DNA from: a virus
Direction: 5' to 3' (one strand)
Virus record (IMG/VR): IMGVR_UViG_3300033153_010161
Location: 1-41,055 of that record
Length of the DNA stretch: 41,055 nt
Below the pieces are notes generated by a model. The model was not told where the DNA came from. It made no database searches and worked only from the letters and a program-made list of their open reading frames with translations. Position numbers and translations under genes: made by a program. Position 1 is the first letter of the stretch; every line of letters starts with the position of its first letter. Below, piece after piece: positions 1 to 41,055 of this stretch.

Positions 1-51
1 CTCCCTTTGACCCGCAAGGGGCACCCCCCCCAGGAGGACCCGAAGCCCCTG
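1..51. repeat. Terminal direct repeat, left copy (circular join)
   Basis: These 51 bases are identical to the last 51 bases of the window (41005-41055). The usual cause is an assembler overlap in a circular or terminally redundant molecule. The replication-protein frame continues without a stop across the join and ends 38 bases beyond it, which supports a true circle of 41,004 bp. A real short terminal repeat cannot be excluded from the sequence alone. Confidence 0.9.
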
Positions 52-1498
52 CGTCGGTTGCGGCGGCCTGCTCGCCCACCCCACGGCGGACCTGGGCCAT
101 CCCCGCCACGGCCTTGGCGGCCTGCTCTTTCCACCAGCTCATCCACACGGCCGGCGGCTTCAGCGGCTTGCGACGGCCCCGCGCCGCATCGACCCGCTGG
201 CCCGCCAGGTCCTCCGCCTTGACCACCGCCGCCTCGACCAGGCACAGCAGTTCCCCCTCGGCCAGCCCCACCGCCACCACCTCCTGCCAGCGGTGGGCCA
301 GGGCGGGCTGGTTCTCCCGCCACGAGTGGATCCCCGGCGAGCAGCCCATCGCCTGGTAGATCAGCTTGGCGAACGCCAGCCCGCCCTCGTCGGCCAGCAC
401 CGCCGGCCACGGCACCGGGACCTCGTAGTTCAGCACCCGCCCCCACAGCCCGGCGTCCGGCACCACCTCGACCGCGACGTCCTGCTCGCCCGGTCCGTCG
501 ACCTCCCCGTCGCCCTCGCCCCCGCTGCGCTGCTCATCCGGACGGGCCGGGGCGGTGGGTCGACCATCGCGGTCCCCACTCGCCCACGGCCTCGCCGGGG
601 GGGTGTCGAGCGTTCGGTCTGCCGGGTCATCGGTCAAGGCGTCCCGCCCGTCCGTCCGGCCCTCTGGCGGGGCGGAGCGGGTCGACTGGGCTTGGGCCTC
701 GCCCTTGGCCTGCCCCTTGCGATCTTGCGCGCCCCTTCCGCTTCCGCCTCCGGATTCCCCTCTGCCTTCTCCTTCCGCTTGTCCGCCACCCGCAGGGGGG
801 CGGGCTTGGTCTTGCCCTTGTCCTTGTGCTTGCGGCGAGGCGGGCAACGTCGCCGATTCTCCAGCGCCGTCCCGCTCGCCCGGCGGACCTGGTGGTCCCG
901 TGGCCCGCGGCTCGGGTGTTCGATGGTCGGCTGCCTCTGCGTCGGTCGGGTCGGTGGTCTCGCCCTGTCCCGGGCGGGGGTCGGGATCTGCCGCGTCCGC
1001 CTTGAGCTCTCCTCGCAGGATCGCTCTCTGGCGGGCGTCGTAGGCCCTAGCGGCGGCCGGGTCCACCCGCTCGAGAAGGCCGAGCCCGGGGCTGCTCAGC
1101 AGCCTCCGTGCCCAGCCGACGTCGTCGGGGGTCAGTCCCATGGTCTCGGCGATTGTCCGGGGGCTCGCCGGTTGCCCTCTGTGGTCGACCAGTAGACCGC
1201 GCAGTGTGGGTCGGTTGGCGGCGTAGCTCAGCAGCAGCCGGTAGATGCCGTAGAGCCGCGCGCCGCCGGCCCGCAGGATGGCGCGCCGGGTGTGCTCGAT
1301 TTCTTGTCCGGTGGTGGGTTCTCCGTTGGTGCTGCCCGGCCCGATCCACTCGCGGACGTAGGCCGGCGGTTTGTCGACGAAGGAGGCGTTCTTGGGCGGC
1401 CGGGTCGGTTCGAACAGCCGCCACCAGTCGCAGAAGCGGTAGACGGTGGGTTGCCGCCTGCCGGTCCGCTCGCCTTGGTTGTCGTGTCTCTCGGCCAT
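1..1498 (-). CDS. Putative replication initiator/organiser, N-terminal part (crosses the circular join)
   Basis: I translated this frame by hand; it is open to the window edge and finishes at 40967 once the ends are joined, giving 511 residues in total. It starts at ATG 1498 with the peptide MAERHDNQGERTGRR. Residues about 70-145 look like a winged-helix DNA-binding domain, including SPRTIAETMGLTPDDVGWAR, in the style of phage replisome organisers. Residues about 150-300 are a Gln/Gly/Pro-rich linker, and the rest is a folded domain rich in Ala, Val and Trp. It lies 20 bases after the DUF4031 gene, at the end of the early block and just before the terminase genes. The replication role is inferred from position and the winged helix; no origin-binding test or helicase-loading motif is visible. 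Confidence 0.7.
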   Translation of the reverse strand, partial: MAERHDNQGERTGRRQPTVYRFCDWWRLFEPTRPPKNASFVDKPPAYVREWIGPGSTNGEPTTGQEIEHTRRAILRAGGARLYGIYRLLLSYAANRPTLRGLLVDHRGQPASPRTIAETMGLTPDDVGWARRLLSSPGLGLLERVDPAAARAYDARQRAILRGELKADAADPDPRPGQGETTDPTDAEAADHRTPEPRATGPPGPPGERDGAGESATLPASPQAQGQGQDQARPPAGGGQAEGEGRGESGGGSGRGAQDRKGQAKGEAQAQSTRSAPPEGRTDGRDALTDDPADRTLDTPPARPWASGDRDGRPTAPARPDEQRSGGEGDGEVDGPGEQDVAVEVVPDAGLWGRVLNYEVPVPWPAVLADEGGLAFAKLIYQAMGCSPGIHSWRENQPALAHRWQEVVAVGLAEGELLCLVEAAVVKAEDLAGQRVDAARGRRKPLKPPAVWMSWWKEQAAKAVAGMAQVRRGVGEQAAATDAGASGPPGGGAPCGSKG

Positions 1499-1518
1499 CC
1501 GTGGCCGGCTCCAGAGGG

Positions 1519-2013
1519 TCAGGGGGCAGAGGTCAGGGCGGCAGCGGGACGCCCCCGCGTCCAGCCGCGCGCGCGCCACATCATCACGGCCGCGCGGCGA
1601 TCCAGTTCGACCGCTCCCTTGGCGACCGCCTTGGTGCGCATGCCCGGGGTCAGGTCGTAGTGAGGGAACCGCCCGCCCTGGAACCACGCGTGCTTGAGGC
1701 CGAGCTTGGCCGCGAAGGCGTGCAGCTCGTCGAGCGTGTCGGCGAAGAGGTGACACGCCTTCGGCCAGCGCCACCGGCGACTGGCCATGCACGGCGTCAA
1801 GGGGTCGACGTAGACGCTCATCGGCTCGCTCCTCATGTCGTCGGCCTCGACCACGACCCGCGCGATCATCCAGGCCTCGCGCGGTCCGACGACGAAGCGG
1901 CGGTAGTACGCCCACCAACTCGGCCAGTGCTCTCGCAGCGCGTAGGGGTGGGGTCGGCCGACGAGTCGCACGAACCACCACAGACGCCGCAGTTGTCGCC
2001 AGGGCCAGCGCAT
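1519..2013 (-). CDS. DUF4031-domain protein with N-terminal extension
   Basis: The last 100 residues, from MSVYVDPLTPCMAS onward, match the pattern I know for DUF4031: an N-terminal strand, then HLFADTLDELHAFAAKLGL and GGRFPHYDLTPGMRTKAV. The function of that family is unknown. The full frame starts at ATG 2013, overlaps the parB stop by TGATG, and adds 64 Arg/Trp-rich residues. A strong internal ribosome site (GAGGAG, 8 bases before ATG 1821) suggests the stand-alone 100-residue DUF4031 protein is also, or mainly, made. The 64-residue extension may once have been a separate small gene. The domain call is fairly sure; the start is not. Confidence 0.7.
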   Translation of the reverse strand: MRWPWRQLRRLWWFVRLVGRPHPYALREHWPSWWAYYRRFVVGPREAWMIARVVVEADDMRSEPMSVYVDPLTPCMASRRWRWPKACHLFADTLDELHAFAAKLGLKHAWFQGGRFPHYDLTPGMRTKAVAKGAVELDRRAAVMMWRARGWTRGRPAAALTSAP

Positions 2014-3764
2014 CAGCCGGCCTCGGCGTCCAGTTCGGCGCTGCGGTCGCCGACGGCCTTCTGGCGCCACTTGGCCTTGGCCAGGCCGATCTCGACGGCG
2101 GCGGCGAGCGTCTCGCCGTCGGCGTCGGCGATGGCCTTCTCGGCGTCGGGCCGCTTGCCCTTGGCGATGACCTTGGCGGCCGCGTCGCGGCGGCAGCGGT
2201 CGATCGTCGGCCGCTCGGGGATCTCGAGGCCCCAGGCGAGGGCCACGCCCTCCAGCGCGTCGATGTGGACGACGTGCTCGGCCGGCAGCGGGACGTTCTC
2301 GACGTCGCCGGACCAGCCGACGGAGGGCAGCGACTCGCGCGGGCGCTTGGCGTTCGCCCAGATCGCCGCGAGGGTCTTGCCAATCCAGCCCCCGAGGACG
2401 ATGGCCCCGTCCAGCGTGGGTGCCATCTTCTCCAGGTCACAGCCACAGTAGGCGCCTCGTAGGGCCGCCCACAGCGCGAGGCCGAGGCGCTGCTCTGACA
2501 GCACCGGCGACGGCACGTCCAGGGACTCCCTGATCGCGTCGTGAAGCTCCTGACCGTAGTCGTGCAGGGCCAGGGCGTGGACCTGCTCGGTCGTCCACGG
2601 GAACTTGCGTTCCAGCGCCGCGACCCGCTTCCGCTCGGCCGAGTACTTCGTGGCGTTGAAGCCGCGGTCGTCCGCCCGCTTCCTCTTGGCCTCGCACTTG
2701 GCGCAGTGCTCGGTCCCGTCGTCGACCACCTTGCCGCAGTCGGCGCAGAGGCTCACGCCGGCGGCCTTGGCCTTGCGGACCTTCGCGGCCAGCTTTTTTG
2801 CAGCCTCGGCCTTCTGGGCCGCGCGGACCTTCTCCCAGGCGGTCCGCTTGCGGTCGTAGCAAGCCCGGTTGGTGCAGTGGCCCTTGCGGGCGGAGCCTCG
2901 CGGGCGGATCCCGGCGAACAGGGCCGGCTGGTCGGTGTAGGTGGCGGTGTTGTCGGGGCAGCCCTCGCAGGCCCGCTCCCCGCAGCACGGCTCGGCCTTG
3001 GGCCAGCCGCCGGCGGCCAGCCCGCACATCGCCGCGCCGACGGCCCGGCGCAGCTCGCCCATCGTCATCACGTGGTCCCTCGCCTCCCGCTCATCCTCGT
3101 CGGTGGGCTCGCGGTAGCTGTAGCGCGGCGTCCCCCACACGGCGGCCTTGGCGTCCCACTCCATCTCGCAGACGTCCCCGGCCAGCTCGATCTGCTTGGC
3201 CGCGTCGCCGACGCGTGCGATCAGCAGCGCCTGCTTGAGCGGCAGCCGCCCGCTGGCGACCAGCCCGGCGACCGGCTCGCACAGCCGCAGCAGGTCGAGG
3301 TGCCTGCGGACGTAGTCGGCGCCGCAGGCGATCTCGGCGGCGGTCTCCGCGACGGTCATCCCGGCGTCGCGTGCCCGGCCGAGCTGCCGGGCGACGTCGA
3401 TGTGGTTGAGGTCCTCGCGCTGGAGGTTCTCGGTCAGCTGCATCCGCGTCTTGAGCCGGTCGTCGACGTCGCCGTCGCGGTAGACCTTCGCCTCGATGAG
3501 GTCCTCGCCGGCGGTCGCCGCGGCGGCCAGACGCCGGTGGCCGGCGATCATCTCGAAGTGCTTGCCGCGCTTGCGGACGATCACCGGCTCGAGCAGCCCG
3601 ACGTCGTGGATGCTCCGGGCCAGCTCGAGCAGTGCCGGCTCGTCCATGGTGGTGCGGACCTGGCCGTCGGCGTCGATCGCGTCGATCGGCACCATCACCA
3701 GGTCGGCCCGGGGCGACTGCTTCACGGCGGCGGTCGCTGCGGTGGCGTCAGTCTTGTCGGTCAT
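2013..3764 (-). CDS. ParB-like protein with cysteine clusters
   Basis: A 583-residue protein starting at ATG 3764 behind AAAGGGTGCACCG. Residues about 15-100 form a ParB/RepB N-terminal domain: MVPIDAIDADGQVR, LARSIHDVGLLEPVIVR, the nucleotide-binding motif IAGHRRLAAA and the ENLQREDLNHID box. A helix-turn-helix follows (VAETAAEIACGADYVRRH). The middle has Cys pairs (CCGERACEGC; CTNRACYD; CADCG..CAKC), probably zinc sites, and near the C-terminal third a CGCD motif. ParB proteins bind DNA and act as CTP switches. There is no ParA partner in the genome, so a plasmid-style partition role is doubtful; regulation, nuclease activity or DNA modification support are alternatives. It lies downstream of hairpin element A in the early operon. 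Confidence 0.85.
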   Translation of the reverse strand: MTDKTDATAATAAVKQSPRADLVMVPIDAIDADGQVRTTMDEPALLELARSIHDVGLLEPVIVRKRGKHFEMIAGHRRLAAAATAGEDLIEAKVYRDGDVDDRLKTRMQLTENLQREDLNHIDVARQLGRARDAGMTVAETAAEIACGADYVRRHLDLLRLCEPVAGLVASGRLPLKQALLIARVGDAAKQIELAGDVCEMEWDAKAAVWGTPRYSYREPTDEDEREARDHVMTMGELRRAVGAAMCGLAAGGWPKAEPCCGERACEGCPDNTATYTDQPALFAGIRPRGSARKGHCTNRACYDRKRTAWEKVRAAQKAEAAKKLAAKVRKAKAAGVSLCADCGKVVDDGTEHCAKCEAKRKRADDRGFNATKYSAERKRVAALERKFPWTTEQVHALALHDYGQELHDAIRESLDVPSPVLSEQRLGLALWAALRGAYCGCDLEKMAPTLDGAIVLGGWIGKTLAAIWANAKRPRESLPSVGWSGDVENVPLPAEHVVHIDALEGVALAWGLEIPERPTIDRCRRDAAAKVIAKGKRPDAEKAIADADGETLAAAVEIGLAKAKWRQKAVGDRSAELDAEAG

Positions 3765-3823
3765 CGGTGCACCCTTTCTGTCTGTGTCCCTGGGGAGGCC
3801 GACGTGGCCGGCCGGCTGGCCGG

Positions 3824-3850
3824 ACGTGCCGTCCGCCGTCAAACGCTGCC
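3824..3850 (-). repeat. Hairpin element, copy A
   Basis: Minus-strand order: CAGCGTTTGACGG, then a stem CGGACG/CGTCCG with a 3-base loop. It lies between the ASCH frame's end and parB. The stop for one frame (TGA) is inside GTTTGACGG. Confidence 0.65.
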
Positions 3851-3854
3851 TGTG

Positions 3855-4568
3855 TCAGTCGTCGTCGTCGTGGACGCCGACCAGTGAAGGCTCTGTGCCC
3901 TCTGAGGGCTCAGCGTCCTCGCCGTCGTCGTCGTCGTCGTCCTTGGGAAAAAGCGGGCCGGACTCGGTCTCGCCCTTGGCGTTGAGCAGCACGGCCTCGA
4001 GCTTCGCCTGGCACTCGTCGACACCCTTCCTGGCGGCGGCGGTGGCGCTCTTGAGGCGCTTGTGCTCGGCCGACGCGGCGAACAGCCGGTCGTAGGCGGC
4101 GAACAGCTCGTCGGCGACGGCGTCGGGGATCCTCGGCCCGGTCGTCTCGGGTGTGTCGGTCATCGTCTCGGTCTCCTCAGAGGCCGACGTCTCGTCGGCC
4201 GTCAAACGGTGCGACCCCCTCGGCAGGACCTCGTAGTGCAGCAGGTCGTCGTCCACGTCGAAAAGTCGCTGTCGGCCGGTAACGACGAAGGGCCGGACGG
4301 GCCGGACGTTCGCCAGCACCCAGGCCTGGGCGCCGTCGTAGATCTCGCAGCAGGCGGCCGGCTCGTCGGGCCGCGTCATCGGCCGGCAGCCGACGACGTC
4401 GACGACGGCCAGGGCGTACCCGCAGCGGCAGCCCGGCACGACCGGCTTTTTGCTCGAGCAGATCAGCAGCTTCCCGCGATGGCTTGTCGCCCACCGGCGG
4501 GTCTCGATGGTCTTTTCGCCGCGGCGGATCCGGTCCGCCCACGGCTGGTGCAGCGACAGGGCCTTCAT
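3855..4568 (-). CDS. ASCH-domain protein fused in frame to an acidic C-terminal protein
   Basis: Starts at ATG 4568 and overlaps the preceding stop by ATGA. Residues 1-135 are an ASCH domain: MKALSLHQPWADRIRRGEKT, IETRRW, GKLLICSSK, a Cys-rich loop and WVLANVRPVRP. ASCH domains resemble PUA folds and are thought to bind RNA or modified nucleotides. The frame then runs without a stop through hairpin element B and into MTDTPETTG..., a 102-residue helical protein with an Asp-rich tail (PKDDDDDDGED). That second part has its own good ribosome site (GAGGAGACC, ATG at 4163). So there are either two genes joined by loss of a stop or one 237-residue protein; I favour two products from one frame. Confidence 0.7.
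   Translation of the reverse strand: MKALSLHQPWADRIRRGEKTIETRRWATSHRGKLLICSSKKPVVPGCRCGYALAVVDVVGCRPMTRPDEPAACCEIYDGAQAWVLANVRPVRPFVVTGRQRLFDVDDDLLHYEVLPRGSHRLTADETSASEETETMTDTPETTGPRIPDAVADELFAAYDRLFAASAEHKRLKSATAAARKGVDECQAKLEAVLLNAKGETESGPLFPKDDDDDDGEDAEPSEGTEPSLVGVHDDDD
4182..4213 (-). repeat. Hairpin element, copy B
   Basis: GCACCGTTTGACGG followed by the stem GGCCGACG/CGTCGGCC with a 3-base loop. This copy lies inside the ASCH frame, which reads it as HRLTADETSA instead of stopping. Confidence 0.7.
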
Positions 4569-4798
4569 GGCACGGCCACCGCCTTCCTCGCTTCGGCGGC
4601 CGAGATGCTCTTGAGCTTCATGCGGCCGCGCCACAGCTTGAGGACGCGCCAGTACCCGCCCTTGATGCACAGCACCTCGCCCTCGCAGAAGACGGGCGAA
4701 TCAGGCGGGAATCCCAACAGCCGCGCGGCTGCCGCGGGGCGCTCCTTGACAAGCTGTCCCGTAAGCTTTCGGAGCTCTCCGGTCTCAGTGTTCTGCAT
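4565..4798 (-). CDS. Small conserved phage protein, function unknown
   Basis: A 77-residue protein starting at ATG 4798 behind AAGGAGACCGCG, a clear ribosome site. It contains PVFCEGEVLCIKGGYWRVLK followed by LWRGRMKLK, a beta-hairpin pattern I associate with small phage proteins of unknown role. Its stop overlaps the ASCH start by ATGA, so the two are probably translated together. Confidence 0.7.
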   Translation of the reverse strand: MQNTETGELRKLTGQLVKERPAAAARLLGFPPDSPVFCEGEVLCIKGGYWRVLKLWRGRMKLKSISAAEARKAVAVP

Positions 4799-4810
4799 CG
4801 CGGTCTCCTT

Positions 4811-5524
4811 CTAGGCCCCGTCGGGGCCGTCAATGGTGTCGTCGTCGGTCGGTGGGTCGCCGATGGGCCCGCGATCCGTCGGCTGGTAGCCACGGCCGTC
4901 GCCGTGCCAGTCTCGTCGCGAGGTGCCCTGGCCGATCGACACGACGGGCACCAGGTCCGGCGGCCATTCCAGGCGCGTCAGGTGGTCCGCGAGTCGGGCG
5001 ACGGCGGCGGCGTCCGACGGGCCCAGGACCCTCTCGAGCTTCTCGATCAACACGATGCCGCCGGCGACCTCGACGGCCAGGCAGACCAGTTGCAGCCTGC
5101 GGGTCTCGTCATGCAGCGTGCGGGTCTCCTCGACGGCCTTGCTGACCGCCTCGATCCCGGCGCCGAGGACCTTGTACCGGGCGGCGTGCGGGTCTCGGCT
5201 CTCGGCCTTGCGTCGGGCCGCCTCGGCCCCCGACCGCGCGTGGCACAGCCGCTTGCGGACGGCCTCGAGCTTCGCCTCATGGCTCTCGGGGCACTGGACC
5301 GACCCGTCCAGCAGCCGGTCGAGGTGGGCGCTGACGGCGACGGCGGTGCGATCCAGCCGCGAGGCGACCGCCTTGATCGGCCTGCCGCGTGACAGCCAGT
5401 TGAGCATCGCGCCGACCTCCCAGGAGGCCCAGGCCCGCTTGTGCTGCTCGGGCTTCGCCGGCGGCGGGTCAGGCGGTGCGTTGGGCGGCGTCTCGGGGGG
5501 TGCGAGCGTTCCTTGCTCTTCCAT
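4811..5524 (-). CDS. Hypothetical early protein with HTH-like segment
   Basis: A 237-residue protein from ATG 5524 behind AAGGAGCCACCG. After a Pro-rich leader (residues 1-30) it has WASWEVGAMLNWLSRGRPIK followed by AVASRLDRTAVAVSAHLDRL, which resembles a Myb/sigma-like helix-turn-helix. The middle is a charged helical region with many Arg, Ala and Glu. The C-terminus is acidic (TDDDTIDGPDG). It sits between hairpin element C upstream and the 77-residue gene downstream. A longer frame reading through element C is open, but the ribosome site favours 5524. DNA binding is an inference. Confidence 0.65.
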   Translation of the reverse strand: MEEQGTLAPPETPPNAPPDPPPAKPEQHKRAWASWEVGAMLNWLSRGRPIKAVASRLDRTAVAVSAHLDRLLDGSVQCPESHEAKLEAVRKRLCHARSGAEAARRKAESRDPHAARYKVLGAGIEAVSKAVEETRTLHDETRRLQLVCLAVEVAGGIVLIEKLERVLGPSDAAAVARLADHLTRLEWPPDLVPVVSIGQGTSRRDWHGDGRGYQPTDRGPIGDPPTDDDTIDGPDGA

Positions 5525-5570
5525 CGGTGGCTCCTTCCCTGGCCCCCGGAGGGGCCGCTGGCTACACAGA

Positions 5571-5603
5571 GGTCGACGCCGGCGTCGACCGTTAAACGGT
5601 GCG
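5571..5603 (-). repeat. Hairpin element, copy C
   Basis: GCACCGTTTAACGG followed by the perfect 20-base palindrome GGTCGACGCCGGCGTCGACC. It is between the zinc-finger gene and the 237-residue gene. Confidence 0.7.
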
Positions 5604-5612
5604 GTCGCAGCT

Positions 5613-5626
5613 CTTGGCTCGTGGCT
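5613..5626 (+). repeat. Two heptamers CTTGGCT-CGTGGCT
   Basis: Two 7-base units at the stop of the zinc-finger gene, related to those at 30739-30766 and 38122-38170. Confidence 0.5.
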
Positions 5627-6207
5627 CACGCCTTCCGCGCGGCCGGCGCGTCGCCGATCGGCGCCAGGTGGCGGCGGAGCAGGTGCAGCGTGCCGTCGCG
5701 GGCGCCCAGCAGCGCCTGCTGGTCGTCGTCGCGCGTGAAGATCAGGTTGGCGTGCTCGGGCCGGACGGTCAGTCCGGCGAAGGCGGCCAGCTCGGACAGT
5801 AGCCGCCCGAGGGTGTCGACGCCGACCATGACCGGCTCCCGCTCGTCGGCGTGGAGTTCCGCCTGGGCCGCGGCCTCGTCGGCGCGGGCCTCAGACTCGC
5901 TCTTGACGCCCTTGGCCAGGCCCGCGTCCGCGGCAGCGATCTTGGCCCTGGCCTCTCTGACAGCGGCGTTCCGCTTGGCTGTCGCAGCCGCCCCGGCCGC
6001 TTTCGCAGCGGCCGGCTTCACCGTGCGCCTCGACCAGCCCCTGTTCCGCTCGCCCGGCGGCGTCGGCGGGTCGGCGTACTTCTCGGCCAGCGTGCGAGTC
6101 GCGGCGTTCGTGGAGTGCAGCTTCTGGTAGTGGGGACTGCACAGCCCGCGGCTGCGGATGGGCTTGAAGCAGTCGGGCCACTTGCAGGTCCTGTCGGTCT
6201 TCGGCAT
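5626..6207 (-). CDS. Early protein with N-terminal C4/C3H-type zinc-finger-like motif
   Basis: A 193-residue protein starting at ATG 6207 behind AAGGAGCCAGACGCC. Residues 8-31 read CKWPDCFKPIRSRGLCSPHY, a Cys-x4-Cys...Cys-x2-His arrangement that probably binds zinc. The middle is a long Ala/Arg/Glu helix, probably a coiled coil, and the C-terminal domain has MVGVDTLGRLLSELAAFAGL and LIFTRDDDQQALLGARDGTL. It lies between hairpin elements D (upstream) and C (downstream). I do not recognise a specific function; nucleic-acid binding is plausible. Confidence 0.7.
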   Translation of the reverse strand: MPKTDRTCKWPDCFKPIRSRGLCSPHYQKLHSTNAATRTLAEKYADPPTPPGERNRGWSRRTVKPAAAKAAGAAATAKRNAAVREARAKIAAADAGLAKGVKSESEARADEAAAQAELHADEREPVMVGVDTLGRLLSELAAFAGLTVRPEHANLIFTRDDDQQALLGARDGTLHLLRRHLAPIGDAPAARKA

Positions 6208-6252
6208 GGCGTCTGGCTCCTTCCAATGGGCCCCGGCGGGGCGGGGCGGTCA

Positions 6253-6283
6253 GGCGGACGTCCCGTCCGCCGCTAAACGGTGT
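6253..6283 (-). repeat. Hairpin element, copy D
   Basis: ACACCGTTTAGCGG followed by the stem GCGGACG/CGTCCGC with a 3-base loop. The stop TAG of the excisionase-like gene is within GTTTAGCGG, and the next gene starts 46 bases downstream. Confidence 0.7.
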
Positions 6284-6653
6284 TCTGCGGGCCCTGCGCC
6301 TCTGCGGCGGTCATCAGGCCCATCGCCACCAGCTCGGCCTTGGCGCGGCGGTGGCTGCGGTCCATCCGCCGCTGATCGCGGGCGGTGAGTCGTCGGGCGG
6401 CCTCGACAGCCAGGCCGACCGGTCGGGCGTTGCACACGGCGTCGAAGGCGGCCCAGGCCTCTCGGCTGATCCGCCAGCGGCCGCCGGTCTTGCGGGCGTC
6501 CAGGCGGTAGACGATGCGGCGGCCGTCGCCGGGCCGCACGACGCAGCCCTTGCGGATCCACCGGACGACGGTCTGCACGCAGACGTCGCACCGCGCGGCC
6601 AGCTGCGCCACGCTCATCGGCCATCGCTCGGCAGTGTCGGCGGCCTGGATCAT
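6273..6653 (-). CDS. Helix-turn-helix protein, excisionase/MerR-like
   Basis: A 126-residue protein whose ATG at 6653 overlaps the upstream stop (ATGA). MSVAQLAARCDVCVQTVVRW (residues 13-32) followed by IRKGCVV...GRRIVYRLDARK and GRWRISREAWAAF is the helix-turn-helix pattern of excisionase and MerR-type DNA-binding domains. In a temperate phage this could be the excisionase, or an early regulator. The position far from the integrase argues against a simple xis assignment. Its stop codon TAG is inside hairpin element D. Confidence 0.75.
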   Translation of the reverse strand: MIQAADTAERWPMSVAQLAARCDVCVQTVVRWIRKGCVVRPGDGRRIVYRLDARKTGGRWRISREAWAAFDAVCNARPVGLAVEAARRLTARDQRRMDRSHRRAKAELVAMGLMTAAEAQGPQNTV

Positions 6654-7111
6654 CGCTCGCCCTCCGGACTGGCCACAGGGGCCGCAGAGGGCAGGCCGGC
6701 GGTGGTCGGGAACTCGGTGGCCATCAGCTCGCTCAGGCGTCGTGCGGACGGCCCGCGTGCGATCACGACGACCCCGACCATCTCGCCGGCGTCCTCCATG
6801 CCCAGCAGCGTCGTGTCCTCGCCCCGGGCGGTCGCGTATTCCATCCCGGCGGCCAGGAGCAGGACCGCGACGTCCTCCGGCCCCAGGCACTCCACCGCTG
6901 CGTAGACCTGCTGCGGGGACGGCGGCCAGCCGCCCCAAGTGTCGTCTCGGCGCTGCAGGCGGTCGCGGTGGTCCTGGAGCCGGGCGACCAGATCCTCGCG
7001 GTGCCCTTCGATGCGGAGCTCCCAGCGAGCGCAGAGGCTTCGGAGGTTGATGACGCTCTCGCCGACCAGCCGCTCGTCGCTGAGGTCCTCACGGCACGGG
7101 TTCTTACTCAT
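6650..7111 (-). CDS. SAP-motif-like early protein
   Basis: A 153-residue protein with ATG at 7111, overlapping the lysozyme stop by ATGA and preceded by GAGAGG. Residues about 20-45 (INLRSLCARWELRIEGHRED, then LVARLQDHR) fit the SAP motif, a two-helix DNA-binding unit. Later it has VYAAVECLGPEDVAVLLLAA and a beta-rich stretch MVGVVVIARGP. Function unknown; DNA binding is inferred from the SAP-like motif only. Confidence 0.65.
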   Translation of the reverse strand: MSKNPCREDLSDERLVGESVINLRSLCARWELRIEGHREDLVARLQDHRDRLQRRDDTWGGWPPSPQQVYAAVECLGPEDVAVLLLAAGMEYATARGEDTTLLGMEDAGEMVGVVVIARGPSARRLSELMATEFPTTAGLPSAAPVASPEGER

Positions 7112-8058
7112 GGCCTCTCCCTGCCCTCTGTGGCTTCCGTCTCCTCCGGCCGCATGGCGGCCCGCACCCGTCGCCAGTAGGTCAGCGTCGAGGGTCGTCG
7201 GTGTCCGCGGGGTCCGCCGTTGTGCATCCGCGCCCGCTGGGCGTCGGTGGTCGCGCCGTGGCGTTTCCAGTACCACCGCATCACCTGCTCGGACCGGGCC
7301 CGCGACCAGACCGACGCGTGGTAGTCCCACTGGACCCGTCCGGCCTCGCAGCCGTCGCGCCAGTACGCCACGCCGATCTGGTACGGGCCTCGGGATCGTC
7401 CGCCGTCTCCGACGGCATCATCGCGTCCGCCCGACTCGACGAACCGGATCGCGTCGAGCAGTCGCCGGTGTTCTTCCACAGGGCTCTCGCTCTCGGCGCC
7501 GCCCTTGCTCCCCTTGCCGTCTGCGGCGCCCTTGCCGAAAGAAGCGGCGGCGCCCCGGGTGGAGGTGGGCCCGGGGCGTCCGCCGGGTGGTGCGACCTCG
7601 GCGGGAAAGGTTGGAAAACCGCCGGTGCCGCGGACGAGCGGGCCTTCGCAATACCCGCTCGGTCTGTGGGCCTCGGGGCCCAAGGAGGAGGCGGGCCTGC
7701 GCGGTTTGGAGGCGGTCGGCGCGTCGCCCCCGGCTGCCGTCCTGTTGCCTGCAGGGCCTCGGCGGCCACGGCTCCCGCGCAGGTCGGCCGTGTTGTCAAG
7801 TTGGGGCGGCTGCCAGATCACCGCCCCGGTCGTGTCGCTCCGCCCGGGTCGTCCCGGACGGAGGGGGTCGCTTTCTCGCCGGCAGACTAGGAGTCCGCTC
7901 GCTGGCTCGAGGAGCACCCCGGCTCTTGCCGGTTCGCCGGGGTTACCAAACCCTTTCCTGTTACTTGCGACCCCGTCGGGGGTGGGTATCGTGGGGGGTT
8001 CGCCCGCCTGGCGTTCGGCGATCAGGCAGGCCGCCGCGAGCATCACGCACATCGTCAC
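7108..8058 (-). CDS. Secreted lysozyme/transglycosylase-like protein (endolysin candidate)
   Basis: The C-terminal 125 residues carry a lysozyme-like domain: LLDAIRFVESGGRDDAVGDG with the likely catalytic Glu, then RGPYQIGVAYW and MHNGGPRG, a pattern I know from planctomycete and phage lysozyme-like proteins. It should cleave peptidoglycan. The GTG at 8058 overlaps the upstream stop (GTGA) and begins a short hydrophobic leader with MCVMLAAACLIAE, a signal peptide or lipoprotein signal. Between leader and enzyme lie about 190 residues of low-complexity sequence with unusually many A/T-ending codons. An alternative GTG at 7479 would give a 123-residue cytoplasmic enzyme. The placement among early genes, far from the 31-32 kb membrane proteins, is unusual for an endolysin. 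Confidence 0.7.
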   Translation of the reverse strand: MTMCVMLAAACLIAERQAGEPPTIPTPDGVASNRKGFGNPGEPARAGVLLEPASGLLVCRRESDPLRPGRPGRSDTTGAVIWQPPQLDNTADLRGSRGRRGPAGNRTAAGGDAPTASKPRRPASSLGPEAHRPSGYCEGPLVRGTGGFPTFPAEVAPPGGRPGPTSTRGAAASFGKGAADGKGSKGGAESESPVEEHRRLLDAIRFVESGGRDDAVGDGGRSRGPYQIGVAYWRDGCEAGRVQWDYHASVWSRARSEQVMRWYWKRHGATTDAQRARMHNGGPRGHRRPSTLTYWRRVRAAMRPEETEATEGRERP

Positions 8059-8336
8059 GGGCGCGAGCCGGACGAGCCATTCTCCCGCAGCAGCTCGAGC
8101 AGCCACTGGCGGAACCGCTCCGGGTCGCTCTGTGCCAGGGGGCCCGCCGCCAGGAGGAAGTCCGCGACCGCCCGGGCCACCCGGTCCGGCCGGCGGCTGG
8201 CGGCGAACACGCCCGGCCGACTGAGCAGCCGGCGGAGCAGGTCCTCGATGCGGTCGACCTTCTTGGTCGCCCTCGTCATGCAGACGCCGGTGGCGTCGGC
8301 GACCTCCTGGGCGGTGTAAGGGCTGGAGCGGATCAC
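8055..8336 (-). CDS. Small HTH-like early protein
   Basis: A 93-residue protein. I chose GTG 8336 because GGAGG lies six bases upstream; a longer ATG frame from 8438 would cross the repeat-rich intergenic segment. It begins MIRSSPYTAQEVADATGVCM and continues TRATKKVDRIEDLLRRLL, a possible helix-turn-helix, then a helical C-terminus ending LLELLRENG. The stop overlaps the lysozyme start by GTGA, so the pair is translationally coupled. Function unknown. Confidence 0.6.
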   Translation of the reverse strand: MIRSSPYTAQEVADATGVCMTRATKKVDRIEDLLRRLLSRPGVFAASRRPDRVARAVADFLLAAGPLAQSDPERFRQWLLELLRENGSSGSRP

Positions 8337-8348
8337 CGGGAACCTCCG

Positions 8349-8419
8349 TTTTAGCGCCTGTCGGGCATCGGCGCGAAAAAAAGTCAGGGTCCGCATCCGT
8401 GCGGGTACAGGCGCGAAAA
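8349..8419. promoter_or_regulatory. Iteron-like cluster of GGCGCNAAAA motifs
   Basis: In the 107 bases between two early genes there are two direct copies of GGCGCGAAAA (8370-8379 and 8410-8419) and one inverted GGCGCTAAAA (8349-8358). Centre spacings are 21 and 40 bases, close to whole helical turns. CGATGCC(T/C)GAC also appears twice on the minus strand. This looks like a binding site array (operator or origin iterons). The 13 bases GCGCGAAAACCGG at 8411-8423 recur in the palindrome at 40991-41003. Confidence 0.5.
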
Positions 8420-8443
8420 CCGGTCCGTGTTTCGCCACTGTGG

Positions 8444-8827
8444 TCAGGCATCGGGGGTGCTAGGTTCTCCGCCGTGGATCACGGCACGGGACAGTTCGAG
8501 TGCGGAGCGGACCGGGGCGCCGACGCAGGGGGGGACGTCGGCGACCACCGGCCGCTCACAGTGGGCCCGCGAGGCGGGGGCTTTCCCCGGAAACTCGCTG
8601 ACCCAGTCGGGGGTTTTTGGCAGGAGTTCAGCCTGCAGGCCGTCGGGGACGTCGTTGGCAAAAAGCTCGCCGGGGCGTTCGGGCGGGGGCGAGAAGGACG
8701 CGCACGGCGCCAGCGAGGCCGGCTCGTCGGCGTCGCGGCCGTCGCAGTAGCCTCCCGCGTCCGCGTGCTCCATGCACTCGCGGCAGGCCGCGTGGATCAG
8801 GGTGTCGGGTTCGTGGTGGTCGTGCAT
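8444..8827 (-). CDS. Hypothetical early protein, His/Cys-rich N-terminus
   Basis: A 127-residue protein from ATG 8827, three bases after the upstream stop. The N-terminus MHDHHEPDTLIHAACRECME, followed by HADAGGYCDGRD, has spaced His and Cys residues that could bind a metal. The rest is Pro/Ala/Glu-rich with LQAELLPKTPDWVSEFPGK. I do not recognise a family. The tight spacing with its neighbours supports it being real. Confidence 0.55.
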   Translation of the reverse strand: MHDHHEPDTLIHAACRECMEHADAGGYCDGRDADEPASLAPCASFSPPPERPGELFANDVPDGLQAELLPKTPDWVSEFPGKAPASRAHCERPVVADVPPCVGAPVRSALELSRAVIHGGEPSTPDA

Positions 8828-8830
8828 GGG

Positions 8831-9058
8831 TCAGGCCGCCTCCATCGCCGTGGTGTAGGGCCGGCCGGTGCGTCGGTCGACGTAGCAGAGGGGGATCGCG
8901 GACGGGTCGGTCGGGGTCAGGCCGGGGCAGCCCCCGTCGTGTCCGATGAACCGCAGGCAGAGCGGGCAGTGTTTCGAGGGGTTCGGGACGCGACGCCCGG
9001 CCGTGCGGTCCATCAGGCGCTGCAACGGATCCGGCTGGCGTTTCGCTCGCCGCTTCAT
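8831..9058 (-). CDS. Small zinc-binding-like early protein
   Basis: A 75-residue protein starting at ATG 9058 behind a strong AGGAGGT site. It is basic at the N-terminus (MKRRAKRQPDPLQRL) and has CPLCLRFIGHDGGCPG, a Cys-x2-Cys...His...Cys set suited to zinc. Function unknown; a small nucleic-acid-binding role is possible. Confidence 0.65.
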   Translation of the reverse strand: MKRRAKRQPDPLQRLMDRTAGRRVPNPSKHCPLCLRFIGHDGGCPGLTPTDPSAIPLCYVDRRTGRPYTTAMEAA

Positions 9059-9117
9059 CGTGCGACCTCCTGGCGCAGCAGGTCGCCGAGCGTCAGTTCG
9101 GCGGTGTCGAGCTTCAC
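9055..9117 (-). CDS. Possible 20-residue micro-ORF upstream of zinc protein
   Basis: GTG 9117 starts MKLDTAELTLGDLLRQEVAR, and its TGA overlaps the next ATG (ATGA). A G-rich ribosome-like site precedes it. It fills the whole gap between the HTH regulator and the next gene, and the peptide looks amphipathic rather than random. It may be a leader peptide for coupling or a small protein. Confidence 0.4.
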   Translation of the reverse strand: MKLDTAELTLGDLLRQEVAR

Positions 9118-9118
9118 G

Positions 9119-9406
9119 TTAGGCTCCCCCCCCCACTTCCCCGTCCGCCACGGCCCCGACGACTTCGGCCTCTCCCGAGTCCCGGAACGCCGGACGGCGC
9201 ACGGTCCTGATAACCAAGTCCCGCATCCTCAGACCCAACGCAAACGCGAGCTTCCGGACCGTCGATGCGTTTGGCCGGTTCTTGCTGTTCATGGTCCGCC
9301 ACACTGTGGCCTTCGAAACCCCAGCCTCGTCTGCGAGCCGCTCATCCGCCCAGCCCTTCTCCATCTGAGCCGCTCTCAAACTCGCAATGTCGAACGCTGG
9401 CACCAT
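9119..9406 (-). CDS. Cro/CI-family HTH regulator, first gene of the leftward operon
   Basis: A 95-residue protein. The start at ATG 9406 is set by the promoter at 9441-9469, because a longer frame would begin upstream of it. The HTH_3-type domain spans residues about 4-65: FDIASLRAAQMEKGWADERL, ADEAGVSKATVWRTMNSKNR and PNASTVRKLAFALGLRMRDL. It heads the minus-strand lytic operon and has an operator over its own -10 box, so it probably autoregulates like Cro. Whether it is Cro or the lysogenic repressor cannot be decided from sequence; the plus-strand gene at 9530 is the other candidate. Confidence 0.8.
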   Translation of the reverse strand: MVPAFDIASLRAAQMEKGWADERLADEAGVSKATVWRTMNSKNRPNASTVRKLAFALGLRMRDLVIRTVRRPAFRDSGEAEVVGAVADGEVGGGA

Positions 9407-9427
9407 CGGTAAGCCCTTCTTCTTCAG

Positions 9428-9443
9428 TCTTCTAATCAGAAGA
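9428..9443. promoter_or_regulatory. Operator palindrome overlapping the leftward -10 box
   Basis: TCTTCT-AATC-AGAAGA is a perfect 6+6 inverted repeat. It overlaps the -10 hexamer at 9441-9446 and the expected transcription start, so a bound repressor would block the promoter. Nearby TTCTTC half-sites (9417-9425, 9474-9490) may be further binding sites. Confidence 0.65.
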
Positions 9444-9469
9444 ATAGCCTCCCGTCCCAACCCGGTCAA
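9441..9469 (-). promoter_or_regulatory. Sigma70-like promoter of the leftward early operon
   Basis: On the minus strand TTGACC (9469-9464) is followed after exactly 17 bases by TATTCT (9446-9441). The start would fall near 9434, about 28 bases before the regulator ATG. A second TTGACC lies six bases further upstream. This is the best promoter for the lytic transcription unit. Confidence 0.7.
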
Positions 9470-9486
9470 GGTCAATCTTCTTATTT

Positions 9487-9507
9487 CTTCAAAAAACTTC
9501 GTTGAAG
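9487..9507. promoter_or_regulatory. Second inverted repeat in the switch region
   Basis: CTTCAA (9487-9492) and TTGAAG (9502-9507) are inverted with a 9-base spacer, in the AT-rich gap between the divergent genes at 9406 and 9530. It may be a second operator controlling the rightward gene. No clear -10/-35 pair for the rightward gene is visible. Confidence 0.45.
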
Positions 9508-9529
9508 GAAAGGTGGTCGCACGCCAAGA

Positions 9530-10102
9530 ATGCCAGCTGTAATGCTCCCCAAAGTCAAACGAGGGTGGGAATTCGACGAGGACCTCGTCGCGGCGTTCGA
9601 TCAGTGGATCGAGACGACGGGGATGCAGAAGAACGCGGCCGTCCAATTGGGGCTCTGGCTTGTCATGCACGTCGACCCGCACACACGACAGGACGCCATG
9701 GACCTGATGCAGCGACCTGACACGAGACAAGACGCAAGTATCAGGCTAAGCCGCTCTGTAGAGCCGGACCTGCCCCCGAGACTGGCCGAGGAGTTCAAGC
9801 GGATGCTAGAGACGTTCGGGTTCCGCGAGAAACGGGCAGTGGCGGCGGCCATCGCCTCATTCGTAGCGGCCCACGATCAGACGATCGAGGACAACTACGC
9901 CAGCGTCTCGGATTACTACGCGCCGGGCCAATCGTCCGACGCCACTGACAGCGGAACCGACGCCACGCCGCCTAACACCGACCGACGCGCGGAACCGGAC
10001 CCAGCCATGGTCGCGGAGATCAGGCGCCAGATCGACCGGGTAGAGCGGGAGCGCCAGGAGAAACTGCGGCAGCAACCGCCGCCAGTAGAGAGGGCTGGCT
10101 AG
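9530..10102 (+). CDS. Divergent plus-strand regulator candidate (possible lysogeny repressor)
   Basis: A 190-residue protein from ATG 9530. Residues 5-50 (LPKVKRGWEFDEDLVAAFDQ, then WIETTGMQKNAAVQLGLWLV) and 80-112 (RLAEEFKRMLETFGFREKRA, then VAAAIASFV) look like two related helical units, possibly ribbon-helix-helix-like. The C-terminus is Pro/Asp-rich and disordered with a final charged helix. Base composition is less GC-rich than the rest. It diverges from the HTH gene across a shared operator region and points toward the integrase, the usual place of a repressor gene. Function is inferred from this layout only. Confidence 0.65.
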   Translation: MPAVMLPKVKRGWEFDEDLVAAFDQWIETTGMQKNAAVQLGLWLVMHVDPHTRQDAMDLMQRPDTRQDASIRLSRSVEPDLPPRLAEEFKRMLETFGFREKRAVAAAIASFVAAHDQTIEDNYASVSDYYAPGQSSDATDSGTDATPPNTDRRAEPDPAMVAEIRRQIDRVERERQEKLRQQPPPVERAG

Positions 10103-10310
10103 TGATCGCATCCAGGACCGCGCTGAGGTCGGCGACCTGGTCCGGCTCGACGGCCTCCAACATGGCGAGGGTCCGCTCGATCACGGGGATCCCCAGTTGG
10201 TCGGCCCTGGACCGCAGAAGCGGGACCCATCGGGCCACCGCCCGGCGCAGGGCCAGGGCGGGATGAAGGTCGGAGACCGAGTCGATGACGCTGACGACGG
10301 TGATACTCAT
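10020..10310 (-). CDS. Small hypothetical protein antisense to 9530 gene end
   Basis: A 96-residue frame from ATG 10310 with GGGGAG six bases upstream: MSITVVSVIDSVSDLHPALA... then RWVPLLRSRADQLGIPVIER and DQVADLSAVLDAITS. It reads like a folded helical protein. The last 83 bases overlap the 3' end of the plus-strand gene at 9530-10102, which weakens the call. A TACAAT -10-like box lies 66 bases upstream of the start. Confidence 0.45.
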   Translation of the reverse strand: MSITVVSVIDSVSDLHPALALRRAVARWVPLLRSRADQLGIPVIERTLAMLEAVEPDQVADLSAVLDAITSQPSLLAAVAAAVSPGAPALPGRSGA

Positions 10311-10375
10311 GGACAACTCCCCAGTGGGCTGCCCCCTCCGTGAGTGGGTTGGCCGAGCTCCGCCCGGCAGGCCGC

Positions 10376-10381
10376 ATTGTA
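10376..10381 (-). promoter_or_regulatory. -10-like box TACAAT
   Basis: TACAAT on the minus strand, about 66 bases before ATG 10310. The hexamer 17 bases upstream (GTGCAG) is a poor -35, so this is a weak call. Confidence 0.3.
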
Positions 10382-10424
10382 CCGCGGGCCGGCGCGGCCT
10401 GCACGGCGGAGAGGCGGAACGGCG

Positions 10425-10748
10425 ATGACGACGGGTCGGGGTAGGGCGTGGCTCCTGGTGATCCTCGCAGCCGTCGTCTGCGTCGCCCTGGCGGTCAGCT
10501 ACTGGCCGCCGCGCGGCGCCGGCGCCCCGTCGAGCGCGCCGTACATCGGTGCGGCGAGCTCGCGGGTCGTCCACCGTGCCGTCTGCGGCCACGTCGGGCG
10601 GATCGACGAGGACAACCGCGTCGGCTGGCCGACTCTCGTCGAAGCGAAGGCGAGCGGGCGCAGGCCGTGCAAGCACTGCCGGCCCTGGCTGGTGGCCGAG
10701 CCGACGACAACAACGCAAGGGGCCCGGGATGGCGCAGAGCAACCTTGA
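10425..10748 (+). CDS. Membrane-anchored Ada-type zinc-binding domain protein
   Basis: A 107-residue protein from ATG 10425 behind GAGAGGCGG. Residues 7-26 (RAWLLVILAAVVCVALAVSY) form one N-terminal membrane segment. The outside part holds YIGAASSRVVHRAVCGHVGR followed by IDEDNRVGW...ASGRRPCKHC, which matches the small Ada-like metal-binding module found alone or on secreted nucleases: H/C, C, and a C-x2-C pair with the ENRV box. It overlaps the next gene by 20 bases. As a plus-strand gene in the lysogeny block it may be expressed in the prophage, perhaps for superinfection exclusion; that is inference. Confidence 0.7.
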   Translation: MTTGRGRAWLLVILAAVVCVALAVSYWPPRGAGAPSSAPYIGAASSRVVHRAVCGHVGRIDEDNRVGWPTLVEAKASGRRPCKHCRPWLVAEPTTTTQGARDGAEQP

Positions 10749-11007
10749 CGAGCTGGCGGCGGCGACCGCCAAGCCGGCCTCCGCGGCCGACACGGCGACG
10801 TGTCCCTACTGCGGCGAGACGATCCGGGCGGTCGCCCGCAAGTGCCTTTACTGCGGCGAGTGGCTGGGCAAGGCCAGGGCGGCCCCGGGGAGGCATCGCA
10901 ACGCCGGGGCGAAGTTCTTCATCGACTACTTCATCCTCGCCCCGATCCTGATCACGTTGGCGGTGATCGCCATCCTCGCGGTGTGGTACTACTTCGCCGA
11001 CAACTGA
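10729..11007 (+). CDS. Zinc-ribbon membrane protein
   Basis: A 92-residue protein from ATG 10729, overlapping the previous gene. A double Cys pair, CPYCGETIRAVARKCLYCGE, forms a zinc ribbon at residues 26-45. Near the C-terminus there is one membrane segment (YFILAPILITLAVIAILAVW). With the preceding gene it forms a two-gene membrane zinc-protein pair next to attP. Function unknown; lysogenic conversion is a reasonable guess. Confidence 0.65.
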   Translation: MAQSNLDELAAATAKPASAADTATCPYCGETIRAVARKCLYCGEWLGKARAAPGRHRNAGAKFFIDYFILAPILITLAVIAILAVWYYFADN

Positions 11008-11029
11008 CCGGCCGCCGCCGGGGAGTTCC

Positions 11030-11043
11030 TCCGTAATTACGGA
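11030..11043. promoter_or_regulatory. Perfect 14-base palindrome near attP
   Basis: TCCGTAATTACGGA is a perfect palindrome in an AT-rich patch 22 bases after the stop of the zinc-ribbon gene and about 140 bases from the attP core. It may be a binding site for an integrase accessory factor or a regulator. Confidence 0.4.
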
Positions 11044-11179
11044 AGCCCTGGCCGTCGCCGCCGCGCAAGCTCTGTGTTTACGTTCATCGACCGACCGCCG
11101 CTGAGGGTGGTCCCGACACCAACTTCGCCCTTTGACAATGCACGTTTCCGCTCCATCGACCGGCGACGGGTCGGCGCTC

Positions 11180-11219
11180 GACACGCAGGAGGTCACTGGT
11201 TCAAGTCCAGTACGGCCCA
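11180..11219 (+). other. attP: attP core: 3' half of a tRNA-Val(GAC) gene
   Basis: The segment reads as a tRNA from the anticodon to the discriminator base: GAC then AC, the 3' anticodon stem GCAGG, variable loop AGGTC, a perfect T-stem ACTGG/CCAGT around TTCAAGT (11195-11211), acceptor strand ACGGCCC and A at 11219. There is no 5' half: the base before the anticodon is C rather than the invariant T, so the match stops there. Phages that integrate into tRNA genes carry exactly such a 3' half to restore the gene. The integrase start is 31 bases downstream, which is typical. The host tRNA should have the 5' acceptor GGGCCGT. Confidence 0.85.
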
Positions 11220-11250
11220 GTGTGATAAGCGTAACCGAAGCCGCTACCTA

Positions 11251-12564
11251 GTGGCACCTGTCGGCCTGGCCGATGGCGCGGCGCCCTTCACGAACCCCCC
11301 GGCCCTCTGTCTGCACCGCGCCAGCGGCCGCGCCGTCGTCCGCCTCGACGGCGTCGACCACTACTGCGGCAAGTTCGGCACGCCCGCCGCCGAGGCCCGC
11401 TACCATCGGCTGTTGGCCGAGTGGGTGGCAGCAGACCGCTCGGCCGCCCTCGTCGCCGGCGAGCGCCTCGAGACGATCGCCGAGCTCGTTTCCGCCTACA
11501 CCGCCCACGTCCGGACGCATTACCGCAAGCGAGGCCGTCCGACCGGCGAGGTCCACGCGCAGATGACGGCCCTGCGCTACGTCGTGCGTCTCTACGCCGA
11601 CCTGGACGTCGCCGAGTTCGGCCCGCTCAAGCTCAAGGCGGTCCGCCAGGCGATGGTCGCCGATGACCTGGTCCGTCGCTCGATCAACCACCACGTCTCG
11701 CGGCTACGGGCGATGTTCCGCTGGGCCGGCGAGAACGAGCTCATCGACCCCCTGGCCGCCGACCGTCTCGCCTGCGTCCGCGGCCTGCGTCGGGGCCAGG
11801 GCGGCCGCGAGACGACCCGTCGTCCGCCGGTCGCCTGGTCGGCCGTTGAGGCCGTCCGCCCGCACGTCGCGCCGCAGGTCTGGGCGATGGTCCGGCTCGG
11901 ATGGCACACCGGCATGCGCCCGGGCGAGGTCCGCATCCTCCGGACCGGTGACCTCGACCGCCGCGGCCCGATCTGGCTCTACCGGCCTCGCGAGTTCAAG
12001 ATCGAGCACACCGGCGAGGACATCGAGCGGGTCGTCGCCCTGGGCCCCGAGGCCCAGGCGGTCCTGGCCCCCTGGTTGCGATTCGACCCGGACGCCTACT
12101 GCTTCCAGCCGGCCGAGGCCGAGGCGGCCCGCAACACGGCGAGACGACAGGCGCGTCGTCTGCCGTCGTGGCCCTCGCACGCACCGAAGCGCCGCCGGGC
12201 CCGTCGCCGGTCGACCCCTCCGGGGGCCTGCTACACGACCGACACCTACCGCAAGGCGATCGTCCGGGCGTGCGTGGCGGCGTTCCCGCCGCCGGCCGAG
12301 CTGGGACCGCGCGACGGCGAGGCCCGCCCGGCGTGGTTGTCACGTCTCACCGACGACGAGCGGTCGCGGCTGTCGGCATGGCACCGGCTGCACCGGTGGA
12401 CCCCCCAGCAGTTGCGGAAGGCGTTCGCCAACCGCGCCCGGCAACACTGCGGCACCGACGCGGCCCGGGCCGCGCTGGGCCACGCCGACGAGCGGACCAC
12501 GAGGGAGTACTACCTCGAGCGCGACGTCGCGGCGGCCGTCGAAGTCGCCCGGAGAATCGGCTAG
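11251..12564 (+). CDS. int: Tyrosine recombinase integrase
   Basis: A 437-residue protein if GTG 11251 is used; the open frame extends upstream through attP, but a start inside the tRNA segment is unlikely. The N-terminus (ALCLHRASGRAVVRLDGVDH, then YCGKFG) is the arm/AP2-like unit I know from planctomycete integrases. The core-binding part is followed by the catalytic domain: Arg in WHTGMRPGEVRIL, Lys near REFKIEH, the R box in TPQQLRKAFANR, LGHAD and the nucleophile Tyr near residue 421 in REYYLERD. The His usually found in the HxLR box is Gln here. It should recombine attP with the 3' end of a host tRNA-Val gene. Confidence 0.9.
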   Translation: MAPVGLADGAAPFTNPPALCLHRASGRAVVRLDGVDHYCGKFGTPAAEARYHRLLAEWVAADRSAALVAGERLETIAELVSAYTAHVRTHYRKRGRPTGEVHAQMTALRYVVRLYADLDVAEFGPLKLKAVRQAMVADDLVRRSINHHVSRLRAMFRWAGENELIDPLAADRLACVRGLRRGQGGRETTRRPPVAWSAVEAVRPHVAPQVWAMVRLGWHTGMRPGEVRILRTGDLDRRGPIWLYRPREFKIEHTGEDIERVVALGPEAQAVLAPWLRFDPDAYCFQPAEAEAARNTARRQARRLPSWPSHAPKRRRARRRSTPPGACYTTDTYRKAIVRACVAAFPPPAELGPRDGEARPAWLSRLTDDERSRLSAWHRLHRWTPQQLRKAFANRARQHCGTDAARAALGHADERTTREYYLERDVAAAVEVARRIG

Positions 12565-12592
12565 GGCCGGCTGTCAAGCCCCGCAAAAAACC

Positions 12593-12621
12593 TTGACGGG
12601 TGCCGCCGGCGGGCGTAGTCT
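12593..12621 (+). promoter_or_regulatory. Sigma70-like promoter for the small membrane gene
   Basis: TTGACG (12593-12598), 17 bases, then TAGTCT (12616-12621). The spacer contains the palindrome CCGCCGGCGG. It lies 26 bases before ATG 12647, with GGAAAGGA as ribosome site. A stand-alone promoter suggests expression from the prophage. Confidence 0.65.
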
Positions 12622-12646
12622 CGCCGGTGGTGGAAAGGACACTGCC

Positions 12647-13000
12647 ATGGGGAAGTTGCACATGGGGTACCGTCTGAGCGTCCTTCTCGTCCTCCTGGTC
12701 CTGCTGCTGCCGCTGGCCTTCGGCCCGAGGTGGCGCGTCGCGACGTACCGCTATCGCGTCGGCGATCGCGTCTCGGTAGGCGACCAGTTGCCCGAGGGCA
12801 CCGTGCGGTCTCGCTACACCTGCCCCAGGACGGGCATCCGGTTCTACCGCGTCGCCCTCGACGACCCGACGCTGCTGCTCGGCAGGGACTACATCGTGGC
12901 TGAGGACGACCCCTTCCTCGCGCCGGCCCGCCGCCGCGCCCTTACGACCGACGCAGACGACACGCGTCGTCCAGGGGATCCGGACACTCGCCCCCGCTGA
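12647..13000 (+). CDS. Small exported/membrane protein, likely lysogenic moron
   Basis: A 117-residue protein starting at ATG 12647 behind GGAAAGGA. Residues 8-26 (YRLSVLLVLLVLLLPLAFG) are a signal anchor. The outer part, WRVATYRYRVGDRVSVGDQL, TYTCPRTG-like RYTCPRTGIRFYRVALDD and LLLGRDYIVAEDD, is beta-rich and of no family I recognise. It has its own promoter and is the last plus-strand gene, converging with the late operon; its end overlaps the gene at 12942-13262 by 59 bases. Self-contained promoter plus membrane protein suggests a prophage-expressed gene. Confidence 0.7.
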   Translation: MGKLHMGYRLSVLLVLLVLLLPLAFGPRWRVATYRYRVGDRVSVGDQLPEGTVRSRYTCPRTGIRFYRVALDDPTLLLGRDYIVAEDDPFLAPARRRALTTDADDTRRPGDPDTRPR

Positions 13001-13262
13001 CCCCGCAGGCCGCCGGCTGCCCGCAGCAGCTCCGGACCGCCACCGGGCAGGACCTCGATGTGTCGGCCTCGCCCCCCGGCGGGTCGTCCATCAGCATCGT
13101 CCCCGGAGACGGGTCGACCACCAGGCGACCCGGCTCGGGGAGATCCTCGCAGTACCGGCACCGCGACCGGCAGACGCCGACGTGGGGCCGGCCGCCGAAG
13201 CGGCCCTTGAGGCATCGCACCCCCGCGCCGGCCCCGACGGTCTCGCAGAACGCACACCGCAT
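12942..13262 (-). CDS. Cysteine-rich protein, last gene of the late operon
   Basis: A 106-residue protein whose ATG 13262 overlaps the preceding stop (TGATG). It has paired Cys residues along its length: MRCAFCETVGAGAGVRC, GVCRSRCRYCEDLPEPG and CPVAVRSCCGQPAACGV. These could be zinc sites or disulfides of a virion-tip protein. No family recognised. The 3' end is antisense to the plus-strand membrane gene. Confidence 0.55.
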   Translation of the reverse strand: MRCAFCETVGAGAGVRCLKGRFGGRPHVGVCRSRCRYCEDLPEPGRLVVDPSPGTMLMDDPPGGEADTSRSCPVAVRSCCGQPAACGVSGGECPDPLDDACRLRRS

Positions 13263-13738
13263 CAGAAGGGGCACGCCTCGATCTCGAGGCTGCTGGTCGC
13301 GTCGCAGCCGCCGGTCCGGTCGTAGGTGCCCTCCGGATCCCCGGCGTCGAAGGCCTTCTCCCCGGACCAGATCAGTGTATCCGACTGGCACCAGACCTCG
13401 ACCGTCCAGGTGCACCCGTCCAGGTACAGTCTCGTCGCGTCTCGGTCGAGTGCCTTGCCGTCGATCGACTGAGCGAACCCCGGGTCGCCCGGCCAGACGC
13501 AATCGGTCGGGGTCATGAACCACCCCAGCCAGCCGGGCGAGAATCCGTCCGGAGTGCACCCGCCGCAGGCCTCCAGGTCCCCGTCGGTGTAGTCGGCGAT
13601 CCCGTAACACCAGTTCAGACCGACCGGGCAGTCGCAGTCCTCGCAGCAGCAATCGTCCGCGAGGGCCTGCTCGCCGTCATCGCCCACGAGCAGCTCCTCG
13701 CCGTCGTCGCCGGTCAGTTGAATCTCACCGTCGGCCAT
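13262..13738 (-). CDS. Cysteine-rich acidic protein of the tail region
   Basis: A 158-residue protein from ATG 13738. An acidic leader (LTGDDGEELLVGDDGEQALA) is followed by the unusual cluster DDCCCEDCDCPVGLNWCYG, then Trp/Gly/Cys-rich sequence with GWLGWFMTPTDCVWPGDPG. It may be a disulfide-stabilised distal tail or receptor-binding protein. It is coupled to the next Cys-rich gene. No family recognised. Confidence 0.6.
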   Translation of the reverse strand: MADGEIQLTGDDGEELLVGDDGEQALADDCCCEDCDCPVGLNWCYGIADYTDGDLEACGGCTPDGFSPGWLGWFMTPTDCVWPGDPGFAQSIDGKALDRDATRLYLDGCTWTVEVWCQSDTLIWSGEKAFDAGDPEGTYDRTGGCDATSSLEIEACPF

Positions 13739-13753
13739 GATCGCTCTTCCGGG

Positions 13754-14437
13754 TTAGGGGCAGTCGGTCCGCACCGCCGCCACTTCGCCGGCGTCCCACA
13801 GCACCAGCGACTTGTCCGCGGCGTAGAACGCCGTGCCGTAGCCGCTCCCGGCGACCGTCTTCCCGGACGACCGCCGCGGCTTGGCCGGGCTGGCGTCCGT
13901 CGCCAACTCCGTCTCGTCGAGGTCCTTGACCGTGTAGCTGAAACTGCAGGCGGTGTCTTTCGTGCCGGCGCTCCCGCCGGTCTGAGTCACACTGACGGCG
14001 AACAGTTCCCCAACGGGGACCCCGCGGACTTCGTTGGCGTCGTAGAGGTGGACGACCGAGTCGGCGCCCCAGTACGCCACCCCCTCGACGCCCGCGCCGT
14101 CGGCGGGCGGGCAGACCATCGCCCCGGTCGCGGGCCGACCGATCTCCGGCGTCATCGCCTCGCCCAGCAGCACCCCGCCGGCCGTCGAGCTCGTCGCGTC
14201 CAGCGTTCGCACGGTGTAGGTCCGGTCGCACTGCGTCGCGGCGGTGCCGTCGGTCGTCCCCCCGTCCTGCCAGACGAGCACTGCGAAGTGCGCCCCGCGC
14301 TGCGTCTCCTGGTTGACGTGCCGGCGGGCGGCGCCCAGGCCGCCCAGCCGTCCGGTGAGTTTCTCGACGGTCCGCAGCGCCGCCTGGAGCTGCGCGACGG
14401 CGGCGGCGTCCAGTGCGAAGAGGGTTTGCTCAGCCAT
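13754..14437 (-). CDS. Tail-associated hypothetical protein
   Basis: A 227-residue protein starting at ATG 14437 (MAEQTLFALDAAAVAQLQAA). A short N-terminal helix with LRTVEKLTGRLGGLG, possibly a trimerising coil, leads into a beta-rich body with paired motifs CDRTYTVRTLDATS and CSFSYTVKDLDETELATDAS, and VAYWGADSVVHLYDANEVRG. The two repeated YTV(R/K)(T/D)LD units suggest a duplicated domain. The layout resembles a tail fibre or distal tail protein, but I do not recognise the family. Confidence 0.6.
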   Translation of the reverse strand: MAEQTLFALDAAAVAQLQAALRTVEKLTGRLGGLGAARRHVNQETQRGAHFAVLVWQDGGTTDGTAATQCDRTYTVRTLDATSSTAGGVLLGEAMTPEIGRPATGAMVCPPADGAGVEGVAYWGADSVVHLYDANEVRGVPVGELFAVSVTQTGGSAGTKDTACSFSYTVKDLDETELATDASPAKPRRSSGKTVAGSGYGTAFYAADKSLVLWDAGEVAAVRTDCP

Positions 14438-14460
14438 GGCTTCTCCCGGTTGCCAAAAAC

Positions 14461-15372
14461 CTACGGCTTCGCCGCCGACAGCACCATGCGCTCGGCCAGG
14501 CTCAGGTTCGCCACCGCCAGGGTGACGTAGGCCGGGTCCATCCGCAGCTTCGCGCCCGGCTTCCAGTTCACCGTCCCGCCGGCCCCGATCGACCGGCTCC
14601 GCGTGGACTGCAGGCAGTCGGTCGTGCCGCCGTTGAAGTTCGCGTCGACGACGTCGCCGCCGTTGAGGTAGCAGGTCGCCCCGGCCTCGATGCTGTAGGT
14701 GGCGATCGTGTCGCCGTCGGCCTCGACCGTCAGCGTCCCGGCGTCCACGACGATCTCGCACCCGGCGGGTGCGTTCTCGACGACCGTCTCGCCGCCGGCG
14801 CAGACCAGCTTGTTGTAGGTGACGCCCTCGCCGACGAACACCTTCGCGTCGCTTCGGCCGCCGCTGTGGGTCACGTGGATCTCGTCGACGCTGCTGGTCT
14901 CGCCGGGCGCCCCGACGGCGATCCCGACGCTGCCCTTGCGGACCCGGACGATCGCGTCCGGCTCGTCGATCAGCAGACGGCACGGCGGCTTGTCCGCGTC
15001 GGTCGGACTCACGGCGGTGTTGTAGACGTCGACCTCGGCGGCGATCGACCCGCTGCGGGCCTTGAGGTCCAGGTGGATCCGGCCGGACCCGCTCGGCGTG
15101 CCGGTCCCGTAGTGGTGCCCGATCCGCGTCACGCCGGGCGTGCCGAGCTGCCAGGCGGCCGTCGCGGTCCCGATGGTGCCGGTGTAGCTCTGGGCGATCT
15201 CGAGCACCGCCGGGTTGATCGCGGCCAGCGCGGCGAGATTCGTGCTCGGCCCGGCGGTCGCCAGGAACTCGAAAACGACCGTGTCGTCGCTGACGGGCGC
15301 GCCGTTGCTCCAGTTGGATGCGTTGGCCGGGTCGCCGTCGGCGGCGCCTCCCGTCCAGGTGGTGGTCTTCAT
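14461..15372 (-). CDS. Beta-rich tail appendage protein
   Basis: A 303-residue protein from ATG 15372. It begins MKTTTWTGGAADGDPANASN followed by WSNGAPVSDDTVVF, a start like those of beta-helix or autotransporter-type repeat proteins. Regular short strands rich in Gly, Val, Thr and Asp run throughout, e.g. VVENAPAGCEIVVDAGTLTV. It probably forms a beta-solenoid tail spike or fibre. It is followed by a 23-base gap to the next tail gene. Confidence 0.65.
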   Translation of the reverse strand: MKTTTWTGGAADGDPANASNWSNGAPVSDDTVVFEFLATAGPSTNLAALAAINPAVLEIAQSYTGTIGTATAAWQLGTPGVTRIGHHYGTGTPSGSGRIHLDLKARSGSIAAEVDVYNTAVSPTDADKPPCRLLIDEPDAIVRVRKGSVGIAVGAPGETSSVDEIHVTHSGGRSDAKVFVGEGVTYNKLVCAGGETVVENAPAGCEIVVDAGTLTVEADGDTIATYSIEAGATCYLNGGDVVDANFNGGTTDCLQSTRSRSIGAGGTVNWKPGAKLRMDPAYVTLAVANLSLAERMVLSAAKP

Positions 15373-15388
15373 GGTCGTCTCTCCCGGT

Positions 15389-16279
15389 CTACGGAAGCCG
15401 CAGCGGCTCCCAGCTGACGAGCTTGTACTTCGGTCTCAGGATCCAGTGCACGGGGGTGTAGGGGTACTCCAGCTCGGTCCCGTCCTCGGCCAGCAGGGCC
15501 GGCTCGCTGACGAGGTTGCCCTGGCCGTCGCGGATGGCCTTGTGCTGGACGTTCCCGTCGCCGTCGAGGTAGCGGCTGCGGAAGCCGCGGTTGGCGATCC
15601 GCCAGTACCAGGTGAAGCTGCCCTCCACGGTGTCCTCGGGCGTCAGCGGTCCGATCAGCACCTCGTAGGTCTTCGGGTAGTAGACCAGCTCGCCGTGGTA
15701 CCGCTGCTCGATGAGGATCGGTCGCATCCGGCACCGCCCGGGGCGGAACCCGTGCCACGGTTCGGCGTTCAGACTGTCGTCGTAGAGGCTCTCGGCGTGG
15801 GCGTCGGCGTCGGCCTCGTTGCGGACGCAGCGGTACACGCGGATCAGCGCCTCCTTCGTCAGGGGCGGGTCGAACGCGTCCCCGGCGGTGTTGGTCAGCG
15901 CCGCCCCGGTCACGTCGGCCTCGACCGGCTCGACGGAGCTGGTGTAGCCCCAGCTCACCTCGGGCCGCTCGTCGAGCGGGTTATGCCCGCCGCCGCCTCC
16001 GCCGCCGCCGCCGTCGCCGCCGCCGGGCGTCTCGGGCGGGCGGTACTGGACCGTCACCTCGTAGTACAGCGGCCCGACCGTCCGGACGCTCGGCTCCTCG
16101 GCGATCAGCCACTCGTCCCCCGCGTAGGCCTGGCCCTTGCGGGGGATCCCCGCGGCCCGCTTGGCCGTCAGGACATCGTCGCCGGCCGGGTCGTCGCAGA
16201 GGACCGTCCAGGCCTCGGTGACGCGCCCGCCGGCGGCGGCCGCCCGCGACCAGCTCTTCTTGACGTTGACCACGCTCAT
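15389..16279 (-). CDS. Tail protein downstream of tape measure
   Basis: A 296-residue protein from ATG 16279 behind GAGAGCGAGAG. N-terminal 75 residues include WLIAEEPSVRTVGPLYYEVT; a Gly tract (residues about 86-98) then separates a second domain with VSWGYTSSVEPVEADVTG and WYWRIANRGFRSRYLDGDG and VHWILRPKYKLVSWEPLRLP. Position right after the tape measure suits a distal tail protein. The two-domain build around a poly-Gly hinge is clear; the exact role is inferred. Confidence 0.65.
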   Translation of the reverse strand: MSVVNVKKSWSRAAAAGGRVTEAWTVLCDDPAGDDVLTAKRAAGIPRKGQAYAGDEWLIAEEPSVRTVGPLYYEVTVQYRPPETPGGGDGGGGGGGGGHNPLDERPEVSWGYTSSVEPVEADVTGAALTNTAGDAFDPPLTKEALIRVYRCVRNEADADAHAESLYDDSLNAEPWHGFRPGRCRMRPILIEQRYHGELVYYPKTYEVLIGPLTPEDTVEGSFTWYWRIANRGFRSRYLDGDGNVQHKAIRDGQGNLVSEPALLAEDGTELEYPYTPVHWILRPKYKLVSWEPLRLP

Positions 16280-16293
16280 CGGTCTCTCGCTCT

Positions 16294-18087
16294 CTAGTTC
16301 AGGCTCGCCACGGCCAGGTGCAGGGCCGGGCGGTTGCCCAGGGCCTCGATCCCGCGCGCGATGTCGCCCGTGTCCCTCTTCACCGCCTCGGTGGCCTTGG
16401 CCGCCCGGGCGGTGTTGTTCGCCGTCGCCCTCGCCGCATCGGCCCCTCGCCCCGGCAGCCGCGTCAGGAACCGGCTCTCGAAGGCCGCCCCGGCCGACGC
16501 CCGGACGATCTCTCGCCCGCCGGTCGATGTCTTCTTCTTCGCCTTCTCGGCGCTGCGGCGGATCGCCTGGCGGACCTCCTCGGCCTTCATCTGACGCAGC
16601 AGGGCGAGCTTCGCCTCGTTGCCGGCGGCCCGCTCGAACTCGGCCTTGTAGCGCAGGTCGATCAGGGCCAGGTCGCGCTTCGTCGCGTCGCGGATCCCCC
16701 GCGCCCGGATCTCCGCCAGCCGTCGCTGCAGTCCGCGCAGGGCCTTGGTCTCGGCGTCGGCCTTGGCCCGGGCCGCATCGGCGGCTTGTTTCTTGGCGGC
16801 CTTGACGGCGTCGGCGGCGGCCTCGGCGGTCGCCTGCTTGAGCAGCTTCTTCTCCGCCGCGATCCTCCGCTTGATCCACTGGACCCGGCCGGCCGCCTCC
16901 TCGCGCAGGTGCGGCTCGATGTCCTCGTCCCGGGCCGTCTCCTCCTCGTGCTTCATCAGCCGTCGCCGCGCGGCGATGAGGGCCTCGAGCGCCGCCTTGC
17001 GGCCCGCAGCGGTGGTCGCGTCGCCGAGTTCCTTCTGCGCACCCTTGACGCCCTGGAGCATCCGGAAGAAGGTCTTCGCCTCGACGCGGAGCGCGACCAT
17101 CCTCGCCTTGGCCTTGGCGGCCGTCGCGGCGGCGTAGGCGAACCCCGCGGCCAGGATCACCAGGGGCCCGGCGGCCAGCGCCGTCGCCGCGGTGGCCACC
17201 CCCGCGCTGGCGACCTTCGTCGCGATCAGGGCGGTCCGGACGCCCCCGAGCAGCCCGATGAAGCCCCGCACCCCGGCGATGAGCTTCGGGGCCAGCCAGA
17301 TCCCCAGCAGCACCTTCCCGAGCGTCTTGGCCGTGTCGATCAGCGCCGCCACCTCCTCGTCGCTCAGCTCACCCAGGATCTCCGTCAGCGAGATCGCCGA
17401 CTCGATCCACCGCGCGAAGGCCGGCCCCATCCGCTCGCCCACCTGCTCGAGCAGGTCGCCGAAGCGTGCCCCCAGTCGCTTGGCCGACCCGCCCAGCCGC
17501 AGCGCCTCGCCCCGCGCCTGGGCGAACCCGGCCGCCGCGGCCCGTTGGATGATCGCGAGCTGCTCGGTCGCGTCGGTCGTCGACCGCAGGGCGGGGATGT
17601 ACCGCCGCAGCATGGTAAACTCGCCCTGGTGCGCCAGGGTGACGTAGCGGGTGGCGGTGGCCACGTCCATCCGGAGGGCCTTGGCCAGGCCGATCGACTG
17701 GCGGGTGTAGAGCTCGATCTGGTCGCCGGTCGCCCCGAGGTTCACCGCCTGGGTCATCAGCCCCATCACGAACTCGTCGCCGTAGACCGTCAGACGCTGG
17801 AACCGCGCCGCGGCCGCCTCGAGTTGGGGCAGCAGCTTGTCGGCGTCCTGGCCCGTCGATCGCAGCGCGTCGCCGAGCCCGCCGACGGCCTCCTCCTGGG
17901 TCGCGAATGCGCTCATGGTCTTCCGCGCCAGGCGGACCAGGCTCAGACCGCCCAGCGCCCCGACCGCGGCGGTCCGCAGGTTGAAGAACGCCCGGCTCAG
18001 ACGCCGGCTGCTCCCCTCGACCTGCCCGAAGATCCGGCTGGCCCGGTCGCGGCCCCGGATCACCACGTCGACGTTGCGTTTCGCCAT
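16294..18087 (-). CDS. Tail tape measure protein
   Basis: A 597-residue protein from ATG 18087, 14 bases after the frameshifted chaperone stop, with GGGAGCG as ribosome site. It begins MAKRNVDVVIRGRDRASRIF, typical of tape measures, and continues with long helical stretches. Hydrophobic segments appear at about residues 270-345 (VLLGIWLAPKLIAGVRGFIG and GPLVILAAGFAYAAATAAKA). The second half is a Lys/Arg/Ala/Glu coiled coil. It sets tail length; 597 residues would suit a tail of roughly 90 nm by the usual 0.15 nm per residue rule. Confidence 0.85.
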   Translation of the reverse strand: MAKRNVDVVIRGRDRASRIFGQVEGSSRRLSRAFFNLRTAAVGALGGLSLVRLARKTMSAFATQEEAVGGLGDALRSTGQDADKLLPQLEAAAARFQRLTVYGDEFVMGLMTQAVNLGATGDQIELYTRQSIGLAKALRMDVATATRYVTLAHQGEFTMLRRYIPALRSTTDATEQLAIIQRAAAAGFAQARGEALRLGGSAKRLGARFGDLLEQVGERMGPAFARWIESAISLTEILGELSDEEVAALIDTAKTLGKVLLGIWLAPKLIAGVRGFIGLLGGVRTALIATKVASAGVATAATALAAGPLVILAAGFAYAAATAAKAKARMVALRVEAKTFFRMLQGVKGAQKELGDATTAAGRKAALEALIAARRRLMKHEEETARDEDIEPHLREEAAGRVQWIKRRIAAEKKLLKQATAEAAADAVKAAKKQAADAARAKADAETKALRGLQRRLAEIRARGIRDATKRDLALIDLRYKAEFERAAGNEAKLALLRQMKAEEVRQAIRRSAEKAKKKTSTGGREIVRASAGAAFESRFLTRLPGRGADAARATANNTARAAKATEAVKRDTGDIARGIEALGNRPALHLAVASLN

Positions 18088-18100
18088 CGGTCGCGCTCCC

Positions 18101-18478
18101 TTAGCTGCGCCGCATCGCTTCCGCTTCCATCTCGGCCCGGTTCGCCGCCCGCTCGGCCCACACGAACAGGCAGGCCTCGACGAAGCACGCCGCCTGGTCC
18201 AGCGTCCCGCCGGCCACCGGCAGGGCGCCCTTGGCGGCCATCGTCGCACAGTCCAGCAGCCGCCACACGTCGGCCGTCACCCGCTCGAGCGGGCAGCTCG
18301 TCAGCTCGAAGCGCCCTCGGCCGGCGCAGTGCTTGCATCCGCTGACGCCGCCCCCGCAGAAACACTCGAAGACGGCGGGCTCTCGTGCGCTGGGCCCGTG
18401 GGGGCAGTCGCCGCCGCTGCGGTCGCCGCAGGGCCCTCTGCAGATCCGCCCGTGCTCGTGGGCGACGGCGACTCGGAT
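18101..18478 (-). CDS. Tail assembly chaperone extension, made by -1 frameshift (gpGT-like)
   Basis: I read this frame by hand; it has no ATG of its own in the right place. After the slippery GGGAAAA at 18484-18478 the -1 frame gives IRVAVAHEHGRICRGPCGDR, then SGGDCPHGP, AVFECFCGGGVSGCKHCAGR and LTSCPLERVTADVWRLLD, ending MEAEAMRRS at TAA 18101. The Cys pairs suggest zinc. The C-terminal part GALPVAGGTLDQAACFVEA is a pattern I associate with planctomycete phage proteins at this site. Fused to the upstream 117 residues it would make a 242-residue gpGT-like chaperone. Stop is 14 bases before the tape measure. Confidence 0.75.
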   Translation of the reverse strand: MRVAVAHEHGRICRGPCGDRSGGDCPHGPSAREPAVFECFCGGGVSGCKHCAGRGRFELTSCPLERVTADVWRLLDCATMAAKGALPVAGGTLDQAACFVEACLFVWAERAANRAEMEAEAMRRS

Positions 18479-18828
18479 TTTCCCAGCTCGGCGGGCCTCG
18501 GCCCCTGCTGGGTCAGCAGCGCCATGAACAGCTCGATCGCCTCCTCGAGGGTCAGCACGTCGATCATCGAGGTCGCTTCGGCCAGATCCATCCGCTCGGT
18601 GCCGACGACGTGGCGGTCGAGGACCTCGAAGAGCCGCCGCATCGTCGCGGCGGCCTCGCCCTCGAGCTTGCCCGACTGCAGCGCGTCGACCTGGTCGGAG
18701 ATCTCCATCAGCTCGAGCTGCTCGCGGCCGGTCAGATACCGCGTCACGAACGTCGGCCGCGGCCCTTCGCCCTCGTCGCTTTGCAGCACATAGCGGAACC
18801 GCTGCTTCGGGTCACACGCGATCGGCAC
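18301..18828 (-). CDS. Tail assembly chaperone, short form (gpG-like)
   Basis: A 175-residue protein from ATG 18828. Residues 1-115 look folded and helical: RPTFVTRYLTGREQLELMEI, MRRLFEVLDRHVVG and LTLEEAIELFMALLTQQG. After the slippery site at residue 117 the zero frame becomes Ser/Thr/Ala/Pro-rich filler, which fits an overlap zone where the -1 frame matters. It sits between the tail tube and tape measure genes, the usual chaperone place. It should coat the tape measure during tail assembly and is lost from the mature tail. Confidence 0.8.
   Translation of the reverse strand: MPIACDPKQRFRYVLQSDEGEGPRPTFVTRYLTGREQLELMEISDQVDALQSGKLEGEAAATMRRLFEVLDRHVVGTERMDLAEATSMIDVLTLEEAIELFMALLTQQGPRPAELGKSESPSPTSTGGSAEGPAATAAAATAPTGPAHESPPSSSVSAGAASADASTAPAEGASS
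18478..18484 (-). promoter_or_regulatory. Slippery heptamer GGGAAAA for -1 ribosomal frameshift
   Basis: In the frame of the chaperone gene the bases read CTG GGA AAA, i.e. G GGA AAA, which fits X XXY YYZ. Lambda uses GGGAAAG at the same place between gpG and gpT. Downstream the zero frame is low-complexity Ser/Ala/Pro, and the -1 frame encodes the conserved Cys-rich domain. Confidence 0.75.
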
Positions 18829-18861
18829 GTCTCACGCTCCTGTCTCCTGCCGGTAGGCAGG

Positions 18862-19812
18862 TCAGCTGAAGGTCACCGTCAGCTCATCCTCGCCGGCGTC
18901 GGCCGACCGGTTGAGTTGGAAGCTCAGCTCGTGGATCCCCACGCCGCCGCGGTCGCCGCCCTGGACGTTGGTCAGCTGGAACTTCGGCGCGTCGAGCTGG
19001 ATCAGGTTGCCGTCGGCGCTGCCGACGCCCAGCCGCAGCAGCAGGGCCCGCTCGGTCGGGTTCAGCCAGTCGGCGTGCGGGTCGGCCGAAGCGATCAGCG
19101 TCGACTCGGGGTTCAGCGTCCCGGTCACACGCCGGTTGACGATGACGGCCGAGTGGTACCCGGTCAGGTCCGTCGCGTCTTCGCGCAGCACCACCTCGTT
19201 GCCCAGGTCGACCGTCACCTCGGCGACCTTCGGCGTCCACGACCCGATCGTCAGCGCGCTGCTGGCGAACCGCCGCGGCAGCGTGCTCGGGTAGTTCGGC
19301 GCCAACAGGGCCACGTCGGACGGCTGGACCCACAGCCCGGTGAAGGTGAACTCGATGCGTGCCGGCCGGCCGGCGGTGAACCGCATCACCGCGTTGCCCA
19401 TGCAGCCGCGGAGGACCTTCAGCAGCCCGTCCTCGTACACGCCGATCGTCAGCGTCTTGGCGTTGCTGCCGGCGGCCTCGGGCGGTCGGCTGTCGAGCTT
19501 GAAGATGTCGGAGTCGTCGTAGAGGCCGCAGGCGGGCAGGAAGGTGCTCGCCCATGCCGGCACCGGCGCCCCGACGCTGCCGCTCCCGACGACCTCGACG
19601 GCGAAGGTCGCCTGTCCGCCTCGTGCGCCGGGCACACCGGCCAGGGGGCTCGTGGCGCCCTGTCCGTCCCGCTCGTTGAACTCGACGTTCGGCTGGGTCT
19701 GCGGCTCGAACACGTTGAAGGCCGCCTCGGACGCGCTGAGCGCCTCGGCGGTCCCGGGGGTGTCCTCGATCTTCGCCGCCATCACGCGGCGCCTCGTCAG
19801 TAGTGGGCTCAT
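18862..19812 (-). CDS. Major tail tube protein
   Basis: A 316-residue protein from ATG 19812 behind AAGGAGCAACCG. It starts MSPLLTRRRVMAAKIEDTPG followed by TAEALSASEAAFNVF, the opening common in phage tail tube proteins, and has a beta-rich body with RIEFTFTGLWVQPSD, RVTGTLNPESTLIASA and a C-terminal strand ELSFQLNRS. Together with the terminator upstream and chaperone downstream this is the expected position of the tube. It forms the stacked hexameric tube of a non-contractile tail; no sheath gene is present. Confidence 0.8.
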   Translation of the reverse strand: MSPLLTRRRVMAAKIEDTPGTAEALSASEAAFNVFEPQTQPNVEFNERDGQGATSPLAGVPGARGGQATFAVEVVGSGSVGAPVPAWASTFLPACGLYDDSDIFKLDSRPPEAAGSNAKTLTIGVYEDGLLKVLRGCMGNAVMRFTAGRPARIEFTFTGLWVQPSDVALLAPNYPSTLPRRFASSALTIGSWTPKVAEVTVDLGNEVVLREDATDLTGYHSAVIVNRRVTGTLNPESTLIASADPHADWLNPTERALLLRLGVGSADGNLIQLDAPKFQLTNVQGGDRGGVGIHELSFQLNRSADAGEDELTVTFS

Positions 19813-19851
19813 CGGTTGCTCCTTCTGCCTGTCGGCAGGTTCTCGTGGCCC

Positions 19852-20328
19852 CTACCGGGCCGTGTACGGGTCGTCCTCATCGGTCCTGTAGCGCACAGCC
19901 GGTCGGACCGTCACGATTTCGTAGCCGCCGTCGATGCTGCGGTAGTACCGCGGCGGCAGCATCCGGGTGTCGAGGGCCAGCTCGCTCCGCTGCGGGTCGG
20001 CCATGATCGCCTTGGCGCAGTCGGCCGCCAGGCGGTTCAGCACGGTGTCGATCGCCTCGGCCGCGTCCTCGGAGGTGCTCACGAAGATCTCGACCTCGAA
20101 GGGCTGCTCCCAGGCGTCGGCGGCGGGGTTGCCCGGGTGGCTCAGCTCCTCGTCCTCGTCCGGGTCGTCCTGGGTCAGCACGGCGACGAGGTGTCCGGGC
20201 CCGTCGTCGTTTCCGGCGGTCGGCCGCTTCACGTCGGCGAGGCTGTAGTGGTAGCCGTTGGCGGTGGTCACCGTCTCGAGGACGGTCACCAGGTCCACGG
20301 CGATCTGCTCGACGATCGGCTCGCTCAT
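19852..20328 (-). CDS. Tail terminator protein (gpU-like)
   Basis: A 158-residue protein with ATG 20328 overlapping the upstream stop (ATGA) and GGAGCCGCCG as ribosome site. It has the alpha/beta pattern of tail terminators: MSEPIVEQIAVDLVTVLETV, HLVAVLTQDD, FEVEIFVSTSEDAAEAIDTV and YEIVTVRPAVRYRTDEDDPY. It sits between minor tail protein Z and the tail tube, the usual terminator slot. It would cap the tail and join it to the head. Confidence 0.75.
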   Translation of the reverse strand: MSEPIVEQIAVDLVTVLETVTTANGYHYSLADVKRPTAGNDDGPGHLVAVLTQDDPDEDEELSHPGNPAADAWEQPFEVEIFVSTSEDAAEAIDTVLNRLAADCAKAIMADPQRSELALDTRMLPPRYYRSIDGGYEIVTVRPAVRYRTDEDDPYTAR

Positions 20329-20891
20329 CGGCGGCTCCTCTCCAGGACCAGGCCCACCTGGGCGTCGACGAACCGCTCGAGGTCGACCCCGGCGGCGCTG
20401 AGGATCTCGGCGGCCAGGCGTGCGGGCCCCTCGAAGACGCCCATCACCGACGGGCCTCGCTTCTCGCCGACCGGCAGTCGCGGCCGGTCGCGGCGTTCGT
20501 AGGCGCCCTCGTGTCCGCCCGGCATCGTCGCCAGGAAGCCCCGCGCGATCCGCTTGCGGCCGGCGGCCCGGCTGATGCGGTAGGTCACGCCCCGGCGGGT
20601 CTGTCGGGCCCCGAAGCGTGCCAGCGCGAACCGCTTGCCGCCGATGGTCAGGACGGCCGTCCACTTGCGGTAGGTCGCCCGGCGGAGCTTCAGCTGGTCG
20701 CGCACGTCCTTCTGCCTCAGCGTCACCAGTTTCGCCACCCGTCGGGTCACTCGCGTCCGTGCGCCGGCGGCGGCCTTGTTGATCGCCCGGCTCATCACCT
20801 TCGGCAGCGCGTTGGGCACGTCCCGCAGCAGCCGCTGGACCCGCGCGATGTCGCGGCGGTCGAACTGGATGTCGATGTCGGGCGCGGCCAT
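20325..20891 (-). CDS. Prophage minor tail protein Z-like
   Basis: A 188-residue basic protein from ATG 20891 (TGATG overlap). The opening IDIQFDRRDIARVQRLLRDV followed by AINKAAAGARTRVTRRVAKL matches the gpZ/minor tail protein Z family: an Ala-rich N-terminal helix, then a long run of Arg/Lys-rich strands such as RKWTAVLTIGGKRFALARF. gpZ acts in tail completion before head joining. Confidence 0.75.
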   Translation of the reverse strand: MAAPDIDIQFDRRDIARVQRLLRDVPNALPKVMSRAINKAAAGARTRVTRRVAKLVTLRQKDVRDQLKLRRATYRKWTAVLTIGGKRFALARFGARQTRRGVTYRISRAAGRKRIARGFLATMPGGHEGAYERRDRPRLPVGEKRGPSVMGVFEGPARLAAEILSAAGVDLERFVDAQVGLVLERSRR

Positions 20892-21226
20892 CAGCGGACC
20901 TCCACGGCGATCAGGCCGGCGTCCTGGCTGACCAGTCGGCTGATCTCTCGGCCGGCGAGGTCCCCGCCGACGCGTCGGGCCAGGTCGAGCTGGTCGCCTC
21001 CGGTGTCCAGCGTGTCCAGGTCGATCCCGGCGAGCGGGTCGTTGCGGGCGTAGACGGTCAGGCTCGGCGAGCGGCGGCTGGGGGCACCGTTGACGGCGGC
21101 GACGTCGTCGCGGTCGACGATGACGGTGATCGTCCGCGGCATCCCCGATCGGGGGCGGTAGATCGCCGTCTCGCCCCAGGCGGCCATCATCGTCAGCACT
21201 CCGGTTGTCTCGTCCACACTGCCCAT
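20891..21226 (-). CDS. Head-tail joining/adaptor protein
   Basis: A 111-residue protein from ATG 21226. It contains AAWGETAIYRPRSGMPRTIT, VIVDRDDVAAV and SLTVYARNDP, the beta-barrel pattern of small head-tail joining proteins near lambda gpFII. Its place directly before gpZ and the terminator supports this. The exact family is not certain. Confidence 0.6.
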   Translation of the reverse strand: MGSVDETTGVLTMMAAWGETAIYRPRSGMPRTITVIVDRDDVAAVNGAPSRRSPSLTVYARNDPLAGIDLDTLDTGGDQLDLARRVGGDLAGREISRLVSQDAGLIAVEVR

Positions 21227-21237
21227 GCCTCAGTCGC

Positions 21238-21258
21238 CTCTACCCTCTCACCTCTCAC
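21238..21258 (+). repeat. Heptamer repeats (CTCTCAC-type)
   Basis: CTCTACC-CTCTCAC-CTCTCAC is three 7-base units in the 51-base gap between the repeat-rich tail protein and the joining protein. Confidence 0.5.
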
Positions 21259-21260
21259 CT

Positions 21261-21278
21261 GCCGCCGCTTTCGGCGGC
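21261..21278 (-). terminator. Hairpin directly after tail protein stop
   Basis: GCCGCCG-CTTT-CGGCGGC is a perfect 7-bp stem with a 4-base loop touching the stop codon at 21280-21278. There is no U tract, so it may be an attenuator, an RNA-stability hairpin or a weak terminator. Confidence 0.4.
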
Positions 21279-22516
21279 TACGTCGGCACCTTCCGCGTGA
21301 CCGTCATCGCCCCCAGCGCCACCGTCTGCGGCCCCGCACCGGTCGCCGCCGGCGTGCCGACCAGTTGATAGACGTAGTTGAGCCGGTCGGCCGGCGGGAC
21401 GGGGCTCAGCGCGTCGGTCTCGTCCTCGGTCAGGGTCACCGTGACCGTCAGGGTCCCGTCGGCGACCGTCGCGGCCACGGTCCCGATCTCCGAGCCGGTC
21501 CCGCCGGTGGTGTCGTAGTCGCTCCGCGTCATCACGCGGAACGCCCACGTGCTGGTCGCGTCGAGGTTGGCCCAGTCGCTGGCCGTCAGCGCGAAGCTCA
21601 GCTGCCGGGCGTCGGCGGCGGCGTACTCGTCGCCTTCGATGATCGTCACCGTCCCGTCGGAGGCCACCGGCGCGCTGACCTCCACCGACACCGACCCGAT
21701 CAGGTTGGTCTTGGCCTCGATGGTCCCCTCGCCGGTGGTCGCGGCGGTGGTCCCGGTGATCCCCAGCGCCTGGCGGAGCTGGCTCTTCTCGGCGCTGGTC
21801 CAGTCGCCGACGCCCTCGGCCGTGACGTTGCTGACGATCTCCTTGACCGGCGACCCGTCGACCGCGTCTGCGTAGACCTTCCCGCTGTCGGTGTCGAAGA
21901 GGTTGGCCAGCGCCGCGGCCGTCAGCCCGCCGATGGTCCCGACGAGGTTGCCCCCCACGTTGCCCGTGACCGATCCGACCGCGCCGACCACCGACGCCAC
22001 CGAGCCGTCGACGTTGCCGCCCACGTTGCCCGTGACCGATCCGACCGCGCCGACCACCGACGCCACCGTCCCGACCACGTTGCCGCCCACGTTGCCGGTC
22101 ACCGACCCGACCGCGCCCGTCACGGACCCCACCGCGCCGCTCACGGCCGTCGGGTTGGCCGCCACGTCGTAGAGGTAGGCGGTGACGTCCACGTCGGTGT
22201 CGGCGGCGTTGGGGCTCAGCACGTAAACCACCACCTCGGCGTTGGCCGGCACGGTGAAGGGGGCCGACTGGATCGCCGCGCGGCCCTGTTCGCCGAAGGT
22301 GATCTCCTGCGCCCCGGGCTGGACGGTCTGGCCGCCGACGGTCACGCGGAACTCGAAGGCGCCGCCGGACCCGTCGAGGTCCTTCGCCCCGTCGCCCATC
22401 GCGACGTAGGCCATGCAGACGGTCGGGTTGCTCGCGTCCGGCGTGTCGGTCAGAACGGCGACCTCGCTGGTCAGGTCGCGGTCGGCGTTCTCGGTGTCGA
22501 GCTGTGTGATCGGCAT
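21278..22516 (-). CDS. Tail appendage protein with 22-residue Gly/Val repeats
   Basis: A 412-residue protein from ATG 22516. Residues 1-125 are beta-rich (FEFRVTVGGQTVQPGAQEIT, VVVYVLSPNAADTDVDVTAY). Residues about 125-195 hold repeats of the type GAVGSVTGNVGGNVVGTVAS with a 66-base DNA period, likely a collagen-like or beta-solenoid shaft. A linker (KVYADAVDGSPVKEIVSNVT) leads to a C-terminal beta domain (VTVTLTEDETDALSPVPPAD). This is the plan of a baseplate upper protein or tail fibre. It lies beside the LamG gene, which may carry the binding head. Confidence 0.65.
   Translation of the reverse strand: MPITQLDTENADRDLTSEVAVLTDTPDASNPTVCMAYVAMGDGAKDLDGSGGAFEFRVTVGGQTVQPGAQEITFGEQGRAAIQSAPFTVPANAEVVVYVLSPNAADTDVDVTAYLYDVAANPTAVSGAVGSVTGAVGSVTGNVGGNVVGTVASVVGAVGSVTGNVGGNVDGSVASVVGAVGSVTGNVGGNLVGTIGGLTAAALANLFDTDSGKVYADAVDGSPVKEIVSNVTAEGVGDWTSAEKSQLRQALGITGTTAATTGEGTIEAKTNLIGSVSVEVSAPVASDGTVTIIEGDEYAAADARQLSFALTASDWANLDATSTWAFRVMTRSDYDTTGGTGSEIGTVAATVADGTLTVTVTLTEDETDALSPVPPADRLNYVYQLVGTPAATGAGPQTVALGAMTVTRKVPT
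21935..22140 (-). repeat. 66-bp tandem repeats in tail protein
   Basis: The block starting TGCCCGTGAC at 21961 recurs at 22027 and, with changes, at 22093. Each unit codes 22 residues. Copy number changes by recombination could alter shaft length. Confidence 0.7.
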
Positions 22517-22518
22517 GG

Positions 22519-23607
22519 CTATCCCTCTCCCCAGATGCTGGGGTAAGCCGCGGCGGGCGTCGCCGGGCGGAATTGAACGGCCGCGCCGCCGCCGCCGAGG
22601 TCTTCCTCGGCGCCGATGGTCAGGAACGTCAGCGGCGTGCCCTGGTTGATCTTCTCGGCCGTAACCCAGGCGTCCGACCGGTAGGTCGTGGAGTATCGGA
22701 ACTCGTCTACAAAGCCCGCTATTGGCTCGCTCCCGTTCGCCTGCGCCGCCACGACGACCGCGTGAGAGCTGTCGAGATCGACTGACGTGTTGAAGCTGAT
22801 CTTCTCGGCGTCATCGACCCGGACATCCATGTCCCAGCTTACTGCATCCGAGCCGGTGGCGCGGACACAGACATGCTGCCAACTGCCCGTCCCCATGTCG
22901 CCGGCGTTTCCGTAGTGGTGAGTGCTGGAGGTGGTGAGGTCCAACTGCCCGTTGTCGCTATTCCGAAGCGCCAAATACCAGCTATCGCCACCGGCCCACT
23001 GTCCCTTACCGCCAAGACCGGCCCACCCGTCGAGGTCGTCTAGGTTGAACCAGCCCGACCACGTCATGCCAGTTGACGGAACCAGGCCCGCATCACTGAC
23101 GCGGGTGACATAATCACCGGTCCCGTCGAAGTGTTGGCCGTTGCCGCAGAGGGCGCTGCGTTGGTCGGGCAGGTTACCGGCGTAGGTCCCGTCGCGGCCG
23201 TTGCCGGTGCTGTCGAGAGCGTCGCCGGAACTCTCCCCCAGGTGCCATACGATCTGATGGTCGCTGTCCCAGACGTTCGCGGCGTCTTCGCCGTCGCCGG
23301 CGCCGGCGTCGCCGTAGTAGAGGTAAAAGTCGGTATCGACGACGCTGCTGATGCTCGGCGCCTTCGTCCAGATCCGCCCGCTCGCCTCGCCGGCGGCCAC
23401 CGTCCAGCCCAGCCGCTCGTACTTCAGCAGCGTCTCGCCGTCGCTCTGCGTCAGCCGCAGGTCGTAGCCGTCGGCTCGGCAGACGGCCCCGATGTCGGCG
23501 TCGGCGACGATCGGCAGGTAGACGGGGAAGTCCGTCAGCAGCGCCGAGACTTGGGCGCTGGCGACGGTGATCTTCTTCCGCTTGCTGTATCCGGCCAGCC
23601 AGGCCAT
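22519..23607 (-). CDS. DUF2341 + LamG-like tail fibre/receptor-binding protein
   Basis: A 362-residue protein from ATG 23607. Residues 1-105 match a DUF2341-type module (FPVYLPIVADADIGAVCRAD, SDGETLLKYERLGW, YLYYGDAGAGDGED). Residues about 110-330 are a LamG/concanavalin-like jelly roll: VWHLGESSGDALDSTGNGRD, GTYAGN, QHFDGTGDYVTR, MTWSGWFNLDD and FVDEFRYSTTYRSDAWVTAE. Such modules bind sugars. Codon use in the LamG part is less GC-rich than in neighbours, suggesting exchange between phages. It probably contacts the host surface. Confidence 0.75.
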   Translation of the reverse strand: MAWLAGYSKRKKITVASAQVSALLTDFPVYLPIVADADIGAVCRADGYDLRLTQSDGETLLKYERLGWTVAAGEASGRIWTKAPSISSVVDTDFYLYYGDAGAGDGEDAANVWDSDHQIVWHLGESSGDALDSTGNGRDGTYAGNLPDQRSALCGNGQHFDGTGDYVTRVSDAGLVPSTGMTWSGWFNLDDLDGWAGLGGKGQWAGGDSWYLALRNSDNGQLDLTTSSTHHYGNAGDMGTGSWQHVCVRATGSDAVSWDMDVRVDDAEKISFNTSVDLDSSHAVVVAAQANGSEPIAGFVDEFRYSTTYRSDAWVTAEKINQGTPLTFLTIGAEEDLGGGGAAVQFRPATPAAAYPSIWGEG

Positions 23608-23618
23608 CGGTTACTCCG

Positions 23619-23918
23619 TCAGATCGTCGGATCCGGAAGCGCGTCGTCCATGCTGGTCGCCTCGGTCTTGAGACGCAGGAAATCGTCGCGCAGCAGTTTC
23701 GCCTTGGCGTCGGCGGCCGCGAGGGCCGCGTTGGCCGGGTCCGCGGCGGCCAGGGCGGCCACGTCGGAGAGCAGCCCGCCGTAGGCCGTCTGCATCGCCG
23801 TCAGGTCGGCCTTCGCGGTGACGATCTCGCTGCGTGCCCGTGACAGCCGGGTGCGATTGGTGGTGTTGCGGGAGACCACTTCGGACAGTCCGTCGCAGAT
23901 CTCGGTGTAGGTTCTCAT
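23619..23918 (-). CDS. Small coiled-coil phage protein
   Basis: A 99-residue protein with ATG 23918 overlapping the stop upstream (ATGA). It is almost wholly helical: YTEICDGLSEVVSRNTTNRT, SRARSEIVTAKADLTAMQTA and AAADAKAKLLRDDFLRLKTE. It probably forms a coiled coil. Between the sugar genes and the LamG fibre it could be a fibre connector or chaperone; no family recognised. Confidence 0.6.
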   Translation of the reverse strand: MRTYTEICDGLSEVVSRNTTNRTRLSRARSEIVTAKADLTAMQTAYGGLLSDVAALAAADPANAALAAADAKAKLLRDDFLRLKTEATSMDDALPDPTI

Positions 23919-24499
23919 GGTGTCTCCTCTGCCAAGCAGGGCTCAGGCACGATCCGGTCCACCGTCACCCCGAGCGTCTTCAGCAGTCCGGTCGTCTCGG
24001 TCCAGCGGGTCTGTTCTTTGCGCCACCGGCCGGGGTCGCGTCGTTGACGCTTGTCGGAAAACCCGTCGGCGTCGGTCGTGCCCGACCAGTCGGCCCCGTA
24101 GACGGTGATGCACGTCGCGCCGAGGTGGGCGGCCCAGGCCAGTGCGGTCATCAGGCCGAACTGGTGCCAGCGGACCGGCTTGCCCGGCACCGTCTCGCGG
24201 GCGTCGAGGTAGTCCAGGTGCCTCAGGCCGGGCCAGCCCGCCCTCAGGATGCACTGGTCCCCGTAGACGCCCGGGCTGCAGATCACCGTCGGCGTCCCCA
24301 GCAGAGGCGCGTCGTCGAAGAACGTCGCGGTGTGCGCGTCCAGCGCCACGAGGTACTCGCAGGGTCGCATCGCCGCGGCCCGGTTCACGCCGATCACCAG
24401 GTCGTAGGCGTCCGCGCCCGGGTACAGGTCGATCGACGGACCGGGGCACAGAATCGCCGCGCGGCAGCCCTTCGGATGGGTGGGTCTCCGCGGGCTCAC
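23915..24499 (-). CDS. DUF115/sialyltransferase-like glycosyltransferase
   Basis: A 194-residue protein from GTG 24499, overlapping the upstream stop (GTGA). GCRAAILCPGPSIDLYPGAD, DLVIGVNRAAAMRPCEYLVA and TVYGADWSGTTDADGF form the nucleotide-binding pattern of DUF115 or GT42-like enzymes, where the GPS motif binds the sugar nucleotide. It is the last gene of the sugar cassette. Substrate unknown. Confidence 0.6.
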   Translation of the reverse strand: MSPRRPTHPKGCRAAILCPGPSIDLYPGADAYDLVIGVNRAAAMRPCEYLVALDAHTATFFDDAPLLGTPTVICSPGVYGDQCILRAGWPGLRHLDYLDARETVPGKPVRWHQFGLMTALAWAAHLGATCITVYGADWSGTTDADGFSDKRQRRDPGRWRKEQTRWTETTGLLKTLGVTVDRIVPEPCLAEETP

Positions 24500-25029
24500 G
24501 GCAGCTCCTTCAGCCAGGCGAGGTCCTCGACGTTGCTGACGACCGTCGTCCACGGCTCCCATCGCCGGTCGTCGCAGCGGTAGCGGAAGCGCTCGAAGGC
24601 CTTCTCGTAGCTGTAGCACGCGTGCGGCTCGCTGTCGTGGACCACGACCAGCCGCGCCGTGTCGGCCAGCCGCATCAGGTCGTGCTTTCGGCGGCCGGGC
24701 GGCGCGTGGTCGACCAGCGCGACGTCCCAGTTGTGGTCGATCTCCGGCAGGCGCGCCCAGCCCGCCCCGTCGGCGTCCGGGTCCACCGCCAGGAAGAAGT
24801 GCTCGTCGGTGGCGAGCTGCCGGGAGAACCGCCCCAGCCAGTCGGCGTTCGCGCAGCACGTCAGCAGTCGCCGGCCGTCGCGGTGGCCCGGGAAGGGCGA
24901 GCACAGCTCATGCAGGATCGGCGTCGACCAGAAGCCGCAGCCCAGCTCGATCACCGGCCCGTCGGTAGCCAGCACGCAGGCCGTCAACAGCGGCAGGTGG
25001 GTCGCGAAACCGTCCGGTTTCCGCTTCAC
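24496..25029 (-). CDS. SAM-methyltransferase-like protein of the sugar cassette
   Basis: A 177-residue protein from GTG 25029 (GTGA overlap). PVIELGCGFWSTPILHELCS resembles the SAM-binding loop of class I methyltransferases, followed by HNWDVALVDHAPPGRRKHDL and TARLVVVHDSEPHACYSYEK. It could methylate a sugar or a virion protein. The acidic residue after strand 2 is not obvious, so activity is uncertain. Confidence 0.6.
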   Translation of the reverse strand: MKRKPDGFATHLPLLTACVLATDGPVIELGCGFWSTPILHELCSPFPGHRDGRRLLTCCANADWLGRFSRQLATDEHFFLAVDPDADGAGWARLPEIDHNWDVALVDHAPPGRRKHDLMRLADTARLVVVHDSEPHACYSYEKAFERFRYRCDDRRWEPWTTVVSNVEDLAWLKELP

Positions 25030-26711
25030 GGCGTCGCCTCCCGGTACTCGGCCACGTAGTCGTCGACCCACGCCATCCGGCCGGGTACCAGCTCGGCCGG
25101 CAGCGGCCGCAGGCGGGGCCAGTTCTCGTCGGTGTGTCCGGGCCGCAGGCAGTGGGCGTCGACCATGCCGGCGGCCGTCGGGTTCGCCGGCCAGCCGCCG
25201 CGGTCCACGCGGTCGGCCGGCGGGCAGCCGTGCCGCTCGATGACCTCGAGGATCACGGCGCGCTCGGCGTACCGATCGGCCAGCAGCGCCCCCACCCACG
25301 TCTCGTCGAAGCACCACGCGGCCATGCCTTCGACGGTCGGATCCAGTTCGGCGGTCAGCAGTTCGGCCGGGGGGCGGTCGCCCACGACGGCCCGCCAGGT
25401 CTCGACGGTCGCGTCGAGGTAGCAGATCGGCACCTTCGGCTCGGCGTCGAGGTGGTAGGCGTTGCCGTAGTACGAGAGCACCTCGCCCGGTTCGGGTCGT
25501 CGCGAGAAGTACTCGCCGCTCAGCGGCCAGGCGTCGGCGTCTGCGGTCAGCAGCGTCGTGTCGTCGGACAGGGGCACGCCGTAGTTGCTCGTCAGGGCGC
25601 CCTGGCAGGCCAGCAGTCGGGCGGTCTGCGCGACGGTCGCGTCGGCGTAGCCCTCGACGTGGTCCACCCAGTGGATCTCACAGCCGATCTCTCGCGCCCG
25701 GCCCAGCACGAGCGGCCGTCGCGCCGTCCACTCGGCGGCGGTGCCCACCAGCAGGGCCGTCGGCGTTCGCCCGCCGACGAGCCGCCACAGCAGCGCGGTC
25801 AGCGGGACGTAGAAGGCGTAGTCGCCCTCGAGCGTCGCGCTGAAGACCGCCCGCCGGTCGGTCGGGGGCTGCCGGTCCTGGACGGGGTGCTGGCCGGTGA
25901 AGCGCTCGACCTGTTGCACCGGCTCGCTGGTGGCGGGGCACTCGCGGTCGTAGAACTCGATGACCTCCCGGTGCTGGAAACCGGCGCCCAGGCACGGCGT
26001 CAGGGCGTCACCTTCGGCGGCCACGGCGGCGGGCAGGTCGTCGGGCGGTTCGCCGGTGATGCCGGTCAGCCGGACGGCCTCGCCGAACTCGCGGGTCGTC
26101 TTGACGTGTCGGTGTCCCATGGCGCGGTCGCGGAGGCGGTTCCAGATCCGCTGCCGGAGGATCACCTGGTCGGCCCCGTGCTGGTCGGGGGTGTGCTCGC
26201 CGACCAGGTCCCGCCAGCTCGGCCAGATCTCGCGGAGGGCATCGCAGCGGCACCCGCAGAGCCCGCCGAGGATCCCCACGCCGTGGCTCTCGTTGTCGCT
26301 GATGGTGTGGACGTCGAGACCGCTCGCGAGAAACTGCTCGGTCGCGATGCGGTCGCGCGGGGTCGGCAGTGCGTCGACGTCGCGGCAGAAGACGTACTCG
26401 GCGTCGGCGTCCCAGACCGGCCGGAGTCGCCAGAGCATCCCATCGGCCAGGCTCTCCGGCTCGCCTCCGTAGACCAGCTTGAGGTACCCCTTCTGCGGAC
26501 CCCTCGCCAGCAGCTCGACCGCCTGGGTGTAGTAGCCGTGGTAGAAGTTGCGGTCGTGGTAGAGGTGCACCTGCCAGCCGGCGTCGGCCGGGAAGATGAC
26601 CGGGTACGCGCGGGCGAGGCTCGACAGGAACTTCCGGTAGTAGTCCCACCAGCCGGGCCGGTGGTCCGGCCGCGCGAACAGGCTCAGCCCGATGACCTTC
26701 GCACCGCTCAC
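25026..26711 (-). CDS. Two-domain glycosyltransferase-like protein
   Basis: A 561-residue protein; GTG 26711 overlaps the epimerase stop (GTGA). The first half has KVIGLSLFARPDHRPGWWDY, DAEYVFCRDVDALPTPRDRI with a DxD-type motif and HTISDNESHGVGILGGLCGC. The second half has its own pattern: YAFYVPLTALLWRLVGGRTP, LTADADAWPLSGEYFSRRPE (second DxD) and YGNAYHLDAEPKVPICYLDA. So it looks like two GT-A type domains in one chain. Donor and acceptor unknown. Confidence 0.65.
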   Translation of the reverse strand: MSGAKVIGLSLFARPDHRPGWWDYYRKFLSSLARAYPVIFPADAGWQVHLYHDRNFYHGYYTQAVELLARGPQKGYLKLVYGGEPESLADGMLWRLRPVWDADAEYVFCRDVDALPTPRDRIATEQFLASGLDVHTISDNESHGVGILGGLCGCRCDALREIWPSWRDLVGEHTPDQHGADQVILRQRIWNRLRDRAMGHRHVKTTREFGEAVRLTGITGEPPDDLPAAVAAEGDALTPCLGAGFQHREVIEFYDRECPATSEPVQQVERFTGQHPVQDRQPPTDRRAVFSATLEGDYAFYVPLTALLWRLVGGRTPTALLVGTAAEWTARRPLVLGRAREIGCEIHWVDHVEGYADATVAQTARLLACQGALTSNYGVPLSDDTTLLTADADAWPLSGEYFSRRPEPGEVLSYYGNAYHLDAEPKVPICYLDATVETWRAVVGDRPPAELLTAELDPTVEGMAAWCFDETWVGALLADRYAERAVILEVIERHGCPPADRVDRGGWPANPTAAGMVDAHCLRPGHTDENWPRLRPLPAELVPGRMAWVDDYVAEYREATP

Positions 26712-27682
26712 GTCGCCGCCCCCCTTCCCGCGCCCACGCGGTTCCGCCACCAGTCCAGCGTCGCCCCGACGCACCGGGCCCCGACGGTCGCGGCGCTGTG
26801 ACCGATCAGCTCGACCAGTCGGGCGGGGTCGCCGACGAGGTTCGCCTCGTCGAAGCGTCGGCCGAGGTCCTCGTCGACGCGGATGTCGAATCGCACCCGC
26901 GCGTGGTGGGCCGCCACGCCGAGCATCTCCCCGACGGTGCGGCCCTCGCCGGTGCAGACGTTGACGGTGTGCCAGCGGCCAGCGACCAGCTCGGGGACCA
27001 GCGCGACCAGGCACGTGGCGGTCGAGCGGACGTCGGAGAAGTCGCGGATCCCCGACAGCGGCCCCGTCCGCAGGACCGGGCTGTCGAGCTCGGCCTCGAT
27101 GCGTGCGATCCCTCGGCAGAAGCGTCCCATCGCCGCCCCGGCGGGCAGTCCGGGCCCGACCTGGTTGAACAGGCGGACGGTCCCGGCGGCCAGTCGGCCG
27201 GTCAGTGCGTAGCTTCGCGTCAGCATCTCGGCGGCGGCCTTGCTGACCCCGTACGGCGACGCGGGGATCAGAGGGCAACTCTCGCGGGTGCGCCCCGGGT
27301 CGACGGCGCCCTTGCCGTAGGCGGCGGAGCTGCCGGCGACCAGGACGGCCGGCGGCGTCTCCATCGCGGCCGCGGCCTCGAGGACCGTCTGGGTGCCGAT
27401 CACGTTGGCGGTCAGCGTCGCGACGGGGATCTGCCGGCTCGGCCCGTTGACCGACTGGGCGGCGTAGTGGTGCACGACGTCGGGGCGGGTCTCGTCCATC
27501 GCGGCCCGGCAGCTCGCCGCATCGGTCACGTCGCCGATCAGCACCCGGATCCCCTCCGGCGCGTCGGCGGCTTCGGACGGCCGGACCAGGCCGGCCACCT
27601 CGTCGCCGGCGAGCCGATGCGCCTCGGCCACGTGTCGGCCGATCATCCCCGCCGCCCCGGTGATCAGTACGGTCCGGCTCAT
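26708..27682 (-). CDS. NAD(P)-dependent sugar epimerase/dehydratase (SDR family)
   Basis: A 324-residue protein from ATG 27682 (ATGA overlap). The Rossmann motif VLITGAAGMIGRHVAEAHRL, GDVTDAASC, HHYAAQSVNGPSRQIPV, VAGSSAAYGKG with the catalytic Ser region, and SPYGVSKAAAEMLTRSYALT with the YxxxK pair mark the extended SDR family. It is closest in feel to GDP-mannose dehydratase/GDP-6-deoxy-mannose reductase. It would make a modified nucleotide sugar for the neighbouring transferases. Confidence 0.85.
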   Translation of the reverse strand: MSRTVLITGAAGMIGRHVAEAHRLAGDEVAGLVRPSEAADAPEGIRVLIGDVTDAASCRAAMDETRPDVVHHYAAQSVNGPSRQIPVATLTANVIGTQTVLEAAAAMETPPAVLVAGSSAAYGKGAVDPGRTRESCPLIPASPYGVSKAAAEMLTRSYALTGRLAAGTVRLFNQVGPGLPAGAAMGRFCRGIARIEAELDSPVLRTGPLSGIRDFSDVRSTATCLVALVPELVAGRWHTVNVCTGEGRTVGEMLGVAAHHARVRFDIRVDEDLGRRFDEANLVGDPARLVELIGHSAATVGARCVGATLDWWRNRVGAGRGAAT

Positions 27683-28236
27683 CGGCAGCTCTCCGCTCGG
27701 TAGTGGTACAGCGGCAGCTCGCCCGCGTCGGCCTCGACGGCCAGCAGCGGCCGCAGCCGCTCGGAGTAGGCCCGGTCCTCTCCGTGGTCCAGCTCGGGGA
27801 AGCCCGCATCGAGCGCCAGTGCTCGGCGGACGGGGTTGAGGTGGTTGGGCGTCCGGTAGTAGACCCCGTCGCGACAGGTCCAGCCGTCGCAGGTGATCGA
27901 GTGGACGAAGAGTGCCGGCGGTCGGGTCGGCCGCGTCATCAGCCCGACGAGGCGGACGCAGTCGGGCCCGCTTTCGCAGGCGGTCAGGACGCGGCGAACG
28001 TAGTCGGCGGCGACCAGGTCATCGTCGTCGACGAACGCGACCCACCGGCCGCGGGCCTCGGCGAGCAGTGCGTTTCGCTTCGCGCCGGTCGGCTCGTGCC
28101 CGTCGTCGGTGCGGGTCAGGACCTCGACGTCGGCCCGGCCGGCGACCTGGGGGTCGAGGACGGCCCGCAGCTCCGCCAGTTGGTCAGCGCGGCGGTGCAG
28201 GTGGCAGACCAGGACGGACAGCGTCGGCTCGTTCAC
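27679..28236 (-). CDS. GT2-like glycosyltransferase
   Basis: A 185-residue protein from GTG 28236, overlapping the second micro-ORF stop (GTGA). MNEPTLSVLVCHLHRRADQL, GAKRNALLAEARGRWVAFVD followed by DDDLVAADYVRR is the GT-A family 2 pattern with an Asp-rich metal motif. A downstream DHGEDRAYSERLRPLL could hold the base. It may act on polysaccharide or virion glycans. Confidence 0.75.
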   Translation of the reverse strand: MNEPTLSVLVCHLHRRADQLAELRAVLDPQVAGRADVEVLTRTDDGHEPTGAKRNALLAEARGRWVAFVDDDDLVAADYVRRVLTACESGPDCVRLVGLMTRPTRPPALFVHSITCDGWTCRDGVYYRTPNHLNPVRRALALDAGFPELDHGEDRAYSERLRPLLAVEADAGELPLYHYRAESCR

Positions 28237-28316
28237 GTCAGCACCCCCTCGCGGATGGGACACGCCTGCCGGACGCGCCCGGCCGTCAGGTCCTCGTGTG
28301 CGGTGCGGTCGCTCAC
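28233..28316 (-). CDS. Tandem micro-ORF 2 (27 codons)
   Basis: GTG 28316 starts the peptide MSDRTAHEDLTAGRVRQACP then IREGVLT; it overlaps the previous stop and the next start by four bases each. It is a copy of micro-ORF 1. The last 11 residues equal the C-terminus of the large pyruvyltransferase fusion. Confidence 0.55.
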   Translation of the reverse strand: MSDRTAHEDLTAGRVRQACPIREGVLT

Positions 28317-28430
28317 GTCAGCACCCCCTCGCGGATGGGACACGCCTGCCGGACGCGCCCGGCCGTCAGGTCCTCGTGTGCGGTGCGGTCGCTCATGTCA
28401 GCACCCCCTCGCGGATGGGACACGCCTGCC
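28237..28430 (-). repeat. 80-bp direct repeats, 2.4 copies
   Basis: 28237-28316 and 28317-28396 are identical except for one base (C/T at the last position, turning GTG into ATG), and 28397-28430 repeats the first 34 bases. It contains the 3' end of the upstream gene plus a micro-ORF. The near identity implies recent duplication. Confidence 0.9.
28313..28396 (-). CDS. Tandem micro-ORF 1 (27 codons)
   Basis: ATG 28396 overlaps the stop of the glycosyl/pyruvyltransferase gene (ATGA) and its own TGA overlaps the next GTG. The peptide is MSDRTAHEDLTAGRVRQACP then IREGVLT. Because each ORF is 84 bases and overlaps by four, the DNA period is exactly 80 bases. Confidence 0.55.
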   Translation of the reverse strand: MSDRTAHEDLTAGRVRQACPIREGVLT

Positions 28431-29988
28431 AAAGGCCTTCGGCGAGCGCCGCGATCGCGGCGGGCTTCGCCTCGTTGCGGTAGCGGTCGACCAGTTCGGC
28501 GGCCGACTCGAACGGCAGGTCGCGTCGCCGGCAGTCGATCGGCCCGGACGCGTCGCGACGACGGCCAACTGCCAAGAGGTGGTCGCGGAACTTCGTGCCG
28601 TCGCCGCCGACGGCGGCCGACAGGCTCACCCAGGCGTTGGGCACGTCGTAGGCGTCGGCGACGACGAGCCCGTGCAGGGAGCTCGACAGCAGGAGATCGC
28701 AGGCGGTCACCTCGGCCACAAACGCCTCGACGGTGGTCAGCGGGTCGATCAGGTGGACGCGGTCGCAGTGGCCGTACCGCCAGGCGGCCAGGCGGGCGTC
28801 CGCGTAGTGCGGCACCAGGCCGATGCGGCCGGGGTGTCGCTGGGCGGCGCGCGGGAGCCATCGCGGCAGCAGCAGTCCCGGGTCGCCGTAGCGCTCGGGG
28901 CAGCGGCTCGGCGGCACGCCGTCGCACAGCGCGATCACCCGGCTCAGCGGTCCGCGGACGGCCCGGATGTCGCAGCCGGCGTGGACGTGGTCGGTGTGGT
29001 TGGCCAGCCCCGCGCCCCAGACCACGTCGCCCGGCTGGGCCCAGTTCAGCAGGCTCCCGGCGCCGACGAGTTTCCGGACGTCGCCGTCGTTGGGGTCTAC
29101 CCAGGTCGGTCGTCGGCCCGTGATCTGGTGGACCAGCCAGCCGGTCAGCCGGTCGCCGACGTTCTCGCTCTGGCACCAGGTCGCCGGAATCCGGTCCGGC
29201 TCGGTCGTATCACGTGCCCACCGGTAGCAGCCGGCGTCGCGGAGTGCCGCCGGCAGGTGCCGGCGGCCGTTACAGGGGGCCTCGCCGATCCGCTGCCAGT
29301 CGGCGCCCAGGTGGGCGACGGCCGCGGCGGTCCGGCCGGTCAGCAGGTCCGCCTCCGGGTCGGTGCTCTCGAAGCCCTCGGGCCAGGACACCTGGTGCGT
29401 CGCCCCCCCGAACCGCCGCGCCAGGTAGCTCAGCACGACGTCGTCGACGTGTCCGAGCCCGTCGGCCGTCAGCTCGTCCCGGGCCGTCTCGTGGGCCTCG
29501 GCGTCCGGTTCGGCCATGCGTCGCAGCACCGCCGCGCCGATCGCCATGCACCAGCCCCCGGCCCATCCCCACACGCCGAGTTTCTGCGTCGCCACCGGCG
29601 GCTCTTGGAAGCGGCCGACCAGTGCGTCCGCCCCGGCGCCCGCCAGCGTCGCGGTGATGCGTCGGCCGGCCGCGGGCAGCAGGACGGTGTCGCTGTCGAC
29701 GCGGAGCATCCAGTCGGCGCCGCTCTCGGCGGTCGCGGCGGCCATGGCCGCCAGCTCGACCAGCGTCCCGTTGTAGGCTCGCGGGTCCAGTTCCGCCGGC
29801 AGCTTCACCACGCGCGCCCCCATCGCCTCGAGCGTCGCGATCTGCTCGGCGGTCAGCGGTTGGGCCCCCTCGCTGATCACCACGCGCGGCAGTAACCTCG
29901 GTTCGCCGAGCTGCCGCTGGCTGCGGACGCTCATCACGAGCAGGTCGAAGTCTCTCGGGCAGCCGACGGTGACCGGCAGGATCTTCAT
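28393..29988 (-). CDS. Glycosyltransferase fused to polysaccharide pyruvyl transferase
   Basis: A 531-residue protein from ATG 29988 (ATGA overlap). Residues 1-260: glycosyltransferase-like, with MKILPVTVGCPRDFDLLVMS, ADWMLRVDSDTVLLPAAGRR (DSD motif) and LGVWGWAGGWCMAIG. Residues about 270-520: a pyruvyl transferase domain, with SENVGDRLTGWLVHQITGRR, GDVVWGAGLANHTDHVHAG, AVRGPLSRVIALCDGVPPSR and CDLLLSSSLHGLVVADAYDV. The second domain ketalises a sugar with pyruvate. A fusion of the two is unusual and may give a charged surface glycan. Confidence 0.75.
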   Translation of the reverse strand: MKILPVTVGCPRDFDLLVMSVRSQRQLGEPRLLPRVVISEGAQPLTAEQIATLEAMGARVVKLPAELDPRAYNGTLVELAAMAAATAESGADWMLRVDSDTVLLPAAGRRITATLAGAGADALVGRFQEPPVATQKLGVWGWAGGWCMAIGAAVLRRMAEPDAEAHETARDELTADGLGHVDDVVLSYLARRFGGATHQVSWPEGFESTDPEADLLTGRTAAAVAHLGADWQRIGEAPCNGRRHLPAALRDAGCYRWARDTTEPDRIPATWCQSENVGDRLTGWLVHQITGRRPTWVDPNDGDVRKLVGAGSLLNWAQPGDVVWGAGLANHTDHVHAGCDIRAVRGPLSRVIALCDGVPPSRCPERYGDPGLLLPRWLPRAAQRHPGRIGLVPHYADARLAAWRYGHCDRVHLIDPLTTVEAFVAEVTACDLLLSSSLHGLVVADAYDVPNAWVSLSAAVGGDGTKFRDHLLAVGRRRDASGPIDCRRRDLPFESAAELVDRYRNEAKPAAIAALAEGLWQACPIREGVLT

Positions 29989-30704
29989 CGCCGCACCGCC
30001 TCGGCCTCGGCCCTCAGCAGTCCGGAGCCCGGGAAACCCGCCGCCCGTCGCTCGTTGAACAGCTGCCGGTCCGCGCCCCAGTGGAGCTGGTTGCGCCTCT
30101 GGTAGTCGGTCTGCGGCCCGCAGCCCCGGCGGGTCCAGTGTTCGTGGCGTTGCGTCAGGTCCGGCCGCTGCCGGAGCAGCCCGAGCCGCTCGGCGACGAG
30201 CTGCAGCTCCTCGTCCATGTAGTAGTGGTGGTAGCCGGCGGGCAGGGGTCCGTGGCCGTTGTAGGCCCGGCCGACCCATCCGCGCCCCAGCCAGGGCGAC
30301 CCGCAGATCCGCGCGGCGGCCGGGACGCCGTCCCGGTCGATACCCATCGGGTCGCCGGTGGGCTGCATCACCCCGAGCAGCTCGGGGCCGAAGTGCGTGA
30401 GAAACTCCTCGGCGATCTCGTCGGCGGCGTGGTCCGGGTCCGGCAGCATGTCGTCGCCACCGGTCACGACGATCGTCGCGTCGTGGTCAACCGTCAGGTC
30501 GAGGGCCAGGTAATTCACCGCCGCCGGCCAGCCGGGGTAGCGCTGGACGTAGACGCTCAGGTCGGCCGCGGCAATCTTGCGGACCCTCGGGCAGCTCTCC
30601 GCGTCCAGCAGCACGGCCGTCCGGTAGCCCATCTCTCGCCACCGCTTCAGGCAGCGGGCCGCCCGCGGCGGGTTGGCCGTCGGGATGGCGTACCACACGC
30701 TCAC
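29985..30704 (-). CDS. Glycosyltransferase-like protein
   Basis: A 239-residue protein from ATG 30704. It opens MSVWYAIPTANPPRAARCLK and has DHDATIVVTGGDDMLPDPDH, a GT-A type metal site, then NGHGPLPAGYHHYYMDEELQ. The N-terminal pattern is of a GT2-like enzyme. It is part of the run of overlapping sugar genes. Confidence 0.65.
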   Translation of the reverse strand: MSVWYAIPTANPPRAARCLKRWREMGYRTAVLLDAESCPRVRKIAAADLSVYVQRYPGWPAAVNYLALDLTVDHDATIVVTGGDDMLPDPDHAADEIAEEFLTHFGPELLGVMQPTGDPMGIDRDGVPAAARICGSPWLGRGWVGRAYNGHGPLPAGYHHYYMDEELQLVAERLGLLRQRPDLTQRHEHWTRRGCGPQTDYQRRNQLHWGADRQLFNERRAAGFPGSGLLRAEAEAVRR

Positions 30705-31363
30705 GCGGGTGCCTCCACCGGCCAGGCCTCTGCGCCCTCATGGCTCATGGCTCGTGCCTCGTGCCTGCTCGCCGCCTCCGCGGCGAGGGTCTTGCGCGAC
30801 TGCTGGAAGTGCTCGATGACCGGCCGGATCCCCGGCGTCAGCTTCCGCTGCAGGTCGTGGATGCAGCACAGCTCCGCCGGCAGCTCGGCGATCGTCGGCG
30901 ACGGCCGGTCGTAGCGGTCCAGGTCGATCGCCGCGGCGAGCGCCTTCTGGTCCCACCGGTCGGGGTGTTCGGCCGCACACTGCCACCACCGACCCAGCAG
31001 CCACCCGGCCGACTCGGTCGCGGCCAGGTAGACCGTCCCCGACAGCACCTCGCGGCCGCGGAAGCGGTGTACCGCCGCGTCGCACTCGCCGAGGGCCGCC
31101 AGGTGAGGACGCGGGTCGGCGTGGACGATCGCGTCGGCGTCGACCCACAGCAGCGGCCGGCCCGGATAGCGAGCGCGCAGCGCCTGGAGGAAGCCGGGCT
31201 TCGCCAGGCAGTTCGCCTGCCAGTTTCCCCGGTCCGGCAGGTAGGCCACGACGTACCGGACGCCGACGGCGGACAGCGACGCCCGCAGCCGATCGGCCAG
31301 GGGCGCGTACGCGCCCCCCGTGTGAAAACTGACGACCAGGAGGTTCTCCGGCGCGTCGGTCAT
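30701..31363 (-). CDS. Nucleotide-sugar transferase-like protein
   Basis: A 220-residue protein from ATG 31363 (ATGA overlap with the lipoprotein). LLVVSFHTGGAYAPLADRLR, RPLLWVDADAIVHADPRPHL with a DxD motif and VHRFRGREVLSGTVYLAATE suit a GT-A nucleotide-diphospho-sugar transferase. The C-terminal tail SRHEARAMSHEGAEAW is coded by heptamer repeats, so the repeat has grown into the gene's end. Confidence 0.7.
   Translation of the reverse strand: MTDAPENLLVVSFHTGGAYAPLADRLRASLSAVGVRYVVAYLPDRGNWQANCLAKPGFLQALRARYPGRPLLWVDADAIVHADPRPHLAALGECDAAVHRFRGREVLSGTVYLAATESAGWLLGRWWQCAAEHPDRWDQKALAAAIDLDRYDRPSPTIAELPAELCCIHDLQRKLTPGIRPVIEHFQQSRKTLAAEAASRHEARAMSHEGAEAWPVEAPA
30739..30766 (+). repeat. Four tandem heptamers CATGGCT/CGTGCCT
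   Basis: CATGGCT-CATGGCT-CGTGCCT-CGTGCCT, four exact 7-base units inside the 3' end of the transferase gene. The same unit types recur at 38122-38170 and 5613-5626. Confidence 0.8.
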
Positions 31364-31980
31364 GCCTTCCCCTGGATCTCGTCGACGAGCTTCTTGCCGT
31401 CGGCGCCCATCGCGGCGCCGAGCTTCGCCTTGGTGTCGCGGTCGCCGAAGTCGACCTTCCCGTCGGCCTTGACGGTCTCGATGGCCGAGACGACCTTCCG
31501 GCCCGTCTCGGCGTCCCGGCGGTACTTGAGCCCTCGCCAGATCGACGCGATCAGCCCGGCGCCCATCACCGCCGCCGCGCCCCACGGCGGCGGCAGCAGC
31601 GGCGCGACGGTCTGGACGAGGTCCTCGGCCACGTCGATCTCGTCGGCGGCGGTGGCCAGCGATTTCTCGAGCGCCGCAAGGCGTTCGGCCGTCACGTCGC
31701 GGTAGCGCTTCGCCTCGCCGATGGCCTTGGCCATGCCGTCGGCGAGTTTCTCGGCCTTCTGGCGGTCGGGCCCCGGCGGCATGGCCGCGATGGTCTGGGC
31801 CAGCTTGGCCTGGTCGGCCTCGAGTCGCTCGATCACCGCGTCGGCGTCGGCCACCGACTGGCGGGCCAGCCCGACGCTCTCTCTCAGCCGGTCGATCTGC
31901 CCCGGCGTGCAGCCGGCGACGGCGGGAAGCCCCGCGGCGATCGCCAGGACGGCCAGTAGTGTCGCGCTCCGTCGGTTCAT
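31360..31980 (-). CDS. Lipoprotein, possible lysis-related component
   Basis: A 206-residue protein from ATG 31980 behind AAGGAGCGAGCG. LLAVLAIAAGLPAVAGCTPG is a lipoprotein signal with lipobox AVAGC (Cys about 24). A long helix follows (RLRESVGLARQSVADADAVI, LAALEKSLATAADEID), then a hydrophobic stretch PPWGAAAVMGAGLIASIW. With the small membrane protein just upstream it might be a two-part lysis pair (spanin or holin-like), but the homology is not recognised. Confidence 0.6.
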   Translation of the reverse strand: MNRRSATLLAVLAIAAGLPAVAGCTPGQIDRLRESVGLARQSVADADAVIERLEADQAKLAQTIAAMPPGPDRQKAEKLADGMAKAIGEAKRYRDVTAERLAALEKSLATAADEIDVAEDLVQTVAPLLPPPWGAAAVMGAGLIASIWRGLKYRRDAETGRKVVSAIETVKADGKVDFGDRDTKAKLGAAMGADGKKLVDEIQGKA

Positions 31981-32414
31981 CGCTCGCTCCTTCGCTCTGT
32001 GCTCTCTGTGGAAGATCCCGGGGGTCTCTCTGCTCGGGCGGTCGGTCCGGGCCGAAAGCCCAAGAGCCAGAGGATCACCGCCACCGCGACGGCGGCGACG
32101 ACGGTCCGCAGCGCGCCGGCCCACCAGGATCTCGAGCGCCGGAAGCTCGACAGCTCCGACAGGCACTCGCGGACGTCGCCCTTGATCCCCCGCCGGCCGT
32201 TGCCGTACAGGTCCGCCCGGACCTCGGTGATCGGACAGTTCTCTCGGTGCTCGTCCACGACGGCCTTGGCGGTCTTGTGGGCGGTCAGCTCGATCACCGC
32301 CAGGGTGCCCGGGTCGATCGGATGTAACTTCTCGGCCATCGGCGCGTCGCCTCGTCCCTCGGGTCTCTGCCGCCCGCCGGCCGGCGGGCGGGGCGGGGGC
32401 GGCTCGGCGTCCAT
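31977..32414 (-). CDS. Small membrane protein (holin or inner spanin candidate)
   Basis: A 145-residue frame from ATG 32414; an alternative ATG at 32339 (MAEKLHPIDPGTLAVIEL) removes a Pro-rich leader. The middle is soluble and charged (CPITEVRADLYGNGRRGIKG, ECLSELSSF) and a single membrane segment follows near the C-terminus (WWAGALRTVVAAVAVAVILW). Its stop overlaps the lipoprotein start (ATGA). The position after the capsid block fits a lysis pair, but no family was recognised. Confidence 0.55.
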   Translation of the reverse strand: MDAEPPPPRPPAGGRQRPEGRGDAPMAEKLHPIDPGTLAVIELTAHKTAKAVVDEHRENCPITEVRADLYGNGRRGIKGDVRECLSELSSFRRSRSWWAGALRTVVAAVAVAVILWLLGFRPGPTARAERPPGSSTESTERRSER

Positions 32415-32448
32415 GCCTCACCGCCCCGCCCCGGGGTGCGGGTCTCTT

Positions 32449-32796
32449 TTACGCGCTGACCGGTGCCAGCCGGACGGTCGCCGTCTCGGTGCCGGGCGCC
32501 TTGGCCGCCCATGCGATCCCGCAGCGGATCACGCCGCTGCCGGCGGCGATGTTGGTCAGCCGGTCGTTGGCGCTGTCCCAGTACACGGCCTGACCGACGG
32601 CGAAGGTGTCGCCGCTCTTGGCCGTCACGCCGGAAAACACACCGACGATCGCGGCCGCGCCGGTGTCGCCGTTGGCCACGTCGGCGCCGGTCACGATGCC
32701 GATGCAGTCGGTGAACTCGATGACGTCGCCGACGCTGTAGTCCGCGCCGGCGGTGAACTCGATCCGGTCGCCTCGTTGCTGGTACGCAACAGCCAT
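32449..32796 (-). CDS. DUF2190 capsid decoration-like protein
   Basis: A 115-residue protein from ATG 32796 behind GGAGCGTGAGAG. MAVAYQQRGDRIEFTAGADY, SVGDVIEFTDCIGIVTGADV and VGQAVYWDSANDRLTN match the DUF2190 pattern of beta-rich proteins found right after capsid genes. It probably decorates the capsid surface. The 119 bases between it and the capsid gene hold no gene I can support. Confidence 0.75.
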   Translation of the reverse strand: MAVAYQQRGDRIEFTAGADYSVGDVIEFTDCIGIVTGADVANGDTGAAAIVGVFSGVTAKSGDTFAVGQAVYWDSANDRLTNIAAGSGVIRCGIAWAAKAPGTETATVRLAPVSA

Positions 32797-32915
32797 CTCT
32801 CACGCTCCTGTCCTGTGTGGGCCCCTTGCGGCGCCCGTGGTCTTGGTTGTCGCCTCCCCCGCCCGCCGCGCGTCGCGCCCGACGGACGGGGGAAGGAGGG
32901 TCGGTTTCTCGGCGG

Positions 32916-35216
32916 TCACGCGCCGTCGTTCTTGTAGACGCCGCGCCAGTCGATCGCCTTGGCGGCCACGGTGTGGCGTACGGCGAACTTCTGGTCGTCG
33001 GTGTCGAAGTCGGTTTCCTGCTTCAGCACCGGCTGCTCCTCGCCGGCCAGGAAGCACACCTCGATGGTGTCGACCTGCCCGTCGCGGTAGTCGGCGAAGA
33101 GGTACCACGCGGTCGTCGAGTCGGCGTTGAGACGGGCCGACGGCACGACCTGGTACTTGTTGGCGTAGGGGTTGTTGGCCGCGTTGGTCTTGCTCGGGTC
33201 GACCACCGAGTTGATCAGCTGGTCGGCGACCGCCTTCTTGGCCGTCGGCACCAGGAGGAACTTCGGTGCGATCTCGAGGAAGGCCGCGAGCTTCGGGCCC
33301 TTCTGGACCATCATCGCCGTCTCGCCGACCGCCAGTGAGGCCACCGACAGGGCGGTCCCGGTGTCGGTGTGGTTGGCGTGTCCGCCGGCCGACGTCACGG
33401 CCGTGTCATTGAACAGCAGCCCGGTGTCGGCCATCGCCGCGTTGGCGGTGATGATCGCGTAGGCCACGTCGTCTTCCTTGCGGCGGGCCGCGTTGCCCTG
33501 GAGTGTCGGGATCCGCCCGAACGCGTCGAGGTCGTCGTTGATGACGGCCCGCCGGGTCAGGATGATGCCGCCGGCGTACTCGACCAGCGCGTACGTCTCG
33601 GCCGAGTCGCCCAGCGTGACGTAGTTGATCTCGCCGCCCTCGTCACGGCTGGCCAGGTCCGGGCTCTCGCTCAGGGCCGCCCGGGTGATGGTCTTGAAGT
33701 CCGGCGTGGTCGTCCGCCGGGCCCAGACCTGCCACGAGCTCGCCGCGTCGAGGTAGGCGGCCAGCAGGCTCTTCCGCATGGAGTTGGCGAGGATGTTGGA
33801 GAAGTTCCCGGTCCCCTGGGCCAGCGAGCGGACCTCGGGGAACTGGTCGAACAGTCGCCGGTGGCTCATCAGGTCGACCACGCGGGTCGCCCCGAAGCTC
33901 TCGATCCCCGGCACGCCGATCGCGCCGAGGTACCGCCGGCCGATCTCGACCAGAGACAGGTTGCGGAACTGCCCGGCCCGCTCGTGCGGCTTGCGGACGG
34001 TCACCTTGCCGTCGTCGTCCCGGACCGCCCCGCCGCCGTCCTCGTCCAGCTCGACGAGCTTCACGCCGGCCCGCAGGCAGATCGCGTCGGAGATCCCGTC
34101 GCTCAGCGTCGCGACGTTGCGGTCCTGGCCGACGTGGACGTCGGACCCGACGGGCACGGGCTGGCGACCGGCGGCCAGCGCCGTCAGTGCCAGCGCCTTT
34201 GCGTCCTCGACGGAGGTCCCGGCGAGCACGTGTTCGGTCACCCACGCGTCGCCCAGCTTCGCCTCGGTGGCGATGCCGTTGAGCGCCTTGTAGCGTTCCC
34301 GCTCGGCGGTGATGCCTGCGGTCTGCGCGGCCGTCAGCGCCTCGGGGGCGGGCTCGGCCGGCGCTGCCGGTTTGGCCGGCGGCGTCGGCGGCGTGGCCGG
34401 CGCCGGTTCGGCCGGCTTCGCCGGCGGTTTCGCGGCCAGCTCGTCGCAGAACGCCTTCTCGGCGCCCTTGCGGGTGTTCCAGAAGGCGATCGCCTCCTCG
34501 TCGGAGGCGCCGGCCTTGAGGCCGAGCGTCTCGAGGTAACGTCTCAGTTGCTCGTTCATGGTTTGCTCTCCAGTCTGGGCCGGGTGCGGTGCACCTCGGC
34601 CGGGGTTTCTCTCAGGGGGGTCGGCCGCAGACAGCAGGCCCTCGGGGTTCGCGCCCGGGTCGCCGACGAAGTCGATCCCGAGCAGCTCCTTGATCCGCGC
34701 GGCCGGCGGCAGGGGCATGTCGTGCTCGTCGGTCCGCTCCTCGTCCTGGCCCGGCCGGAAGCGGATGCTCAGCCCGATCACCTCCGGGTCCTCGTCGGCG
34801 AGGTCCAGGACGTGGGTCCCGAGCTTGCCGCGCGGGCTGCTGTCGGCGTAGGCGGCGATCTCGATGTCGCCGCGGACCTGGTCGCCCTCGCGTCGTGCGT
34901 TGACGGCCCGGCCCATCCGGGTCTCGATCGTGTCCGTCCACGAGTGCGTGTAGCCGGCGGGGGCGCCCCGGCCGAAGCGCTTCACCTCGGCCACGAGCTG
35001 GTCGAGCATCACCTCGTCGACGACGAAGCCGTGGCCGATCGCCGGGCCCATCGTCAGGAAGGCGACGTTGCGCAGGATGCGGTTCTCGCGGTCGACCTCG
35101 ACCTCGCCCTTCTTCAGCTTGCCCACCGCCAGCGTGATTACGCCGTCGGCCGTTGCCGTCCCCTCGGCCAGGGCCACGGGGTTGCGCCGCCGCTTGCGTC
35201 GTCGTCGGTTCGCCAT
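32916..35216 (-). CDS. Prohead protease fused to major capsid protein
   Basis: A single 766-residue frame from ATG 35216. Residues 1-200 look like a prohead protease: RILRNVAFLTMGPAIGHGFV, GAPAGYTHSWTDTIETRMGR with a His/Ser-type pattern, DPEVIGLSIRFRPG and LGIDFVGDPGANPEGLL. Residues about 220-300 (from MNEQLRRYLETLGLKAGASD) are scaffold-like with an Ala/Pro-rich delta region, and the remainder is a Mu gpT-like capsid fold (RDEGGEINYVTLGDSAETYA, FLLVPTAKKAVADQLINSVV). A good internal start (GGAGAGCAAACC, ATG 34559) could make a 547-residue scaffold-capsid product. Self-cleavage is expected. Confidence 0.8.
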   Translation of the reverse strand: MANRRRRKRRRNPVALAEGTATADGVITLAVGKLKKGEVEVDRENRILRNVAFLTMGPAIGHGFVVDEVMLDQLVAEVKRFGRGAPAGYTHSWTDTIETRMGRAVNARREGDQVRGDIEIAAYADSSPRGKLGTHVLDLADEDPEVIGLSIRFRPGQDEERTDEHDMPLPPAARIKELLGIDFVGDPGANPEGLLSAADPPERNPGRGAPHPAQTGEQTMNEQLRRYLETLGLKAGASDEEAIAFWNTRKGAEKAFCDELAAKPPAKPAEPAPATPPTPPAKPAAPAEPAPEALTAAQTAGITAERERYKALNGIATEAKLGDAWVTEHVLAGTSVEDAKALALTALAAGRQPVPVGSDVHVGQDRNVATLSDGISDAICLRAGVKLVELDEDGGGAVRDDDGKVTVRKPHERAGQFRNLSLVEIGRRYLGAIGVPGIESFGATRVVDLMSHRRLFDQFPEVRSLAQGTGNFSNILANSMRKSLLAAYLDAASSWQVWARRTTTPDFKTITRAALSESPDLASRDEGGEINYVTLGDSAETYALVEYAGGIILTRRAVINDDLDAFGRIPTLQGNAARRKEDDVAYAIITANAAMADTGLLFNDTAVTSAGGHANHTDTGTALSVASLAVGETAMMVQKGPKLAAFLEIAPKFLLVPTAKKAVADQLINSVVDPSKTNAANNPYANKYQVVPSARLNADSTTAWYLFADYRDGQVDTIEVCFLAGEEQPVLKQETDFDTDDQKFAVRHTVAAKAIDWRGVYKNDGA

Positions 35217-35219
35217 CGC

Positions 35220-36947
35220 CTAGTTCTCCTCGGCGGCCATCGCCGCCAGTTCGCGGGGGATCCCGGCCTCTTCCAGCACGTCGGCCAGCACCTCGTCGAC
35301 CACGTCGCCGTCGGCGCCGCGCGACTGCCGCGTCGGCTCGTCCGCGTCGCCGTTGTCGTCCGCGTCACCCTCGCCCGGTTGGTTCTTGGTCGGTCGCGGT
35401 TCCTGCGGGGCGGTCTTGGCACCGCCGGGTGCGACGTGTTCGGGCAGCGTGATCTTGCGGGTCTTGGCGTAGTCGCGGGCCTCGGCGGCCTCGTCGAGCA
35501 GCTCGCGGAAGTCTCGGTTGCTCAGGCCGGCGAGCTCCTGGCGGCTCTTGAGCAGGTAGTCCACGGCGATCTTCGCCGCGGCGGCCTCGCGTGCCGGGTC
35601 GATCCACGGCCGCGGCGGCCCGGCCCAGTCGTCGGTGTAGTAGGCCATCGCCATGGCCGGCTCCTCGAAGAACCCGGGCGCCTCGACGAGGCCCTGGAGG
35701 ATGCACGACAGCTTGAAGTCCTCGCGAACCGGCTGGCACAGCAGGTCGACCAGCAGCAGCTGCAGGTCGTCGGCCACCTTCCACAGCTCCAGCAGCCCCT
35801 GGCGCTGCGAACTGAAGGACCCCTGAGAAAAATCCCGCACGAGGTTGGCGTAGTCCCAGTCGGCCCCGGCGGCGATCTCGGTGAGCTGCTGCCGCATGAA
35901 CGGCTCGTAGACCGCCCCGGGCCGCTGCGGGTTGATCAGCTTGAGCTCCTCGCCCGGCGGCAGGCGATGGGTCATCAGCGGCTCCATAGCCCACTCGGTG
36001 TTGTTGTTGGCGTCCAGGCCGGTCTCGCCGGCCGGGCCCTTGAGCCCGTAGTTGGGGACCGTCCCGGCCGAGGCGTCGGTGGTCTGGATCGCGAAGCCGA
36101 TGCAACTCTCCGCCTTCTTGGCGAGCGTCTCGTAGGCGTCGTACATCCGGACGGTGCGGGCCTTGGCCAGGACCGCCGACAGGCGGGTGACGCCGTGGGT
36201 CTGTCGCGGCCGCTCCTGCTCCATCACGTGGCAGACCCGCCCGGCCTCGATCCGCTCGCTCGTCGGCCGGTAGCTGTCCATCGGGTGCGCCTTGCGGCAG
36301 ACGTGGTAGGCCACGGGCGCGCCCCACGCGTCGACCTCGATGCCGTTGCGGACCTCGTTGCCGCCGTGCTTCGTGACGGTCTCGTCGAGCTGCTCCGTCT
36401 CGATCACCTGGACCACGCTGCCGGGCTGGTTGCGCCGGCGGAAGCTCAGGATCGTGAAGCTCTGGCCGACGGTGATCAGCTCGCGGACGGCGAGCTTCTG
36501 CACGGCCTGAAAACTCTTGCGTCGCTCGACGTCGCAGAGGCGCGGCTTGCGGGCCCAGTGCGCCCAGAGCCGGTCGATCGTGCGGTTGAACGCCTCGAGC
36601 TCGGCGTTGGTCTCGGGGTCGCGCGCGGCCGACCGCGGCGTGATGCCGGTGCCGACGACGTTGCGGCAGAAGCCGTTGACGAGGCTCTTGCCGATCCAGC
36701 CGTCGCGGACCTCCGCGCGGGCCCGGGCGTTCAGCACGCCCATGTCGGCGGTGATCATCGAGTCGGCGCTGTCAGCGGTGGTCGGCCAGTCGCGGGTGAG
36801 TCGGTTTTTCTCGGCGGCGGCGTAGCTGCTGAGCATCTCCCCGCGGACGCGGGCCGCCTGCATCATCAGCCGGGCGTGTGCCCGCCGCTGTCCCCACCCC
36901 GGGAAGAGCACGCCGATCGCCCCGTCGATGGAGTTCGCTGCGCTCAT
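35220..36947 (-). CDS. Portal protein (lambda gpB type)
   Basis: A 575-residue protein from ATG 36947 (ATGA overlap with gpW). MSAANSIDGAIGVLFPGWGQ, RDGWIGKSLVNGFCRNVVGT, QVIETEQLDETVTKHGGNEV, GFAIQTTDASAGTVPNYGLK, ELKLINPQRPGAVYEPFMRQ and DFSQGSFSSQRQGLLELWKV follow the lambda portal order. The C-terminus is acidic. It forms the dodecameric DNA gate at one capsid vertex. Confidence 0.9.
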   Translation of the reverse strand: MSAANSIDGAIGVLFPGWGQRRAHARLMMQAARVRGEMLSSYAAAEKNRLTRDWPTTADSADSMITADMGVLNARARAEVRDGWIGKSLVNGFCRNVVGTGITPRSAARDPETNAELEAFNRTIDRLWAHWARKPRLCDVERRKSFQAVQKLAVRELITVGQSFTILSFRRRNQPGSVVQVIETEQLDETVTKHGGNEVRNGIEVDAWGAPVAYHVCRKAHPMDSYRPTSERIEAGRVCHVMEQERPRQTHGVTRLSAVLAKARTVRMYDAYETLAKKAESCIGFAIQTTDASAGTVPNYGLKGPAGETGLDANNNTEWAMEPLMTHRLPPGEELKLINPQRPGAVYEPFMRQQLTEIAAGADWDYANLVRDFSQGSFSSQRQGLLELWKVADDLQLLLVDLLCQPVREDFKLSCILQGLVEAPGFFEEPAMAMAYYTDDWAGPPRPWIDPAREAAAAKIAVDYLLKSRQELAGLSNRDFRELLDEAAEARDYAKTRKITLPEHVAPGGAKTAPQEPRPTKNQPGEGDADDNGDADEPTRQSRGADGDVVDEVLADVLEEAGIPRELAAMAAEEN

Positions 36948-37168
36948 CCGCTCGGGCCTCGGAAGGTCAGGACGGTGCTGCGTCGGTGGCCGGCGGCGGT
37001 CGCGGCGACGCGGGCGGCGTAGTCGCGCTCGAGGTTGCGCAGCTCGGCGAGGTTCTCGGCGCGGTACTCGATGGTCCGGCCGTTGATCGTCATCCGCGCG
37101 ATCGACTGGCCGGCCAGGGTGAGGATGGTCGCTTGGACCGCCGCCAGGATGTCCGCGTCGCTCGCCAT
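36944..37168 (-). CDS. gpW-like head-tail joining protein
   Basis: A 74-residue protein from ATG 37168. MASDADILAAVQATILTLAG, MTINGRTIEYRAENLAELRN match the gpW pattern: N-terminal helix, beta-hairpin with NGR and Y, second helix. gpW closes the portal after packaging. It overlaps the portal gene by ATGA. Confidence 0.8.
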   Translation of the reverse strand: MASDADILAAVQATILTLAGQSIARMTINGRTIEYRAENLAELRNLERDYAARVAATAAGHRRSTVLTFRGPSG

Positions 37169-37212
37169 CTGCCCTAAGCATCGGCGCGGCCGCGGCGTCT
37201 GACCAGGGGGTC

Positions 37213-37231
37213 GTTAACAGCCCCTGTTAAC
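37213..37231. promoter_or_regulatory. Perfect inverted repeat GTTAACAG-CCC-CTGTTAAC
   Basis: An 8+8 perfect inverted repeat with a 3-base centre, in the 97-base gap between the gpW and Ntn-hydrolase genes. Its AT-rich arms stand out in this GC-rich genome. No U tract follows, so a protein-binding site or processing hairpin is more likely than a terminator. Confidence 0.45.
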
Positions 37232-37256
37232 AAGTCGCGCGGCCTACTCGGCCGGC

Positions 37257-37270
37257 TGTAGCACGCTACA
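37257..37270. promoter_or_regulatory. Palindrome TGTAGC-AC-GCTACA
   Basis: A 6+6 inverted repeat with a 2-base spacer, overlapping the stop codon of the Ntn hydrolase. It forms a pair with the repeat at 37213-37231. Confidence 0.35.
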
Positions 37271-37808
37271 CCGACAGGACCCGGTACGGCGGGCAGACGA
37301 AAGCGCTGAAGTGCTCGGCGGCTTGCAGCGCTTCGAGGATGCGCTTCCTCGGCGTGGCCCTGCTCTTGCGGCTGGCGTAGAGGACCGCCTTTGCGTAGTC
37401 TGCTCCACAACCCACAGCATCAAGCCTATCGGCCGACTCCCCGACCTGGTAGTCCGCTTCGATCTGGAACAGGCTCCCCCTGTAGCCGACCAGGAAGTTG
37501 CCTGCCTCCTCCCGGCCGTCCTCGGTCCTTTGATACCCGCCCGCCTTCAGGCACTCGCGCACAGCATCAATGAACCGCGCTACCATGTATTCGTACACCG
37601 GCATCTTGGCCGGATGCTCGGGAAGGGTCAGCTTGAATTGCAGCAGTTGCCCCATGCGGAACGATGATGTGAAGCCCAGCAGCATCTCGCCACGCCTGAA
37701 AGCCTTCGGGTCTACTCGGGCCCCCATGTTCCAGCCATCGTCCGCACCCGCTGAATCCGCGCCGATGTAGACCTTGCCCTCGTGTACCAGTCCCGCTATG
37801 CAGGTCAT
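37266..37808 (-). CDS. Proteasome/HslV-like Ntn hydrolase
   Basis: A 180-residue protein whose ATG 37808 overlaps the upstream stop (ATGA), with GGGAGGGGGACGCG ahead. MTCIAGLVHEGKVYIGADSA has the proteasome beta-subunit plan: after Met removal Thr1 becomes the nucleophile, Asp17 (IGADS) is in place, and Lys34 (VDPKAF) stands near the usual Lys33. LLGFTSSFRMGQLL, NFLVGYRGSLFQIEADYQVG and DRLDAVGCGADYAKAVLYAS match the rest of the fold. Base composition is lower in GC than its neighbours. It may degrade or process a head protein; no ATPase partner is encoded. Confidence 0.8.
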   Translation of the reverse strand: MTCIAGLVHEGKVYIGADSAGADDGWNMGARVDPKAFRRGEMLLGFTSSFRMGQLLQFKLTLPEHPAKMPVYEYMVARFIDAVRECLKAGGYQRTEDGREEAGNFLVGYRGSLFQIEADYQVGESADRLDAVGCGADYAKAVLYASRKSRATPRKRILEALQAAEHFSAFVCPPYRVLSV

Positions 37809-38182
37809 CGCGTCCCCCTCCCTGATTCGGCGGCCTCGACGACCACCTTGTCCCTTCGCTGGCACCCACGGCACCGCACGTAGCGGGTCCGCGGCGTCTC
37901 TTCCTCGTCGGGCGTCGGGCTGCTGGTGACGTCCCACAGGCCGGTGGTCCCGCAGGACCGGCACCGCTTCTTCGCGAGCTCGGCCGTCAGCTTTGCCCTC
38001 TCGGCGTCGCGCTGCGCCTTGTTCGCCTTGCTTGGCTTCCGCGGCTTGCGCTTGGCCTCGGTCGTCGCCACCTCGCCCGCCGCCGCCGTGTCGTCCACCA
38101 CCTCGGCCGTCTCGTCGCCCTCATGGCTGGTGGCTCGTGCCTCTTCCCTGCTCTGTGCCCTCTGTGGCTCATCCTTGCTCAT
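37805..38182 (-). CDS. Zinc-finger protein with repeat-derived N-terminus
   Basis: A 125-residue protein from ATG 38182 behind AAGGATGC. The N-terminus (PQRAQSREEARATSHEGDET) is coded by heptamer repeats. A Lys/Arg-rich helix follows (KPRKPSKANKAQRDAERAKL), then CRSCGTTGLWDVTSSPTPDE with YVRCRGCQRRDKVVVEAAES, a two-pair zinc finger. It could be a small DNA-binding head or packaging protein. Confidence 0.65.
   Translation of the reverse strand: MSKDEPQRAQSREEARATSHEGDETAEVVDDTAAAGEVATTEAKRKPRKPSKANKAQRDAERAKLTAELAKKRCRSCGTTGLWDVTSSPTPDEEETPRTRYVRCRGCQRRDKVVVEAAESGRGTR
38122..38170 (+). repeat. Seven heptamer-like units
   Basis: CATGGCT-GGTGGCT-CGTGCCT-CTTCCCT-GCTCTGT-GCCCTCT, then GTGGCTC, seven 7-base units at the 5' end of the zinc-finger gene. 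Shorter copies of the GCTCTGT-GCCCTCT pair are at 3890-3903, and related units at 7123-7136 and 31994-32007. Confidence 0.7.
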
Positions 38183-38262
38183 GGTCGCATCCTTGCTCTG
38201 GGCCCGCGGTCTGCGGGCGGTTGTCGGTCACGGTCTCATCCGTGCGGTCCCTGCGGTCCGCG

Positions 38263-40365
38263 CTAAAAACTCGTCGGCCGCCACGGGTCGCGCGGCTCGT
38301 TCTGTCGTTTCCGGGCGGCCCGCTCGGCCTCGGCCCGGTTGGCCACCAGTTGCCGGCGCAGCGCCTGGCACTCCTCGACGCTCGGCAGCGTCTGCACCCC
38401 GGCCATGTAGGCCAGCGCGCACTGGTACTTCTCGCAGTCGCGGTAGTCCTCCCGGGCCCCGCTGTGGACCTTCGTCCACTTCTCCTCGGGCCGGCCGCGC
38501 GTGCTCACGACCACCTTCCGCGCGTTGGCCAGGTGGCGGTCGTACTCGTCGTCGGCGCGGGTGTTCAGCATCCACAGCTCGGCGTCGTCCTCGTCCCCGA
38601 CGCCGCGAACGATCAGGTCGGCCAGGACGTCCTGCCAATGCCCCTCGGCCAGCCAGTACAGCGGCACCTCCAGCTTCCGCTTGACCGGCCGCGACACGCC
38701 CTCCGGCGGCGCGAGGAAGCCCTTGCCTCGCCAGACGTACTGCCCGCTCCGCGGCTTGGCAGCGCCCTTCAGCGCCCGCGCGACGGCCGTGAACTTCTGG
38801 CACCAGCGGTAGACCTCCATCGTCCGGCTGCTGTCGGCATCGCGGTCTCTCGTCCCGCCCGAGTCGATCCCGACCAGCTCGACGCCGAACGCCCCGAGGC
38901 CCTCGTCCTCGCACTTCCACACCCGCCCGAAGCACAGCCGCTCGATCTCGGCGAACGTCGAGACCCTCCCGTGCCATACCCGCTGGCTGCGCATCTCCGG
39001 CCCCCACGCCCGCAGCACGAGGTAGAAGTGGTCGATCTGCGTGTCGACCGCCGCGATCAGCTTGGCCGCCCACGCCGGCACCACGCCCTCCGGCAGCGCC
39101 GCGCGGCTGACCTTCCCGCGGAACACGTCGGCCGGGGCGCGTGCGACCTGCTGGTGGAACGCCTCGCCGAGCGTCTCGGTCACGAAGTTGAAGAGCTTGC
39201 CCAGCTCGCCGCCGGTCCGCAGGAACTCCGCCGCGATCGACGCCCACCCGGCGCCCAGCAGCCGGTAGGCCTTCCAGATCCGCATCCCGATCCGCGTGCC
39301 GCGCGGCCAGGCCTCGACGGCCTCGGCGTCGACCACGTCGTTGCCGTCGACGGTGCCGGCGGCCAGCTCGCCCCGGGCAGCCATCGCCTCGCCGTCGTCG
39401 GTCGACCACCGCCCCGCGCGGACCATCGCCGCCTTGCGGTCCTCGTCGATCCGCTTCCCGCAGGCCGTGCACTCGAACCACGCGGCGGCGTCCGCCACGA
39501 TCCGGTCGGCCAGGGCGCCCTTGCCTTCGCCGTCGGCCGCGGACGGCCACTTGAGCTGCCCGAACGTCAGCCGCTGGCGGGCGCCGCAGTGCGGGCACGG
39601 AACGAAGTAGTAGAGATGGAAGCGGCTGGCCTCGACGAGCTTGTCGATCTCGCTGAACTGGTCGGTCGGCGTGGACAGGTTGACCTGGCACCGCCGCTCG
39701 CCGTAGGTCTCGGTTCGCTTCCAGGTGCGGCCGACCGGGTCCGGCTCGGCCCCCGCCCACAGCGCCATCTTGTCGACCTCGTCGCAGATCACGCGGCGCA
39801 TCGGGTCGGCCGACGTCGAGGACGCCGACCCGCTCCACATCAGGTGCAGCAGGAACCCGTTGTCCAGGCGGATCTCCTCCTTCTGAACGTCGTGCGCCCG
39901 GCTGCTCAGCAGCCGCCTCAGCCGCGGCGTCTCGCGGAACAGCGGGATCACCCGGTTGCCGATGATGCGGCGGCCCTTGACGCGGTCGGGCAAGGCCAGC
40001 CCCACCGGGTCCGGCTCGAGGTCGGCCCAGTAGCCCAGCAGGTTTCGCAGCACCTCCGACGCGCCGATCTGCGCCGATTTCTCGATGTTGACCTGCTCGA
40101 CGCCCGGCGCGGCGGGCAGGTCCATCATGCCGCGGCCGTAGGGTGCGTTGGCGTTGCGCCACGGGCCCGGCGTGTCGGTCTGCCCCTCGCCCAGCGTGCG
40201 GTAGGCCTCGGCCCACTCGCTGGGCCTCATCGCCGGCGGGAGCTGCCAGGCGGCCCGCTCGTCCTCGTCCCACAGCGGCACCGGCGGCCGGCCGCGCCTG
40301 CGTTTTTTGGCGGGCCTGCCGGTAGCCTTGGCAGCCCCGACGGTCTTGGCCTTCGCGTCACTCAC
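38263..40365 (-). CDS. Large terminase, GpA family
   Basis: A 700-residue protein from ATG 40365, overlapping the small terminase gene by eight bases. Residues 96-104 (KSAQIGASE) are the Walker A-like site of GpA enzymes, 192-199 (VICDEVDK) the Walker B box. Two Cys pairs (257-260 and 299-302) form a zinc site seen in this family. The nuclease half has VDTQID (Asp 441) and GIDSGG (Asp 501). GpA terminases usually cut cos sites and make cohesive ends. It pumps DNA into the prohead through the portal. Confidence 0.9.
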   Translation of the reverse strand: MSDAKAKTVGAAKATGRPAKKRRRGRPPVPLWDEDERAAWQLPPAMRPSEWAEAYRTLGEGQTDTPGPWRNANAPYGRGMMDLPAAPGVEQVNIEKSAQIGASEVLRNLLGYWADLEPDPVGLALPDRVKGRRIIGNRVIPLFRETPRLRRLLSSRAHDVQKEEIRLDNGFLLHLMWSGSASSTSADPMRRVICDEVDKMALWAGAEPDPVGRTWKRTETYGERRCQVNLSTPTDQFSEIDKLVEASRFHLYYFVPCPHCGARQRLTFGQLKWPSAADGEGKGALADRIVADAAAWFECTACGKRIDEDRKAAMVRAGRWSTDDGEAMAARGELAAGTVDGNDVVDAEAVEAWPRGTRIGMRIWKAYRLLGAGWASIAAEFLRTGGELGKLFNFVTETLGEAFHQQVARAPADVFRGKVSRAALPEGVVPAWAAKLIAAVDTQIDHFYLVLRAWGPEMRSQRVWHGRVSTFAEIERLCFGRVWKCEDEGLGAFGVELVGIDSGGTRDRDADSSRTMEVYRWCQKFTAVARALKGAAKPRSGQYVWRGKGFLAPPEGVSRPVKRKLEVPLYWLAEGHWQDVLADLIVRGVGDEDDAELWMLNTRADDEYDRHLANARKVVVSTRGRPEEKWTKVHSGAREDYRDCEKYQCALAYMAGVQTLPSVEECQALRRQLVANRAEAERAARKRQNEPRDPWRPTSF

Positions 40366-40849
40366 CGGCGAAGCCCTCCAGGATCCCCCGCAGCCGCTCG
40401 CGGAGCAGACGCTCGATCTTCGGACGGCTCAGGCCGACCAGCTCCGGCCCGATCGACCGCGGCAGGCCGCGCAGGGCGCCCTTGACCGCGTGGATCTGTC
40501 GCAGCCGCCGGCGGCGGCACTCCTCGACGTTGTGCAGCAGCCCCTCGGTCTCCTCGCGATGGAGGCGGCGGATCGCCGCGGCCTCGAGCTGGTTCGCGGT
40601 GCGGGCCGCCTCGAGCTCACTCAGCGGCTTGGGGCCGAGCCCCTTCTGCGCGGCGTGGTAGCGGGCGGCCGGGTCGCGGCCCAGGTACAGCGCCATCCAC
40701 CCCTGGACCTTATCGACCACCCACGGGGCCCGCGGCCCGAACGGCCAGTCCGGCCGTTTAATCCACTTGCGCACCGTCGACTCGGACCGCCCCACCTGGC
40801 GGGCCAGCCCGCGGATGCTCGTCGCGTGGGTGTCCGGCGTCCTGGCCAT
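40358..40849 (-). CDS. Small terminase subunit (Nu1-like)
   Basis: A 163-residue protein from ATG 40849. The N-terminus MARTPDTHATSIRGLARQVG, followed by RSESTVRKWIKRPDWPFGPR, is a winged helix-turn-helix for DNA binding. A helical C-terminal part (LSELEAARTANQLEAAAIRR, GLLHNVEECRRRRLRQI) would oligomerise and bind TerL. It lies directly before the GpA-type large subunit, the lambda order. It should recognise the cos/pac site. Confidence 0.8.
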   Translation of the reverse strand: MARTPDTHATSIRGLARQVGRSESTVRKWIKRPDWPFGPRAPWVVDKVQGWMALYLGRDPAARYHAAQKGLGPKPLSELEAARTANQLEAAAIRRLHREETEGLLHNVEECRRRRLRQIHAVKGALRGLPRSIGPELVGLSRPKIERLLRERLRGILEGFAGE

Positions 40850-40941
40850 CGTCTCAGCGTCGCTCCTCGGCCGGCTGGCGGCGCCACAGGGGCCCCAGCT
40901 CGGCAGTTCCGGTTTCAGCCTGTCGCCTCAAGCTCTGTCGC

Positions 40942-40947
40942 GTTATA
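40942..40947 (-). promoter_or_regulatory. -10-like TATAAC upstream of terminase genes
   Basis: TATAAC on the minus strand in the 117-base gap before the small terminase start, with no convincing -35. It could mark a late promoter needing a phage or accessory factor. The rest of the gap holds nothing I recognise. Confidence 0.35.
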
Positions 40948-40966
40948 GCCTTGCGCACCTGCGGCA

Positions 40967-41055
40967 CTAGGATTCCTCCGCCCGGGTTTCGCGCGAAAAC
41001 CGGGCTCCCTTTGACCCGCAAGGGGCACCCCCCCCAGGAGGACCCGAAGCCCCTG
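40967..41055 (-). CDS. Putative replication initiator/organiser, C-terminal end (same gene as 1-1498)
   Basis: This is the 3' end of the gene that starts at 1498. Within the duplicated terminal bases the frame reads ...GGGAPCGSKG and continues GARFSRETRAEES before a TAG at 40969-40967. The last codons lie on the 24-base palindrome at 40981-41004. The stop is followed by 117 bases without a gene before the small terminase start. Confidence 0.65.
   Translation of the reverse strand, partial: GASGPPGGGAPCGSKGARFSRETRAEES
40981..41004. other. 24-base near-perfect palindrome (cos or origin candidate)
   Basis: The bases run from CCCGGGTTTCGC to GCGAAAACCGGG with 11 of 12 pairs matching. It lies between the replication gene's last codons and the small terminase, where lambda-like phages keep cos. 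The right arm shares GCGCGAAAACCGG with 8411-8423. It may be cosN, a terminase site or a replication-protein site. Confidence 0.5.
41005..41055. repeat. Terminal direct repeat, right copy (circular join)
   Basis: Exact copy of bases 1-51. It begins directly after the near-perfect 24-base palindrome at 40981-41004. In the circular map these bases should be counted once. Confidence 0.9.

Follow-up and report, generated by a model that had tools for sequence, protein, structure and literature searches.

Tandem micro-ORFs that probably arose by duplication of a gene junction in the sugar operon of an uncultivated phage

The DNA analyzed here, referred to as the window, is the whole 41,055-base stretch of a complete IMG/VR virus record (71.6% G+C) from an uncultivated phage. 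Terminase, portal, head, and tail proteins encoded in the window identify it as a tailed phage. A sugar operon runs from 30704 down to 23918, and 10 of its 10 junctions are 4-nt overlaps. Within this operon, a tandem array whose copies match at 98% (Tandem Repeats Finder) lies on the minus strand between a gene with a polysaccharide pyruvyltransferase domain and a GT2 glycosyltransferase gene, and it leaves the chain of overlapping genes unbroken. In the direction of transcription, the array consists of a 42-bp segment, A, alternating with a 38-bp segment, B, in the order A1-B1-A2-B2-A3 (Table 1). A search for a promoter at the joint found none. The array is known from one genome, which comes from a metagenome-derived public collection.

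Table 1. Features of the array and of its flanking genes (window coordinates)
Feature	Coordinates	Strand	Remarks
Upstream gene, polysaccharide pyruvyltransferase domain	28393..29988	-	PF04230; 531 aa from ATG at 29988
Whole array, A1-B1-A2-B2-A3	28229..28430	-	Period 80, 2.5 copies
A1	28389..28430	-	Native 3' end of pyruvyltransferase gene, as judged from homologues (QACPIREGVLT, Shine-Dalgarno, ATGA overlap)
m1 Shine-Dalgarno	28402..28410	-	GAGGGGGTG; within pyruvyltransferase coding sequence
Micro-ORF m1	28313..28396	-	27 aa, ATG start; ATGA overlaps pyruvyltransferase stop
B1	28351..28388	-	38-bp head segment, coding-like in micro-ORF frame
A2	28309..28350	-	A copy; m1 end and m2 start
m2 Shine-Dalgarno	28322..28330	-	Within m1
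Micro-ORF m2	28233..28316	-	27 aa, GTG start; GTGA overlaps m1 stop
B2	28271..28308	-	B1 copy, identical
A3	28229..28270	-	A copy; m2 end and GT2 start
GT2 Shine-Dalgarno	28242..28250	-	Within m2
GT2 glycosyltransferase	27679..28236	-	PF00535, phrog_14775; GTG start at 28236 overlapping m2 stop

The initial annotation had described tandem 80-bp units that each hold a complete 84-base ORF, and the repeat analysis, the ORF coordinates, and the 4-nt overlaps bear this out. The two micro-ORFs, m1 and m2, are 84 nt each and both encode MSDRTAHEDLTAGRVRQACPIREGVLT. Three joints of 4 nt connect them to each other and to their neighbors (ATGA for pyruvyltransferase/m1, GTGA for m1/m2 and for m2/GT2), and at each of these NTGA overlaps the Shine-Dalgarno sequence lies inside the upstream coding sequence. 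The peptide ends in QACPIREGVLT, the same 11 residues that end the upstream protein, as had also been claimed. The report of a single mismatch, changing ATG to GTG, holds within the ORFs, where the first base of the start codon is the only difference (28316 C vs 28396 T, + strand); a second difference between copies (28232 T vs 28312 C) falls in the second codon of GT2. The longest exact repeat in the array is 83 bp, and an adjacent exact repeat of this length certainly far exceeds chance. Because the copies differ at so few bases, the duplication event appears to be recent.

A complete, correctly phased ORF in every unit is less telling than it may seem. Whenever a stop/start overlap is repeated, a period of 2 modulo 3 combined with no stop in 25 codons has a chance of about 0.21 at this composition. 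Coding-phase composition is stronger evidence that the micro-ORF frame is, or was, coding. We scored frames with a codon model trained on eleven window genes, among them the upstream gene, which slightly favors A and not B. Scores for the micro-ORF were +6.9 in its own frame and -19 and -16 in the two remaining forward frames; for B by itself they were +5.1, with -6 and -9 out of frame. Segments of real genes, cut to micro-ORF length, had median scores of +11.9 in frame and about -18 when read out of frame. A long ORF in the m1 frame (29176-28313) was set aside as GC-rich read-through in the wrong frame, since its codon scores are off-frame before the micro-ORF.

The signals for translation initiation in the array are strong. 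Each A segment carries GAGGGGGTG, with seven bases (TGCTGAC) between the AGGGGG core and the start codon. A simple duplex calculation, with an anti-Shine-Dalgarno sequence like that of E. coli assumed, gave -14.6 kcal/mol for pairing of GAGGGGGTG with the 16S 3' end, the best value among 22 gene starts examined (next -12.4). The same energy was reached by 9 of the 1003 NTG triplets on the strand, three of which are inside the array. Accessibility of the array Shine-Dalgarno sequences fell inside the range of other genes. RNA of the array region folded no better than shuffles (z +1.1), and an RNA switch was set aside on this ground.

Comparison with homologues shows that segment A belongs to the pyruvyltransferase gene itself, as its native 3' end. 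The upstream protein matches PF04230 above the gathering score and has a conserved C-terminal CPF-like motif: it ends ...EGLWQACPIREGVLT, in which LWQACPI corresponds to the conserved C-terminal motif of the family. The Eleftheria terrae homologue ends ...ALWRSCPLLDHER, viral homologues end ...LLNACPFEY, ...LIKACPFKV, ...LWEACPFK, and ...LLAACPIRK, and the end ALWRSCPL is also seen among homologues. Among the 52 viral homologues with a complete 3' end, an LxxxCPF-like motif occurs in the last 60 residues of 36, mostly no more than 10 residues from the stop, and the narrower motif [AS]CP[FILW] occurs in 15. Since homologues share this motif, A is native to the pyruvyltransferase gene, from which the 11-residue tails of the micro-ORFs are copied. 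A 4-nt overlap with a start codon ends 22 viral homologues (judged without gene calls there). These viral homologues were obtained with an alignment query; used as a single-sequence query, the pyruvyltransferase gave zero matches in viral contigs. The whole protein gave no relative of solved structure with phmmer, and its first ~280 residues, which match no Pfam family, could contribute a second catalytic domain to a fusion protein. In one virus contig (L072), a pyruvyltransferase domain is fused directly to GT2 (SCPFKPKIKLSILICTLNDR), so adjacency of the two also exists without micro-ORFs. This fusion, at about 4962-6206 in a contig of 27% G+C, is in frame and has almost no linker.

The surrounding cassette varies among relatives. 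Head-protein relatives in viral contigs have 24-48% identity over most or part of the protein; in the nearest, L024, the 90 C-terminal residues are 69% identical. At the corresponding position between head and tail genes, the sets of sugar genes in L024 and L030 differ, so the cassette is variable. When window 23619-31333 was compared with L024 268-7082 and L030 2945-8910, glycosyltransferase and methyltransferase sets differed, and the variable part was flanked by the genes at 30701-31333 (47% in L030) and 23915-24475 (33%). A virus contig of 54% G+C (L066, 9-5502) has relatives of four cassette genes in one run (pyruvyltransferase, the 25026-26711 gene, the 24496-25029 gene, and epimerase), which suggests that parts of the cassette travel together. 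Elsewhere in the window, a 66-bp in-frame tandem repeat (21939-22139; three copies, 87% match) lies inside the gene at 21278-22516, which weakly matches a tape-measure family.

Copies of the unit were sought in several collections. Outside the array, neither A nor B occurs in the window, the relatives, phage records, or viral contigs, in searches that may omit records very near the window and in which the nearest relative reached is distant. The array, the peptide, and B were absent from the relatives found (one of these searches had no positive control). The initial annotation had looked to relatives for conservation of the unit; none of those reached carries it, which says little when the nearest is as distant as L024. 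The micro-peptide had no match in Pfam and no homologue in phages, relatives, or viral contigs. A scan of genome contigs with the A peptide pattern gave one match in total, in a Methylobacter MAG, where nine residues (QACPIREGV) are followed by unrelated sequence, and this was taken as chance. No source for B was found among viral contigs, relatives, or the other operon junctions; its best match in the window covers 28 of 42 positions. The array was also considered as a copy of another operon junction, for which no alignment was clearly above shuffles. Phages found with GT2 alone, likewise set aside, were mostly of low G+C and had unrelated sequence upstream of GT2. In 990 kb of fetched sequence, 1 of 3257 consecutive short-ORF pairs with a 4-nt overlap was a pair of like sequence, namely m1 and m2.

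We consider it probable that the array arose when a gene junction was duplicated locally and in tandem, in the recent past, with translational coupling kept at any copy number. The unit combines the 42-bp native end of the pyruvyltransferase gene with 38 bp of coding-like head sequence, and its duplication would have placed two short cistrons between pyruvyltransferase and GT2. Each of these begins on the upstream stop, holds the next Shine-Dalgarno in its last codons, and ends on the next start. As every unit is a complete cistron, the gain or loss of a unit would leave both flanking proteins intact. The anatomy of a coupling relay, which the initial annotation had proposed in suggesting a coupling device, is well supported by the 4-nt overlaps, by a Shine-Dalgarno that is the strongest examined, and by the coding-phase composition. 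Overlapping gene pairs tested for coupling by Huber et al. (PMC6728339) were coupled in 13 of 14 cases, and short upstream ORFs have been proposed to serve solely for ribosome delivery (PMC12548453).

From these features we infer that the micro-ORFs are translated and that ribosomes are probably handed over along them. A ribosome that ends the pyruvyltransferase would meet an overlapping start with a strong Shine-Dalgarno, translate 27 residues, do so again, and then reach GT2. The hand-over could rely on termination-reinitiation, or new 30S subunits could load at every Shine-Dalgarno once it is unwound. Tuning of GT2 by the array is possible, and the balance between lossy hand-over and recruitment of new ribosomes at each Shine-Dalgarno would decide whether the array lowers GT2. 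The 27-residue peptide itself is most likely a by-product without function, though the coding-like composition of B could reflect selection on it.

The order of events that we propose has to account for B. Against a simple duplication of a gene end with the head of the next gene, GT2, the present next gene, does not have B at its start, and such a duplication is unproven because no source of B was found. A single duplication is not enough to turn A alone into A-B-A; either something must have been inserted beforehand or a gene with B at its start must have been lost. By one route, a gene beginning with B would once have followed A, and a tandem duplication of A and B across the junction would have joined the head of this gene to the pyruvyltransferase tail, giving a micro-ORF, with a second duplication giving two. 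The head of the lost gene would read MSDRTAHEDLTAGRVR, and since GT2 directly follows A3, GT2 would later have taken the place of the B-headed gene, with the exchange at the start codon. By the other route, the order pyruvyltransferase-A-GT2 would be ancestral, and B with a copy of A would have been inserted. Either route would fit the data.

Known systems offer several points of comparison. Mycobacterial MIRUs seem to be mobile, insert at start codons, and couple at -4 nt (PMC12548453), and the MIRU units of senX3-regX3 are 77 bp and 53 bp (PMC4213456). Like these, the array consists of tandem units, comparable in length and likewise 2 modulo 3 in period, at a start codon between two co-directed operon genes, and each of its units is a small ORF that overlaps its neighbors by 4 nt and can be inserted without harm to the frame. 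MIRUs, however, are found in many mycobacteria, whereas the array is one locus: no dispersed copy was found in the 41-kb record, the relatives, or the viral contigs. Half of the array unit, moreover, is the 3' end of the upstream gene, which points to a local origin. Compared by description, the array would thus work like a MIRU; it is not classed as one because no dispersed family was found and A derives from the neighboring gene. The mycobacterial MIRU is its closest natural relative in architecture. The closest engineered analogue is the leader of bicistronic designs (BCD; PMC5995908), where a short leader cistron likewise holds the Shine-Dalgarno of the next gene and has an overlapping or adjacent start. 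BCD leaders are engineered, usually as one leader after a promoter, whereas the array would be two serial leaders placed inside an operon by duplication. Ordinary coupling at 4-nt overlaps by termination-reinitiation (PMC6728339) uses the same overlap that is seen at all ten operon junctions, but the array adds two near-identical micro-cistrons, for which the ~1 Mb surveyed held no second case.

Other explanations of the array were weighed against duplication of the junction. It could be a selected relay for tuning expression, in which the number of units sets GT2 relative to pyruvyltransferase, lower through lossy hand-over or higher through extra loading sites. Every unit has a strong Shine-Dalgarno, the frame is intact whatever the copy number, the adjacent 83-bp direct repeat would be expected to gain or lose units readily, and the sole difference between the micro-ORFs leaves a start codon in place and does not alter the Thr of the upstream frame. 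All of these features follow from junction duplication, however, and the relay is carried by one genome and by none of the relatives searched; we regard this explanation as rather unlikely. Unlikely, too, is that the phage evolved from the end of a resident gene a MIRU-like relay of adjustable copy number, whose unit count would tune one glycosyltransferase in a variable sugar-modification operon. If the array instead encoded a functional small protein, duplicated for dosage, the coding-phase composition, the strong translation signals, and the identity of both peptides save for the start codon would be expected, but 11 of the 27 residues are copied from the C-terminus of the upstream protein and the homologue and Pfam searches described above were negative, which leaves this a highly improbable reading.

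The recombination joint for swapping sugar genes suggested by the initial annotation fared poorly. Exchange at a shared A, with the extra copies as its traces, would fit a head-tail cassette that differs among relatives, and A3 leads into GT2 when A1 and A2 lead into B, so the sequence after A changed at least one time or B was inserted. Yet A is found nowhere else in the sequences searched and is the upstream gene's own end, and the other operon junctions resemble the array no more than shuffles do. We consider such a joint very unlikely. Insertion of a mobile MIRU-type element at the GT2 start codon would account for the tandem small ORFs coupled by 4 nt and for a unit length that, like 77 and 53 bp, is 2 modulo 3; the want of another copy in the genome and relatives and the derivation of A from the adjoining gene make it the least probable explanation. 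There is also a slight chance that the assembly added units, given a single metagenome-derived virus record and no second genome with the array. The single-base differences at 28232/28312 and 28316/28396 mark the copies, though, and with no exact repeat above 83 bp, k-mers longer than 83 and reads of 100-150 bp would suffice to place the units. Assemblers typically collapse repeats and seldom expand them.

Taken as a duplicated junction, the array looks less like a system of a new kind than like a local duplication of recent date. It shows how a coupled micro-cistron resembling a MIRU could come from duplication of a plain stop/start junction without a mobile element. Duplicating a 4-nt-overlap junction is automatically safe for the operon as long as the period is 2 modulo 3 and the frame stays open, and because of this, similar arrays could seed new small ORFs or the tuning of expression in dense phage operons. 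This is a modest point on the origins of small ORFs and repeats, and one that is easily testable.
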